From a virus, in IMG/VR virus record IMGVR_UViG_3300045283_000190, positions 1-53,113 of that record: a stretch of 53,113 bases of DNA; one strand, 5' to 3'. The notes below the pieces were generated by a model, which was given only the letters and a program-made list of their open reading frames with translations, did not search any database and was not told the DNA's origin. How positions within the stretch are numbered: the stretch's first letter is position 1; each line of letters opens with the position of its first letter. Shown here in pieces: positions 1 through 53,113 of this stretch. A program made the position numbers and the translations under genes.

Positions 1-127
1 CGACGCAGACCCGCAGCGCTCGGCGGCGAAGTGGGCAGCCAAGCGCGCGGCTGCGAACGCGGACGCGGCGGTGAAGCTGCCACGCGTGAACTGGGCCGAG
101 CTGACGGGGGAGATTTTCGAGGCGCTG
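1..127. repeat. Terminal direct repeat, left copy (circular join)
   Basis: These 127 bases are identical to 52987-53113. The parA-like reading frame runs through the join without a break, which shows that the molecule is circular and was cut here arbitrarily. The length of exactly 127 matches a common assembly k-mer size, so the repeat is probably an assembly overlap and not a phage end. Confidence 0.95.
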
Positions 128-592
128 ATGGACCTGCGTCAGCGCTACGCAGACGTGGTGGTCGACGTCGGCGGAACGGACCAGCCCGAGCTGCGCTACG
201 CGCTGGCTGCGGCGGACCGGCTCTACAGCCCGATGGTGCCGAGCCACTGTGACCTCGAGACGGCGCGCGAACTGAACGACCTTGTGAAGCTAGTGCAGGG
301 CATGGGCAACCACGCGCTACGCGCCTGGGTACTGCTGAACAAGTGCTCGCCGCACACGCACGACGACGAAGTGCCAGAGGCCCGCGAGGAGCTCGCGGAC
401 TTTCCGATGCTCGAGCTCGCCAGGACGACAATCGCGTACCGCAAGCCCTGGCGTACCGCCTACAAGCTGCGCGTCAGCGTCGTCGAAATGCCGCTCTCTC
501 CAGACCGCAGGACGCGCGAGGCAGCGAAGAAGTCAGCCGACGATATGTGGGCATTTTACGAGGAGATTACGGGCGATGTCCGACAGCAATGA
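2..592 (+). CDS. parA: ParA-like partition ATPase (3' part; 5' part at 52883-53113)
   Basis: This is the C-terminal part of a 231-residue ParA/MinD-family ATPase whose start lies at 52883 across the circular join. In the joined protein the deviant Walker A KGGTGKT is at residues 9-15, VLLVDADPQ at 32-40, and a Walker B-like VVVDVGG at 87-93. ParA proteins form ATP-dependent dynamic assemblies on the nucleoid and move plasmid copies apart. The small size with no N-terminal HTH domain fits type Ib (ParF-like) systems, whose partner is a ribbon-helix-helix protein. Exactly such a gene follows, overlapping by 17 bp. A phage carrying this module is expected to persist as a plasmid. Confidence 0.93.
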   Translation, partial: DADPQRSAAKWAAKRAAANADAAVKLPRVNWAELTGEIFEALMDLRQRYADVVVDVGGTDQPELRYALAAADRLYSPMVPSHCDLETARELNDLVKLVQGMGNHALRAWVLLNKCSPHTHDDEVPEAREELADFPMLELARTTIAYRKPWRTAYKLRVSVVEMPLSPDRRTREAAKKSADDMWAFYEEITGDVRQQ

Positions 593-899
593 CGTCAGCG
601 GCGGCAGTGACAGCGAGGGCGGCAACGACGTCAATGACGGCAGAAACCTCATGACGAACGAACTGGCTCAACAGCTGGCTCGTGGCGCCAAGACGCAAGG
701 GGTCGGCCCGGCGCGGCCGTGGGACAAATGCGACCCGAACGCGAAGCCCGAACACCGATTCACGTTCCGCCTCAACGACTATGACCGTGCCATCGCGCAC
801 TTCGTTGCGGGGATGCGCGGGACGAGTGTGCAGCAAGCACTGGTGTTGCTCCTTCGCCAGGCGGCGCTGCGCGACATCGCCAAAAAGGAGAAGGGCTGA
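576..899 (+). CDS. Ribbon-helix-helix partition partner (ParG/Omega-like)
   Basis: A 107-residue protein with an acidic, Gly/Ser-rich disordered N-terminus (about residues 1-25) and a C-terminal segment (about 60-103, HRFTFRLNDYDRAIAHF...) with the strand-helix-helix pattern of RHH DNA-binding proteins. It starts inside the end of parA (ATG at 576), which implies translational coupling. In type Ib partition the RHH protein binds the centromere and represses the par promoter, and its flexible N-tail stimulates ParA. The 9-bp-phased repeats at 52802-52873, upstream of parA, are the obvious candidate site. The RHH call rests on pattern and position, not on a search. Confidence 0.7.
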   Translation: MSDSNDVSGGSDSEGGNDVNDGRNLMTNELAQQLARGAKTQGVGPARPWDKCDPNAKPEHRFTFRLNDYDRAIAHFVAGMRGTSVQQALVLLLRQAALRDIAKKEKG

Positions 900-1465
900 T
901 GGTGAACCGTCTACTCCGACAGGGCGAAACGCTCGAGCAGCTACGCGCAGCTTTCATGGTGCGCGTGACGGTGGACCAGCACGGATGCTGGCTGTGGGAC
1001 GGCAAGGCCGACCGCTACGGAAGCTTCCGTGACCGACCGGCGCATCGCGCTAGTTGGGAGCTGCACCAGGGGCGGATACCGAACGGGCTCCTGATCCTGC
1101 ACGGCTGCGACCTGCACGACAACGCTCTGATTGCTCCGCAGCGAGGCTGTGTGAACCCGGCTCATATCCGACCAGGGACACCGCGAGAGAATGCACGAGA
1201 TGCGGAGCGCGTTGCGGCTCGGGTGCTCGGGAAGCCGGAAGAAAGCGGCGAGATGGTCACGTTCCATGCGCGCTTCAACGAGTGCGAGATGGCCGAGCTT
1301 CGGAGACTCGCGAAAGAAGAGGAGACAAGTATGCAGCGCCTGGTCAGGCGCATCGTGCGCGAGGGAATGATCGAACGCATGCGCCAGCGTCCCGAGCTCG
1401 AGGAGTTGCTTCGGCGGCTTGGTGTCGCGATCGACGACAGCCTCGCGGACCAGGAGCCAGGCTGA
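899..1465 (+). CDS. HNH endonuclease fused to a ribbon-helix-helix-like domain
   Basis: A 188-residue protein. Residues about 20-95 resemble the short phage HNH nuclease family: GCWLWDG near the start, then HRASWELHQG, LILHGCD and CVNPAHI, giving the expected His/Asn/His ligands. Residues about 116-165 (VTFHARFNECEMAELRRLAKEEETSMQRLVRRIVREG) look like an RHH DNA-binding unit. The ATG overlaps the previous stop (TGATG). HNH proteins of this type are often free-standing homing nucleases. Here the extra DNA-binding domain and the position directly behind parA and its RHH partner suggest either targeted nicking or recent insertion by a mobile nuclease. Confidence 0.75.
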   Translation: MVNRLLRQGETLEQLRAAFMVRVTVDQHGCWLWDGKADRYGSFRDRPAHRASWELHQGRIPNGLLILHGCDLHDNALIAPQRGCVNPAHIRPGTPRENARDAERVAARVLGKPEESGEMVTFHARFNECEMAELRRLAKEEETSMQRLVRRIVREGMIERMRQRPELEELLRRLGVAIDDSLADQEPG

Positions 1466-2106
1466 TGACACCGCTGCACTACGCCCTGATCTTCTGCCTG
1501 CTGGCGCCTCACGCAGGTTGGAGCGGGCTCTGGTGGCTCGCCATCGTTGCCGGCCTGGTGGTGCTGCTGTGGCTAGGCAAGCTGCGCGCCTTCGCGGTGT
1601 TCTGCGCGTGGAGCACGGCTGCCGTCGCAGCGCTCGGGGGGCTATTGCTGCTGCACTCCTGGTACGAAGGCCGGCAGAACGCGCCGTGGCACGAGGCGAA
1701 CGCCAAGTGCCACCGGGAGCAGGGCCACAAGCTGGAGGAGTTTCTCCACGTGTGCCATCCGAGCGGGACGCGTGCCGAGCTCGTCCCGACGCGGGCGGTA
1801 GTGTCGCCAGAGACGGTCCGCGAGAGCGAGGAGGGGACGCGCGAGATGAAGGAGAGGCTAGGGCGCGCGCTCGACGAGGCGCGAGCGGAGCGGCGCAAGC
1901 GCATGACCCCGAGCGAGCTCGCGGCAGCCGAAGCGCACGACCGCGAGATGGCAGCCCTCAGCGACGAAGACTTCGACGCGCTCGTGCGCGAGCCTGCGGA
2001 GCCACCGGCCGAGGCAGCTCCCGAGCCGAAGGCGCCGCAGCGCGCGCCGCAGAAAGCGCCGCCAGTGCCGCGCAGACCTCAGCCACCGCTTACGACGAGG
2101 ATCTGA
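1465..2106 (+). CDS. Two-span membrane protein with Pro/Ala-rich C-terminus
   Basis: 213 residues, no family recognised. Two hydrophobic segments lie at about residues 3-30 and 38-66, followed by a charged cytoplasmic or periplasmic region with two cysteines, an Arg/Glu-rich helix (about 115-150) and a Pro/Ala/Glu tail. Residues 166-177 read SDEDFDALVREP. The same short motif occurs twice in the ejection protein at 37272-41438. ATG overlaps the stop of the HNH gene (ATGA). A lysis-related or superinfection-exclusion role is possible but unsupported. Confidence 0.7.
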   Translation: MTPLHYALIFCLLAPHAGWSGLWWLAIVAGLVVLLWLGKLRAFAVFCAWSTAAVAALGGLLLLHSWYEGRQNAPWHEANAKCHREQGHKLEEFLHVCHPSGTRAELVPTRAVVSPETVRESEEGTREMKERLGRALDEARAERRKRMTPSELAAAEAHDREMAALSDEDFDALVREPAEPPAEAAPEPKAPQRAPQKAPPVPRRPQPPLTTRI

Positions 2107-2108
2107 CG

Positions 2109-2282
2109 ATGGGTCGCCCCGCCTGGTGCTGGGAGGTGCTGCAAGTGCTGCTCGTGCTCTGCGCGGGCGCTGCGGTGCTCATCCCGAGCGGCTTGTATGG
2201 CAGCTACTGGTGGTGGCCGTTCGCTGGGATGGCTGCAGTCATGGCGTACCCGTGGGTGATGGACTGGCTTTTTAGTCTGTGA
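2109..2282 (+). CDS. Small two-span membrane protein
   Basis: 57 residues, two hydrophobic segments (about 7-27 and 33-55) with a WWWP turn between them. It lies 2 bp behind the previous membrane protein in the same direction, so the two are probably co-translated. The size and topology are compatible with a holin or a small accessory of the larger membrane protein, but no endolysin was found nearby to support a lysis cassette. Confidence 0.6.
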   Translation: MGRPAWCWEVLQVLLVLCAGAAVLIPSGLYGSYWWWPFAGMAAVMAYPWVMDWLFSL

Positions 2283-2295
2283 TTGGAAGGAAGTG

Positions 2296-2532
2296 ATGGT
2301 GATGACCAGCAGACAAGAGGGAATGCCAAGCTGCAGCCTGTGCAGTTCAGTGCTCGGCGATACGGTCTACGAGATCGCGATGAATCGGGGCCTGTGCGAG
2401 CCGTGCGCCACGGCGATCGAGAAGTGCCCGCACGAAACCGGCGACCAGGCCCAGCGCTACGACGCAGACGGGTGCGGCTATCGCGTCTGGGTCTGCTTCG
2501 CGTGCGGCGCCGAGACGCTGGACCCGTATTGA
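2296..2532 (+). CDS. Zinc-ribbon-like small protein
   Basis: 78 residues with cysteine pairs C-S-L-C, C-E-P-C and C-F-A-C plus further Cys/His, the pattern of a small zinc-binding protein. A strong GGAAGGA ribosome-binding site at 2285-2291 precedes the ATG at 2296; a GTG at 2293 is also in frame. Function unknown. It may be a DNA- or protein-binding host-takeover factor. Confidence 0.65.
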   Translation: MVMTSRQEGMPSCSLCSSVLGDTVYEIAMNRGLCEPCATAIEKCPHETGDQAQRYDADGCGYRVWVCFACGAETLDPY

Positions 2533-2855
2533 TGCCTAGATTTACTCTCACCGACACCGAGCACGACGCGCTCGAGCGCCTATTCGACCTCGCGGAGGGC
2601 TACGGCGGTGGCGCAGCGCGGGCACGGCGTCTGCTCTGCGCTTGGCACGACGCGCCCGACTTGGGAGGCTTCGACTTCTCGGACTTGTGGGGCCTCGGCG
2701 AGGCGCACCTGCGCGCTGCGGCGGTGGTGCTGCAGCTCATCGTGCGCGTCCCGCAGGGCACCTACCCGGGTGACCTCGAAGGCTTCGAGACGCGCATGCG
2801 CGCGCTTGCGGAGCGCCGCATCAAGGAGCTCGAGCCGGACAGGGATGACACGTGA
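2532..2855 (+). CDS. Hypothetical protein
   Basis: 107 residues, soluble and mostly helical (LERLFDLAEGYGGGAARARRLL, with a C-terminal charged helix). The ATG overlaps the preceding stop. It overlaps the J-domain gene by 4 bp, so the run 2296-3774 is one translationally coupled operon. No family recognised. Confidence 0.65.
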   Translation: MPRFTLTDTEHDALERLFDLAEGYGGGAARARRLLCAWHDAPDLGGFDFSDLWGLGEAHLRAAAVVLQLIVRVPQGTYPGDLEGFETRMRALAERRIKELEPDRDDT

Positions 2856-3592
2856 CACCCCTCCTTCTGCCTCCCCCGTATCCGCTCGCCTGGCCCGACG
2901 ACTGGGCGCGCACGGAGCTGAAGTATCGGCAAGAATCGCGCTACCGCATGACCATGCAGCGAGCGGCCGAGCAGCTCGCGCACGAGATGGCCAACTGGCA
3001 AGCCGTGCGCTGGCAACCTGGGTGGCGCGGGAAGCATGAGCCCGCGTTCGTGATCACCAGTAACGTGCGCGGCACGCACAGCAACGGCCGACCCTTCGCG
3101 AGCTCGCGCGAGGTGCGGCGCGACGGCGATCCGGCCGTTGCGGTGTGGTGGCTCGAGCGCGTCTACGAGACCGACGAAGACCCCATCGTGCGCGTGATCG
3201 CGTGCGATGGCTGGCCGAACGTCGCGGCGAACCTGCGTGCTTGCGGGGTGACGATCGAGTCGATCCGGGCGATGGAGCGCGCTGGCGCCAGCGAAGCCAT
3301 CAAGCGCGCTACATGGGGCTTCAAAGCGCCCGCGCTGCCGAGCGCAGGCGCCGCGCCAGCTGCCCGCGCGCGGCCCTGGTGGGCGGACCGGCTGGGGCTC
3401 GACCCGGACAAGCCCTATACGATGTTCTTCATCCACCAGGCGTGGCGGCGCTGCGTCGCGGTCGAGCACCCAGACAAGGGTGGTGACCACGAGGCGTTCC
3501 TCGATCTCGAGCGCGCACGCGCTGAGGCGATGCAGCACGCCAACCGCGAGGAAGAGGTTCGCGACAGCAAGAAGCAGGAGTCGGGCCGATGA
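2852..3592 (+). CDS. J-domain (DnaJ-like) protein
   Basis: 246 residues starting at GTG 2852. The C-terminal 60 residues hold AWRRCVAVEHPDKGGDHE (HPD at residue 206) followed by a helix with LERARAEAM, which is the helix II-HPD-helix III core of a J domain. The HPD triad is what stimulates the ATPase of DnaK (Hsp70). The N-terminal 160 residues have no recognised domain. Phage J-domain proteins are thought to recruit host DnaK for replication or assembly; the specific target here is unknown. Confidence 0.8.
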   Translation: MTPLLLPPPYPLAWPDDWARTELKYRQESRYRMTMQRAAEQLAHEMANWQAVRWQPGWRGKHEPAFVITSNVRGTHSNGRPFASSREVRRDGDPAVAVWWLERVYETDEDPIVRVIACDGWPNVAANLRACGVTIESIRAMERAGASEAIKRATWGFKAPALPSAGAAPAARARPWWADRLGLDPDKPYTMFFIHQAWRRCVAVEHPDKGGDHEAFLDLERARAEAMQHANREEEVRDSKKQESGR

Positions 3593-3774
3593 GCGAGTAC
3601 GGCGCGAGCATCTCTGAGCCGGTCGAGCGCGACGGGCGATGGTTCGTGCGTGTGGCCTTCGCCGGGGAGGTGCACGAGGTGGCGGCGAGCTCTGAAGCAG
3701 AGGCGCAGCGCCTGGGGAGAAACCTCGCTCGCAGCTTCTCGCGGCTGGTGGGGCTGATCGGGCCGGCGGGCTGA
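3589..3774 (+). CDS. Small beta-rich hypothetical protein
   Basis: 61 residues. The first half is a short beta meander (GRWFVRVAFAGEVHEVAA) and the second a helix. The ATG overlaps the J-domain stop by 4 bp. It ends one base before the stop codon of the opposite-strand operon, so the two transcription units meet tail to tail with no visible terminator. Confidence 0.55.
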   Translation: MSEYGASISEPVERDGRWFVRVAFAGEVHEVAASSEAEAQRLGRNLARSFSRLVGLIGPAG

Positions 3775-3775
3775 G

Positions 3776-4207
3776 CTAGGACTTCGCGCGCTCGCGCAGC
3801 TGCTCGGCGCACGTGTCGTACGCGTACGCCTCGCCAAGCTTCTCCTCGCGCGCGTCGTCCGTGTAGCGTTGCTCGTAGCGGTCGCCCAGCCTGAGCGATT
3901 CGGCCTCCCAAGCAGCGGCGAGCGGCTCGACCCATGCGGGCTCCGCGAGCTTGGACATCGCCCCCTGGCCAGCAGCCACCAGCGGCGCGTCTCCCGCCCC
4001 CACCAGTAGCGCGGCCTCGAGCATATCGAGCGCGCGCGGGTGGTCCTCGACAAGCAGAAGCGAATCAATCCACCCGCCGTCTTTCGGCCCGTCTTGCACC
4101 GTCGCTGACGCTGAGTCGGCATGTAGCTTCACTGCGAGGCGCGGCTTGTCTGGCCATACCCGCCGCGCCAGTTCGGCCAGCCTTGTGATCCGCTCGTCGT
4201 CGCTCAT
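3776..4207 (-). CDS. Hypothetical protein, last gene of minus-strand accessory operon
   Basis: 143 residues, helical, no recognised family. The C-terminus (CAEQLRERAKS) closely matches the C-terminus of the gene at 5737-6075 (CAAELRERASKETP), indicating common ancestry or segment exchange inside the operon. It starts in the last 4 bases of the upstream gene. Confidence 0.6.
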   Translation of the reverse strand: MSDDERITRLAELARRVWPDKPRLAVKLHADSASATVQDGPKDGGWIDSLLLVEDHPRALDMLEAALLVGAGDAPLVAAGQGAMSKLAEPAWVEPLAAAWEAESLRLGDRYEQRYTDDAREEKLGEAYAYDTCAEQLRERAKS

Positions 4208-4581
4208 GTGCCCTCCACGACTTCCGCGACGGTGCCCTCGAACTCCTCACGGTCGAGGTCGTGCCGCTGATAGCGCTCCCACGCTTCACGTACCTTAGCG
4301 AGCTTCGCGCGCAGTTCGACAACGCACCGCTGATACTGTCTCTCGTGCTTCGTTGCCTCTAGCTGCGCCTCGAGCTCAGCGATGCGCTCTGCCATGGCGC
4401 GGTGGTCCGCGATGTCAACTTCGCGGAGCGTCAGCGTGATACCGCGCAGGTCGCCCACGGTCACAACGTCGCCTTCGCGAAGCGGCAGCGTGAAGTGCGT
4501 TGGACCTCTGCCAGAGAAGAGGAGATTGCCCGGCGAAACCATCGCCTCGACGCCAGGCGGCGTTGTCTTGTCGTCGCTCAT
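4204..4581 (-). CDS. Coiled-coil accessory protein
   Basis: 125 residues: a beta-rich N-terminal half (FTLPLREGDVVTVGDL, ITLTLREV), then a coiled coil from about residue 62 containing ELEAQLEATKHER and LRAKLAKVREAWERY. The coiled-coil segment recurs in the proteins at 5145, 5737, 6066 and 7990. Function unknown. Confidence 0.6.
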   Translation of the reverse strand: MSDDKTTPPGVEAMVSPGNLLFSGRGPTHFTLPLREGDVVTVGDLRGITLTLREVDIADHRAMAERIAELEAQLEATKHERQYQRCVVELRAKLAKVREAWERYQRHDLDREEFEGTVAEVVEGT

Positions 4582-4600
4582 GCTGCTTCCCCTCCAGCCA

Positions 4601-4942
4601 TCAGTCCCACCGCTGCGTGTAGTAGTCGATCAGCTCGGTCGCGTCGGCGATCATCTTGCGGTCGTCGTCGCTCAGCAGGAACACCTCGAGCTCGCTCAGC
4701 AGACGCATGGGCGCGGCCTCATCGCGCGGCACCGCCAGCAGCTTACGGCAGCGCGTGCAGATGGTGAGGGTCGCGTCCTTCGAGGCGCTAAAGCCCGTCG
4801 TGCCCTCGCCAGTCACACCCGACAGACCGTTGGCGTACACGTACCCGCAGGCGGGGCACGCCTCGCCGCGGCGGCACATCAGGTCGAGGCGCACGCGGTG
4901 TTCCCACTTGCGCCACAGCTGCCCGCGCTTGGCTGCGGTCAT
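4601..4942 (-). CDS. Zinc-ribbon accessory protein
   Basis: 113 residues. Two CxxC pairs (ACPACGY and CTRCRKL) about 35 residues apart make a zinc ribbon, with a basic N-terminus and a C-terminal helix. It overlaps its upstream neighbour by 4 bp. No family recognised. Confidence 0.6.
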   Translation of the reverse strand: MTAAKRGQLWRKWEHRVRLDLMCRRGEACPACGYVYANGLSGVTGEGTTGFSASKDATLTICTRCRKLLAVPRDEAAPMRLLSELEVFLLSDDDRKMIADATELIDYYTQRWD

Positions 4943-5148
4943 GGCTTCTCGACGAGCAGATCGATCAGCTTGGCGCGTAGCTCACGCCGGGCGCGCGTCT
5001 CCGCAGCCCACTGGGAGAGGTCCGTCGCTTCCGGCCGCACATCGAGCACCCCTCGCAACCTGCGAATGGCATCGATCAGGCCGGCAGCGTCGTCCTCGCG
5101 GGTGTCGGTCTCAAACAGGACGTATACGCCAGTCAATCGGGTGGTCAT
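4939..5148 (-). CDS. Small hypothetical protein
   Basis: 69 residues. I chose the ATG at 5148 because AGGAGA lies a suitable distance upstream and the upstream gene ends there; a longer frame to 5226 lies wholly inside the upstream gene. The sequence starts with a beta strand (GVYVLFETDT) and continues as a helix. Function unknown. Confidence 0.6.
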   Translation of the reverse strand: MTTRLTGVYVLFETDTREDDAAGLIDAIRRLRGVLDVRPEATDLSQWAAETRARRELRAKLIDLLVEKP

Positions 5149-5585
5149 GGGATCTCCTGGTCGAGAAGGCCGTTCAGTTCGCCGAGCGGGTCCTCTGTGA
5201 TGTGCTCGAAGTATTCGTCGCGCCATGCCCGCACCCGCGCGAGCTGCGCCTCGAGCTCGGCCACGCGCGCGTCAGCGGCTTCCTCCGTGAGTGCGTGGCG
5301 TATCGCGACCTCCTGATAGTACGCGGCGCTATGCTCGGGCTCAGGTGCGTCCGCGACATCGACGAAGCGCGGCCGGCGCTGCCCGTCTGGCCACACAACA
5401 TCCTCGCGGAACATCGACCACGGGCGCACCAGCACCTTGCGCGTGAGGTGCGAGACGTAGACCGCCATCGTCTCCGAGCGGTTCTCACTGTTCTCCGCGA
5501 GGCAGAGCAGGGTGTACGTGCCTCCGCGGTAGTGGCGATAGGACTGCATGGTGGAGCGAGACGCAGTGCGCGGTGGGTCGGTCAT
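5145..5585 (-). CDS. DUF1653-domain protein with coiled-coil tail
   Basis: 146 residues. Residues about 16-55 (YRHYRGGTYTLLCLAENSE..., VYVSHLTRKVLVRPWSMF) match the DUF1653 pattern, a small beta fold common in bacteria and phages with no fixed function. The remainder is a helix carrying VAELEAQLARVRAWRDE, the coiled-coil segment shared with neighbouring genes. So this is a DUF1653 head fused to the operon's common coiled-coil module. Confidence 0.75.
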   Translation of the reverse strand: MTDPPRTASRSTMQSYRHYRGGTYTLLCLAENSENRSETMAVYVSHLTRKVLVRPWSMFREDVVWPDGQRRPRFVDVADAPEPEHSAAYYQEVAIRHALTEEAADARVAELEAQLARVRAWRDEYFEHITEDPLGELNGLLDQEIP

Positions 5586-5740
5586 CGTAAGCCCCCAAGC
5601 ACGCCCAAGAGCGCAAGCGCCATGAGCACCAGCAGCACGACCGCCACGACGAAGGCGGCCCACTGAGGCTGCGTGACGGGCCGCGGCACGAGCGCGAGCA
5701 GCACGACAAAGAGCACGAACGCGAGCCAATCGAATCTCAT
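5582..5740 (-). CDS. Small two-span membrane protein
   Basis: 52 residues, almost entirely hydrophobic: spans at about 5-22 and 28-50. AGGAGA lies 5-6 bases before the ATG at 5740. It overlaps both neighbours by 4 bp. The size is compatible with a holin-type peptide, but there is no supporting lysis gene. Confidence 0.6.
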   Translation of the reverse strand: MRFDWLAFVLFVVLLALVPRPVTQPQWAAFVVAVVLLVLMALALLGVLGGLR

Positions 5741-6075
5741 GGGGTCTCCTTGCTGGCGCGCTCGCGCAGTTCGGCGGCGCACGCCATGAGCGAGTAGCTT
5801 CGCCACGTACTTTCCTGGTCGGCTGCGCGCTCCCACTCGGCCGGCAGCGCCTGCACGCTCGCGAGCTGCGCCTCGAGTTCGGCGATGCGGAACTGAGCCT
5901 GCGATAGTTCCTCGTACGCCTCAGCGCGAAGTCGGTGCTGCAGCGTCTCAGGGACGTCCGCGAGGGCGGCGGTGAGGGCGGCGTTAGCGATCTCGCCGAC
6001 CTTCTCGTAGTCGCAGCTAAGCCGCTCGTAGAGCACGGCTGACGCTGCGACTACCATCTCGTCGGTTATGCGCAT
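5737..6075 (-). CDS. Coiled-coil accessory protein (paralogue of next gene)
   Basis: 112 residues beginning MRITDEMVVAAS and carrying AELEAQLASVQ in the middle. The next upstream gene begins MRVTDELVERLG and has TELEAKLAKVR, so the two are diverged paralogues. The ATG at 6075 lies inside the end of the upstream gene (10-bp overlap); the in-frame region above it is shadow. Function unknown. Confidence 0.6.
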   Translation of the reverse strand: MRITDEMVVAASAVLYERLSCDYEKVGEIANAALTAALADVPETLQHRLRAEAYEELSQAQFRIAELEAQLASVQALPAEWERAADQESTWRSYSLMACAAELRERASKETP

Positions 6076-6383
6076 GTGCCCTCCGTGCCGTCGAGGATGG
6101 CTTCGAGCTCGTCGTAGCCGGCGGGACCCCATTCCTCGCGCCATGTCCGCACCTTAGCGAGCTTCGCCTCGAGCTCGGTGATGCGTACCTCACGATCGGC
6201 GATCATCTCCGCCATCGCATTGAGAGTCCGCGTGTGCGGACCAGGTTCAGGCTCAGGCACGTGCAACAGCACGTCTTCGAGGATGCGCCGCAGCATCGAG
6301 GGCACGTCCGCATACGGCGTCTTGAACTCGCACGCGTCGAGGGCGTATCCCAGGCGCTCGACCAGCTCGTCAGTTACTCGCAT
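6066..6383 (-). CDS. Coiled-coil accessory protein (paralogue of 5737-6075)
   Basis: 105 residues with the shared N-terminus MRVTDELVERL and the shared coiled coil ITELEAKLAKVRTWREEWG at about residues 69-87. See the finding on the repeated module. It is separated from the HAD-family gene by 18 bp. Function unknown. Confidence 0.6.
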   Translation of the reverse strand: MRVTDELVERLGYALDACEFKTPYADVPSMLRRILEDVLLHVPEPEPGPHTRTLNAMAEMIADREVRITELEAKLAKVRTWREEWGPAGYDELEAILDGTEGTCA

Positions 6384-6401
6384 GTGCTCTCCTTGTCCCG
6401 C

Positions 6402-6782
6402 TCACGAGCGGCCCCACTTGTTCCACGGACGAAAGCGACGAATCCAGTCAGCCGTCGGGAAGTCGCCCTCGAAGCGAAAGGCGCGATCGTCGATGGTCAG
6501 GTATGCGGCAGGCTTTTCGGTCGGGAAGTCCAGCTGCTCAAGAATGTCAGCGTCCATCCCGTGCTTGGCGAACCACGCCCGCATCGCAGCAATGCCCGCG
6601 GGGTCTTTGCTGCGGGATGAGTAGACGCAGACGTCGAACCCCTCGCCGAGCATCGCCACCAGCCAGTCCAGCGCGCCAGGTACAGGCCCGTCTGCGATCT
6701 CATCCGCGAACGTCCATGGTGAGATGTATTCGTGGAGTACTCCGTCGAAGTCCACACAGAGTGTTTTTCGTTCACGCCCCAT
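6402..6782 (-). CDS. HAD-superfamily phosphatase-like protein
   Basis: 126 residues. CVDFDGVLHEY (D11 and D13) is the HAD motif I nucleophile loop, VCVYSSRS is motif II, and LTIDDRAFRF near residue 95 is the acidic motif IV. The short length means a minimal or C0-type cap, as in phage polynucleotide 3'-phosphatase or 5'-nucleotidase-like proteins. GGAGG sits 7 bases before the ATG at 6782. Likely substrates are nucleotides or DNA/RNA ends, but this is inference. Confidence 0.8.
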   Translation of the reverse strand: MGRERKTLCVDFDGVLHEYISPWTFADEIADGPVPGALDWLVAMLGEGFDVCVYSSRSKDPAGIAAMRAWFAKHGMDADILEQLDFPTEKPAAYLTIDDRAFRFEGDFPTADWIRRFRPWNKWGRS

Positions 6783-7234
6783 CACGACACCTCCACACGG
6801 ACGCGCCGTGGCGCGAGTCCGTTCTCTCTGTGCAGACCGAACGGCAGCGGCCAGCCACGTGGCAGCACGAACAGGTGGTACATATCGGCCTGGTCCGTCA
6901 GGTCCTTGTCGCGCGGGTGCACCTGCACGGCTTCGGCGATGTCGCTGCACAGTTCGTTCTTGATCCGCTGCAGCTCGGACCACGACGGCTCGACACCCGA
7001 GCGCGTGCCTGCCTGCGCGACCGAGCGGATCGCTAGGTGCAGCATCGGCCCGAGCGCGCAGGTGAACTCGTAGACCTGCACGATCCAGAAGTCGTTTCGA
7101 TAGGCGGCGCGCACGTTCTGAACGGCCGGGTATCGCTCGAACAGCGCTGGGTCGATCGGAAGCTGCACCCACTCCCAGCTGCCGCGCTTGCGCGCCTCTG
7201 ATGCCGCCGCTCGGCGCTGCCATCGATTGCTCAT
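6782..7234 (-). CDS. DUF7694-type protein
   Basis: 150 residues, first gene of the minus-strand operon, preceded by a strong GGAGG. The central pattern NDFWIVQVYEF, LHLAIRS, PSWSELQRIKNEL and the C-terminal MYHLFVLPRGWPLPFGL match my recollection of DUF7694 proteins, common in phages and prophages next to small accessory genes. Molecular role unknown. Confidence 0.65.
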   Translation of the reverse strand: MSNRWQRRAAASEARKRGSWEWVQLPIDPALFERYPAVQNVRAAYRNDFWIVQVYEFTCALGPMLHLAIRSVAQAGTRSGVEPSWSELQRIKNELCSDIAEAVQVHPRDKDLTDQADMYHLFVLPRGWPLPFGLHRENGLAPRRVRVEVS

Positions 7235-7393
7235 TTCTTACCCCCTCCTCGTAATGCCTGTTGTCACAGCTGTTCGCAGAACTAGTAGACTGTCAACTCG
7301 ACACACAAATACGGTAGCGTTACACCGTCGGTTTTTCTGCGTCAGAATAGGGTAAGGTCTGCAGACAGTATGCAGACTGTGATATCATGCCTC
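7235..7393. promoter_or_regulatory. Divergent intergenic region with GCAGAC repeats
   Basis: About 160 bp between the divergent genes at 7234 (minus) and 7394 (plus). It is less GC-rich than its surroundings. A perfect TTGACA lies on the minus strand at 7296-7291, but no good -10 follows it. The palindrome GTCTGCAGAC (7358-7367) is followed by another TGCAGAC (7371-7377), a possible operator over the plus-strand start. Promoters must lie here because both flanking operons begin here. Confidence 0.45.
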
Positions 7394-7657
7394 ATGGCCA
7401 CTCCCGAGCCCCCCGAAACCATGCTGCGTGTGCGCGAGGCCGAGCTGCGCCATCGGCTCGCCTGGTACCGCGTCGAGGTATTGGACGTGCATGTGGTAGA
7501 GGCGCACGAGCGCGAGCGCGACCACTACGACCAGGAGGTGTGGCCCGACGCGGTGGTGTGGGTGCGTCCGCGCTGGTGGTGGCCGCGGGGTAGCGGTTGG
7601 CTGCTCGAGCGGCTGTTGTCGTCGCGCGGCTTCCACGTCGAAGTGGTGCTGCGCTGA
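7394..7657 (+). CDS. Hypothetical protein
   Basis: 87 residues from ATG 7394 (ATG 7370 is also in frame but overlaps the operator-like repeats). N-terminal charged helix, then a Trp/Val-rich beta segment (VWVRPRWWWPR). No family recognised. It stands alone between two minus-strand operons. Confidence 0.5.
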   Translation: MATPEPPETMLRVREAELRHRLAWYRVEVLDVHVVEAHERERDHYDQEVWPDAVVWVRPRWWWPRGSGWLLERLLSSRGFHVEVVLR

Positions 7658-7724
7658 TCGGCCGATCAGCCTGAAGTGCAGCCGCACCAGCGACCGGGGA
7701 TCGCAGGGGTTGTACTCTGTGCAC

Positions 7725-8003
7725 ATGCCGATGCGATCCGGGAACGAGCTCAGTAAGAGACAGCAAACGATGGCCACACTGTTCCCCGGGCGCACCAAGG
7801 CGGCGCGCCCGAAGCAGCTGTCGCTCGGCATCGACCCGAGCGGGTTCGCGCGCGTGTCGCGCTGTCCGGGGTGCGCAGCGGAGCTCGCGGAGAACGTGTG
7901 TCGCGTGTGCGATGCGTTCCTGTGCCGGCGCTGCGACGTCTGGACGACGGGCAACGGGGGCGACGGGTCGCACTGTTTCCGCTGCCTGGTCACGCATCGC
8001 TAG
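7725..8003 (+). CDS. Small zinc-finger protein
   Basis: 92 residues from ATG 7725; starts at 7731 and 7770 are alternatives, and none has a strong ribosome-binding site. Four cysteine pairs in the C-terminal half (CPGC, CRVC, CRRC, CFRC) form two treble-clef or B-box-like zinc sites. It overlaps the convergent gene at 7990-8160 by 14 bp. Role unknown. Confidence 0.55.
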   Translation: MPMRSGNELSKRQQTMATLFPGRTKAARPKQLSLGIDPSGFARVSRCPGCAAELAENVCRVCDAFLCRRCDVWTTGNGGDGSHCFRCLVTHR

Positions 8004-8160
8004 CCTGTGCGTGGCGAGCCAGCTGCGCCTCGAGCTCGTCGACGCGCTCCCTGAGCACACAGGCGCGCTCGTGCGCTGCGTAGAGCGCGAAGCCAAGCTC
8101 CTCGCAGAGGTCGGCGAGGTCCTCCGCGGGCACGTCGTGGGCTTGGCGAGGCTTGCTCAT
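7990..8160 (-). CDS. Short coiled-coil protein
   Basis: 56 residues beginning MSKPRQAHDVPAEDLADL and ending with the operon-wide segment RVDELEAQLARHAQASDA. It overlaps the upstream gene by 4 bp, which supports it as a real, coupled gene. It is the shortest of the family carrying the ELEAQLA coiled coil and is the last gene of the 8-11 kb minus operon. Confidence 0.6.
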   Translation of the reverse strand: MSKPRQAHDVPAEDLADLCEELGFALYAAHERACVLRERVDELEAQLARHAQASDA

Positions 8161-8384
8161 GCGTCGTGACTGTCGTTGTCATAAGCGGCGAGCGCCGTCT
8201 TGAGCGAAGCGCGCGCCACGTGCGGCGTCATGCAGCTGATCACGCTGGTGATGCCGCTGTCCTCGACGACGCATACCGCCGTCGTCACGACGCTAAACTC
8301 GCGGGCGAGCCGCTCCATCAACGGGGCAAGCTCGCGGGTCAGCATCGCGTCGAGCTCTTGATGACTTTGGGGAACATCGGTCAT
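8157..8384 (-). CDS. Small hypothetical protein
   Basis: 75 residues from ATG 8384, with AGGA upstream. A helical N-terminus (LTRELAPLMERLAREF) is followed by a beta hairpin (VVTTAVCVVEDS) and a helix. No recognised family. Coupled by 4-bp overlaps on both sides. Confidence 0.55.
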   Translation of the reverse strand: MTDVPQSHQELDAMLTRELAPLMERLAREFSVVTTAVCVVEDSGITSVISCMTPHVARASLKTALAAYDNDSHDA

Positions 8385-8650
8385 TTTGCTACATCCTGCA
8401 TGAGCTTTTCGATATGGAGCTGGAGCCACGCGCAGCGGATGCGCAGCCCGAGGTCGAGCGCGAGCACGGACAGCCAGGAATACAGGGTTGCGTCACCGAA
8501 GCGGGTGGACAGAAAACCGCCCACGCACAGCGACAAAAGCAGCGCCACGCCGAGGTCGATGTACGGCCGAAGGCGGCCCACCAGGTACGCCCACTCGCTC
8601 AGCACGATCAGCCGCGCGATCTTGCGAGCAAGCTTGCGCTGGCGCCTCAC
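8381..8650 (-). CDS. Small membrane protein
   Basis: 89 residues. The GTG at 8650 overlaps the TGA of the upstream HNH gene (GTGA). A basic N-terminus precedes a hydrophobic segment (about 34-52, IDLGVALLLSLCVGGFL) and a second weaker one. No family recognised. Confidence 0.55.
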   Translation of the reverse strand: MRRQRKLARKIARLIVLSEWAYLVGRLRPYIDLGVALLLSLCVGGFLSTRFGDATLYSWLSVLALDLGLRIRCAWLQLHIEKLMQDVAK

Positions 8651-9141
8651 GGGCGGCCCATCGGACCGCGCGCCAAGACGGCCAGGTCGTCGCGCACGTC
8701 GTAGCGTCGGTGGGTTTCGCAATGGCACTTATGACAGAGCCACGTGACCTTGAGCGGCTTGCTGTAGTCTTCGTGGTGCGCATGCAGCTTTATCCCCTTG
8801 CGGCGGCAGCCGCTGCACGCTTTGGGCGGCTTGATGTCTCCGCGTCGAACCGCGCACTGAACGGCGAGATGGGCGCGGCGCCTGTCGGGATGGCGCGCTC
8901 GGTACGCGCGTGAGCCACGCCGTTGTGCTTCATCCGAGGCGGTGCCTCGATAACCGTGGTGCGCATACCGAACGCGGTCGTAGGCTCGATAATAGTCGAG
9001 CTTCGCGGTGCGGTTTGAGAACACGTCCGCACGCGTGCAGTCCTTGCACTTGTTGAGGTGGCCGTCGGCCATCTCACTGTGCTTGTAGAACTCGCCAAGC
9101 GGCTGCGTCGTGTGGCACTTGAAGCACGCCTTCGAGTCCAT
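8647..9141 (-). CDS. Free-standing HNH endonuclease
   Basis: 164 residues. An N-terminal zinc knuckle (CFKCHTTQPLGEFYKH, CKDCTRADV) is followed after a basic linker by CSGCRRKGIKLHAHHEDY and LCHKCHCETHR, the zinc-ribbed HNH core common in phage homing nucleases and Endo VII-like proteins. It has its own AT-rich leader (9142-9183) with a promoter-like sequence, unlike the other tightly overlapping genes of the operon. That suggests insertion of a mobile nuclease behind ssb. Confidence 0.8.
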   Translation of the reverse strand: MDSKACFKCHTTQPLGEFYKHSEMADGHLNKCKDCTRADVFSNRTAKLDYYRAYDRVRYAHHGYRGTASDEAQRRGSRAYRARHPDRRRAHLAVQCAVRRGDIKPPKACSGCRRKGIKLHAHHEDYSKPLKVTWLCHKCHCETHRRYDVRDDLAVLARGPMGRP

Positions 9142-9159
9142 TTTACACCACCAGTACTG

Positions 9160-9188
9160 ATTACAAAGTACGACAAATACACACTAAA
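9160..9188 (-). promoter_or_regulatory. Candidate promoter for HNH gene
   Basis: Read on the minus strand: -35 TTTAGT (9188-9183), 17-bp spacer, -10 TGTAAT (9165-9160, 5 of 6 matches to TATAAT). It lies in an unusually AT-rich 42-bp gap between ssb and the HNH gene; the -35 overlaps the ssb stop codon. Confidence 0.45.
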
Positions 9189-9648
9189 AAGGTATCGAGT
9201 CGTCGTCATCGAAGGGGGGCGCCTCGTCGCGCGTGTAGGGCTGGCCGTAGCCCTTGCCAGTGCTGGCGCCGCTGCCGCGGCTCTCGCGGTGCTCGGCAGA
9301 GCGCTCGGTGTGCGCGCCGTCGCGCGCCTCAAGGGGGAACACACGCGTTGCTACCAGCTCGACCTGCGTCTTCCTGGTGCCGTCACGCGCCTCGTACTCG
9401 CGGACACCGAGCTCGCCCACCGCTTCGACGAGCGAGCCCTTCGCGAGGCGCTCAGAGAGCCATTGCCCGTTCGCGCCGAACAAGGTCACATCGGTCCAAA
9501 CGGGCGGCTGGTCCACCCACTTGCCTTCCTTGTCCTTGATGCGGCGCTGGGCCACCGCGACGCTCAGGTTGAGCACCAGCGTCCCGCTTGGCAGCGTACG
9601 CAGCTTGGGGTCATGACCGAGCCGACCCGTTATCGCCCACACATTCAC
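9184..9648 (-). CDS. ssb: Single-stranded DNA-binding protein
   Basis: 154 residues. OB-fold core: MNVWAITGRLGHDPKLR, SVAVAQRR, VWTDVTLFGANGQWLSERLAKGS and VEAVGELGVREYEARDGTRK. A glycine/serine linker ends in the acidic tip DDDDSIPF, the peptide that bacterial-type SSBs use to recruit partner proteins. It directly follows the ERF annealing protein with a 4-bp overlap, so it belongs to the recombination/replication module. Confidence 0.95.
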   Translation of the reverse strand: MNVWAITGRLGHDPKLRTLPSGTLVLNLSVAVAQRRIKDKEGKWVDQPPVWTDVTLFGANGQWLSERLAKGSLVEAVGELGVREYEARDGTRKTQVELVATRVFPLEARDGAHTERSAEHRESRGSGASTGKGYGQPYTRDEAPPFDDDDSIPF

Positions 9649-10355
9649 AGTGCACCACCTTGTTCTGCTGCGTTTTGTGCTTGTAGTGCAGCTTCGGCTT
9701 CCTCGGCTTCACGCACGCGCGCGATGGCCGCGCGAAGCTCGACACTGAGTTCTTCGATCTGACGCTCGAGCAGGCGCGGCTTGAGGCGGCTCGCCTCCTC
9801 GCGGAGAGAGCTGACGCGCGCTGCGGTGTTGGCGTCAGGCGCGCGAAGCGCCTTGAGCAGCAAGCTGTAGGCTGCGTCGGTGGCGTTGCGTTCGCGGTCG
9901 TGCGACGGCTGCGCCTGCTGGTGCTGCTGGTGCTGCTGCGCACGCCGGTCGTGCTCGTCGTGCTCCGGGTCCTCCTCGGAGCTGCCCGCGAGGGCGAGCA
10001 CGCGAAGGAAGGCCGTGCGGTCGAGCGACGTGGAGGCGACGAAGGCGGCCTTATCGTTCGCCTGCGTGGTCGCGAGGTAGCTTAGGTCCAGCGACTCGCC
10101 TGACGCGTGCAGGAGGCGGAAGTTCCCGCGCCACAAGAGCGCCTGCACCTTGCCACCAGGGACCTCGCCGACGTACTCGACGCTGGTCTGTACGAGAGAC
10201 AGGCCGTTGCCGTGCAGTGCCTCGCGCGCGCCACTGACCATCACGTGCTCGTGGCCGACGTACGGATAGCGCTGGTGTTGGTTGGTTCCGCCCTTGTGGA
10301 CGGTCCCGCGCATCACGCCGCGTGCGGTCGCCAAAGCCTTCGCGAGCTCGCTCAT
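9645..10355 (-). CDS. ERF-family single-strand annealing recombinase
   Basis: 236 residues from ATG 10355. The N-terminal 130 residues match the ERF pattern (LAKALATARGVMRG..., YPYVGHEHVMVSGAREALHGNGLSLVQT, then LSYLATTQANDKAAFVASTSLDRTAFLRVLALAG). The linker is rich in Gln/His/Asp, and the C-terminal third is a long coiled coil. ERF proteins anneal complementary single strands and circularise or repair phage genomes. It is flanked by Gp157 and SSB, the usual partners. Confidence 0.88.
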   Translation of the reverse strand: MSELAKALATARGVMRGTVHKGGTNQHQRYPYVGHEHVMVSGAREALHGNGLSLVQTSVEYVGEVPGGKVQALLWRGNFRLLHASGESLDLSYLATTQANDKAAFVASTSLDRTAFLRVLALAGSSEEDPEHDEHDRRAQQHQQHQQAQPSHDRERNATDAAYSLLLKALRAPDANTAARVSSLREEASRLKPRLLERQIEELSVELRAAIARVREAEEAEAALQAQNAAEQGGAL

Positions 10356-10825
10356 CGGATCACCAGCCTGGTTCCGCGTGTGATGGAAACGCCGCATGGG
10401 ATTTCCCCAGTGGCTTTGAAGTGCGCCAGGATCGCGCTCTTGCTGACCTCGACCTTGGTGCGAAGGAACGCGGCTTCGATCTGAGACTCGTCGTCGACCT
10501 CGACGCGCTCAGGGCCTTCCCCGAGGGTGACCGAGAAGGTTCCTGCCTTGATCTTCGTGATGCCGCTGCCTTCCATCGTGCTGCGCACGTAGGAGCGGAT
10601 GCGCTCGGCGTTCGCGTCGGCCGCGCGCTTGCGGTCCGTGAGGCGCTTGATCTCGCTCGCGTAGGCTTCCGCTTCCGCGTCGATGTTTCGGAGCACGTAC
10701 ACCACGCCTTCGGCTTTGCGGGCGAGCTCGCCGTCGAGTGTGGCAAGCGCGCTCGAGACGTCTTCGCCTGACTCGGCGAGGTCCGCGAGATCGCGGTAGG
10801 CGGAGGGGATTTCGTAGAGGCGCAT
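10352..10825 (-). CDS. Siphovirus Gp157-family protein
   Basis: 157 residues. LYEIPSAYRDLADL, LDGELARKAEGVVYVLRNI, EIKRLTDRKRAADANAERIRSYV, ITKIKAGTFSVTL and the closing SKSAILAHFKATGEIPCGVSI follow the Gp157 family from end to end. The family is associated with phage recombination modules and with resistance to phage in some hosts; its biochemical role is not settled. It sits directly before ERF and SSB. Confidence 0.9.
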   Translation of the reverse strand: MRLYEIPSAYRDLADLAESGEDVSSALATLDGELARKAEGVVYVLRNIDAEAEAYASEIKRLTDRKRAADANAERIRSYVRSTMEGSGITKIKAGTFSVTLGEGPERVEVDDESQIEAAFLRTKVEVSKSAILAHFKATGEIPCGVSITRGTRLVIR

Positions 10826-11235
10826 TAGACGGCCTCACGGAGGGTTTGGAGGCTCGCGTGCGCGCTGCAGGCGAGCAGCGCCTGGCCGAGGTCGGGCAGC
10901 CGTCCGAGCGGCTCGTAGGACTGGCGCTCGCCGACGTACACCGCGTGCGCGGTCCCGTCGTTCTCGACGTCGACCAGGTAGCGCCCGTGCATGCGCAGCT
11001 CCCACGAGGTCGCACGCCACGAGCAGCCGCGCGGCACGCGCACCCGATGCGTCTCGGCGTGACGCGCGCACAGAAGCAGCGCCTCGCCGATGCTCTCCGC
11101 GAGCCCGAGACGCGTGCGCACTTCGCGCTCGAAATACTGGGCCTTGCAGAGACCGTCAGGCTCGACGGACGCCTCGTAATATGCGCTCGGCGCCACATCG
11201 AGGGTCCACGAGATCACACGCCACTCACTGTCCAT
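10825..11235 (-). CDS. Hypothetical protein in recombination operon
   Basis: 136 residues. The ATG at 11235 has AGGAGG 5 bases upstream. It appears to contain a repeated beta unit: residues about 8-45 (VISWTLDVAPSAYYEASVEPD...) and 75-110 (CSWRATSWELRMHGRYLVDVENDG) both end with a helix carrying LGEALL/LGQALLAC plus SAHA/CARHA. So it is probably two diverged copies of one small alpha/beta domain. Function unknown. Confidence 0.6.
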   Translation of the reverse strand: MDSEWRVISWTLDVAPSAYYEASVEPDGLCKAQYFEREVRTRLGLAESIGEALLLCARHAETHRVRVPRGCSWRATSWELRMHGRYLVDVENDGTAHAVYVGERQSYEPLGRLPDLGQALLACSAHASLQTLREAV

Positions 11236-11255
11236 CACATCCTCCTTCTGCCTGC

Positions 11256-11432
11256 TCACCACGCGATGTCCTCGCCCTCGTGCAGCCGCACCAAGGCGTG
11301 CAGCAGCTCCCCACAACCACACCCGCAGCGCGGCCCCACGTCGTCGACGCGGTCGACGTCGTCGACGCAATCGGGCTCGTCTGGGCGTCCCGTGAGCAGC
11401 TCAACGTGGTTATCGGGGTGCAGAAAGTACAT
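11256..11432 (-). CDS. Small acidic hypothetical protein
   Basis: 58 residues from ATG 11432 (AGGT 9 bases upstream; ATG 11459 is an in-frame alternative without a ribosome-binding site). It carries CGCGCG and an acidic Asp/Val run (DCVDDVDRVDDV). First gene of the recombination operon. No family recognised. Confidence 0.5.
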   Translation of the reverse strand: MYFLHPDNHVELLTGRPDEPDCVDDVDRVDDVGPRCGCGCGELLHALVRLHEGEDIAW

Positions 11433-11693
11433 CGCGTTTACCTGCGACCAACTAAGCATAGAGCGCCTAGTTACGCAACAGGGAAGCACGGTCGGCTTGA
11501 CGTGCGCGCGCGCACGCGCGCGTGCGAAAACCGCAGGCGTCCTTGCACTTTTGCGATCAGCACGCGCGCGGTGGCGTAGGCTGGGCCACGTTTGTGAGGC
11601 TACGCCTGACGTGGCGCGCGTTTTGTAGGGCGCTGCCCGGCACAAAGCCTTGTCAGGCTCGGCCGGTGCGCGCGTCCAGTTGCGAAAGAGCGG
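11433..11693. promoter_or_regulatory. Promoter region of recombination operon, with alternating CG run
   Basis: 261 bp without a convincing gene. It holds an alternating purine-pyrimidine run (11501-11526), the motif TTGCACTTTTGCG (11543-11555) that recurs in front of parA with one change, and the inverted repeat GGCGTAG...CTACGCC with a 20-base loop. It must contain the start of the minus-strand operon that begins at 11432. Confidence 0.45.
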
Positions 11694-12161
11694 TCAGCGC
11701 CAGGGGGAGACGATGGGCAGCCGGCACTGGTAGAGCTCCCGCAGGTCGTGGTGCGAGAACGAGACGAACAGGCGCGTCGTCTTGTGCGCGAGCTCGGCGA
11801 GCGCGACGGGCTCGGCGTGCAGGATGCGTGCGGGCGTGTGCGCAACCCAGCGCATGTCCTCGCGGGGCTGCAGGTCCACGACGAGCATGTGGGCGGACTG
11901 CGCGGCCGCCTTCAGCAGCAGCCGCTCCCAGCGCGCGTACCGCTGCTGGCGCGCGCGGCGCGCGCGGCGCGCGCGCGAGTCGTTGCGCGCCGCTTGCATC
12001 GCCTCGAGCATGGCGTGCACCTGGGCGTCGCTCGCGCCGGCTAGGAGCTCAGGATCGTCGCACAGGGTGCGGAACAACACGCACGCGGTTGCCGCCTCGG
12101 GCGGTAGGCGTTTCTGCCGCTCCCCCAGCGTCACCTGACGTGCTTCGTCGGTCGACTGCAT
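11694..12161 (-). CDS. Hypothetical protein downstream of repressor
   Basis: 155 residues from ATG 12161; a TTG at 12197 is also possible. Central Arg-rich segment (RARRARRARQQR) and a C-terminal alpha/beta part (HMLVVDLQPRED, TRLFVSFSHHDL). The reading frame overlaps the tail of the repressor gene by 113 bp, unusually long for this genome, so one of the two boundaries may be wrong or a frameshift may have occurred. Function unknown; the position suggests a lysogeny-linked gene. Confidence 0.5.
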   Translation of the reverse strand: MQSTDEARQVTLGERQKRLPPEAATACVLFRTLCDDPELLAGASDAQVHAMLEAMQAARNDSRARRARRARQQRYARWERLLLKAAAQSAHMLVVDLQPREDMRWVAHTPARILHAEPVALAELAHKTTRLFVSFSHHDLRELYQCRLPIVSPWR

Positions 12162-12681
12162 CAGGCGACGAAACACGCAATCGTGCCGTCTCGTCAATGA
12201 CGCCCGCGATGCGGTCGATCGCTTCCATGCTCAGGTCATCCCCGCCGAGGTACTCCCAGAACCCGCGGTCGCGCTGCAACAGCCGCAGCCACACCTCGGG
12301 CAAGAACTCCCTCTGGAGAGGATTTTTTGTCACATATTCTCGTACCGCGAAGGGAACGTCTGACTCGCGCAATGCCCGCATGATCTTCGCGTCATGCTGG
12401 TCTTCGCTGGACACCTTGTCGCCGTCCCCGGATTGGAGATAGGCGTGGCTCACGCCGAACAGCTCGGCGTAGGCGTGCAGCGTGGCGGCGCTGGGTTTTG
12501 CCCGACCTGTTTCGTGGCGGCTCACGATGCTCGTGTGGATGCCGATTTTTTCGGCGAGCTGATCTTGATTGAGCCAGGCACGCACGCGTAGCGCCCGCAG
12601 GCGTGCCCCGAACTCGTCGTCGACGAAAGAGGGAGCCGCTCTACGGCGCCCATCGTGCAAATCGACGGGTCGCTTGGCCAT
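12049..12681 (-). CDS. XRE-family repressor (CI-like)
   Basis: 210 residues from ATG 12681. Residues about 25-83 (GARLRALRVRAWLNQDQLAEKIGIHTSIVSRHETGRAKPSAATLHAYAELFGV, seen in parts) form the five-helix lambda-repressor-type HTH, and the C-terminal half is helical with no peptidase motif. A start at ATG 12801 is the alternative: it has a good GGGAGGG but adds 40 featureless residues and would leave no room for divergent promoters. It is divergent from the Cro-like gene at 12816, the classic arrangement of a lysis-lysogeny switch. Confidence 0.8.
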   Translation of the reverse strand: MAKRPVDLHDGRRRAAPSFVDDEFGARLRALRVRAWLNQDQLAEKIGIHTSIVSRHETGRAKPSAATLHAYAELFGVSHAYLQSGDGDKVSSEDQHDAKIMRALRESDVPFAVREYVTKNPLQREFLPEVWLRLLQRDRGFWEYLGGDDLSMEAIDRIAGVIDETARLRVSSPDAVDRRSTSGDAGGAAETPTARGGNRVRVVPHPVRRS

Positions 12682-12815
12682 GTCGCGGCCAAGGGTAACA
12701 GGCGACCCGCCCCCGTGTGCAAAAGACGGCAGCCCGCGCGCGGCTGCAAAAAGGTCCGGGGTCTGACTCCCTGTGGACACAAATAGGCGCTCCTGGTACA
12801 TTGCGATTCCCTCCC
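12682..12815. promoter_or_regulatory. Divergent switch region: operators and promoter
   Basis: 134 bp between the two XRE genes. On the plus strand, -35 TGGACA (12774-12779), a 17-bp spacer and -10 TACATT (12797-12802) would start transcription about 7 bases before ATG 12816. The inverted repeat GCAGCC...GGCTGC (12729-12747) is flanked by TGCAAAA (12718-12724) and GCAAAAA (12746-12752), a good candidate operator for the repressor pair. Confidence 0.55.
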
Positions 12816-13088
12816 ATGACCGTTGACGAACAGTGCGGGAATCGCATCCGGCAGGCAAGGCACCTTGCAGGGCTTACCGCTCGGCAGCTGGCCGAAAAGA
12901 TTGGGCGTTCCCCCACGACGGTATTTCGCTGGGAATGGGGCGTGAGGCTGCCCACGCGGCAGGGCATCGTGGCGTGCGCCGAGGCGCTCGACGTCCCGAG
13001 CGCCTGGCTGTTGTGCGGCTTGCGCGGGCTTCCGCGCGACCTGCGTGAACAGGCCCAGCGCCTCGAGCGCGCGGGGCGTGCGCTGTGA
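12816..13088 (+). CDS. XRE-family regulator (Cro-like)
   Basis: 90 residues; HTH at about 10-60 (IRQARHLAGLTARQLAEKIGRSPTTVFRWEWG in parts). There is no ribosome-binding site before the ATG (the leader is CCCTCCC) and the predicted transcript starts only a few bases upstream, so translation may be leaderless. It is the first gene of the rightward early operon: the primase-helicase starts in its last bases. Probable role is to shut off the opposite repressor during lytic growth. Confidence 0.8.
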   Translation: MTVDEQCGNRIRQARHLAGLTARQLAEKIGRSPTTVFRWEWGVRLPTRQGIVACAEALDVPSAWLLCGLRGLPRDLREQAQRLERAGRAL

Positions 13089-15073
13089 TGCGCGACGCCC
13101 ACTCCCGGCTGCTCGAGCGCGTGCTGTCGCAGCTGAAGGGGGTGAGACGCGAGGGCAACCACCACAAGGCCTGCTGCCCGGCGCACACCGACAGCACCCC
13201 GTCGCTGTCGGTGCGCCTGGGGGACCGGGGGGTGCTGCTGCGCTGCTTCGCCGGCTGCACGCATCAGGACGTGGTCGCGGCGCTCGGGATGCGGGTCGAG
13301 GAGCTGTTTTTTGACTACGACCCCGAGCGTAAGTTCGAGCGGCCGGTCGAGCAGGCGGACCCCACGCACGAGCTCGGGCTGACGCTCGCGGCGTTCGCGG
13401 AGCACAAGGGGCTCGACCCCGAGCTGTGCGACCGGCTCGGGCTGCGCGACGCCATGATAGCGGGTCGACGCGTGGTCACGTTCGCCTACCCGCTGCGTGA
13501 TGGCACAAGCGCGCGACTGCGCATTCGCGCGACGCTCACGGGCGAGAAGCGTTTTCGGTGGGAGGGTGGTGACATCGAGGTCGCGGCCTACGAGCCGGAC
13601 CTCGGAGCGCTCGCCCGTGCGCGCAAGTACGTCTGCATCGTCGAGGGGGAGAGCGACGCGCTGACCCTGCTGACGCACGGCATCCCGGCGATCGGCCTTC
13701 CGGGCGCGGACACGGCGCGCTTGCTTCAGCCGCACCACGTCGAAGGTGTCGAGCGAGCGTTCGTCTTTCGCGAGCCGGACAAGGGCGGCGACAGCTTCGC
13801 CCGCAACGTGCCGGCGGCGCTCGAGCGCATCGGCTTCACCGGCAAGATGCCTGTCGTGCGCATGCCGGAAGGCACCAAGGACGCGAGCGCGCTGTACCTG
13901 AGCAACCGCGAGGGCTTCGTGCGTGCGCTCGAGAAGCTGCTCGAGAAGGCTGACCCGCCACGCAGTAAGTCGCTCGAAGTGCTGTTCTCGATGCAGGCGG
14001 TCGAGCGCGCCGAGCTGCGCTCAGGCTTCGCGCAGCTGGACCGAGCGTTCGACGACGGCGGGCTTCCGCTCGGCAAGCTGTGCGTGCTGGTCGGTGGTCC
14101 GGGCAGTCGCAAGACCGGGCTCGGCGTGCACTTTGCGGACGTGTTCAGCCGCCAGGGTGCCGCGGTGATGTTCATGTGCGCCGATGAAGACCGGCACAAC
14201 ATCGTCTCGCGGCTCGGTCAGCGCATGGGCTTTCATCGGCGGGGCCTGCGCGACATGGATGAGATCGGCGACGCGACGCGCGCCGAGGCTGGCCGTCAGG
14301 AGGCCGCGCTCGATCGCATCCTGCACCTGGCGGAGCTCGGCGACCCCGAGGACGCGCAGACCATCGAGGATGCGTACACGGAGCTGATGAGCATCGGCAA
14401 GGGTCGTCCGCGCGTGTTGATCGTCGACTCGCTGCAGGCGTGCCGCAGCGAGGCTGCGGAGGCGCTCGACCGACCGGACCCACGCGTCGCGGTCGACGCC
14501 AAGGTGCGGGCGCTGCGGCTGATCAAGCAGACCGGCGTGTTGGTCATCGTGATCAGCGAGACGCGGCGCAGTTTCTACGGTGGGGGCAAGCCCATCACGA
14601 AGGATGACGTTCTGAGCGCCGCGAAAGAGTCGGGCGGCGTGGAGTTCGGCGCGGATCTGATCGCCGGCATGGTGCGGGACAAGGTCGATGAGAATCTGGT
14701 CGAGCTCTTGGTGGCCAAGTGCCGCTTTGGCCAAGAGGCTCGCTTCTCGCTCCGCTGGGACCGACGCTACGCCACGCTCACCGAGCTCGAGCCGGAAGCC
14801 GAGGCGCGCGCGCGCCAGGACCGCGAGGACAAGACCTCGCACGACGAGCGGCGCGAGAGCCTGCGCGAGGCGGTCTACGAGCTGGTCGAGCGCCGGCCCG
14901 GACTGACCCGCACCCAGCTTCGAGCAGTCCTCAAGAAGGGACGCGTCGCCGTCAATGAGGCCATCGACGAGCTGTCCGCAGAGGGGCGCATCGTCGAGCA
15001 GAAGAACGGCAACGGAGCCCGTTCCCCCATCTACACGCAGGATGCACTTCTCCGTCAGGAGCGTGGCGAATGA
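13088..15073 (+). CDS. Primase-helicase fusion
   Basis: 661 residues from ATG 13088 (GTG 13085 also possible). CHC2-type zinc site near residues 29-57 (CCPAHTDSTPSL, CFAGC), a TOPRIM domain at about 180-215 (VCIVEGESDALT), then a RecA/DnaB-type ATPase with Walker A GGPGSRKTG at 336 and Walker B VLIVDSLQA at 443, and a C-terminal winged-helix-like part (about 590-650, RPGLTRTQLRAVLKKGRVAVNEAI). It should unwind DNA and prime lagging strands. The Walker A has Ser-Arg where Gly or Ala-Gly is usual. Translationally coupled to the Cro-like gene. Confidence 0.9.
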   Translation: MRDAHSRLLERVLSQLKGVRREGNHHKACCPAHTDSTPSLSVRLGDRGVLLRCFAGCTHQDVVAALGMRVEELFFDYDPERKFERPVEQADPTHELGLTLAAFAEHKGLDPELCDRLGLRDAMIAGRRVVTFAYPLRDGTSARLRIRATLTGEKRFRWEGGDIEVAAYEPDLGALARARKYVCIVEGESDALTLLTHGIPAIGLPGADTARLLQPHHVEGVERAFVFREPDKGGDSFARNVPAALERIGFTGKMPVVRMPEGTKDASALYLSNREGFVRALEKLLEKADPPRSKSLEVLFSMQAVERAELRSGFAQLDRAFDDGGLPLGKLCVLVGGPGSRKTGLGVHFADVFSRQGAAVMFMCADEDRHNIVSRLGQRMGFHRRGLRDMDEIGDATRAEAGRQEAALDRILHLAELGDPEDAQTIEDAYTELMSIGKGRPRVLIVDSLQACRSEAAEALDRPDPRVAVDAKVRALRLIKQTGVLVIVISETRRSFYGGGKPITKDDVLSAAKESGGVEFGADLIAGMVRDKVDENLVELLVAKCRFGQEARFSLRWDRRYATLTELEPEAEARARQDREDKTSHDERRESLREAVYELVERRPGLTRTQLRAVLKKGRVAVNEAIDELSAEGRIVEQKNGNGARSPIYTQDALLRQERGE

Positions 15074-15095
15074 TTAGCCCTAGCCGCCACGCGAA

Positions 15096-15308
15096 CCTTG
15101 CCCGGAACCTTGCCCGGAACCTTGCCCGGACCTCGGGCAAGGTACCTTGCCTGACCCCTCGGGCAAGGTTTGGGGCAAGGTTCCGCGCCTATAACACGTG
15201 CGCGCGCGCGCTCTTATTCTCTAGTGTAAGACCTTGCCTTGGCGCCCCCGTGAGGGGGGCGCAGGCAAGGTCTCAGAGGCAAGGTTCCGGGCAAGGTTCC
15301 GGGCAAGG
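15096..15308. repeat. Iteron-like CCTTGCC/GGCAAGG array (candidate replication origin)
   Basis: Twelve copies of CCTTGCC in 213 noncoding bases. Forward copies start at 15096, 15108, 15120, 15145 and 15232; reverse copies (GGCAAGG) at 15136, 15162, 15174, 15264, 15278, 15290 and 15302. The outer groups are three tandem 12-bp units each, facing each other. In the middle is a perfect 8-bp hairpin (GCGCCCCC 15242-15249, GGGGGCGC 15255-15262) framed by the 15231-15238/15264-15271 pair, beside a less GC-rich stretch (15212-15230). Position behind the primase-helicase fits an origin. Confidence 0.75.
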
Positions 15309-15347
15309 TTGCATTCCCCGCCACGCCACCGCCCCCGAGGTCCGGCC

Positions 15348-15953
15348 ATGCCCCTGAGCTTCCGCGAGGCGCGGGCCGTGCTGCTCGGTGGCCGCGAGGG
15401 TCCCGGCTACGTGCTGGGCATCGACCAGGCCACCAGCAGCGGCTGGGCCGTGGTCGACCTGCAGACGCTGCGCTGCGTGAGGTCTGGCCAGGTGCGCGGG
15501 CATCTCGAGCAGGAGCACGCTCTCGCGGAGCTCGCCGAGACGCCGGGGCTGTGCTGGCCGAGTGTGCTGGTGGTGCTCGAGGATCACCGGCACATCCCAG
15601 CGAGCGACGGCATCCCGACGCGGAGCCTGCTGACGCTCGGGGAAGCGCGCGGTCGTTGGCTCGCGCTGCTGAGTCAGCGAGGCCAGCCAGAAGGCGCACG
15701 CATCCTCGCGGAGCCTTCGGTCTGGCGCCGCATGCTGGGCACCACCGCGAGGCTTCCCCGCAAGGCCTGGAAGGCGCAGGCGGTGGCCTGGGCCAAGGCG
15801 CACACGGGCCGCGACGTGCGCAGCGACGACGAAGCCGAAGCCGTGGTGATCGCGCTCTGGGGCGCCACGCAGGGCCTGGTGAAGTGGGCGAGTGAACGCC
15901 GCGAAGTGGCACCGAAGAAGCGGCTGATGAAGCCGCGGAGGAGAAGCGCATGA
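15348..15953 (+). CDS. RuvC-like Holliday junction resolvase
   Basis: 201 residues from ATG 15348 with GAGG upstream. RNase H-like fold with the catalytic acids in the expected places: VLGIDQATSSGWAVVD (D25), VVLEDH (E78) and RSDDEAEAVVIALWG (D160-E162). It should resolve branched DNA made during replication and recombination, before packaging. It lies immediately downstream of the candidate origin. Confidence 0.85.
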   Translation: MPLSFREARAVLLGGREGPGYVLGIDQATSSGWAVVDLQTLRCVRSGQVRGHLEQEHALAELAETPGLCWPSVLVVLEDHRHIPASDGIPTRSLLTLGEARGRWLALLSQRGQPEGARILAEPSVWRRMLGTTARLPRKAWKAQAVAWAKAHTGRDVRSDDEAEAVVIALWGATQGLVKWASERREVAPKKRLMKPRRRSA

Positions 15954-16258
15954 GCGAGTGGGATCAAACCGTGCCGACAGAGCCCCCTGGGGAGCCCGTA
16001 GAGCCTCTGGAGCCGACCCAGCCACCGGCGGAGCCTCTGGAGGGCGAGAGCGGCTCTGAGGGGCCTCGCAAGCGCCGGCGCGGGCCGGTCTCGCTCGAGG
16101 AGCAGCTGGGCGTGCTGCTCGACCGCAAGGAGCGCGAGCTCGACAAGCTCAAGGGGCGCGAGGCCGCGCTCCTTGAGGCGCTCGACAAGGTCAGAGACGC
16201 GCGCGTGTGCGCCGAGGCGGACCTTGGGCGGCTGCTCGCGGTCCGCTCTAGCGGCTAG
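15950..16258 (+). CDS. Proline/glutamate-rich coiled-coil protein
   Basis: 102 residues: a disordered N-terminus of repeated EPxEP/PPAEP, a basic patch (RKRRRG) and a coiled coil (SLEEQLGVLLDRKERELDKL...). Overlaps the RuvC-like stop by 4 bp. No family recognised. Confidence 0.6.
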   Translation: MSEWDQTVPTEPPGEPVEPLEPTQPPAEPLEGESGSEGPRKRRRGPVSLEEQLGVLLDRKERELDKLKGREAALLEALDKVRDARVCAEADLGRLLAVRSSG

Positions 16259-16301
16259 GCACGCACGCTCACGAGGGGACCTGACGGGGGGCTGAGGGGC
16301 C

Positions 16302-16493
16302 ATGTCTGACGATCTGCTGATGACTGGGAAAGACGTCGCCGCGAGGGCGCGCGTGAATCTGAGCACCTTCTATCGCTGGTGCCGGCGCGGCATCGGCCCG
16401 CGCTCGATCCGCATCGGCGGCACGACCCGCTACCGCACCAGCGAGGTCGAGCGCTGGCTAGAGACCGATCACCTACGCACCACCAAGCGCTGA
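16302..16493 (+). CDS. AlpA/excisionase-like HTH protein
   Basis: 63 residues forming a MerR-type winged helix (LMTGKDVAARARVNLSTFYRWCRRGIGP, RIGGTTRYRTSEVERWLE). Such proteins act as excisionases (recombination directionality factors) or small transcription regulators. Since no integrase was found, a regulator of the following accessory genes is more likely. Confidence 0.78.
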   Translation: MSDDLLMTGKDVAARARVNLSTFYRWCRRGIGPRSIRIGGTTRYRTSEVERWLETDHLRTTKR

Positions 16494-16513
16494 CAGAGAG
16501 AGGAACCGTCCCC

Positions 16514-16741
16514 ATGCCTATCGATTCGGCACAGCAAGAGCAGCTCGACAACTGGTTTTCGTACCACCCGCCCGTCGGCGACCAGGCCGCGCGCTACGGC
16601 GCCATCCGCGCAGCGGGCAAGGTCTTCGCCGAGAAGCTGACCGAGGTCTGCCCGGCGTCTGCAGACCGCACGGTCGCCATCCGGCACGTGAGAGACGCGG
16701 TCTATTCGGCAAACGCCAGCATCGCCTGTGGTGGCACATGA
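16514..16741 (+). CDS. Acb2/Tad1-family anti-defence sponge
   Basis: 75 residues. The helical hairpin pattern NWFSYHPPVGDQAARYGAIR (YHPP at 17-20), GKVFAEKLTEVCPASADRT and VAIRHVRDAVYSANASIA closely follows the Acb2/Tad1 hairpin family (Acb2 is also called Vs.4). Known members assemble into hexamers that capture the cyclic nucleotides made by CBASS or the signals made by Thoeris, and so block abortive defence. GAGAGGA precedes the ATG. It is the strongest anti-defence call in the genome; which nucleotide is bound cannot be told from sequence. Confidence 0.88.
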   Translation: MPIDSAQQEQLDNWFSYHPPVGDQAARYGAIRAAGKVFAEKLTEVCPASADRTVAIRHVRDAVYSANASIACGGT

Positions 16742-16980
16742 CCTGCTGCCCGCACCTCGAGACGGTCGCGTTAGGCACGCCGACCGACTGCCCGCTGCAG
16801 CGCCTCGCGGACGCCACGATCATGGCCACGCACCTGCACCGGCCCGGGCTCGCGGTGGTGGTGATCCTGGTCGACCTCGCGGACGGTCACACCGCGATGG
16901 GCGCGAGCGGCCTGCCTGCGCCGATCGTCGCGCGGGTGCTCGCGGATGAGGCCGCAGCCATTCGGCAGGGCGGGTCGTGA
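16738..16980 (+). CDS. Hypothetical protein behind Acb2-like gene
   Basis: 80 residues. An N-terminal Cys/His cluster (MTCCPHLETV, CPLQRL) is followed by a hydrophobic beta strand (LAVVVILVDLADGH). The ATG lies in the Acb2-like stop (ATGA), so the two are co-translated and may work together. No family recognised. Confidence 0.6.
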   Translation: MTCCPHLETVALGTPTDCPLQRLADATIMATHLHRPGLAVVVILVDLADGHTAMGASGLPAPIVARVLADEAAAIRQGGS

Positions 16981-17234
16981 CGATATCGCCTCGCAGCAGC
17001 CGCAGCAATGGGCACAGCCTTGCCATGTACGTGGTCTATGACCATCCCGCGGACCATCCCAACCACTACGCGCTGCGTCGTCAGGACGTGCACGGGGGGA
17101 AGGTGTCGACCGCCAAGGAGGTGGTGCTGTTCAGCTCACTCGAGGGAGCGCGCAGCTGGTGCCGGAAGCTTGGGCTGACGCCGATCGGGCGCATGCCGCA
17201 GGACGACCCAGCCATCGCGGAGGTCTGGACGTGA
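16977..17234 (+). CDS. Hypothetical protein
   Basis: 85 residues from GTG 16977; ATG 17025 would give 69 residues beginning MYVVYDHPADHP, which looks the more structured start. The core is a small alpha/beta unit (YVVYDHP..., VVLFSSLEGARSWCRKLGL). No family recognised. Part of the coupled accessory run. Confidence 0.55.
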   Translation: MTISPRSSRSNGHSLAMYVVYDHPADHPNHYALRRQDVHGGKVSTAKEVVLFSSLEGARSWCRKLGLTPIGRMPQDDPAIAEVWT

Positions 17235-17548
17235 GACGCAAGGACCTTACGCGTGTGGACATCGACTTGCTCCGCGAGGCGCTCTTGCTGCTGCGCGCGT
17301 GCTGGCCCAACGCGTCGTCAGGGGACTTCTCGATCGGGATGGACCTCGACACGGTGCAGGTCTACATCGAGTTCCCCCACGGTCGCGGAGGAGACGCGCC
17401 TTACTATGGCGATGCCACCTACGAATGCACGGGCATCAGCACGAACGACGCGCTGCGCAAGCTCATCGATGAGCAGCTACGTCCGCAGCTCGCGAGGATT
17501 CGCGCGGGCAAGCGGCCGGAGCTCGAGTGGCCAGAAGTAGACGATTAG
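17231..17548 (+). CDS. Hypothetical protein
   Basis: 105 residues from GTG 17231, with GGAGG 8 bases upstream inside the previous gene. N-terminal helix (DIDLLREALLLLRACW), a beta hairpin (MDLDTVQVYIEFPHG) and a C-terminal helix. No family recognised. It lies between the Acb2-like and RyR genes. Confidence 0.6.
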   Translation: MRRKDLTRVDIDLLREALLLLRACWPNASSGDFSIGMDLDTVQVYIEFPHGRGGDAPYYGDATYECTGISTNDALRKLIDEQLRPQLARIRAGKRPELEWPEVDD

Positions 17549-17569
17549 TCAGATCGAAAGGGGAACGTC

Positions 17570-18082
17570 ATGACAACCGAAACGCCAGAGACCAAGCCAG
17601 CAGAGCCAGCGACATCGCCACCTGAAGCAACGCAGATCCCTGCGGAGCCACCGCCAACGGCAACGACGCTGCCTGCGGAGCCACCCCCCGAGCCAACGCA
17701 GCTCCCCGCGGAGCCGCCATCGCGCGCAGTGATCGAGGCCATCGCGCGCCTCGCCCACCGCATCAACAACGTTTATCGATTCTCCCGTGGAGAACACATC
17801 GAGCGCTGGGACGACGCGAGCGCAGCCACCAAGCGCAGCGTGATCGCCGGCGTCGAAGCGCGACTGTCGGGCAGAGTCCGCAGCCCCGAGGACGCCCACA
17901 AGGGGTGGCTCGAGTTCAAGCGGGCCGAGGGCTGGCGACATGGGCCGGTGAAGGATGAGAAGCTCAGGACTCACCCCTGCTTCAAGCACTATCACGAGCT
18001 TGCGCCTGAGCAGCGCGTGAAGAACGCGCTGTTCATCGCAGCGGTCGACGGCGCAGCAGGAGTCTTGCGCGCACGAGGGTAG
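17570..18082 (+). CDS. RyR-domain protein
   Basis: 170 residues. Residues 1-50 are a Pro/Glu/Thr-rich disordered leader with repeated PAEPPP. Residues 54-160 are a complete RyR (ryanodine receptor repeat) domain: ARLAHRINNVYRF, ERWDDASAATKRSVIAGVEA, SPEDAHKGWLEFKRAEGWRHG, VKDEKLRTHPCFKHYHELAPEQ and ALFIAAVDG. Prokaryotic and phage RyR domains have been proposed to bind nucleotide-derived signals. Sitting about 0.8 kb behind the Acb2-like sponge on the same strand, it may be a second nucleotide sponge or sensor; this is inference. Confidence 0.88.
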   Translation: MTTETPETKPAEPATSPPEATQIPAEPPPTATTLPAEPPPEPTQLPAEPPSRAVIEAIARLAHRINNVYRFSRGEHIERWDDASAATKRSVIAGVEARLSGRVRSPEDAHKGWLEFKRAEGWRHGPVKDEKLRTHPCFKHYHELAPEQRVKNALFIAAVDGAAGVLRARG

Positions 18083-18107
18083 ACACAGCAACACGGCAGG
18101 GGGTCAC

Positions 18108-18818
18108 GTGGAGCGGATGGCCATCGATCAGACTGAGCTTGACGACCTGATCGCGCGCGAGATCGCAGAGGCACAAAGCGCCATGTGGGGGGACCACGAT
18201 CTAGGAGACCGCATCGACGCGAACGGCTACGAGACAGACAACCCGCAAGGCACACTCGCGGACAGGCGCACGCGCGCCGTCGTCGCGTACCACTGCCAGC
18301 TTCCCGAGGGGACGTGGTGTCCCACGCGCCTGCGCCGGCAGGACCAGGTGATGCTCATCGGCGCCGTGCAGTGCGTGGTCGCTATGCCGGCACGCGGCAG
18401 AGAGTATTTCTTGGGCTACGCACCCGCGCACTACGGTCCGCGGCTGGTACGGTTCAAGTGGGACCTGGTGACCGCTCGCATGCCGAGCGACCCGGGAGAC
18501 CCGGGCATGCCCATCGCGGGCAATACGGCAGCGTCGTACGCTCCCCTCTCGGACGTGCCTGACGACGAGTTTTTCGCGGCGCTCGACGAGCCGACGAACG
18601 CCGCCAAGCAGTTCACGCGCCTCGCACGCAGGACGCTGCGGGCGCTCGTAGCGCTGTGGTGGCTCGCCAGGTCCACGCGCTGGCTCAGCACGCTCGCCAT
18701 GGTGCTGGGGGCAGGACTGATCATGCTGCTCACCGGAAACGTCGTGGCGGCGCTGGTGACGGTGCTGCTGACCGCCGTCCTGTACGCGTTCTGGTCGCGG
18801 CTGGTAGGAGACACATGA
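18108..18818 (+). CDS. C-terminally membrane-anchored protein
   Basis: 236 residues from GTG 18108 (ATG 18117 is close by). Residues 1-165 are soluble with a beta-rich middle (REYFLGYAPAHYGPRLVRFKW) and an acidic segment with DDEFFAALDEP, similar to the FDALLREP motif of other proteins here. Two hydrophobic segments (about 190-210 and 213-230) anchor it in the membrane. Last large gene of the Acb2/RyR block. Function unknown. Confidence 0.65.
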   Translation: MERMAIDQTELDDLIAREIAEAQSAMWGDHDLGDRIDANGYETDNPQGTLADRRTRAVVAYHCQLPEGTWCPTRLRRQDQVMLIGAVQCVVAMPARGREYFLGYAPAHYGPRLVRFKWDLVTARMPSDPGDPGMPIAGNTAASYAPLSDVPDDEFFAALDEPTNAAKQFTRLARRTLRALVALWWLARSTRWLSTLAMVLGAGLIMLLTGNVVAALVTVLLTAVLYAFWSRLVGDT

Positions 18819-18901
18819 CCGTGGAGATGGTCCTCGTGCCCCTGGCCATCCTCGCCACGGGCGGGACGTGGGTGCTGTGCTGGCGCCAGAGCCGGTCCTA
18901 G
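18815..18901 (+). CDS. 28-residue single-span membrane peptide
   Basis: It starts in the stop of the previous gene (ATGA) with AGGAG 5 bases upstream. Residues 5-22 form one hydrophobic span, followed by a short basic tail. Coupling and ribosome-binding site make it plausible despite its size. It ends 4 bp inside the convergent gene. Confidence 0.45.
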   Translation: MTVEMVLVPLAILATGGTWVLCWRQSRS

Positions 18902-19146
18902 CGCGGCTCGAAGGCAGCCAGCGTCGCGCGCATCTCGCCGGCAAGGTGCATGCACGCCTGGGCCAGCTGGCGGTCCGCGTCGCTGACCCGGTCGCTCATC
19001 AGGAGCTCGTAGGCGCGGCCCAGCAGCGCGCACAGCTGCGCCGGCAGCCGCATCCCCATCGCCTCGGGCGTCGAGACGTGCTCGCGCTCGAGCCGGCTCA
19101 TCATGGCGGCGGCACAGGGGCAGGGGAAGGCTTGGGGGTCTGCCAT
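18898..19146 (-). CDS. Hypothetical helical protein
   Basis: 82 residues from ATG 19146. A Cys/Pro start (FPCPCAAAM) is followed by helices (LPAQLCALLGRAYELL, ADRQLAQACMHLAGEM). It overlaps the upstream gene by 46 bp. Unknown function; it forms a two-gene minus-strand unit with 19101-19400 inside an otherwise plus-strand region. Confidence 0.5.
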   Translation of the reverse strand: MADPQAFPCPCAAAMMSRLEREHVSTPEAMGMRLPAQLCALLGRAYELLMSDRVSDADRQLAQACMHLAGEMRATLAAFEPR

Positions 19147-19400
19147 CGAATCGACTCGCTGTCGGCGTAGCGCGCACTGCCAAGCGCGCCGCACTCCTGA
19201 CACCAGAGCAGCGAGGTGTCGAACTCCTCAAAGACCGAGCGACCGAGGTAGGCGACCGTCTGCGCTCGCCGGTGGTCGCACGCTGCCGCTCCGACCGCGA
19301 AGCCCGGTCTCTCGGGGAAGCCCGGCGGCGCGCGCTTCGGCGCGGACACCTGTTTCGCGGGGGCAAGGGCTGCGCGTGAGGGTCGTTTCGATCTCGGCAC
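19101..19400 (-). CDS. Hypothetical protein with zinc-binding pattern
   Basis: 99 residues from GTG 19400, with GGAAGA upstream. A basic N-terminus is followed by ACDHRRAQTV and CQECGALG, a Cys/His set that could hold one zinc, and a Pro-rich tail. No family recognised. Confidence 0.5.
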   Translation of the reverse strand: MPRSKRPSRAALAPAKQVSAPKRAPPGFPERPGFAVGAAACDHRRAQTVAYLGRSVFEEFDTSLLWCQECGALGSARYADSESIRWQTPKPSPAPVPPP

Positions 19401-19682
19401 ACCCGATCTTCCACGATTGATTGCTCGTTAGAACACATGGCAACGACGAGCATGTGTTGCCATTGACTTGCACTGAGTATCGCGGGACTTGTCAGGACTT
19501 CTCCTCGACCCACGTGCGCGTACATGCTGCGCTTTATGGGGAGATGGTCAGAAGCGCGGGAGGACGAGGCGGGTGAGGCGCTCTTTTCGTTCTATTGCGC
19601 TTCTCTGGCTTGTTACTCGCGCTTTCAATCGCTGATCTTGCTCGCCTACGTGACCTGCTGCGGGCGCCGGCACGAGGCCCAC
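19401..19682. promoter_or_regulatory. Divergent region with interleaved inverted repeats
   Basis: About 280 bp separating the minus-strand pair from the HTH gene that opens the structural half. Two inverted repeats interleave: ACACATG (19433-19439) with CATGTGT (19451-19457), and ATGGCAAC (19437-19444) with GTTGCCAT (19456-19463). Only one can form at a time, or both may be halves of a compound operator. I see no convincing -10. An open frame to 19524 extends the next gene leftwards but lacks a ribosome-binding site. Confidence 0.45.
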
Positions 19683-19880
19683 ATGCTCTCGCGGAGGGGC
19701 AAGACCGTCTACCAGGTCGCCGACCGTCTCGGCATCTCGCCGCAGACCGCGACCCGCTGGCTCTCGGAGCCGCTGCCGACCGTGCCGAGCTGGGCGAGGC
19801 GTGCCCTGCGCGAGCTCGAGGAGTACGGCGAGGAGGACGTCACCGAGGCGCTGTACCTGCCGTGGTGCGCCGCATGCTAG
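19683..19880 (+). CDS. Small HTH regulator
   Basis: 65 residues from ATG 19683 with GAGG upstream. TVYQVADRLGISPQTATRWLSE is a clear helix-turn-helix. As the first gene of the structural gene cluster it may regulate late genes. An in-frame start at 19524 would add 53 residues. Confidence 0.6.
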   Translation: MLSRRGKTVYQVADRLGISPQTATRWLSEPLPTVPSWARRALRELEEYGEEDVTEALYLPWCAAC

Positions 19881-20347
19881 CGGACTACGCAATCGCCCCG
19901 GCGGTCAGCGCGGAGCGCAACTTCATCGCGGACAGCTGGCGGCGCAGCCTCCAGGACCAGCCCGCGTACGCCTCGATGCCGACGCGCGGCTACGTCGCGT
20001 TCGCCAACGCGGTGATCGGGCACTTCATCGGGCCGGGCGGACAGCTTGTGCTCGACCCGCGCGACCGGCTCTACATCGCACGCGACCGGGAGCGGCCGGC
20101 GTACTGCTACGGCTGGCTGCTCGGACGTGACCTCTCCCCCGGACACGCGCTCGTCTACCTGTACGTCAAGAGCGCGCATCGGCGGCAGGGCATCGCGCGC
20201 GACCTCCTCCTGAACGCCATCGAGGCGACCGAGGACGGTCCGCTTACCTACGCGTTTCGCACGCGCGCGGACGCTTGGTTCGACGCGCTCGGGATGCAGT
20301 TCGTGCCGGTCGAGACGCTCGAGTACGGCGAAAGGCAAGCCTCGTGA
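19874..20347 (+). CDS. GNAT-family acetyltransferase-like protein
   Basis: 157 residues from ATG 19874 (GTG 19865 possible). The segment HALVYLYVKSAHRRQGIARDLLLNAI has the beta4-RRQGIA-helix acetyl-CoA site of GNAT proteins (residues 103-108), and the C-terminus ends with the usual beta strand (MQFVPVETL). Phages often carry such genes near the small terminase. Substrate unknown; possibilities include host proteins or DNA bases. Confidence 0.75.
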   Translation: MLADYAIAPAVSAERNFIADSWRRSLQDQPAYASMPTRGYVAFANAVIGHFIGPGGQLVLDPRDRLYIARDRERPAYCYGWLLGRDLSPGHALVYLYVKSAHRRQGIARDLLLNAIEATEDGPLTYAFRTRADAWFDALGMQFVPVETLEYGERQAS

Positions 20348-20634
20348 AAATCTCTCACGTCATGTTCTCGCGGGAGGTCCCGTCTCCGCGGGCCGTGAGC
20401 CGCTCGCGCTCCAACTGGGTGCTGTCCTTTGATGGGCCTGACTTCACCATCGAGCGCTCGGGCGACACGGTCGCGATCTGCTCGCGCGAGACCGGCCGGA
20501 CCATTCTGTACCCCTGGTGCACCGTCGCAGCGGCCGAGCCTGAGAGGCCGTCTTACGAGATCACAACGCAGCCTGCGCCCGCTCCTGCGCCGCTGCCTGC
20601 GCCCGCACCGACGAAGAACCGGCGGCAGCTGTGA
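20344..20634 (+). CDS. Hypothetical protein with Pro/Ala tail
   Basis: 96 residues from GTG 20344, overlapping the GNAT stop by 4 bp. The first 60 residues are beta-rich (NWVLSFDGPDFTIERSGDTVAICSR); the tail is PAPAPAPLPAPAPT. No family recognised. Confidence 0.55.
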   Translation: MKISHVMFSREVPSPRAVSRSRSNWVLSFDGPDFTIERSGDTVAICSRETGRTILYPWCTVAAAEPERPSYEITTQPAPAPAPLPAPAPTKNRRQL

Positions 20635-21020
20635 AGCGCCGGCAGGACAAGCTGGTCGGCATCGAGGGCGGGCGCCTGCTTCGGCGCGCTGCCATCGAGA
20701 TGGATGTGCTCGGCAAGCGCAACGCGCGTATCGCGGAGGTCGACGGGCGCGCGCACACGTACGCGCCGGGCAAGCACGAGGTCTGGTACATCGAGCGTCG
20801 CCACGCGAGTGGCATGTGGGAAGCCGAGGGCATCGAGGACATCGCGGACCAGGGCATGCTGCGCGTGCAGCGCTCGCTGAAAGAGAACCTCCTTCCGGCG
20901 CTGACCATGCAGCTCATCGGTAAGCTCGTGCGCGGCGGGGTGTTCAACGACTTCGCTTCGGCCAAGGCGCACGTGCTCGACGACTGCGAGTTTCTGCGCG
21001 CCGACAAGGTGACCGCCTGA
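20631..21020 (+). CDS. Hypothetical protein before small terminase
   Basis: 129 residues from GTG 20631, overlapping both neighbours. Beta-rich centre (HTYAPGKHEVWYIERRH) and a helical end (QRSLKENLLPALTMQLIGKLV). Its place right before the small terminase suggests a packaging or head role, but no family was recognised. Confidence 0.6.
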   Translation: MKRRQDKLVGIEGGRLLRRAAIEMDVLGKRNARIAEVDGRAHTYAPGKHEVWYIERRHASGMWEAEGIEDIADQGMLRVQRSLKENLLPALTMQLIGKLVRGGVFNDFASAKAHVLDDCEFLRADKVTA

Positions 21021-21532
21021 TGGGAAGGCGCGCACAGGTTGACGAGGACGTGGTCGACCCGCTCGCGGGGCTGACGCTCAAGGAGCGCAAGTTCGTGGAG
21101 GCATATCTCGGCGAGGCGGCCGGTAATGCAACACGTGCAGCACGCCTCGCAGGCTACAGCGGAGACCCGGTAACGCTCGCGGCGGTCGGTTACGCAAGAC
21201 TCAGAAAAACTCAGATACGCGATGCAATCGCACAGCTCGTCGACCAGGACGAGCTTGTCCCGAGCCGCATCGAGCGTCTGCGTCTCCTTGCCGCAACGGC
21301 TCGCGGCGAGGCGACTGATCAGCGGCTCACTGCGGACGGAGACATCGTCGAGATTCGCGTGCCGAGGCGCGACCAGGTCGCTGCCATCAAGGTGCTCTGC
21401 GAGCTCGCGGGCGACTTCCGCGAACCTGACAAGGCAGACGACGGCCTGCCGCCGGACCTGTCGCTCGAGCAGCTGTTCGACCTCGCAGGCATTCCTCGCG
21501 GAGAGCCTGAGCAGCCCGCGGAGCCCCATTGA
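21020..21532 (+). CDS. terS: Small terminase subunit
   Basis: 170 residues. LTLKERKFVEAYLGEAAGNATRAARLAGYSG is the DNA-binding HTH signature of Terminase_2-type small subunits, followed by a helical oligomerisation region and a C-terminal acidic segment. It recognises the packaging site and recruits the large subunit, whose gene lies unusually far away, at 41442. Confidence 0.88.
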   Translation: MGRRAQVDEDVVDPLAGLTLKERKFVEAYLGEAAGNATRAARLAGYSGDPVTLAAVGYARLRKTQIRDAIAQLVDQDELVPSRIERLRLLAATARGEATDQRLTADGDIVEIRVPRRDQVAAIKVLCELAGDFREPDKADDGLPPDLSLEQLFDLAGIPRGEPEQPAEPH

Positions 21533-21561
21533 CCCGCACACCACAGACGGAGCCACGCGCG

Positions 21562-21714
21562 ATGTTCATCGACGTCTATGGATGGCTCGTGCTCGCGTTC
21601 TGCGTCCTGGTGTTCCTTCGTAACGTCTGCACGTGGCCTCCGTACATCGTCTACGACGGGCTGATGGTCGTGATCCTCCTGGTGATGCTGCAGCGCCTCT
21701 TGGGTGTGCTGTGA
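21562..21714 (+). CDS. Small membrane protein
   Basis: 50 residues from ATG 21562 with GGAG upstream. Two hydrophobic segments (about 4-22 and 29-48). Sits between the small terminase and portal genes. Could be a holin-like peptide; unsupported. Confidence 0.5.
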   Translation: MFIDVYGWLVLAFCVLVFLRNVCTWPPYIVYDGLMVVILLVMLQRLLGVL

Positions 21715-21956
21715 GCCCCGCGGAGTTTCAAGCGCTCGCGCTGTCGCTGCGCGAGGCCGGCGCGGTGAAGGTCCGTTGCGGCGAGCTCGAGGTCATCTGG
21801 CCCGGTCCCTACACACCGAGCACAGAAGCGCGCCAGGCGTTCTCGAAGGCGCGCGCAGGCAGCAACGGCAAGCACGACGGGCCGCAGCCTGCGAACGCAG
21901 AAGAGGCGCGGCTGATGGCGTACAGGCGCGAACTGAACGGTGAAGACGATGACTGA
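21711..21956 (+). CDS. Hypothetical protein before portal
   Basis: 81 residues from GTG 21711 (GTGA overlap). N-terminal alpha/beta unit (FQALALSLREAGAVKVRCGELEVIWPG) and an acidic C-terminus. This N-terminal pattern is common in small phage head-gene-cluster proteins. Function unknown. Confidence 0.6.
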   Translation: MSPAEFQALALSLREAGAVKVRCGELEVIWPGPYTPSTEARQAFSKARAGSNGKHDGPQPANAEEARLMAYRRELNGEDDD

Positions 21957-21977
21957 CGTTCACTCGCGGGGTGCCCC

Positions 21978-23852
21978 TTGAGCAGAATCACCTGGTACAG
22001 CGCTCCGAAGGGCGCCGTGCATGCAGCCGTGTCCGCGACTGTCTCCGCGATCAAGAGTCAGCAGAGCCTCGCGCGCCTCGACTCCATGCACTACCTCGAC
22101 CTGTACAGCCTCGGCAACGTCGCAGGCATCGGGCGCAGCCTGTCGGACCTCTCGAGCTACTACGTAGGGCGCGGCAGCGCGGCACGTGGCGCACGCTTCA
22201 ACATGGTTGCGGCCGTCGTCGACACCGCGCACAGCCTCATCGCAGCGACACCGCCGGTTCCGATCTACATCACCAGCGGGACCGACCTCTCGATCGTCCG
22301 CAAGGCAGACCGGCGTAGCAAGGTGCTGCAGTCGCAGATGAACGAGATCGCGTTGCCGCAGTCGCGCGAGGCGTTCCACACCGCCTGCAAACAAGGTCTC
22401 GGGTGCGTGTTCGGCTACCTCGACGAGGAGGGGATGCCGCGGATCGAGCAGGTCAATCCTCTCGAGCTGATGGTCGACCATTACGACGGCATCTACCGCA
22501 TGCCGCGCTCGATCCACCGCGAGAAGTACATGCACCGCGAGGTGCTCGCGGCGCTGTACCCGAGCAAGCGCACGCAGATCGAGCGCGCTGCGACGACCAC
22601 GCCGGACTACGTCAGCCGGTTCTTTCTCTCGGGTGTCAGCGACCAAGGGGACATGGTCACGGTCTGGGAGAGCTGGCACAAATCGCCCAAGCTAGGCGAG
22701 TCAGGCCGGCACACGATCACCTGCTCGGCGTGTGACCTGCTCGATGAGAAGTGGAGCGAGCCTGAGTTTCCGTTCGCGTTCGTGCGCTACCGCAACCGCG
22801 CGTTCGGCTTCTATGGAAGCGGTCTCATCGAGTCGACGCGCGAGGCACAGACGCGCGTCAACCGCTTGATCCGTCGCACCGCCAAGGGCCAAGACCTCGC
22901 GAGTAACCTGTTCATCTTCAACCCGATGGGAGAGAACCAGCTCGAGGGGCGCTGGCTGTCGAACGAGCTCGGGATGGTGTTCGACTACGACCCGGCCATC
23001 GGGACGCCGACGCTTGCGAAGTGGGACGGGACGCTCGACGACCTGCAGACGCAGATCGACCTCGAGTTCCAGCGCGTGCTCATGGTCGAGGGCCTGAGCG
23101 AGTCGCAGGTGTCCGGCGAGGGCGCCGGCAAGGGACTGACCAGCGGCGTCGCGGTGCGTGCGCAGGACGACGTGATGAGCCGGCGCTTGATCAATCCGGT
23201 CGAGCTCTATCAGACGTTCAACGTCGACATCGCAAAGCTCATCGAGCGGCTCAACGACCGCGCAGCAGCAGAGAATCAAGACTACGTCGCGAAAGGCTTC
23301 CAGAGCGTCGCCGGCGTCAACTTCCTGCGGACCTCGCGGTGGTCGGAGCTCGACATCCCGGACGGGCAGGCGTGCCTCAACCTCATGCCGATGGCGCTGC
23401 TTCCCACCACGCCGGCGGGCAAGTGGGCAGCGGTCAGCGAGTGGTTGCAGAACGGATTCTTGGACAAGACCGGGGCGATGAAGCTCTTGCAGTTCCCGGC
23501 GCTCGACGAGGCTGCGGCGCTCGAGACGTCGCAGATGGATCTGGCGCTCTGGCAGATGGAGAAGATCCTCGACGGCGAGAGCGTGCTCCCCGAGGAGCGC
23601 CAGGACCTGCAGCTGTGCCTGCAGCTCGGGACCAAGGTCTGGGCGCGCGTGCAGATGATGTCGCCCACCGACGAGGTGCAGCTCGCGCTCGACGACTACC
23701 TGTCGTTCGCGCAGCTGCTGATCGACAAGGCGATGCAGCCGCCGGCGCAGCCGATGCCGATGCCGGGCGCTGGGGCGCCTCCTGCGCCGCCCATGGGTGG
23801 CGTGTCACCGGCTCCTGCAGCGCTGCCGGGCGTGGCGCAGCAGGCGGCCTAG
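21978..23852 (+). CDS. Portal protein
   Basis: 624 residues from TTG 21978. The stem/wing portal pattern is visible: VNRLIRRTAKGQ, a long clip region, FEFQRV-type helix (DLEFQRVLMVEGLSESQVSGEGAGKGLTSGVAV) and a C-terminal Pro/Met-rich tail. Position between terS and the scaffold/capsid genes agrees. It forms the dodecameric ring through which DNA is packaged and ejected. The assignment rests on context and general pattern. Confidence 0.85.
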   Translation: MSRITWYSAPKGAVHAAVSATVSAIKSQQSLARLDSMHYLDLYSLGNVAGIGRSLSDLSSYYVGRGSAARGARFNMVAAVVDTAHSLIAATPPVPIYITSGTDLSIVRKADRRSKVLQSQMNEIALPQSREAFHTACKQGLGCVFGYLDEEGMPRIEQVNPLELMVDHYDGIYRMPRSIHREKYMHREVLAALYPSKRTQIERAATTTPDYVSRFFLSGVSDQGDMVTVWESWHKSPKLGESGRHTITCSACDLLDEKWSEPEFPFAFVRYRNRAFGFYGSGLIESTREAQTRVNRLIRRTAKGQDLASNLFIFNPMGENQLEGRWLSNELGMVFDYDPAIGTPTLAKWDGTLDDLQTQIDLEFQRVLMVEGLSESQVSGEGAGKGLTSGVAVRAQDDVMSRRLINPVELYQTFNVDIAKLIERLNDRAAAENQDYVAKGFQSVAGVNFLRTSRWSELDIPDGQACLNLMPMALLPTTPAGKWAAVSEWLQNGFLDKTGAMKLLQFPALDEAAALETSQMDLALWQMEKILDGESVLPEERQDLQLCLQLGTKVWARVQMMSPTDEVQLALDDYLSFAQLLIDKAMQPPAQPMPMPGAGAPPAPPMGGVSPAPAALPGVAQQAA

Positions 23853-23855
23853 CGG

Positions 23856-23884
23856 AGTTGGTAGGCGGCGGTTTGATAGGTTCG
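23856..23884 (+). promoter_or_regulatory. Candidate late promoter, copy A
   Basis: AGTTGGTAGGCG followed 4 bases later by TTTGATAG, directly after the portal stop and 21 bases before the scaffold gene. The same arrangement is found at 42882 and 44347 before the fibre genes. No sigma-70 boxes are visible. Confidence 0.55.
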
Positions 23885-23904
23885 AAAATCGAAGGGGGAA
23901 GAGT

Positions 23905-25035
23905 TTGGACGCGCTAGAGACGACGACGAGCACCGCGGCACCTGCAGAGGCGAGCGTGAGCGAAGCTGCCGATGGGCAGAGCGCAGACGCCTCCGCGTCC
24001 GGGGCTGGTGAGAGTGCGGAGTCACGGCGCGAACGAGTGATTCGGCTCCTTCGGGAGGGGCGCAGGGGACGCGCCCAATCGTCTGCAGCACCCCCCCCTA
24101 CCCCCGCTGCAGACGAACACCCCGAGGGCGCAGAAGAGACCGAGGGTGCCCCAGACTCACCGGATGCAAGCACGGGCGAGTCTGGGGCAGCTGAGGTGCG
24201 TCCTACGGACAAAGCCAGCCAGGAAGACCGCGAGCTCGAGCTGCGCCTGGCCCGCGTCTCGCGGGACCTGCGCGACGCACGCGCGGACGCGCTCGAGGCG
24301 CGTGAGAAGGTCCAGCGGTTCGACGCGCTGGCGGCGAAGCTTGCCAAGGCCAAGGGCGACCCGCTCCTTGCGGTCGACATGCTCCCCGAGCTCATCGGGA
24401 TGGACTACGGGCAGCTCGCGGACGCGATCATCGCGAACGAGGACAAGTTCCGCAACCGACACAAGTACGCGGAGCTCCCGCCGGACGTGCGTGAGGAGCT
24501 CGAGCTCGCGCGCAAGGAGCGCCTCTCGCGGACCGAGCGCGAGCAAGAGGAGCAGCAGAAGGCGGCGCAGACCGAGCGCTTCACGCGCTACAAGGACAGC
24601 GCCGCGACGTTCCTCGAGAACAACAGAACCGACTACCCGCTCACCCATGCGCTTGGCTGGGGAGCAGGTCAGATCGCACGCGAGGCGATCACGCGTAACT
24701 CGCGCGACGCGCGCGCGATTGCGAGCCAGCTAGAAACCAATCTGCGGAGCGAGCTGACCGAGGCGCTGAGTAAGCCCGAGGTGCTGCGCGCTCTCATCGC
24801 GGTCGACAAGACGCTGGTCAGTAAGATCCAGCAGGGACTGTCGCCCACCCAGCCTAACAAAAGCCAAACCGCGGCGAGCTTTCGGAGCGGGTCTCAGCAG
24901 GGGAGCATGGAAGGTCCGCGCTCTCTCTCCAATGGGGCCACGGCTTCCGACACAGCCGCCACGCAGTCGCACAAGAGCGAGCGCCGGCGTCGGTTCGCGG
25001 AAGCCTTCAAAGCCACCTACGGCGGTGGCCGATGA
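23905..25035 (+). CDS. Scaffold protein
   Basis: 376 residues from TTG 23905 with AGGGGGA upstream; the frame above it is shadow. Acidic, Ala/Ser/Glu-rich N-terminus, long coiled coil (ELELRLARVSRDLRDARADALEAREKV), a helical middle and a basic C-terminus (KSERRRRFAEAFK). Length, composition and position immediately before the capsid gene are those of a podovirus scaffold, which shapes the procapsid and then leaves. Confidence 0.82.
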   Translation: MDALETTTSTAAPAEASVSEAADGQSADASASGAGESAESRRERVIRLLREGRRGRAQSSAAPPPTPAADEHPEGAEETEGAPDSPDASTGESGAAEVRPTDKASQEDRELELRLARVSRDLRDARADALEAREKVQRFDALAAKLAKAKGDPLLAVDMLPELIGMDYGQLADAIIANEDKFRNRHKYAELPPDVREELELARKERLSRTEREQEEQQKAAQTERFTRYKDSAATFLENNRTDYPLTHALGWGAGQIAREAITRNSRDARAIASQLETNLRSELTEALSKPEVLRALIAVDKTLVSKIQQGLSPTQPNKSQTAASFRSGSQQGSMEGPRSLSNGATASDTAATQSHKSERRRRFAEAFKATYGGGR

Positions 25036-25044
25036 AGGCGATCA

Positions 25045-26292
25045 ATGACTGTCGACCTGAATCCGACCAACTCAACATTCCTGTTCAAGCTGCTTCAAGA
25101 CGAGCAGCTCGACGACGAGGCTTTCTATCGTGACCACCAGCTGCTGAGCTGGTGCGCGAACGAGACCGACTTCACCTCTCACATCGGCAAGGACATCGCA
25201 GTCGAGTACGTCGCGCCGCAGGGCGCAGGTACCACAAGCCCCATCGCAGCGTCGACGCGCAACCCAAGCGCGGGCGTGAAGTTTCGCGTCCCGCAGCGTC
25301 ACTACTCGATGTCTGCGGGCATCGAGCGCGTCGTTCTGCAGAACGCTGCACAGGGCGGCAGCGAGAGTGAGTTCGCAGACGCGCTGATCGATCAGATCGA
25401 CGGCGTCACGGCGCAGTTCGGCGACCACCTCGAGCGGCAGCTGTGGGGCACCGAGCACGGTTACCGCGGTGAGGTCGCCTCGTTCACCGCGACCTCCATC
25501 ACGCTCACAAAGCCGTCCGACGCTCAGATGTTCGAGGTCAATCAGACCATCCAGGCGGTGCTGCCCGGTACGCCTCCGTTTCTTCGCGTCGGCGGCATCG
25601 GTAAGGCTGTCATCACCAGCATCGACCGCACGCTGGGCGTTCTCGGCTTCGTGAACCTCACGACCGTCGGCATCAACGACATCGCGGCCGGCGATCTTTT
25701 GGTGGGAGAGGGCGACTTTAGCAACTTGGTGTTCAACGGTCTGCAGGACTGGGTGCCGATCACCGTCCTTCCGACTGACAACTTCCTCGGTGTGAATCGC
25801 TCGGTCGACCGGGAGCGCCTCGCGGGCATCTACTGGGATGGCTCTGCTGCGACGATTCGCAACGCGGCGATCGGCGGTGTGCAGCACGCCAAGATGATGA
25901 GCGGGCCGAGGTTCAAGAAGTCCTCGCCGATGTTCATGCACCCGAAAAATATGCAGATGTTGCTCGAAAGCGTCGAGGTCGCGAAGATCGTGAATCTCGA
26001 GCTCAAGACGACCTACGGCATCGGCCTCGATGCCGTGGAGATCATGGGCCACCGCTACGTGGAGGCCTATGCGTGCCCGCTCAACACGAGCTTCCTGGTG
26101 GGCGAGGGCGCGTTCGTGCGCGCGAGCTCTGGCAAGCAGCCTCAGATCGACGCGTTCGGCCAGGGCAACAGCGGCTTTCACTACGAGCCGGACACGGGCC
26201 TTCTGACGTTCACGTACTCACACGACGGCAACAGCTTTAGCCGTCGTCCCTACCACATCCTGCGGGTCTCTCTGCCGCCTTACACGCCCTGA
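25045..26292 (+). CDS. Major capsid protein
   Basis: 415 residues with GAAGG upstream. Long N-arm (FLFKLLQDEQLDDEAFYRD), then beta-rich domains (VKFRVPQRHYSMSAG, ITLTKPSDAQMFEVNQ) and a spine-helix-like segment (ADALIDQIDGVTAQFGDHLERQLWG). The HK97-type fold is inferred from pattern and from position directly after the scaffold. No decoration insert is obvious. Confidence 0.85.
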   Translation: MTVDLNPTNSTFLFKLLQDEQLDDEAFYRDHQLLSWCANETDFTSHIGKDIAVEYVAPQGAGTTSPIAASTRNPSAGVKFRVPQRHYSMSAGIERVVLQNAAQGGSESEFADALIDQIDGVTAQFGDHLERQLWGTEHGYRGEVASFTATSITLTKPSDAQMFEVNQTIQAVLPGTPPFLRVGGIGKAVITSIDRTLGVLGFVNLTTVGINDIAAGDLLVGEGDFSNLVFNGLQDWVPITVLPTDNFLGVNRSVDRERLAGIYWDGSAATIRNAAIGGVQHAKMMSGPRFKKSSPMFMHPKNMQMLLESVEVAKIVNLELKTTYGIGLDAVEIMGHRYVEAYACPLNTSFLVGEGAFVRASSGKQPQIDAFGQGNSGFHYEPDTGLLTFTYSHDGNSFSRRPYHILRVSLPPYTP

Positions 26293-26316
26293 ACGGAGCG
26301 AGAAAGCGAGACGCAC

Positions 26317-26874
26317 ATGAGAGACTCTCACTCATCGGGTCCAGCACGCGGGGCGGGCTACGGGACGCTCATCGCCTGGGCGCGCTTCATTCCGCAGCTT
26401 GCGGCAGCGGAGGACCCACCGCCCGATCCGCCGGCGGCCGACTCCTCGATGCTCAGCCGCGCGGTCGGTCGTGCGATCGGTCGTGAGCCCGCTCGTGAGC
26501 ACGGTCGTGAGCACAGTCGTGACCACAGTCGCGAGCACGGTCGTGAGGCCGGTGGTCGTGAGGCCGGTCATGCGGTCGGTCGTGAGGCCGGCGGGCCGAG
26601 CCTGCTCGCGGCAGCCCCGGAGCCGGTGCTTCAGCACGGCTTTGGCATCTCGGTCAGGACGGACGGCCCCGGCAAGCTGATCGCCACCATCGACCCTGCG
26701 CTCAAGTCCCGCTACTGGACGGCGCACCTGAGCGCATTCGGCGCCAACCTGCTCGGTGCCACGGTCCCGGTGGAGATCCGAGCCATCAGCGAGACCGAGG
26801 GGACGATCTCGATCACGCCTCCCGACGTCGCGGACGTGGTGATCAGCCTGTTCGTCATCGGGTGCGGGTCGTGA
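26317..26874 (+). CDS. Capsid-adjacent protein with tetrapeptide repeats
   Basis: 185 residues. Residues about 49-92 are a run of GREH/SREH/GREA-type tetrapeptides encoded by a 12-bp tandem repeat. The C-terminal 90 residues form a beta-rich domain (GFGISVRTDGPGKLIATID, TVPVEIRAISETEGTISITPP) resembling a small Ig-like or decoration domain. Likely a head decoration or fibre protein; the charged repeat may be a flexible stalk. Confidence 0.6.
   Translation: MRDSHSSGPARGAGYGTLIAWARFIPQLAAAEDPPPDPPAADSSMLSRAVGRAIGREPAREHGREHSRDHSREHGREAGGREAGHAVGREAGGPSLLAAAPEPVLQHGFGISVRTDGPGKLIATIDPALKSRYWTAHLSAFGANLLGATVPVEIRAISETEGTISITPPDVADVVISLFVIGCGS
26464..26592 (+). repeat. 12-bp tandem repeat (GGTCGTGAGCAC-like) inside a gene
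   Basis: About ten imperfect 12-bp units keep the reading frame and encode Gly/Ser-Arg-Glu/Asp-His/Ala tetrapeptides. Gain or loss of a unit changes stalk length without a frameshift. Confidence 0.75.
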
Positions 26875-27140
26875 TGGACCGCGAGGACCGGGACGAGCTC
26901 GACGACGGCGGCGGACGTGCCGCGCTGGTGATCGGGTTCGGCGAGAAGGAGTCGGACAGCGAGCTGCCTACGCTCATGCGGGCGCTCGGGCGCGCGCTAC
27001 GGGCGGGCGACTGGGAGCGTGCGGCCAAGGTGTTCGAGGAGGCGATGCACGTCTGCGACGACCAGGCCGACGACGACCAGGGCGACGACGACGAGCACCG
27101 CGAGAAGAACAACGACCGCGAGGACGACCTCGTCTACTGA
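26874..27140 (+). CDS. Acidic hypothetical protein
   Basis: 88 residues from ATG 26874 (TGATG overlap). N-terminus DREDRDELDDGGG, a helical middle (LPTLMRALGRALRAGDWERAAKVFEEAM) and an extremely Asp/Glu-rich C-terminus. Possibly a head-assembly factor; no family recognised. Confidence 0.6.
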   Translation: MDREDRDELDDGGGRAALVIGFGEKESDSELPTLMRALGRALRAGDWERAAKVFEEAMHVCDDQADDDQGDDDEHREKNNDREDDLVY

Positions 27141-27187
27141 CAGCTGACGCTCCTTCCTCGCGGGGAGCCTTCGAGGAGGGAGCAGAC

Positions 27188-27871
27188 GTGTCCGTTACGA
27201 TCTCAGTCACCAACATCCTCCGCAACGTGGCGCAGCTGATCGGCGTGCCGGCGTTCGCGGCGAACACCAACGTCACGCAGACGCAGGCGGTCGCCTGGTG
27301 TCAGCAGTCGCTCGAGTCGCTGCAGGCGCTCAACGCGCAGAAGCTCGGCGCGGACCACCACCACATCTCGTCGCAGACGCTGCAGACGCAGCCCGGAGTC
27401 AACTTCGTCTCGCTTCCCCCGGACGCGATCGAGGTGTTCGACGTGCTGTGGTCGAAGGACGCGGACACCGCCTATCGGGTGGCGCCGGCGGAGGCGCCGT
27501 TCGTGCTTCCGCTGACCGGCAATCCGCAGGTCTGGGAGCAGCCGCCGCGCTTTCGGCTCGAGGGCTTCTCGCTCGTGCTGTTCCCGACTCCCATCGAGGT
27601 CTACTCGCTATGCGTCTGGTATGGGCAGCACTTCGGCGTCTCCGCGCCTGGCTCCGTCGTGCAGGGGCGCCTCGACTGGCAGCAGTGGATCGAGCTCGAC
27701 GTGGCGACCAAGTGCCTGACCCGAAAGCGGCGTGCGGCCGATCTCGAGGAGATGAAGCAGAAGCGCGAGATGCTCGCCCTTCAGCTATTTGCCCCCGGCC
27801 GGTCGCGCATGCGGGCTGGGCCGGTCCGCATCCAGGACGTCGAGAGCCGCTGGTACTGGGAGGAGGTCTGA
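27188..27871 (+). CDS. Head-tail connector/adaptor protein
   Basis: 227 residues from GTG 27188. VTNILRNVAQLIGVPAF, AVAWCQQSLESLQALNAQ and LPPDAIEVFDVLWSKD fit the gp4/gp11-type tail-tube adaptor proteins of podoviruses, which plug the portal ring and join it to the nozzle. Position between capsid and nozzle agrees. Confidence 0.7.
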   Translation: MSVTISVTNILRNVAQLIGVPAFAANTNVTQTQAVAWCQQSLESLQALNAQKLGADHHHISSQTLQTQPGVNFVSLPPDAIEVFDVLWSKDADTAYRVAPAEAPFVLPLTGNPQVWEQPPRFRLEGFSLVLFPTPIEVYSLCVWYGQHFGVSAPGSVVQGRLDWQQWIELDVATKCLTRKRRAADLEEMKQKREMLALQLFAPGRSRMRAGPVRIQDVESRWYWEEV

Positions 27872-28176
27872 TGGACCCATTCACGGACCTCCTCAAGCGC
27901 CTCGGTCTCTCGCTCGCGGACATGACCGCGTTTTTGACGCGCGTCCGGCAATCTCCGATCTGGACCGGGCGCATCTTGGAGGTGCAGCTGCCGGCGGGGG
28001 CGGTGAGTGTCGACGTGCCGCACGGGCTCGCGCGTCCGCAGCGCGGCGCGTTCGTGGTGGGGCAAGACCTCGCGGTGCCCCTGTACGTGCTCGACACCCC
28101 GCACCCGGTCCGCCTGACGCTGTTCGTCGAGACGTCGCAAGCGGTCGCGGCGCGCTTCCGCCTCTGGGTGTTCTGA
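27871..28176 (+). CDS. Hypothetical structural protein
   Basis: 101 residues, beginning next to the adaptor stop. Helical N-terminus, then a beta sandwich-like C-terminus (GRILEVQLPAGAVSVDVPHG, RLTLFVETSQ). Probably a small neck or tail component. Confidence 0.6.
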   Translation: MDPFTDLLKRLGLSLADMTAFLTRVRQSPIWTGRILEVQLPAGAVSVDVPHGLARPQRGAFVVGQDLAVPLYVLDTPHPVRLTLFVETSQAVAARFRLWVF

Positions 28177-28247
28177 TGCGCTTGGTTCTTCTCATCTGCT
28201 TGGCAGTCCTGATGCGGCTCGCTCTCGCGCGCAGAGATGTTCGATGA
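28176..28247 (+). CDS. 23-residue hydrophobic peptide
   Basis: It begins in the stop of the previous gene (TGATG) and its own stop overlaps the next start (ATGA). The sequence MRLVLLICLAVLMRLALARR is a single hydrophobic helix with basic ends. It may be a real micro-protein, or only serve to couple translation between its two neighbours. Confidence 0.4.
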   Translation: MRLVLLICLAVLMRLALARRDVR

Positions 28248-31200
28248 CAGCCCCCCAGCAGAAGGTGTCGTTCCTCCTCACCGGCTCGCTCGATGAGCAG
28301 CAGGTCGAGGAGATGCGCGGGCCGACCGTGCAGCAGGGCAGCGCGCCTAACCTCACCGACCAGCACAACACGCGGCTGTCGCTCGAGCGCGGCACGTGCG
28401 CGCGTTGCCCGGACCAGCAGCCGATCGGAATGGCGCTCGATGCCGAGGCGCCTGCATACGCCATCGTGGGCAACGAACGGCATCGCAACTACGTGCTGTA
28501 TACGACGCCGGACCTCGGCAACCGGGTGGTCGCGGAGGACGGCTACGAGCTCGACGGGACGGGGGTGATCCGGGACCGCTTCGGCGTCGGCCACCAGAAC
28601 GCGTACGTGCCGATTCAGATCACGCGTGCGGGTGCGATTGCGGGCATGCGCGGCGTGAAGTACCCGGACGCGAGCGGTGAGACGCTCAACACGCACGGCA
28701 TCGCGAGCTCGTACAATGCGCCGAGTGACGAGCTGTGGGTCGCCTGGGCGCAGCAGGGGCTGGCGACCGCGGTGGGCAGCGGCATCCCGTACCCGTGGGC
28801 CATCTACGCGCTCTCGTACGACAGCGATGGGACGGTGCTGACCTCCCCGCGTCCGGTGGTGACCACGTCGACGGACCCCGCGAAGCTGCTGCACCATCAC
28901 GTGGGCCTGACGTCTCACGGACCCTACGGGACGCGGCTGTGGTTCGCGGAGATCCACACCGACCCGGCGCAGTCTGCGGTCTACTACGTCACCCTCGCGG
29001 CGGAGGGCACGACGGTGGTGGTCGGACCGCGCGTGCGGCCCGTGGCGAACACGCCGAACGGGGCGGTGATGTTTGGCGTCTCGAGCGACGACGACCGCTA
29101 CGCGTACCTCGGGTGCAGCGGCACCGACTCCACGACCGGCGCGGTCTACAAGATCGACGTCACGACGGGCGTGGTGGTGGCTTCGGCGACGCTGCCGGCT
29201 GCGATTTCCACGATCTTCGTGCAGGTCGCGGTGACCCATAAAGTGGTGAGCGGCGTGCCGCGCGTGGCGGTGATGTTCGTCTCCGAGAACGTGACCACCG
29301 CCGTCTACGACGCGAACCTGGTCCCGGTGGTCGCTCCGGTGGCGCGCGCGGTGGGGACGAGCGGGACGTGGGGACCTGCCTACGCGCAGTTTATCAGCTG
29401 CCCGCGGACGGGCATCGTGGGCGCGGTGTTCGCCTTCAGCTTCGTCGAGGGCTTCGGCGGTGCGACCAAGGCGGACGACATCATCGAGAACTACACGGAC
29501 TCGTGGATCCAGCCGTTCGACGGCTCGCCGACGCTCGAGCTCGACATCCTCTACGGCACGGTGCTGATCGACCGTGGCGCCACGTGGGAGGTGAGCGCGG
29601 ACGAGATGTACCCGCTTCTGTTCGTCACGCCGGACTGGGGGCACATCGCCAACGGCTTGCCAGATGGCTACTTCGAGACGCTGGACCCGCAGATCGTCGG
29701 CTACACCATCGGGCCTGCGGCGCACGGCCTGGCGCAGCTGTCGCCCATCGCGCGCTTCGGCGTGGTGCGCGGCACGGTCTCGCCCGTGTACCACGCGAAG
29801 CAGAAGTGGTATCCCGCCGGCAGCAGCCACCCGCGCATCGGGCGGACACCCTTCGATCACTCCTACTTCGTGCCATACAGGAAGGCCGACCAGGACACGC
29901 CGGGGCGCTACGTGCGGCTGTCGGTGGTGCCTGAAAGCCCCGCGGTGATCAACGACCGCGACGGCTTGGCGATCGTGGCATGCGCGCTGCCCGTGCAGTG
30001 GGACGGCGTCGAGACGGTCGAGTACGGCGGGCCGCTGACAGCGCCGCTGCTCAACGTGGTCGAGGACGACGTGCCGGGCACGCTGTCCATCGGCACCTAC
30101 GGCCTGACCTGCATCTACGAGTGGCGCGACGCGGCGGGGCTGCTGCATCGCTCGATGCCATGTCCGACGCTGCTGGTGGAGATCACAGCGCCGGACAAGG
30201 CGCTCTACGTGCGCGCGGTGCTGCCGTTGACGATGCGCACCGGCTGGACGCAGGAGCCGATCCAGGTCGTGCTGTACATGACGCGCGCGAGCGGGACCTC
30301 CTACCATGAGATCCGGTTTCCCGTTCGCGCCAACGATGACTATGTCGCGATGAGCGTCCCAGAGGAGCCGCCTGAGACGCAGCCGATTATCTACTCTCGC
30401 GGGCTCATCGGAGAGGAGATCGTACCGCAGCCTCCGCCTCCGCTGCGTGACCTCGCAATCGTGGGCTCGCGTGCGTGGGGCATCGACGCGGAAGTCCCGA
30501 CGCGCATCGTGTACAGCAAGCTGCGCGTCGCCGGCGTGGGCTTTGAGTTTTTCCCCGCAGGCGAGGTGATCGTCCCGAGCAACGCCGGCGAGGTCGTCGC
30601 GCTGCGCGAGATGAACGGCACGCTGATTCTGTTCGCGGAGCGCGGCATCTATCAGGTCAGCGACGGCGGTCCGAACAACATCGGGCAGGGCGGAGCGTTC
30701 GGACCTCCCTACAAGCTGTCCGACGTCGGCACGCACTCGCGGCAGAGTGTGATCGGGACGCCGCAGGGCATTGTGTTCCTCGACAACACAGGCCGCTTCT
30801 CGATGCTGTCGGGCGGCGGTGTGGTGCAGCTGCCGGGCGCGCGCTTGGCGGTTGGGTGGGTGACGGGCGCGTTCGCGCTCGAGCACGGAGAAGAGGTCTG
30901 CTTCATCGTGGGCGGCACGGCGCGCGTCTACAACTACGCGCTGCAACGTTGGAGCGTGTGGGACCTGCCGTCACCTCCCTCGCTCACGGCGCAGAGCGCC
31001 ATCACGCGCGACATCGGGCTGCTCTACGCGCCAGGCCGGGGTCGGACGTACACGGTGGACTCGCGCGTGCTGCACCCCACCGCGCTGATGCGCTGGGAGA
31101 CCGACTGGATTCTGCTCGGCGGGGACTTCCAGGACTACACCGTGCTGTACGACGTGTTGTTCAACGCGTACGCGATGGGGCCGCATGCGATCCGGCTCGA

Positions 31201-31510
31201 GCTGCTGACGGAGTACGACGGTGTGACGGCGACGACGGTGCGCGAGTGGACGCCGCTCGAGCTCGCGGCGATCGTCGGGCCGACGCAGCGCTACACGGTG
31301 CGGGTCGAGCCGGTCCGCCAGGACGCGCGCGCGATCAAAGTGCGCATTCAGGAGACCGTCTACGCATCGCCGTTCCCGCTGCCTGGGGGGCCTGGTGGAG
31401 CGCTGGGTGTGGTCGTGCACAGCGGGTGCAGACCGGGCGCTGTGACGATCGTCTACTCGGTCGACGGCATCACCTACGAAGAGAGCAACATCCCTGGTTC
31501 CATGAAATGA
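28244..31510 (+). CDS. Tail nozzle/tube protein (beta-propeller type)
   Basis: 1088 residues, beta-rich throughout with blade-like repeats. It has features of T7 gp12/P22 gp10-type nozzle proteins: an N-terminal PNLTDQHNTRLS segment (epitope common in tail tubular protein B), a run of propeller blades (GPPYKLSDVGTHSRQSVIGTPQGIVFLDNTGRF) and a C-terminal beta sandwich. It should form the hexameric tail tube tip. Longer than T7 gp12 (about 800). Confidence 0.78.
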   Translation: MTAPQQKVSFLLTGSLDEQQVEEMRGPTVQQGSAPNLTDQHNTRLSLERGTCARCPDQQPIGMALDAEAPAYAIVGNERHRNYVLYTTPDLGNRVVAEDGYELDGTGVIRDRFGVGHQNAYVPIQITRAGAIAGMRGVKYPDASGETLNTHGIASSYNAPSDELWVAWAQQGLATAVGSGIPYPWAIYALSYDSDGTVLTSPRPVVTTSTDPAKLLHHHVGLTSHGPYGTRLWFAEIHTDPAQSAVYYVTLAAEGTTVVVGPRVRPVANTPNGAVMFGVSSDDDRYAYLGCSGTDSTTGAVYKIDVTTGVVVASATLPAAISTIFVQVAVTHKVVSGVPRVAVMFVSENVTTAVYDANLVPVVAPVARAVGTSGTWGPAYAQFISCPRTGIVGAVFAFSFVEGFGGATKADDIIENYTDSWIQPFDGSPTLELDILYGTVLIDRGATWEVSADEMYPLLFVTPDWGHIANGLPDGYFETLDPQIVGYTIGPAAHGLAQLSPIARFGVVRGTVSPVYHAKQKWYPAGSSHPRIGRTPFDHSYFVPYRKADQDTPGRYVRLSVVPESPAVINDRDGLAIVACALPVQWDGVETVEYGGPLTAPLLNVVEDDVPGTLSIGTYGLTCIYEWRDAAGLLHRSMPCPTLLVEITAPDKALYVRAVLPLTMRTGWTQEPIQVVLYMTRASGTSYHEIRFPVRANDDYVAMSVPEEPPETQPIIYSRGLIGEEIVPQPPPPLRDLAIVGSRAWGIDAEVPTRIVYSKLRVAGVGFEFFPAGEVIVPSNAGEVVALREMNGTLILFAERGIYQVSDGGPNNIGQGGAFGPPYKLSDVGTHSRQSVIGTPQGIVFLDNTGRFSMLSGGGVVQLPGARLAVGWVTGAFALEHGEEVCFIVGGTARVYNYALQRWSVWDLPSPPSLTAQSAITRDIGLLYAPGRGRTYTVDSRVLHPTALMRWETDWILLGGDFQDYTVLYDVLFNAYAMGPHAIRLELLTEYDGVTATTVREWTPLELAAIVGPTQRYTVRVEPVRQDARAIKVRIQETVYASPFPLPGGPGGALGVVVHSGCRPGAVTIVYSVDGITYEESNIPGSMK

Positions 31511-31517
31511 GGGTGCG

Positions 31518-32651
31518 ATGAGCAGAGCTTCAGAGCGACGCGATGCGCGCAAGCTGCGCAAGAAAGGGCCGACGCAGGCTGAGTATGGCGGCAACGCAGG
31601 CGCCAAGGCCGAGATGCGCACGGAGCTACGCGGGCAAGACCGTGACGCCAAGCTCCGCGAGAAGGACGAATACAAGCAGGTCACCGAGCAGCGCACGGAC
31701 TCGCAGGGCAAGGCCAAGCAAGGAGAGCGTGAGCGGCGCACAAGCTCCGGCCTTGCGGGGCAATCGCTGAACACGCTCGAGGGCTCAGCCGCGCGCAACG
31801 ACATCGGCGTAGGAGCCGCTGGCGCACGCGACCTGCGCAACACCGCGCTCGCTCAGGACCAGCTGACAGGGACCGCAGAGAGAGTGCTCGGGCAGCGTGC
31901 CAACGCCCTCGCCGGCAGCCCCACGATCGGGCAGGCGACGGACACGGCGCTGGCGGCCAACCGCCTCAACGCGCGTGACCAACTGGCGCAGCAGATCGGA
32001 CTACAGAACCGCCAGGCGCGCGGGCTCGCGGGCTCGATGGGCGAGGGCGGGGCGCTCGCGATGCAGCAGGCCATGGCGTCGGCGGGCGCGGGAGCCGCTG
32101 ACCTCGCGGCGATGAACCAGACCGAGCAGAACCAGCTGGCGGCCAAGATGCGCTTCGACGCGGCGGCGCAGCAGCGCGGCGAGGACGTCGACACCGCGAA
32201 CCTGGGGCTACAGGCGCGCATGGGCGCCGCCGAGCAGGAGCGCGCGGCACAGCTCGGGTTTGCCGGGCAGTCTGCGCAGGAGAACTACAACGCCGGGCTC
32301 GCGCAGACGGCGGCGCTGCAGAACGTCGCAGCGCAGCGCAACAACGCAGCGCAGCTCGCAACGCAGAACGCGCTCTCGACGGGGCAGCAGGCGAACGCGA
32401 TGAGCGCAGGCACGTACGGCGCGGCGGCGCAGAACAAGCAGCAGGCGCAAGAGATGAAGTACGGCTTCGACGACCGGCTCTACAACGTGGAGCAAGGGCA
32501 GAACCAGGCGGCCTACGAGTCGGCGATGAACCGCAGCGCGGCGGCGAAGCTTGGCAAGGCGGCGCAGTTCGGCACCAATCTCAAGGCGACGTTCGATGCG
32601 TTCGACATGGGGCCGACGCGCAAGCTCCTCGGCGCCACGAAGGCGGAGTGA
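31518..32651 (+). CDS. Ejection protein (Ala/Gln/Asn-rich)
   Basis: 377 residues. A basic N-terminus is followed by a long low-complexity helical region rich in Ala, Gln and Asn (QNRQARGLAGSMGEGGALAMQQ, LQNVAAQRNNAAQLA), typical of P22 gp7/T7 gp14-type proteins carried inside the head and ejected with DNA to build a channel across the envelope. Confidence 0.72.
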   Translation: MSRASERRDARKLRKKGPTQAEYGGNAGAKAEMRTELRGQDRDAKLREKDEYKQVTEQRTDSQGKAKQGERERRTSSGLAGQSLNTLEGSAARNDIGVGAAGARDLRNTALAQDQLTGTAERVLGQRANALAGSPTIGQATDTALAANRLNARDQLAQQIGLQNRQARGLAGSMGEGGALAMQQAMASAGAGAADLAAMNQTEQNQLAAKMRFDAAAQQRGEDVDTANLGLQARMGAAEQERAAQLGFAGQSAQENYNAGLAQTAALQNVAAQRNNAAQLATQNALSTGQQANAMSAGTYGAAAQNKQQAQEMKYGFDDRLYNVEQGQNQAAYESAMNRSAAAKLGKAAQFGTNLKATFDAFDMGPTRKLLGATKAE

Positions 32652-32654
32652 CCC

Positions 32655-32999
32655 ATGTTCAACCTCGCAATCCTGGACAAGGCGAAGTCGATCGTCTCGG
32701 GCGACATGCCGACTGCACAGCGCGTGCAGAACGGCGCAGAGGTGGTGGGCGCGGTGGCGGACATGGCGGGAGCGGCGCAGGCACGAAGCGCCAACCCCGC
32801 GAACGCTGCAGAGGCGCGAGGCCAGCTCATGAACACGCAGGCCGTCCAGACGCTCAAGACGGCAGCGAGCGCGGTCGCGTCGTACTTCACGGGCGGGCTG
32901 AGCGCGGTGGCGCAGAACGTGGGCCTCGGGATGGTTGCGAAGAACAACCCGCAAGCAGCGGGCCTCGCGGGTGTGGCGTCGAAGGTATTTGGAGGCTGA
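32655..32999 (+). CDS. Small internal virion protein
   Basis: 114 residues, Ala/Gly-rich with a hydrophobic C-terminal half (TAASAVASYFTGGLSAVAQNVGLGM). It lies between ejection proteins and is probably one of them. Confidence 0.6.
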   Translation: MFNLAILDKAKSIVSGDMPTAQRVQNGAEVVGAVADMAGAAQARSANPANAAEARGQLMNTQAVQTLKTAASAVASYFTGGLSAVAQNVGLGMVAKNNPQAAGLAGVASKVFGG

Positions 33000-33002
33000 A
33001 TC

Positions 33003-36000
33003 ATGCCGGGCGGACAGGACGCGGGTGTAGATAGCGGGCTGGCTCGCCGCTACTCGATCTTTGACGACGACGACGCGCTCGCGCAGGCTCCTCCTGCCGC
33101 GCCTGCTCCTGCCCGCGACGCGGGCTCGGTGGTGGACGCAGCCCGGCGCGTACAGCAGGTGCGCGACGCGGGAACGGTCACCCAGCCCGCCCGCGTCGAG
33201 GCGCCCATGCGCGACGCAGGCGCGCCACCACCAGCGCGCGGCGGCAGCGTGCCGGTCCTCGCGGAGCCTGGGCCGACGCCAGCACCAGCGTCCTACTGGG
33301 CGCAGCTCGAGGACCATCGCGGGCAGCTGCACCGCGTCGAGGCAAGCTCGATCAAGGAGATCAACCGGCAGTTCGACGAGCTCGAGGCGCGCACGCAGGC
33401 CGAGGGCGGCAGGGATGCACACGTGACCGTCTCGGACGCGGACGATGCGTCCATGAGTGATCTGATCTCGCCTGCGTTCGCTGCGTACAAGCGCAAGCTC
33501 AAGGCAGGGCGCGCGGACGGCGGCGTGAGCGGTTCCGGGGGGGTGGAGCTGCGCGTCCGACCTGTCCGCGAGGCAGACGCTGGGGCACCTGCGGTGGACG
33601 CAGGGGCACCCGCGCAGGAGCCTGACGCAGGGGCACCGCCACCGCCGGCGCGCGGCGCAGAGGATGCGGGCTCCGTGCTGAGCGCCGCGCGGCGTGTGCA
33701 AGAGGTGCGCGATGCGGGTGCGGCGGTCACAGCGCCGGGACGCGCACCCGCGCGCTACTGGGCGCTACTCGAGGACCACCGCGGCAAGCAGCATCGTCTC
33801 GAAGCCCGCTCTGTTGGGGAGGTCCGCCGTCAGTTCCGCGAGCTCGAGGATCTCACGCAGGACGAGGGCGGTCCGGGCGCGTATGTGCTGGTCTCGGACG
33901 GGGACGACGCGTCACTGAGTGACCTGACCTCTCCTGAGTACGCGGCCGAGCTGCGCAAGCGCAAGGCGAGCCGGGATGCTGGCGTGGTGGCGCAGCGCGG
34001 GGCGGCTCCGAGCTCCGAGGATGTGGTGTTCTCGCCGGACGAGGTGGCGCCGGTACGCGTGCCATCTCGTCGGGACGCGGGGGCAGCTCCGAGCCCAGCC
34101 GATGACATGACGTTCACGCTGGACGAGGTGGAGCCTGTCGTCGCGCGACCTCGGCGGGACGCGGGTACGCCGGCGGTGCGGCGCGTGGCCACGGTGGTGG
34201 ACGCGCCCGAGCAAGAGATGGGACCGCCTGCGCTTGAGAGGGCGACGGTGGACGCGCCCGAGCAAGAGATGGGACCGCCTGTCCTGCACGAGCGAGCGCC
34301 CACCGATGCAGGGGTGGCTGCCTCGCGCGCTGCGCTGACGGACGCAGGGGCAGAGCCCATCGCGCGGACTGTGCAGGCACGGGACATCGTGGCGGCGGGA
34401 CCTCCACCACCGAGGGATGCGGGCGCCGTGAGGGCGGTTGCGCGCTCGGTGAACGACCCGCGCGACCCGAGAGCTCCAGTGATGCAGCTGCGCGGCAGCA
34501 GCCCCGAGGAGGTCGACAGGCTCGAGTCTGCCTACATGCGTACGCGCGCGCCGGACGCGGGTGTTCCGCCTTCCTACGAGGGCCTGCACACGCCGTCAGG
34601 GCAGCCTGCGCGCGGCATGTCGGCGACGGTGGTCGCGCCCAACGGCTCCCAGCTGCGGCTCACGGACGACTCGCCGGAGAGCTTGGCGCGCTACTTCGAG
34701 TTCACGGACCGTCACGGGACCGACGTCGACCTGGTGGGCGAGCCCTACCTGATGGAGAAGCTCCGCGAGGCGCAGGCGCATCGTGGCGACGCTGGCACGC
34801 GCACGATGGATGCCGGCGTCGCGAAGGCCTCGACGTCGGCGCTGATGGACGCTGGGCGCACGACCGAGGACGCGGCAGCATCGCCGGTCGATGCCACGCG
34901 GCGGGCTGCGGAGGTGGTGCGGGATGCGGGACAGGCTGCGGCGCGCGCGCTGCCTGATGCAGGCGGCAATGCCTATGGTGCGCTCGAGCCGGGGAACATC
35001 GACCTCACGCGGCGCCCGCACGTACGCAACGCGGACGGCAGCGTTAGCACTGTCTACAGCATGGGGACCGAGATCAACGGCAAGCAGTACCTCATCCCGC
35101 TGGTGCACGACGACGGCTACATCATGACGCCGGACCAGGGCATCGCGGAGTTTGAGCGCACGGGCAAGCACCTGGGCGTGTACGCGTCGCCCGAGGACTC
35201 TGACCGTGCGGCGCAGGCGATCCACGAGGACCAAGAACGCAACCCGCCCATCGATACGCTCACGGAGAAGGACGACGGCGGCATCGCGCGCGTGGCGCAG
35301 GCGGCGCGCGTCGTGAGCGACGCAGGCACAGAGGTAGACGCAGGCAACGTCAACAAGCTGCCAGAGCGCGAGCCGCGTGCGGAGCTCGACACGGGCGCAC
35401 GTGCGGACATCGCTGCCGCGGCGCCGGCGCAAGAGCAGGGACCGCCCCCAGACCTGCCTCTCGACACGACGCTCGCGCCGCACGCGCAGGAAAAGCAGAT
35501 GCTCGAAGGCGAGAAGCGCGTCGCGGACGTGCGCGTCCAGCGCGCCGAGGGCGCCGCGGAGGGCGCGGGCAAGGTCGCGGAGCAGTACGGCAAGATGGCC
35601 GAGCGCAGCGCGGGCGATGAGGAGCGCATGCGGCAGACGGTGACCGACGCACGAAGGCGCGCCGGCACGCTCGAGCAGCGGATGGTCGGACTGATGGACC
35701 ACATCGAGTTCGAGGAGCACGGCAAGCCCAAGCGCGACACGCTCCATCTGATCATGTCGATTCTCACCTCCGTGCTGCTGGCGAAGCTTCCTGGGGGCGC
35801 TGCAGCGGCCAAGATGATTATGCAGGCCATGCCAACGGCCACGAACAAGTGGGCCGAACGTCTGAGCGGAGACCGGGAGGCGTACGACAGGCTCGCGCGG
35901 ATGTACGGGCTCAGCTCGCATGCCAACGCGAGCGAGCTCGAGCAGGAGGCCATGCTGTCCGCCGCAGGCGCCGGCACACTCAAGGCTGGGCTCAACAGCA

Positions 36001-37268
36001 TCATCAACAGCAACGCGAGCGAGGACGCCAAGAAGCTTGCGCGCGAGACGCTCGAGCTCGCGAACAATCAGATCCGAGGCCACGCGCGCGACATCGGCTC
36101 GCGCGAGCTGCGCAACGCCTATGCGCAGCTGCCCCTCGAGAGCCTGCAATCGATGGATGACGCGAACCAGCTGGGGGCCGAGGGCCAGGCGGTGCTGCAC
36201 GAAAAGCGCAAGGTGCAGCAGGCAGAGCGCAAGGCGGAGATCGACGCCCAGAAGGGCGTGACCGACATCGAGGAGGCGCCCGTTCGCAGGAAGAAGCTCG
36301 AAGGCGAGGTCGCGGCAGAGCAGGCCGAGGCGCCGCTGCGACAGAAGAAGATGGAGAACGAGAACGCGGAGGCGCCGCTACGACAGAAGGCGCTCGAGGC
36401 AGAGGTAAGGCTCAAGAACGCGAATGCGCTCGAGGCAGAGGCGCGCGCCAAGTTCGGGCCGAAGCACAGCGACCGCGAGACGCAGCTGGACGTTCTCACG
36501 CGTTCCGGCTCGCAGTCGTTCGAGCGCCTGGCGAAGATGGCCAAGGCGGGCAAGACGCTGCCCACGAGCGCGATGGCGCTCGGCGCGACGCTCTCGAAGC
36601 TCGACCCCAACGACGCGCAGACGCGGCGCGACGTCGGGCTCTTGCTGAGCCTGGTGCTGCGCAACGAGTCGGGCGCGGTGATCGGCGAGAACGAGTGGGA
36701 CCAGCGGTTCAACGAGCTCGGTCTCAACTCGACGAACGAGGGCATCCGGCGCAACGCGCTCTCGGGCCTCTTGCAGAGCTTCGAGGGCATGGACCGGCTG
36801 CAGTTCCTCAGCTCCATCGACTGGAGCAAGGACCCGCCCAACGCGATCACGGCGAAGATCCTCGCGGAGGCTACGGCGCGGCAAAAGGCGCAGGAGGGCG
36901 CGGGCGAGCGCAACGCGACCGAGGGGCAGACGGGGCGAGGTGCGGGCCGCGTCACGGGCAAGGGGCCAGCTGCCCCTGCGCCGGCTGCGGAGCCGAAGGA
37001 CCCGCAGCTCGAGGCCAAGCGTGGCTTCGATGCGCGGGAGCTCGCGGCGCGCATGAAGCTTACCGAGGCGGCACGCTCCTCGACGCCTGCGGTGATGAAG
37101 GTCTACAACGAGGAGAACGAGGAGCGGAAGGCTGGTGGAGACGTCCTGTTCGAGGCGCTACGCCGCGACTACACGCTGACACCGAAGCCCCGGGCCATGC
37201 TCGACTACTATCGCGGCATTCGCGAGGCGCGACAGCGCGGCAAGGCACCCGCGGGCGGGGCGAGATAG
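33003..37268 (+). CDS. Large ejection protein with DAG repeats
   Basis: 1421 residues. The first 780 hold 23 copies of the tripeptide DAG, mostly as RDAG or (V/P/T)DAG, in Pro/Ala-rich linkers. Two copies of an 80-residue domain, about 98-178 and 252-330 (YWAxLEDHRGxxHRxEA, later VSDxDDASxSDL), are embedded there. Residues about 664-745 (GNIDLTRRPHVRNADGSVSTV, YIMTPDQGIAEFERTGKHLGVY) match a segment seen in many phage internal virion proteins. The C-terminal half is helical with coiled coils. No transglycosylase site is visible. Confidence 0.75.
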   Translation: MPGGQDAGVDSGLARRYSIFDDDDALAQAPPAAPAPARDAGSVVDAARRVQQVRDAGTVTQPARVEAPMRDAGAPPPARGGSVPVLAEPGPTPAPASYWAQLEDHRGQLHRVEASSIKEINRQFDELEARTQAEGGRDAHVTVSDADDASMSDLISPAFAAYKRKLKAGRADGGVSGSGGVELRVRPVREADAGAPAVDAGAPAQEPDAGAPPPPARGAEDAGSVLSAARRVQEVRDAGAAVTAPGRAPARYWALLEDHRGKQHRLEARSVGEVRRQFRELEDLTQDEGGPGAYVLVSDGDDASLSDLTSPEYAAELRKRKASRDAGVVAQRGAAPSSEDVVFSPDEVAPVRVPSRRDAGAAPSPADDMTFTLDEVEPVVARPRRDAGTPAVRRVATVVDAPEQEMGPPALERATVDAPEQEMGPPVLHERAPTDAGVAASRAALTDAGAEPIARTVQARDIVAAGPPPPRDAGAVRAVARSVNDPRDPRAPVMQLRGSSPEEVDRLESAYMRTRAPDAGVPPSYEGLHTPSGQPARGMSATVVAPNGSQLRLTDDSPESLARYFEFTDRHGTDVDLVGEPYLMEKLREAQAHRGDAGTRTMDAGVAKASTSALMDAGRTTEDAAASPVDATRRAAEVVRDAGQAAARALPDAGGNAYGALEPGNIDLTRRPHVRNADGSVSTVYSMGTEINGKQYLIPLVHDDGYIMTPDQGIAEFERTGKHLGVYASPEDSDRAAQAIHEDQERNPPIDTLTEKDDGGIARVAQAARVVSDAGTEVDAGNVNKLPEREPRAELDTGARADIAAAAPAQEQGPPPDLPLDTTLAPHAQEKQMLEGEKRVADVRVQRAEGAAEGAGKVAEQYGKMAERSAGDEERMRQTVTDARRRAGTLEQRMVGLMDHIEFEEHGKPKRDTLHLIMSILTSVLLAKLPGGAAAAKMIMQAMPTATNKWAERLSGDREAYDRLARMYGLSSHANASELEQEAMLSAAGAGTLKAGLNSIINSNASEDAKKLARETLELANNQIRGHARDIGSRELRNAYAQLPLESLQSMDDANQLGAEGQAVLHEKRKVQQAERKAEIDAQKGVTDIEEAPVRRKKLEGEVAAEQAEAPLRQKKMENENAEAPLRQKALEAEVRLKNANALEAEARAKFGPKHSDRETQLDVLTRSGSQSFERLAKMAKAGKTLPTSAMALGATLSKLDPNDAQTRRDVGLLLSLVLRNESGAVIGENEWDQRFNELGLNSTNEGIRRNALSGLLQSFEGMDRLQFLSSIDWSKDPPNAITAKILAEATARQKAQEGAGERNATEGQTGRGAGRVTGKGPAAPAPAAEPKDPQLEAKRGFDARELAARMKLTEAARSSTPAVMKVYNEENEERKAGGDVLFEALRRDYTLTPKPRAMLDYYRGIREARQRGKAPAGGAR

Positions 37269-37271
37269 GCC

Positions 37272-40200
37272 ATGCCTGGCAAAGACGACAAGGCTTCGCC
37301 GCTCACACCCGAAGGAGCGTTCGGCCCGCAAGACTACCCGGACGCGGATGCGTTCGACGCGCTCCTTCGCGGGGAGGCTGAGCCGCTGCCCGCGGAGGCT
37401 GCGCCTGAGCCGGCAGAGCCTGAGCCAGCGCTTGAGGCAGCCCCCGAGCCTGAGCCTGAGCCTGAGCCTGTCGCGGAGGAGCCGGCGGAGGCTTCGCCGT
37501 GGGAGAACCTCGACGACGCGGCGTTCGACGCGCTTCTGCGCGAGCCTATCCCGGAGGGCGAGGCGCTGCCGACGCCAGCTCCCCCACCGCTTCCCCCGGC
37601 GCAGTCGATCGTCGATGAGGTCCCGTACGTGCTGCCGGTGGTGCCGGGGCGCGTGCCGCGCATCCCGCTCACACCGCCCGAGACACCGCCCGCCGCGCCA
37701 GCGCCGACCGAGGCGTCCGAGAGCTTGGCTGCGCTGCCCTACGTGCAGCAGCAGGGGCAAGAGCGCATCACAACGCTCGAGGAGGAGGTCGCACGCCTGC
37801 GGGCGGAGATCGAGAAGGGGCGTGCGCCTCCCCCCGAGGCGACCCCGTTCCCTCCGCGGCGTATGCAGCGCGGGCAGACCGGCACGGGCACCGACTGGGG
37901 TGCGGTCGGCCTCGGGGGCGTGCAGACGCTTCCGAGCCTGCGGCAGCCCGAGCTCGAGCGCGGCGCCGGGCCTGGGACGGGCATCGACCTACAGGGCGAC
38001 ATCCGGGCCGCTGCGGACCGCGAGATGACCAGGGAGGCGGATTTCCAGCAGCAGTATGGAGGACCCGCGCGCACGGCGGCTGCGGCGGGCCTCGGGCTCC
38101 TACGCGGCGCGACGTTCGGCTTCAGCGACCCGGCGCTGGCGGGTGTGCGTGCGCTCGGTGGCGCAGCGATCGGGGACGAGTCGTTTTCGGACGCGTATGC
38201 AGCGGCGCGGGCGGAGATCGACAAGACACGCGCTGCCAGCCCCTGGGTGAGCGGCCTGACCGAGGCGGGTGGCGCCATCGCGCCAGCCTTCCTCACGGGC
38301 GGCGCAGGCGCTGCAGGAGCGCTTGCGCGCGCAACGCCAGCGGGGGCGGTGGCGAGGCTGGGAGAGAGCCTCGCGGCCAGCCAGGCGGCAAGAGCGGCCG
38401 CACAGGGAGCCGGCCCCATCATGGCGGGGGCGCGCGGGCTCGGCGCGGCGGGTGCGGCGGAGGGCGTGATCGGCGGGCTCGGGGTGGGCGCGTCCGAGTC
38501 GATGCGGCCGGGCATGACGCCGGGGCAAGCCGCAGAGAACCTCGCGTGGTCGGCGGGCACGAGCGGCGTGCTGGGCGGCGTGCTGGGCGGCGTGATCGGC
38601 GGCGGCGTGGGGGCGCTTCGTCGCGGCGCGGGCGCGGCGGATGAGCTGCTCGACCCGGCGCACTTCACCGAGCGGCCGCTTCCCACGGTCGAACCGTCCG
38701 ACGTGCCGATGTCCGACCTGCGGGCGACGGCGCAGGTGATGGGGGGCAACCGCAACACGGACACGGTGCTGGACGAGCTCACGGCGGCAGACACGCGCAC
38801 CAAGTACACGCGCAACGTCGAGGACGTGCGCATGGCGGAGGGTGGCCACGAGAAGATGCTGCAGCGCGAGACGCGCGCGGCGGTCAAAGACCTCAAGCGC
38901 TGGTTTCAGCTGCGCAAGAAGCTCGACGACGACGCAGGGGTTGGTCAGAAGAAGTCCGTCAACAGCTTCAACGAGACGGACAACCGCCCGCTGTACGAGC
39001 CGAGCGGCAAGCAGGGCGAGCTCGACTTCGAGGCGCCAGACTTCGGCGGCGTGCCTGCCGACCTGCCCAACTCGCAGGCGGCCAAGGCCGAGTTCGATGG
39101 GATGTTCGCGAACCTGCGCACGCTGGTAGACGAGTTCGTGTCGAACCCGGATGCGCCGCCTCCGCGAGGGGAGGTGCTGCGCGCGTCGCGCATTGCGAAC
39201 ATGCTCGAAGAGACGCATGCGCAGATTACCGACGACCTGATCGACGGCAAGGTGGGGAGCGCGTTCGCGCGCTACACCGAGGACGTGCGCGGACGGCTGC
39301 TCGGGGACGCGAGCAAGATGCTCGAGTCAGACCAGGGAAGCGACCGGATGCGCGAGTTTTTGCGCACGCTGATTCACGAGTCGGGTCGCATCGAGGACAC
39401 GATCAAGAACCCGCATGCGGTGGAGCTGTCGAAGCGGTTCCCGCGCGCGCAGGAGGCGCAGCGGGCGCTCGAGACGCAGTTCGCGCGTCTGCGGGCGAAG
39501 GTCGACGACTATGTGGGCGTGGTTGGCGAGGAGGCGCTCTCTCGCGGAGACCCGACGTCGTTCCGCATCATTCAGCGTATTCGTCAGATCCTCGACGTGC
39601 AGCAGGCGAGCACGAATCGGTTCTTGGGCAAGGGCGACATCGGCGGCGCTTATGGCGCGTTCGACCAGGGCGTGAAGGCGGCGATCGGGAAAGAGGTCGG
39701 CAAGGCCAAGAGCGGCGACCTGCGCGAGTTCCTGCGCGACCTGACGACCGAGCCGATGAACTTTCTCGAGGGCCGCAACGCGAGCGGCACGAAGGTGACG
39801 AGTCTGTGGGACCAGTACATCGACGGGCGTGATGCGATCAAGCGTGTCTTGCGGCGCATCGAGGAGATCAAGGCAGAGCCCGGCGCGTACAAAGGCTCCC
39901 CGAAGGCGAAGGCGGCAGTCGACCGCGTGGCCAACCGGATCAAGCGGGTGTTCCGCGATGGCGAGATGACCGGCTGGCAGTCGACCGGGTATCTCGACGA
40001 CCTGCGCAAGCAGATCAACCAGACGGCCAATAGCACCGCGCAGTGGGACCCGACGCTGCCCGAGACGGGGCACACGAAGGGTCTGCTCTCGTCCCTGCTC
40101 GCGGAGGACGAGACCTGGGAAGCACTCAGCCTCGCCGAGCGGCAGAACATCGGCAACAAGCCATGGTCGAGGGCGATCAGCACCGCGAACGACAGCGAGT

Positions 40201-41438
40201 GGTCTCAGTTCTTCTCGACGGGACCCGAGCGCGCTCCGAACGACTGGGACAACTTGCAGCAGGCGGACAGCGCCGCGGTCAAGCGGCTGTACAACAACCT
40301 CGGGGACGCGGCGAACATGCGCGACGAGCAGGCGTATCGGCTCAACCTTCGCGATGGTGCGGCCGACGCGGAGGCGCGGGTGCGTGCGTGGGGCGGCGAG
40401 GCGATGAAGCCTGACGCGAAGGAGCTCGTGGACCTCTCGCGGACGCTCGAGTCGCGTGCGGATCTCATGGCGAAGGCGCGCGCCTCGAAGCTCGAGGGGG
40501 AGAAGTTTCTCGCGGGTGCGCCTGGGTTCGAGACGCTTACCGGCGCGGCAGCGGGTGGGGCCGGCGCGCTTACTGGCATGGTCGGCGGGCCGCTCGGGAT
40601 GGCGGGCATGGCAGCGGTCGGCGGCGCTGCGGGCGCGCAGTTTCCGAAGTGGCACAAGGCATGGATTCGCGCGGTAGCGGAGGCGCAGGGAGGCAATGGG
40701 CAGGCGCTCACCGAGCGCGCTCGCAAGCTGGTCAGCGCGGCGCGTAAGGGGCTGCTCGGGGCGAGTCGGGCTGCGGACGCGGCAGCGCCTGCGGGCGTGC
40801 ACGTGCCGCTCGCGCTCGCGCGGCTGGCGACGGAGAAGCAGGTGCGCGACAAGGTGGAGGAGGCGCGCAGGGTAAGCGACCCGCAGTCTCCCGAATACCG
40901 GGCGCTGGTGGAGCAGGCGGCGCAGATCGAGCAGGTGGACCCGGAGACGGCTGACCAGATGGTGCAGCTCGAGCAGCGACGCGCCGCGGCTGTGAATGCA
41001 GTCGCTCCGGGCGACGGCACCAAGATCGACCCGACCACGGAGCGCAAGCTGACGAGAGCAGTCACGGCGGCGTACTTCCCCGAGAACACGCTTCGCCGCA
41101 TGTCGGACGGCGTGGCGACGGCGGACGAGGCGCAGACGCTCAAGCAGGTGTACCCGCAGATGTACGATGCCTTCGTCGCGGAGGTGAAGGCGCAGATCGA
41201 CGCGCAGGGACCGCCCAAGAACCGGGCCGGGGAGCTGATGCTGTTCAAGCAAGCCGGAATCGCAGCGCGGTCGACGCTCGGCCAGGAGCAGCTGCGCCAG
41301 CAGCAGGTCATCGCCAAGTCCGCGGCCGGGGAAGAGGCGCAGCCTGAGCGCGGCGCGGTCCGCGAGCGCGTCAGCCAGACCTACAAGATGGACCCGGATC
41401 GCTACACGACGAAGTCCGATCGCATCATGAGCGAGTGA
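37272..41438 (+). CDS. Large ejection protein (membrane-inserting type)
   Basis: 1388 residues. The N-terminus is Pro/Glu-rich and carries DADAFDALLRGE and DDAAFDALLREP, like the membrane protein at 1465. A short coiled coil (about 160-180) follows. A long Gly/Ala-rich stretch (about 255-450, with TAAAAGLGLLRGATFGFSDPALAGV and VLGGVLGGVIGGGVGAL) could enter a membrane. The rest is long helices. This is the composition of P22 gp16/gp20- or T7 gp16-type ejection proteins. No nuclease or peptidoglycan hydrolase motif was recognised. Confidence 0.72.
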   Translation: MPGKDDKASPLTPEGAFGPQDYPDADAFDALLRGEAEPLPAEAAPEPAEPEPALEAAPEPEPEPEPVAEEPAEASPWENLDDAAFDALLREPIPEGEALPTPAPPPLPPAQSIVDEVPYVLPVVPGRVPRIPLTPPETPPAAPAPTEASESLAALPYVQQQGQERITTLEEEVARLRAEIEKGRAPPPEATPFPPRRMQRGQTGTGTDWGAVGLGGVQTLPSLRQPELERGAGPGTGIDLQGDIRAAADREMTREADFQQQYGGPARTAAAAGLGLLRGATFGFSDPALAGVRALGGAAIGDESFSDAYAAARAEIDKTRAASPWVSGLTEAGGAIAPAFLTGGAGAAGALARATPAGAVARLGESLAASQAARAAAQGAGPIMAGARGLGAAGAAEGVIGGLGVGASESMRPGMTPGQAAENLAWSAGTSGVLGGVLGGVIGGGVGALRRGAGAADELLDPAHFTERPLPTVEPSDVPMSDLRATAQVMGGNRNTDTVLDELTAADTRTKYTRNVEDVRMAEGGHEKMLQRETRAAVKDLKRWFQLRKKLDDDAGVGQKKSVNSFNETDNRPLYEPSGKQGELDFEAPDFGGVPADLPNSQAAKAEFDGMFANLRTLVDEFVSNPDAPPPRGEVLRASRIANMLEETHAQITDDLIDGKVGSAFARYTEDVRGRLLGDASKMLESDQGSDRMREFLRTLIHESGRIEDTIKNPHAVELSKRFPRAQEAQRALETQFARLRAKVDDYVGVVGEEALSRGDPTSFRIIQRIRQILDVQQASTNRFLGKGDIGGAYGAFDQGVKAAIGKEVGKAKSGDLREFLRDLTTEPMNFLEGRNASGTKVTSLWDQYIDGRDAIKRVLRRIEEIKAEPGAYKGSPKAKAAVDRVANRIKRVFRDGEMTGWQSTGYLDDLRKQINQTANSTAQWDPTLPETGHTKGLLSSLLAEDETWEALSLAERQNIGNKPWSRAISTANDSEWSQFFSTGPERAPNDWDNLQQADSAAVKRLYNNLGDAANMRDEQAYRLNLRDGAADAEARVRAWGGEAMKPDAKELVDLSRTLESRADLMAKARASKLEGEKFLAGAPGFETLTGAAAGGAGALTGMVGGPLGMAGMAAVGGAAGAQFPKWHKAWIRAVAEAQGGNGQALTERARKLVSAARKGLLGASRAADAAAPAGVHVPLALARLATEKQVRDKVEEARRVSDPQSPEYRALVEQAAQIEQVDPETADQMVQLEQRRAAAVNAVAPGDGTKIDPTTERKLTRAVTAAYFPENTLRRMSDGVATADEAQTLKQVYPQMYDAFVAEVKAQIDAQGPPKNRAGELMLFKQAGIAARSTLGQEQLRQQQVIAKSAAGEEAQPERGAVRERVSQTYKMDPDRYTTKSDRIMSE

Positions 41439-41441
41439 GTC

Positions 41442-42890
41442 GTGGCAGATGCAGCGGTGCAGCTAGACGGCGTGCGGGCGAAGGCGCGCGCGCGGCTGCG
41501 GATGGTGTCGACGGGCAAGGACCACGCATTTCGCGAGCTGGTCAAGCTGCGGCTGATCCGGGGGCTGCACCCGCGTCAGCGTGCGGCGCTCGCGCTCGTG
41601 CTCGCGGGGGAGCGCTACATCGCGCTGTGCTGCGGTCGACGTGCGGGCAAGACACGATACATCGCGACGCTGATCCTCTTGCTCCTGCTCGATTGCGAGT
41701 TCGGCCAGGAGGTGGTGTTCGTCGCGCCGACGCTCAAGAGGGGCAAGGAGCTCATCTGGGGCGAGCTGACGCGCCTCTGCGAGCTGTACTGCCTCGACTA
41801 TCGGCACCGCGATCACCAGGGCACGATGGTCACGGACCGCGGCGCGATGTTCAGGATTGTTGGCTTGGACAACAAGAGGCAGATCGGGAAGATCGCGCGC
41901 GGCGGCAATACGCGGGCTTTCCTCGCGGATGAGGTGCAGGAGTTCTCGCACCTGCTCGAGGCGCTGGTGGGATCGGCAAGCCCAGCGCTCGGGCAGACGC
42001 GCGGGCTATTCATCGCGAGCGGCACGCCGGGCTACGTCAAGCGCGGGTACTGGCACAGCATCTGCCACGGAGGCGACGGCTTCCTTCAGGTGGCGTGGAC
42101 GCTGTTCGAGAACCCCCACCTCGGCAGAGACCCGCACGAGCTCGTCGAGGAGGAGATCGTCAAGAAGGGGTGGTCTCGTACGCACCCGACGCTGCTGCGC
42201 GAGTATTACGGGCGGTGGGTCGACGACGAGACGCGGCGCGTGTGCGAGCTCGCGGACCACAACGTCGTCGACGTCGCGCTCGAGTACGACCTGAAGACGT
42301 GGCGGCACTTCGTTGGCGTCGACTACGGCAACTCGCCAGACCCGTGCGCGTGGGTGGTCCTCGCGGCGCACCCGCATCGCAACTACGTCGCGGTCGTGCA
42401 CGCGGAGAAGGCCCACCGCCTGACGAGCGATGCCATCTGCGAGCGCACCAACGCGCTTCGTGTGCAGTTCGGCGCGAAGCGCATCGTGGGAGACAGTGCC
42501 TCGGGAGGGAAGACGTTTATTCAGGACTTTAACGAGAGATACGCACGCAGGGCAGGCTTCTCGATGCTGCCGGCGGACAAGGCGAACAAGCGCGACTCGA
42601 TCGACATGATGAACACGGAGCTTCGCACGGGGCGTCTGGTGCTGGTCCGCGAGGGCGCGGCGTGCCTGGTCGCGGAGATGGAGGCGCTGCAGTGGGACGA
42701 GGACCGGAGCGAGTTTTTGCCGGGGGAGGATCATGCCGTCGACAGCCTGCGCTATGGCCTGCGGGCGCTGCGGGCGTTCACCGCGAAGCCACCACCTGCA
42801 GATGCAACTGAGCACGACCAGGAGCTGCTGCGCATCATGGCGCGCAACCGGCGCAACGAGCAGATGCAGCGCGGGGCAGAAAGTTGGTAG
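41442..42890 (+). CDS. terL: Large terminase subunit
   Basis: 482 residues from GTG 41442. ATPase domain: Walker A CCGRRAGKT at 63-71, Walker B AFLADE at 159-164. RNase H-like nuclease: GVDYGNSPD (D294), IVGDSASGG (D351) and EDHAVDSLRYGL (D434). It packages DNA through the portal and cuts it. It lies downstream of the ejection genes, 20 kb from terS. Confidence 0.93.
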   Translation: MADAAVQLDGVRAKARARLRMVSTGKDHAFRELVKLRLIRGLHPRQRAALALVLAGERYIALCCGRRAGKTRYIATLILLLLLDCEFGQEVVFVAPTLKRGKELIWGELTRLCELYCLDYRHRDHQGTMVTDRGAMFRIVGLDNKRQIGKIARGGNTRAFLADEVQEFSHLLEALVGSASPALGQTRGLFIASGTPGYVKRGYWHSICHGGDGFLQVAWTLFENPHLGRDPHELVEEEIVKKGWSRTHPTLLREYYGRWVDDETRRVCELADHNVVDVALEYDLKTWRHFVGVDYGNSPDPCAWVVLAAHPHRNYVAVVHAEKAHRLTSDAICERTNALRVQFGAKRIVGDSASGGKTFIQDFNERYARRAGFSMLPADKANKRDSIDMMNTELRTGRLVLVREGAACLVAEMEALQWDEDRSEFLPGEDHAVDSLRYGLRALRAFTAKPPPADATEHDQELLRIMARNRRNEQMQRGAESW

Positions 42891-42911
42891 GCGGGCCTTT
42901 GGTAGCGTCCG
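42882..42911 (+). promoter_or_regulatory. Candidate late promoter, copy B
   Basis: AGTTGGTAGGCG then TTTGGTAG, ending 7 bases before the first fibre gene; it contains the terL stop codon. Nearly identical to copy C at 44347. Confidence 0.6.
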
Positions 42912-42917
42912 AGACCG

Positions 42918-44345
42918 ATGGCTACCAAGGTCGAGGTCTGGCCGAAGATCGGCGAGACGTACCCGGATGCAGCGGGCGTGACGATCACCGCGGCGGGCGC
43001 GATCGTCTGGGAGAGCAAGTACATCGAGGACGCGATCCGCGATGGGCACTTGCTCACGTACGACCCCTACGGCGTGAACCTGCCGGTCGACCACACGGAC
43101 GTGGCTCCACCAGCGCCGCGGACTGCGTCGTACGTGCTGGCGACCTCGGCACCGGCGAGTCTCGAGGACGCGCGCAGGCTCGCGGCAGGCGCCGGCATCG
43201 CGCTCACGGACAGCGGCCCGGGAGGCACGCTCACGGTCAGCGCGACCGGCGGCGGAGGTGGAGGCGGCGCGCCTGTCGATGCGGAGTACCTGGTCAGTAC
43301 CGCGAGCACGGGTCTATCAGCCGAGCGGGTGCTGACTGCGGGGGCGGGCATCACGCTCACTCCGTCGGCAGGTGCGCTCACCGTGGCGAGCTCGGTGGCG
43401 GCGGGTGCGCCGGCGGACGCGCCTTACCTCACTCTGTCAGGCGATGCGCGGCTCAGTGGCGAGCGCGCGCTGGCAGCGGGGCCTGGCATTGCGATCGACG
43501 ATGGCGGCGCGAACGGTGCGGCGACGGTGCGGCACAGGTTCGTCGCGGGCGCTGGCATCGCCCTGACAGAGCTGCCGACGGGGGAGGTGGAGATCGCAAG
43601 CACGGTGGTGGTCCCGACGGGCGGGCAGACCTGGGGGGCGATCTACGAGCTCGACCTGACGACGCTCCCTACGCAGACGCTGGTCAACGGAGCGAACCTG
43701 GTCGACGGTCTGACGTGGTACTCGAAGGGCACGGCAGACTTCATCGACACGGTGGTAAACAACATCGTGAACGGCCTGGGGATGGAGTGCGGGTCGGGTG
43801 CGTTTGGGGTCACCGGGAACTACTCGAACCGCATCCCGTGGTTTCCGTTCGCGCAGCTGCCCGACTTCAACCCGGCGGCGCCGGTCGCGGTGGCGTGGCG
43901 GTGGTCCGGGTCGGGAATGAGCAGCTCCAACTACATGGTCGGCGGGCTTGCCAGCATGGCCAACAACGGCACGCAGTGGCTCTCGGCGGAGCGCGCAAGC
44001 CAGGCGATCATCGAGTACCAGGGCCAGACGGACAGGTTCCTCCACTACGTGGAGGGCGACGCGTCAGGGCTCGCGGTGGTCATGATCGCTCCCCCGTCGG
44101 CGACCTCCGGCGACCACGCCTTCGTCGAGGCGCAGCTCGAGTCGCAAGTGTATTGCTCAGGTCACGCAGCGTACGCGGGCAGCCTCCCGAACAATGTCCA
44201 CGGGCTGACGAGTGGTGTGAATCCGCGCCTAAGCGTCGCGCCGCGTCCGAATATCGGTTTCTTCATGGCGCGCAATCGAAGTACCGCGTTCACGGTCTAC
44301 CTGACCCACCTCGCGGTGCTGCAGCCGGTGGTCCCGGTGCCCTGA
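42918..44345 (+). CDS. Tail fibre protein 1
   Basis: 475 residues. The first 60 (MATKVEVWPKIGETYPDAAGV...) are shared with the next fibre and are likely the virion-attachment head. Then follow two to three shaft repeats with SAERVLTAGAGITLTPSAG, and a C-terminal receptor-binding region (about 230-475) with no recognised family. Shaft repeats of this type form triple beta-helical trimers. Confidence 0.8.
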   Translation: MATKVEVWPKIGETYPDAAGVTITAAGAIVWESKYIEDAIRDGHLLTYDPYGVNLPVDHTDVAPPAPRTASYVLATSAPASLEDARRLAAGAGIALTDSGPGGTLTVSATGGGGGGGAPVDAEYLVSTASTGLSAERVLTAGAGITLTPSAGALTVASSVAAGAPADAPYLTLSGDARLSGERALAAGPGIAIDDGGANGAATVRHRFVAGAGIALTELPTGEVEIASTVVVPTGGQTWGAIYELDLTTLPTQTLVNGANLVDGLTWYSKGTADFIDTVVNNIVNGLGMECGSGAFGVTGNYSNRIPWFPFAQLPDFNPAAPVAVAWRWSGSGMSSSNYMVGGLASMANNGTQWLSAERASQAIIEYQGQTDRFLHYVEGDASGLAVVMIAPPSATSGDHAFVEAQLESQVYCSGHAAYAGSLPNNVHGLTSGVNPRLSVAPRPNIGFFMARNRSTAFTVYLTHLAVLQPVVPVP

Positions 44346-44346
44346 A

Positions 44347-44376
44347 AGTTGGTAGGCGAGCCTTTGGTAGCGTCGG
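44347..44376 (+). promoter_or_regulatory. Candidate late promoter, copy C
   Basis: AGTTGGTAGGCG then TTTGGTAG, starting just after the stop of fibre 1, ATG of fibre 2 following at 44383. It differs from copy B at only a few positions. Confidence 0.6.
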
Positions 44377-44382
44377 CAGTCG

Positions 44383-47300
44383 ATGGCTACAAAGGTCGAG
44401 GTTTACCCGCGGCCGGGGGAGACGTACCCGGACGCCGAGGGGGTGGCGATCACCTCTGCAGGCGCGATCGTCTGGGAGAGCAAGCACATCGAAGACGCGC
44501 TGCGCGATGGCTTCCTGCTCACCTTCGATCCGTACGGAGTGGGGCTCCCCGAGGACCGCACGGAAGGGCTCCCGCCGACCGAGGGAGCGCCGGGCAATGC
44601 GCCCTATGTGCTGGCGACCGCAGGCCCACCGGAGCTGACGGGCGCGCGAGTGCTGGCGGCGGGCGCAGGTGTCTCGATCACCGATAGCGGGGCAGGCGGC
44701 ACGCTCACGGTCAGCGCGACCGCGGCAAGCGGGGCGCCTGGCGATGCGCAGTACCTGGTCACAGCGACACACGCGGGCCTATCGGCCGAGCGGGTGCTGA
44801 CGGCAGGAGCGGGCATCACGCTCACTCCGTCCGCAGGGGCGCTCACGGTCTCGAGCTCGGTCACGGCGCCCACTGCGCCGGGGACTCCACCGCCGAACGT
44901 GGCGGCGGCGAGCTCGCTAGGCACGCCTGGGGCGTACGCCACGGCGCAGCACACACACGGTCATGGCGACCAGGCCGGCGGCAGCCTGCACGCGCTGGCG
45001 ACCACGACGGTGCCGGGCTTCGTCAGCGGCGCCGAGAAGGTCAAGATCAACGCGATCCCAGCGGCGGGCGCGGCGCCTGCCGATGCGGACTACATCGTGG
45101 GCACCGCGACGGGCGCGCTCACGAGTGAACGCGTGCTGACCGCAGGAGCAGGCATCTCGATCACGCCTGGCGCGGGCACCATGACGGTCGCGAGCACGGT
45201 GGCGGCCGGTGCGCCGACGGACGCTGAGTATCTCGTCAACGCGCTCAGTGGAGGGCTGAGTGCCGAGCGCGTGCTGACTGCTGGCGCGGGCGTGACGCTC
45301 ACGCCGGCAGCAGGAGCGCTCACGGTGGCGACTCCCAGCGCGGTGCAGGGACCGGCGACTGCCACGGACAACGCGGTTTCACGCTGGGACGGCACGACGG
45401 GCAAGCTCGTGCAGAGCTCGCTCGTCACCATCGACGACGCGGGCAACATCGCGACGCCGGGCACGGTCGACGGCGTGGACGTATCGAACCTCGCGACTGC
45501 GCTCGCGAACGTAGCTGTGCCTTCGTACGTGACGCTCGCGGCTACGCCGACGCTCGGCAATGAACGCATTCTGACCGCGGGCGCGGGCATCTCCCTCACG
45601 GACGGCGGGGCGGGCGGCCCGGTGACGATTGCGAGCACCGGCGGCGGCGGGGGTGCGCCGGCTGACGCTGAGTACCTCGTGAGCGCCGCGAGTGGTGGGC
45701 TCAGCGCGGAGCGGGTGCTGACGGCTGGTGCGGGCATCACGCTGACGCCAGGCGCTGGTGTGCTGACGATCGAGAGCACGGGCGGCGGTGGCGGCGGAGC
45801 GCCTACGGACGCGGAGTATCTGGTCAGCACCGCGAGCGCGGGCCTGTCGGCGGAGCGCGTCCTGACGGCAGGCGTCGGCGTCACGCTCACGCCTGGGGCC
45901 GGCACGCTCACGGTCGCGACGGTGAACGCGGTACAGAGCGTCACGCTGTCGACGGACAACGCGGTCACGCGCTGGGACGGAACGACCGGCAAGGTGGTCC
46001 AGAGCTCGAGTGCGACGCTCGATGATGCGGGGCTGCTGACGACGGCAGGGCTGAGTGTGGCGGGCGACATCGCGGTCACCGGCACGGTCGACGGCGTGGA
46101 CATCGCGGGTGCGAACTTCGCCTCGTACATGACGCTCGGGGCCAACACGAGTCTTCCCAACGAGCGCACTCTCCTCACGACGGGCGGTATCCTGGTCGCG
46201 GATGGCGGGCCGGGTGCGTCAGTGACGCTCAGTGCGCCGGGGCTGGCCGCGCCCTTCGTCACGCTCGCGTCGGACAGCAACCTGGCGAACGAGCGCGTCC
46301 TGACCGCGGGGGCGGGGATCACGCTCACCGATGGCGGCGCGGGCGGGACGGTCACGGTGGCAAGCACGGTCGCCGCGGGTGCTCCTACGGACGCTGAGTA
46401 TCTGGTGAGCGCTGCGAGTGGTGGGCTGTCTGCGGAGCGCGTGCTGACGGCTGGCGCGAACATCACGCTGACTCCGGGTGCAGGCACGCTCACGGTGGCG
46501 AGCACGGCGGGCGGAGGCGGCGCTCCGGTAGGCGCGCAGTACCTGACCCTCGCCACGGACGGGACGCTTACCAACGAGCGCGTACTGACTGCGGGCACGG
46601 GAGTGGCACTCACCGACGGCGGCGCGGGCGGGGCGCTTACGATCAGTCAGATCGGAGCGGGCTACAACCCGCAGAGCGGAGCGACCTACACGCTGCAGGT
46701 ATCGGACGCCGGCAAGCTCATCGGAATGTCCAACGGAACACCCACGACAGTCACCATCCCCACCGACGCCGTGGCGCTGTTTCCTGTCGGCAGCATCGTG
46801 TACGTGGTGCAGGGCGGGGGCCTGGTGACCATCGCGCCGGCGGGCGGCGTGAGCCTGTTTTCTCCGGGCTTCGCACCCGGGGGCGCCCGCACCCTGCGCG
46901 GGGTCTCGGCGGTCGGAATCTTGTTCAAGGCCGCGGCGAATGTGTGGTGGGTGTCCGGGGACCTGAGTCAAGTCGTCAGCACCCAGGGCGGCACGGCCTA
47001 CACCCCGGTGGCTGCGGATTTCGGGATCATCCTCAGCTTCAACAACGCGTCGCCGATCACGGTCACGGTGCCGACAAACGCGACCGCCATGTTCGCCATC
47101 GGGACCAAGCTCACGCTCGAGCAGACGGGCACGGGGCAAGTCTCGATCACGCCTGCGGGCGGCGTGACACTGAACGTGCCGATCGGCTTCGTTGCGAAGG
47201 CCCGAGCGCAGTTCAGCGAGATGGTGCTGACCAAGGTCGCCACGGACACGTGGGAACTGGCAGGCGACCTCGAGGGCGCCGCTGCGCTGCTGCTCAACAA

Positions 47301-47595
47301 CCAGACGGGCACCGCCTACACGCTGGTCCTCGCGGACGCGCCCAAGTGCGTGACCATGAACAACGCCGCGGCGAACACGCTCACGATCCCCGCGAACGCA
47401 AGCGTAGCCTTCCCCGTCGGCACCGTGGTCACGGTGATGCAGCTGGGCGTGGGGCAGACGACCATCGCCATCACGACCGACACGCTCAACAACCCCGCGC
47501 TGACAGCGAAGCTACGCGCGCGCTACAGCGTGGCGAGCCTCACGAAGATCACGGCGACCTCGTGGGTGCTGTCTGGCGATCTGGCGGCTTCCTGA
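44383..47595 (+). CDS. Tail fibre protein 2 (long repetitive shaft)
   Basis: 1070 residues. Same 60-residue attachment head as fibre 1, then about eleven repeats of an ERVLTAGAGITLTxGAG unit alternating with PTDAEYLVSAASGGLSA, spaced mostly 40-70 residues. Between them are DNAVxRWDGTTGKxVQSS segments. The C-terminal third (about 770-1070) consists of three similar beta units with (A)YT...TVTIPT and LxGDL endings, likely the tip. Probably the main host-recognition fibre. Confidence 0.85.
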   Translation: MATKVEVYPRPGETYPDAEGVAITSAGAIVWESKHIEDALRDGFLLTFDPYGVGLPEDRTEGLPPTEGAPGNAPYVLATAGPPELTGARVLAAGAGVSITDSGAGGTLTVSATAASGAPGDAQYLVTATHAGLSAERVLTAGAGITLTPSAGALTVSSSVTAPTAPGTPPPNVAAASSLGTPGAYATAQHTHGHGDQAGGSLHALATTTVPGFVSGAEKVKINAIPAAGAAPADADYIVGTATGALTSERVLTAGAGISITPGAGTMTVASTVAAGAPTDAEYLVNALSGGLSAERVLTAGAGVTLTPAAGALTVATPSAVQGPATATDNAVSRWDGTTGKLVQSSLVTIDDAGNIATPGTVDGVDVSNLATALANVAVPSYVTLAATPTLGNERILTAGAGISLTDGGAGGPVTIASTGGGGGAPADAEYLVSAASGGLSAERVLTAGAGITLTPGAGVLTIESTGGGGGGAPTDAEYLVSTASAGLSAERVLTAGVGVTLTPGAGTLTVATVNAVQSVTLSTDNAVTRWDGTTGKVVQSSSATLDDAGLLTTAGLSVAGDIAVTGTVDGVDIAGANFASYMTLGANTSLPNERTLLTTGGILVADGGPGASVTLSAPGLAAPFVTLASDSNLANERVLTAGAGITLTDGGAGGTVTVASTVAAGAPTDAEYLVSAASGGLSAERVLTAGANITLTPGAGTLTVASTAGGGGAPVGAQYLTLATDGTLTNERVLTAGTGVALTDGGAGGALTISQIGAGYNPQSGATYTLQVSDAGKLIGMSNGTPTTVTIPTDAVALFPVGSIVYVVQGGGLVTIAPAGGVSLFSPGFAPGGARTLRGVSAVGILFKAAANVWWVSGDLSQVVSTQGGTAYTPVAADFGIILSFNNASPITVTVPTNATAMFAIGTKLTLEQTGTGQVSITPAGGVTLNVPIGFVAKARAQFSEMVLTKVATDTWELAGDLEGAAALLLNNQTGTAYTLVLADAPKCVTMNNAAANTLTIPANASVAFPVGTVVTVMQLGVGQTTIAITTDTLNNPALTAKLRARYSVASLTKITATSWVLSGDLAAS

Positions 47596-48515
47596 TGGAC
47601 CTACAGCAGCCATCGCTACGCAAGTTCGCGCCAGCGCATCGCGCGGACCTCGAGCGCATCTTCGATCTCGCAAACACGCTGCGCACGGACGAGACGGTCG
47701 AGCGCGTGGTCGACTCGTGGGCGCGGCGCTACCAGCTACAGCCGTCGCCAGGTCAGAAGCTAATGATGGCGCAGCCGCTGGGCCTTGCGGCGCAGTTTCG
47801 CGCGCTGTTCAGAGAGGACACGGGCAAGGACTCGTGGTTCGACGCGGACGCGGTCACCAGCGACGGCGGCACGAAGCTTTACTCGTGGAACGACCGCATC
47901 GACGCAACGCATGTGCTCTATCAGGCGACCAGCGGCGCGCAGTGCAACTTGCCCGCCGCAGACGCGAGCTTCGCGAACGCCAAGGCGGCCGTGTTCAACG
48001 GCAGCTCGCACTTGTACGTCAGCACGCGCGCAGCGAGCGCGTTCACCTTTCTGCACGATGGCACCGGAATGGAAGTCGTGGGGGTGTTCAACATCGACAA
48101 CACGGCAAACATGGTGCTGTGGTCCACCTGGCCGAACGCCTCCGCGGGGGGCGGCTGGCATTACGTCAACTTGACGCACTGGGAGGTACGCTTGGTCAGC
48201 GCAGACGCGATCCTCGACTGCGGCTTGATGCCGGCCAACGTGGGCACCTACAGCGCGGTTTCGTTTACGACCGCGGACTCGCCGCAGATGCGCGGATACC
48301 GCAAGAGCGCGCAGGTCGGCACGACAGCGGCAGGGGGGCCGTACGCAACCGCTCCTGTCATCACGCTGCGCATAGGCAACCTCGGACCGGGTATCACGGC
48401 AGGCATGTTCGCGGGTCGCTTGCGCGCGCTCTACCTCTTCCGCCGCGTGCTGAACGCCGCCGAGAAGACGACCTACCGAAGCTTTATCCAGGCCGACACG
48501 GGGATTGCCCCCTAG
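47595..48515 (+). CDS. LamG-like tail-associated protein
   Basis: 306 residues. Residues about 80-300 look like a concanavalin/LamG jelly roll: WFDADAVTSDGGTKLYSW, AAVFNGSSHLYVST, GVFNIDNTANMVLWS, and FAGRLRALYLFRRVLNAAEK at the end. Such domains bind sugars or form trimeric fibre tips. The start overlaps the fibre 2 stop, suggesting the two are made together. Confidence 0.7.
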   Translation: MDLQQPSLRKFAPAHRADLERIFDLANTLRTDETVERVVDSWARRYQLQPSPGQKLMMAQPLGLAAQFRALFREDTGKDSWFDADAVTSDGGTKLYSWNDRIDATHVLYQATSGAQCNLPAADASFANAKAAVFNGSSHLYVSTRAASAFTFLHDGTGMEVVGVFNIDNTANMVLWSTWPNASAGGGWHYVNLTHWEVRLVSADAILDCGLMPANVGTYSAVSFTTADSPQMRGYRKSAQVGTTAAGGPYATAPVITLRIGNLGPGITAGMFAGRLRALYLFRRVLNAAEKTTYRSFIQADTGIAP

Positions 48516-48530
48516 CGAGAAGAGTCAGTC

Positions 48531-48977
48531 ATGGCGATGCGTTATTACCTCGGAACCATGGACGCGCTCACCAAGGTCTGGCGCGCGCTCGACCAGCTCG
48601 GCGGCTTCCCCAAGCCCACCGCGATGCCAAGCCCCCCGCGACCCGCAGTCTGGTACGAGGGCGCCATCGGGTGGACGGGGCACCTGACCATCGCGCCGGT
48701 CGAGGTGGTGGCGCCTGACGGGCTGCTCTACCTGGTCGAGGGCGATCCGTACCTCGAGCCGCTGCTCGGGCAGTCGACGGACATCGACGGCGAGACGATC
48801 ACCATCCCCACCGCTGCGGAGCTCTTGTACCGCGAGCAGCTGCCCCCGGAGTACCAGGAGTGGCTCGATGCGCAGGAGCCACCACCCCCCGAGCCTCCCG
48901 TCGTGGACGAGCTCGCACGCACACGCGCGGCCCTGCTCCTGGTGCTGCAGGCGATGGTCGTGCTCGTCCAGCGCTAG
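48531..48977 (+). CDS. Hypothetical protein, end of structural operon
   Basis: 148 residues. Middle part beta-rich (GHLTIAPVEVVAPDGLLYLVEGD); Pro-rich linker (EPPPPEPPVV) and a C-terminal hydrophobic helix (TRAALLLVLQAMVVLV). Possibly a fibre chaperone or a membrane-attached accessory. It overlaps the convergent gene by 4 bp. Confidence 0.6.
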   Translation: MAMRYYLGTMDALTKVWRALDQLGGFPKPTAMPSPPRPAVWYEGAIGWTGHLTIAPVEVVAPDGLLYLVEGDPYLEPLLGQSTDIDGETITIPTAAELLYREQLPPEYQEWLDAQEPPPPEPPVVDELARTRAALLLVLQAMVVLVQR

Positions 48978-49423
48978 CCCTGCTCGAGACTGACGCGAGC
49001 TCGACCGAACAGCCCCATCCGCAGCATCGCCTCGCGGATCAGCACAGCGCGCGCAAACCCCGTGCGGTGGACGTGCGCGTCCACGAGGCTGCGCTCCTCG
49101 GCAGTCAGCCGGATGGTGACATTGACGCTCGCGTGGTCTTCGCCCTGCGGCTTGCGCGTGGTCTTGTCCGTGCGCTCGTCCCACCGCAGCGCACCTTGGA
49201 TCGCCACGGCGAAGGGGCGCATCGCGAAGAGGCCCATCCGCAGCATCGCCTCGCGGATGAGCACGGAGCGGGCTGCTTTGAGGCGCTGGACGTGACCGTC
49301 GACGAGCTCTGCCTCATCCTCGGTCAGCCGGACAGTGAGGCTTATGCTCGTGCGGCTGGTGGCGACCGCAGAGCGGGTGTTACGCGGAGGGCGGCCATAG
49401 GCGCGGACGGCTTGGGTCATCAT
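48974..49423 (-). CDS. Tandem ribbon-helix-helix protein
   Basis: 149 residues from ATG 49423 (ATG 49462 possible). Two complete RHH units: about 28-68 (SISLTVRLTEDEAELVDGHV...) and 101-141 (SVNVTIRLTAEERSLVDAHV...), both ending in the identical VLIREAMLRMGLF. RHH proteins normally dimerise to make one DNA-binding sheet; here one chain supplies both halves. Probable transcription regulator, perhaps of the late or DpdA region. Confidence 0.82.
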   Translation of the reverse strand: MMTQAVRAYGRPPRNTRSAVATSRTSISLTVRLTEDEAELVDGHVQRLKAARSVLIREAMLRMGLFAMRPFAVAIQGALRWDERTDKTTRKPQGEDHASVNVTIRLTAEERSLVDAHVHRTGFARAVLIREAMLRMGLFGRARVSLEQG

Positions 49424-49479
49424 GGCGTGGTAATCCAGCACGGGCGCAATCGCAACCCGCATGTGCGTTGCTTGTGGGT

Positions 49480-49686
49480 CTACTTGTGCACGGCGGTCAC
49501 GTCGATGCGGATGCGGTAGCGGCCGGGCTTCTGGCCCTTGGCGGTCTGGCGCAGGTGGCGGCCGACTGCTTCGTGTGCAGCGAGCGGCCTGATCGGAGTC
49601 GCGCTCTCCCAGCTGATCGCGCCATCGGCATCGATGACGGCGGTCAGGTCGTAGAACTTCGGGGCGCTGGTGGTCGTGGTCGTCAT
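49480..49686 (-). CDS. Small hypothetical protein
   Basis: 68 residues from ATG 49686. Thr-rich start, then a short beta unit (FYDLTAVIDADGAISWES) and a second strand (GRYRIRIDVTAV). No family recognised. It precedes the tandem-RHH gene on the same strand. Confidence 0.55.
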   Translation of the reverse strand: MTTTTTSAPKFYDLTAVIDADGAISWESATPIRPLAAHEAVGRHLRQTAKGQKPGRYRIRIDVTAVHK

Positions 49687-49745
49687 GGGGGGCTCTCTTT
49701 CTCGTCAGCGGCTCCGTGCCGCTGGGGAGGGGAACACTGATTCAA

Positions 49746-49778
49746 GCAACCCACCATTGAAAGACCAAAGTGGGTTGC
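49746..49778. promoter_or_regulatory. 9-bp inverted repeat, operator candidate before dpdA
   Basis: GCAACCCAC (49746-49754) and GTGGGTTGC (49770-49778) are perfect arms around a 15-base loop, centred in the divergent gap between the small minus gene and the DpdA-like gene. A likely site for a dimeric regulator such as the nearby tandem-RHH protein. There is no T-run, so it is not a terminator. Confidence 0.6.
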
Positions 49779-49809
49779 ATACTGGTTCGGCTCTGTTAGG
49801 TTCCCGGCC

Positions 49810-50634
49810 ATGACTCAGTTCTTTCTCGGTGCCCACCGCCCTCACTGGCTCAGCCTCTCGGCCGCTCCCCTGTTCGTGTCGGACGCGACCCTGCGCGTTC
49901 GCGGCAAGGACTACGCAGGCAAGCTCGAGCACCGCGCGATTGCGCCGTGGGGCCTCGACTCGGGGGCTTTCTCGGAGGTCAGCAAGCACGGTCAGCACCT
50001 GACCTCGGCGAGCTCGTACGCGGCGCGGGTGCGGCGCTACCACAGCGAGATCGGACAGCTCGCGTTTGCCTCGGTCCAGGATTGGATGTGCGAGGAGGTC
50101 GTGCTCAAGCGCACGGGGTTGACCGTCCGCGAGCACCAGCGCCGCACGGTCAGGAGCTACCTCGAGTTGTGCGAGCTCGCGCCTGAGCTGCCGTGGATGC
50201 CGGTTCTGCAGGGCTGGGGGCAGGGCGACCACATGGACCACCTCGAGATGTACGACGCGGCCGGCGTCGACCTGCGCAAGCTCCCGCGCGTCGGGGTGGG
50301 CTCGGTGTGCCGGCGGCAGGGGCAGGTTCGGATCTCACTGATGCTCGGCGAGCTGCAGCGCGAGGGGCTGCAGCTGCACGGCTTCGGCGTGAAGGCGGAC
50401 GGCATCGCGCTCGCGCTCGAGCACATGACGAGCTGCGACTCGATGGCGTGGTCGCAGCACGAGCGCAAGGAGCACCGCCAGAAGCTCATCCAGGACCCGA
50501 CGCTGCCCAAGACTGGCAAGCAGAACGACCTCGGCGCCGCGCTCGACTGGCTCGGGAACACGGTCGACGCGACCATCGCTCGCGCCAGGCGCGCAGTCAC
50601 CAGCGACAAAGCCATCGTGCGGGCTGCAGCGTGA
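49810..50634 (+). CDS. dpdA: DpdA-family 7-deazaguanine DNA transglycosylase
   Basis: 274 residues. Key motifs of phage DpdA (a relative of tRNA-guanine transglycosylase) are present in order: GLDSGAFSEVSKHG (D50), SVQDWMCEE (Q90-W92), PVLQGW (131-136), GVGSVCRRQ (162-170), LHGFGVK (189-195) and SCDSMAWS (208-215). These enzymes swap guanine in DNA for a 7-deazaguanine such as preQ0, which blocks many restriction enzymes. No queC/D/E or folE gene is in the genome, so the base must come from the host. Confidence 0.9.
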   Translation: MTQFFLGAHRPHWLSLSAAPLFVSDATLRVRGKDYAGKLEHRAIAPWGLDSGAFSEVSKHGQHLTSASSYAARVRRYHSEIGQLAFASVQDWMCEEVVLKRTGLTVREHQRRTVRSYLELCELAPELPWMPVLQGWGQGDHMDHLEMYDAAGVDLRKLPRVGVGSVCRRQGQVRISLMLGELQREGLQLHGFGVKADGIALALEHMTSCDSMAWSQHERKEHRQKLIQDPTLPKTGKQNDLGAALDWLGNTVDATIARARRAVTSDKAIVRAAA

Positions 50635-50894
50635 CCTTGCCTCTCGCGGAACTGCCACGCCTCACGCCGGCCGAGGCGAGGATGCTGCGCATCTGCAGCA
50701 GCTACGGCAGCACCTGGGACTGGGGCGACGTGCAGATGCTGCTGTTCGACGGTGCCCCGGCGGCGCTACAGCGGGCCGCGTTCATGCGGCGCGGGGAAGC
50801 GCTTATCGCCAAGGGCGTGATCAGCGGACCGCCGAACGACGCCTACGGTGAGATCACCGAGCTCGGCCTCACCTGGCTCGACCACGCGCACTAG
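50631..50894 (+). CDS. Small protein coupled to dpdA
   Basis: 87 residues from GTG 50631, overlapping the dpdA stop by 4 bp. Helical with a winged-helix-like middle (AEARMLRICSSYGSTWDWGDVQMLLFDG..., ITELGLTWLD). It could assist DpdA. No family recognised. Confidence 0.6.
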   Translation: MTLPLAELPRLTPAEARMLRICSSYGSTWDWGDVQMLLFDGAPAALQRAAFMRRGEALIAKGVISGPPNDAYGEITELGLTWLDHAH

Positions 50895-50935
50895 GCGCGC
50901 TTGCCGGGCTGGTCGCCCTGGTCGAGTGTGCGGAC

Positions 50936-51023
50936 TAGGCGCTGCCGGCCTAGCTGGTGGCCTGCCGGTGGCCTGGTGGTGGACTAGTTGGGCGCCACCA
51001 GGCCACCACTAGGCCACCAGGCG
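50936..51023. repeat. Large imperfect palindrome of GGTGGCCTG units (rep-proximal)
   Basis: Forward units GGTGGCCTG at 50956 and 50967 (11-bp period) face reverse units CAGGCCACC at 50999 and TAGGCCACC at 51010. The two arms, about 26 bp each (50955-50980 and 50995-51020), match at 23 positions. A smaller CTAGGC/GCCTAG repeat lies at 50936-50953. Noncoding, between the convergent dpdA operon and the rep-like gene. It may act as a terminator, an origin or a resolution site. Confidence 0.65.
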
Positions 51024-51044
51024 AGATCGGGGCCGCGCGCCGGT

Positions 51045-52487
51045 CTAGTCGTCAGGCACCCGGAACAGCGCGCGGTTCGTGCGTGGCACGCCGGCGGGCA
51101 TCTCGCGCGGACCGGCGAGCGCGCGAGGCGGCGGCATACGCGCTGCCTCAGCGACAGGGCACACGGGCGGGGGGGCGAGCTGTGTGCCCCCCAGCTGCGC
51201 AGGCTCGCCCGTGCGGCAGCTGGCGATCGTGCGCTCGACCCCCTGGTGAGCTCGGTCCTGGCGCTCGAGCGCTTCGAGCGCGGCGCGCGCGCGGGCGCTC
51301 ACCTCGACCGCCTGCTCGCGGAGCTCGGCAGCCTCCTCCCAGGCTTGTCGCTGCTCCGCAGCCTCGCGGGCATTCTGCAGACGTCCCATCGCGGACCAGC
51401 CCGACCCGAGCGAGTTGGGCCGGCGGAGCTCGCCCCGGATCGCCACGCGCAGCAGCCCCCGGTAGTAGCCCCCGGCGGAGCGGGCGATCTGCGAGGCCGG
51501 CTTCGCGGCCAGGGCCTCGAGCGCTTCGAGCGCGGCGCGCGGGTGCGCGCGGGCCTCGGGGCTGCGCAGGACCTCGGCGACGTCCACGCCGGCATCAGGG
51601 CCATGCTCGCGGAGCACCTTGGCCAGCAGCGCCGGGGGAGGCTCGACCGCGAGGGGCTGGCACTTGGCCAGCTGCCGGCGCGGGCCGTCCAGTTCCATGA
51701 TCCGCGCATCGTCGGGGTCGACGATCACAGCGATGCTCGTGCCGGGCTCAGGATGGGCTGTCCCGGCGTCGAGGACAGCCCTAGAAGGCGCTGGGGATGG
51801 GGCGATCGGGTGCGGGACGGGTTCGCTCCCTCCCAAGCTTCTGGGGGCTTCTGGGTGCGCTGCGGGGGGCACTTCCGGTTTTGCCGGCTCGATTGAGGCG
51901 AGTGCAACGGGTGCAACGCTCTCAACGCTCGGAACAGGTGCAACGCAGGGAGCAGCAGCAGCTGGCGGCACGACCTCGCACGCGGGTGCGGGTGGGCGCT
52001 CGGGTGGGCGCGCGCTCTGCTGCTTTTCTTTCTTAAATCTCGAGTAATAGGAGGGACCGGCAGCGGCGCCGGTCCGACCGGCAGGGATTGGCGTAACTCC
52101 GCGTAACTCCGCGAGCGCCTCCCGAATCTTCGCGAAGTTCACGAACGTCGCGTTGGTGCCCTGGCGATCGACGGTGAACACGTAGCCCGCGCGCTCGAGC
52201 TCGCGGATGTGGTCGCGGACGGTGCGCTCGCTTCGGTCGCCGATGAGCCGAGCTAGCGTCGTTTGCCGCGCGCAGCAGTAGCCGAGGGGCTTGCTCGCTT
52301 CGTAAGCGACGGCGGCCAAGAGGTCGCGCGCGATCTTCGACCCCAGGCCCGGCGCTCCCCTGAGCCATGCCGATAGCTCTCGGATCGCCGGCATCGCGAA
52401 GCCGTCGTGCGACGCGTCCTCGTAGGCCCACGCGGGACGACCCTCGGGGGCCTGCTCGGTGTCGCGCTTCCTCGCGGGCTCACCCAT
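51045..52487 (-). CDS. Replication-initiator-like protein (HTH_36 type)
   Basis: 480 residues. Residues about 65-130 (KPLGYCCARQTTLARLIGDRSERTVRDHIRELERAGYVF in parts) form a winged helix of the kind found in phage O-like and plasmid Rep proteins. A long Pro/Ala/Val-rich linker (about 150-270) leads to a helical C-terminus with LLAKVLREHGPDAGV and GYYRGLLRVAIRGEL, similar to the helicase-loader ends of replication proteins. Located beside parA, as in plasmids. A transcription role is the alternative. Confidence 0.65.
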   Translation of the reverse strand: MGEPARKRDTEQAPEGRPAWAYEDASHDGFAMPAIRELSAWLRGAPGLGSKIARDLLAAVAYEASKPLGYCCARQTTLARLIGDRSERTVRDHIRELERAGYVFTVDRQGTNATFVNFAKIREALAELRGVTPIPAGRTGAAAGPSYYSRFKKEKQQSARPPERPPAPACEVVPPAAAAPCVAPVPSVESVAPVALASIEPAKPEVPPAAHPEAPRSLGGSEPVPHPIAPSPAPSRAVLDAGTAHPEPGTSIAVIVDPDDARIMELDGPRRQLAKCQPLAVEPPPALLAKVLREHGPDAGVDVAEVLRSPEARAHPRAALEALEALAAKPASQIARSAGGYYRGLLRVAIRGELRRPNSLGSGWSAMGRLQNAREAAEQRQAWEEAAELREQAVEVSARARAALEALERQDRAHQGVERTIASCRTGEPAQLGGTQLAPPPVCPVAEAARMPPPRALAGPREMPAGVPRTNRALFRVPDD

Positions 52488-52801
52488 GGCAACCCCCTAC
52501 GAGCGCGAGGGTTGGCCCCATCGGACTATACACGCGGGGACTACTTTCCCTTTGCCGGGCCTGGGGGGGACTGATAGCGTTCTGGGGCTCGGGCAATGGC
52601 CCGGTGCACATGGAATGCGGCACTGGTGGTGCCCCTTCCTAGAGCGGCTCTGGAGGCTGGAATCTCCTTTGCCGCTCGTGTTCTTTAAGGTCTGTGGTTC
52701 AGCGGGTCTCGCGCTTCGATGCGCTTGTGGCCTTAGCTGTACGCCGGATCACGGGTGCTGCGCAAGTGCGTAAATCCGCAAAGGTATTTGCACTTCTGCG
52801 T
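52488..52801. promoter_or_regulatory. Noncoding region between rep-like gene and par repeats
   Basis: About 310 bp with no convincing gene. It must hold the rep promoter. Near its right end AAGTGC (52765-52770) pairs with GCACTT (52790-52795) around CGCAAAGGTATTT, and TTGCACTTCTGCG (52788-52800) nearly repeats the sequence at 11543-11555. Some of it may belong to a plasmid origin. Confidence 0.4.
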
Positions 52802-52873
52802 TGCCGTCACTGCTGTCATTGACGGCAATCGTGTCATTGACTACGATGACGGCACTGACGGCACTGACGAAAG
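52802..52873 (+). promoter_or_regulatory. Phased 9-bp repeats with par promoter (candidate centromere/operator)
   Basis: TGAC starts at 52820, 52838, 52847, 52856 and 52865, all in one 9-bp register, and its complement GTCA at 52806, 52815 and 52833 in a second 9-bp register. The fullest units are TGACGGCAC. Within it, -35 TTGACG (52819-52824), a 17-bp spacer and -10 TACGAT (52842-52847) form a good sigma-70 promoter for parA at 52883. RHH partition proteins bind short tandem sites like these, both as centromere and operator. Confidence 0.7.
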
Positions 52874-52882
52874 GCTGGGGGC

Positions 52883-53113
52883 ATGATCTACGTGCTGGGG
52901 GGCGAGAAGGGCGGGACGGGAAAGACGGCGCTCGCGATCAATCTGAGCGTGTGCCTGGCGATCCGCGGTCGTGACGTGCTGCTGGTCGACGCAGACCCGC
53001 AGCGCTCGGCGGCGAAGTGGGCAGCCAAGCGCGCGGCTGCGAACGCGGACGCGGCGGTGAAGCTGCCACGCGTGAACTGGGCCGAGCTGACGGGGGAGAT
53101 TTTCGAGGCGCTG
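52883..53113 (+). CDS. parA: ParA-like partition ATPase (5' part; continues at 2-592)
   Basis: First 77 codons of the parA gene whose remainder is at 2-592 after removal of the 127-bp overlap. Starts [20 protein letters not shown], so the deviant Walker A begins at residue 9. Residue numbering and function are given in the entry at position 2. Confidence 0.93.
52987..53113. repeat. Terminal direct repeat, right copy (circular join)
   Basis: Identical to 1-127. One copy should be removed to give a circle of about 52,986 bp. Confidence 0.95.

Follow-up and report, generated by a model that had tools for sequence, protein, structure and literature searches.

Organization of the locus

The window, by which we mean the whole stretch of DNA analysed here (53,113 bases, 68% G+C, an IMG/VR virus record), is a tailed phage. 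No tRNA genes were found within its 53,113 bases, and a 24-kb megablast against 50,697 phage records returned no close relatives. Genes of the SSB, ERF and Gp157 types lie on the minus strand, before the rightward genes, among which are a primase/helicase gene (13085-15073) and a gene for a RuvC-like resolvase (15234-15953) upstream of the block of interest. Downstream of the block follow the terminase small subunit, the portal and long genes up to about 48.5 kb, and a queuine tRNA-ribosyltransferase-like gene occupies 49876-50634 (phrog_1279, E 1.3e-60).

The block itself spans 16302-18901. An earlier note, made from the letters of the DNA, had described it as eight small genes on one strand, mostly overlapping, and our reading of the open reading frames (ORFs) confirmed this: all eight are on the plus strand at the coordinates given there, with 4-bp overlaps between adjoining genes at 16738/16741, 16977/16980, 17231/17234 and 18815/18818. 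The codon-position G+C content is coding-like in all eight ORFs (third position 0.75-1.00) and a purine-rich ribosome-binding stretch precedes most of the starts, which supports them as genes. A codon-usage gene call independently retained most of them and omitted those starting at 16302, 17570 and 18815. Within the block, only HTH_17, Acb2_Tad1_hairpin and RyR exceeded the Pfam cut-off.

The first gene (16302-16493) encodes a small MerR/excisionase-like helix-turn-helix protein of 63 aa, which matches PF12728 (HTH_17) with 44.4 bits against a cut-off of 27 and the excisionase/regulator family phrog_66 with E 3e-11. It had been called AlpA-like; Phage_AlpA (PF05930) itself scored only 15.5 bits, below its cut-off of 21.

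Five further products have no Pfam match over the cut-off. Three of them are orphans, namely the 80-aa protein of 16738-16980, whose gene shares 4 bp with the Acb2 gene, the 105-aa protein of 17231-17548, and the 236-aa protein of 18108-18818, which has a hydrophobic C-terminus and is putatively membrane-anchored. None of the three has a relative in the 50,697 phage records or in the other loci fetched, no relatives of 17231-17548 were found in viral contigs, and scans of viral contigs with single proteins of the window gave few or no relatives. The fourth (16977-17234, 85 aa) is a small conserved phage protein, with relatives at about 40% identity only in 56 Microbacterium phages (tblastn, 50,697 phage records); one of them is gene 90 of Antares, which lies towards the right-hand end of that phage's genome, and no recognised sponge was seen in the neighbourhood examined around these relatives. 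The fifth is a 28-residue peptide, hydrophobic by its predicted sequence (18815-18901), which overlaps 18108-18818 by 4 bp; GTAGGAG precedes its start, and its status as a real gene is uncertain. The genes at 16738, 16977, 17231 and 18108 had been put forward as candidates for new anti-defence genes. This found no support, with three of them lacking relatives and the relatives of the other not lying beside a recognised sponge, and a counter-defence role for these four would be a guess.

An Acb2-type protein

The gene at 16514-16741 (plus strand) encodes a predicted Acb2-type cyclic-nucleotide sponge of 75 aa. The Acb2/Tad1 identity proposed for it earlier is borne out by the match to PF24729 (E 1.7e-12, 47.7 bits, cut-off 27), together with a predicted structure that consists of a short helix plus a hairpin; the protein also matches phrog_1454 (E 2e-17), and scans of IMG/VR gave at least 488 relatives. 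In the AF2 model (pLDDT 90), helices span residues 5-15, 24-45 and 50-73 and there are no strands. In Acb2 a short helix at the N-terminus is followed by a long antiparallel helical hairpin, and there is no beta domain (PMC12043709); the hairpin domain and three-helix layout are thus common to our protein and to Acb2 (T4 Vs.4; PF24729). The residues conserved in its family are F15, P20, R32, A66-N67-A68, I70 and A71, and compared with Acb2 it represents a divergent subfamily with the motif FxYHxPxxxQxxxY...ANAxIA.

In the PDB, a single-sequence search found no relatives, a profile search from the family found only 'Acb2 homolog 43' (9ptq, E 0.001), and Foldseek with the model, which says little on a helical protein of this size, gave no significant match, T4 Vs.4 (7uq2) being aligned with a TM-score of 0.61 but an E of 9. 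The PF24729 hairpin is also common to Tad1 (Thoeris anti-defence 1), which however has an N-terminal antiparallel beta-sheet domain (Tad1 chains among the PDB matches have 123-138 aa), whereas the 75-aa protein has no predicted strands. Sequence and model thus clearly indicate an Acb2/Tad1-hairpin protein of the Acb2 rather than the Tad1 type, and the absence of the Tad1 beta domain points to CBASS, which Acb2 inhibits as a hexamer binding cyclic di- and trinucleotides, as its probable target.

An RyR-domain protein with a replaced catalytic acid

The gene at 17570-18082 (plus strand) encodes a 170-aa RyR-domain protein of the RyDEP family. It matches PF02026 (E 3.6e-7, 30.8 bits, cut-off 27.4), phrog_5154 (E 1.9e-28) and, by sequence, the RyDEP structure 35tm_A (E 8.2e-11). 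Alignments to RyR relatives place the RyR (R12-type) domain proper at residues about 53-160 (17726-18049), behind an N-terminal tail of some 50 residues rich in Pro, Glu, Ala and Thr. The model of the domain has four helices (pLDDT 96), and Foldseek retrieved with it RyR Repeat12 entries (probability 1.00, best E 1.4e-3), some of which are complexes with AMP-PCP or ADP. The earlier description as a full RyR domain is therefore right at the level of the fold, while the Pfam match is partial, spanning profile positions 26-71 of 91.

Phage RyR proteins (RyDEP) were recently described in a preprint of May 2026 as glycosidases or sponges of the Thoeris signal 2'/3'cADPR (PMC13232231). RyDEP itself has the catalytic dyad H75/D117 and the ligand contacts W78 and H100; H75 is the proposed water-activating residue, D117 also touches the terminal ribose of the ligand, and the dyad is reported to be required for degradation, with D117N among the mutants made (PMC13232231). 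RyDEP is gp78 of phage DyoEdafos, on which we checked the residue numbering, and PDB 35tm is identical to it over the 84 residues compared. The protein of the window shares with RyDEP the RyR/R12 domain and keeps H75, W78 and H100, as H110, W113 and H135 in the alignment. It differs from RyDEP in its Pro-rich tail and in that the catalytic acid D117 is replaced by Asn (N152, codon AAC, 18023-18025, plus strand). Its gene also lies near an Acb2 gene, whereas the record of DyoEdafos gave no PF24729 match. Among 198 distinct RyR domains from the fetched loci, this position is Asp in 196, Gly in one and Asn only in the window protein, where it depends on a single base in a single metagenomic contig. 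The Gly is found in the RyR-domain protein of L335:2956-3363. The equivalent of Q54 was also considered as an indicator of whether the signal is cut or held, and was dropped since its alignment depends on the method (S in one alignment and V in another).

These residues bear on what the protein may do. If it were an active glycosidase that cuts 2'/3'cADPR as RyDEP does, its family and the conserved H75, W78 and H100 would fit; however, the dyad reported as required is broken by the Asn, and none of eight RyDEP homologues tested from across the family cut the signal (PMC13232231). Moreover, RyDEP lies within a NARP1 operon in DyoEdafos, where NARP1 genes flank it in the record (an arrangement not required of the family), whereas no NARP1 partner genes were found around the gene of the window, which as a whole has no match to PF04095 (NAPRTase) or PF13793 (ribose-phosphate pyrophosphokinase). 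We regard such an activity as highly improbable.

It could also be proposed that the gene is decaying, with the replaced acid and two departures in the NRxYC motif (NR to NN, C to R) as marks of lost function, and indeed several positions near-invariant in the family differ. Against this, the ORF is intact and has a ribosome-binding stretch, the fold model is confident, and the protein keeps every one of the 12 columns that are invariant in alignment A1 (H15, W32, H62, W65, W74 and H87 among them), though by construction, as it is itself part of that alignment. Decay thus seems very unlikely.

A third proposal is that the protein sequesters or senses another nucleotide, such as ADP-ribose, ATP/ADP, a further isomer of cADPR or the cyclic oligonucleotides of Acb2, the Asn reflecting altered specificity. 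In animals, the homologous pocket of RyR Repeat12 domains takes up adenine nucleotides, cADPR was not bound by two of the eight RyDEP homologues (PMC13232231), and none of the other sampled domains has Asn at this ribose-contacting position. On the other hand, the H, W and H residues of the pocket are unchanged, and most of the family members tested (six of eight) do bind 2'/3'cADPR (PMC13232231). We consider this proposal unlikely.

The best reading of the sequence, given the Asn in place of D117 and the lack of NARP1-type genes in the window, is a predicted non-catalytic, sponge-type RyR protein that binds without cutting. Against this reading, the Asn could weaken binding, as D117 contacts the terminal ribose in RyDEP. 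Sponge-type RyDEP homologues of Ruegeria and Pectobacterium phages (PMC13232231) have the same domain and would likewise be non-catalytic binders. Unlike the window protein, those of Ruegeria V21 and Pectobacterium Nepra, which may not be the ones tested in the preprint, keep D117, so they would be non-catalytic for another reason, and neither of their records gave a PF24729 match.

Coupling of Acb2 and RyR genes in other phages

Co-occurrence of Acb2-like and RyR genes, which the earlier note had proposed to look for across phage genomes, was found in other phages, so that this check, meant as a possible refutation, did not refute its proposal. With profiles built from the fetched relatives and subsequent Pfam confirmation, four natural fusion proteins were found, in both domain orders. 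RyR precedes Acb2 in L102, in L289 and in SUFG_00048 (AGH07415.1, L409:2971-3537) of the cultured Sulfitobacter phage phiCB2047-B, and Acb2 precedes RyR in L114; both domains are over the Pfam cut-off except in L289, whose Acb2 domain scored 25.1 bits against 27. The two orders imply, as judged from sequence, at least two independent joinings. In three further gene pairs (L044, L202 and L408) the stop of the Acb2-type gene overlaps the start of the RyR gene, and in four near pairs (L300, L161, L160 and the window) a distance of roughly 0.2 to 1.1 kb separates the genes; in the window, three small genes (828 bp) lie between them. All of the unfused cases (7/7) have both genes on the same strand with Acb2 first. 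SUFG_00048 is annotated as hypothetical. Four other loci with long matches (L308, L325, L331 and L346) were rejected as fusions on reading.

As for frequencies, PF02026 was matched in 5 of 50 Acb2-seeded records and PF24729 in 8 of 50 RyR-seeded records; in control viral contigs, chosen by an arbitrary 15-mer, the corresponding numbers were 0 of 35 and 1 of 35. The first Acb2 profile missed the divergent L289 and L408, so that pairing counts obtained from it are lower bounds. At the frequency that RyR has among deposited phages (286 of 50,697), the binomial probability of five or more in 50 is 1e-5, a rough yardstick in view of the shorter control contigs and the non-independence of phage lineages.

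Could the Acb2-type and RyR genes be independent accessory genes, not paired in function, that merely share one hypervariable region? Small accessory genes cluster anyway, 45 of the 50 Acb2 records have no RyR match, and a search of the 50,697 phage records gave neither a tandem nor a fused match to L114, and for L102 matched phiCB2047-B alone (two records). But chance would hardly produce four fusions, with both domain orders among them, and three overlaps of stop and start, and at the level of the families these make the explanation strained; we hold it to be quite improbable. The pairing of Acb2 and RyR is recurrent and not obligatory, most phages with one family lacking the other, and in view of the overlapping genes and fusions in other phages it looks selected rather than accidental.

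Two other arrangements were seen. In Gordonia phage Chidiebere (L023, MN586022.1) the Acb2-type gene lies at about 11.9 kb, some 38 kb from the RyR gene at about 50.5 kb. In a 110-kb viral contig (IMGVR_UViG_3300037297_000249), about 13 genes follow one another on one strand at L407:161-9271; most have an RyR-like domain and one has two, and many are strongly diverged. RyR paralogues seem to have multiplied greatly here, and the same contig also carries an Acb2-hairpin gene (L124).

Discussion

Acb2 and RyDEP are each known already, and what is new here is the recurrent link between them, as read from gene and domain arrangements. The searched literature contained no paper with both 'RyR domain' and 'Acb2', although the pairing may be known beyond that, and Acb2 goes unmentioned in the preprint on RyDEP (PMC13232231). 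The preprint nevertheless answers much of the question that the earlier note had raised on the RyR protein. The suggestion that this protein is a second sponge gains support from the preprint, from the recurrent Acb2-RyR fusions and from the overlapping gene pairs.

We think it likely that this tailed phage carries the block as a counter-signalling cassette, in which the Acb2-type protein acts against CBASS and the RyR sponge holds the Thoeris signal 2'/3'cADPR uncut. The Acb2-type protein would bind and hide cyclic di-/trinucleotides and so block CBASS; the RyR protein would bind 2'/3'cADPR, its expected signal by analogy with RyDEP, in the four-helix pocket and, with its catalytic acid D117 replaced by Asn, would hold the signal without cutting it. 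Together the two proteins might disarm two signalling defences at once. Their binding, ligand identity, sponge mode and joint action are what we infer from the comparisons above. With about even confidence we extend this to a wider proposal, namely that Acb2 and RyR form a recurrent two-signal counter-defence module, whether fused, overlapping or neighbouring, which disarms CBASS and Thoeris together; that in the fused proteins RyR dimers would sit on an Acb2 hexamer, giving a single particle that takes up cyclic oligonucleotides as well as cyclic ADP-ribose; and that the RyR protein of the window is naturally non-cutting.

Several consequences would follow. The window protein offers a natural test of whether the acid of RyDEP is needed for cutting only or for holding the signal too, and SUFG_00048 of phiCB2047-B is a concrete cultured test case for the fusion. 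As a rule for searching, domains fused to Acb2 or RyR genes or overlapping them are suggested as good candidates for further signal sponges. From the repeated coupling and fusion of the two families it would follow that CBASS and Thoeris confront phages jointly, and that bifunctional signal sponges are the phages' answer.
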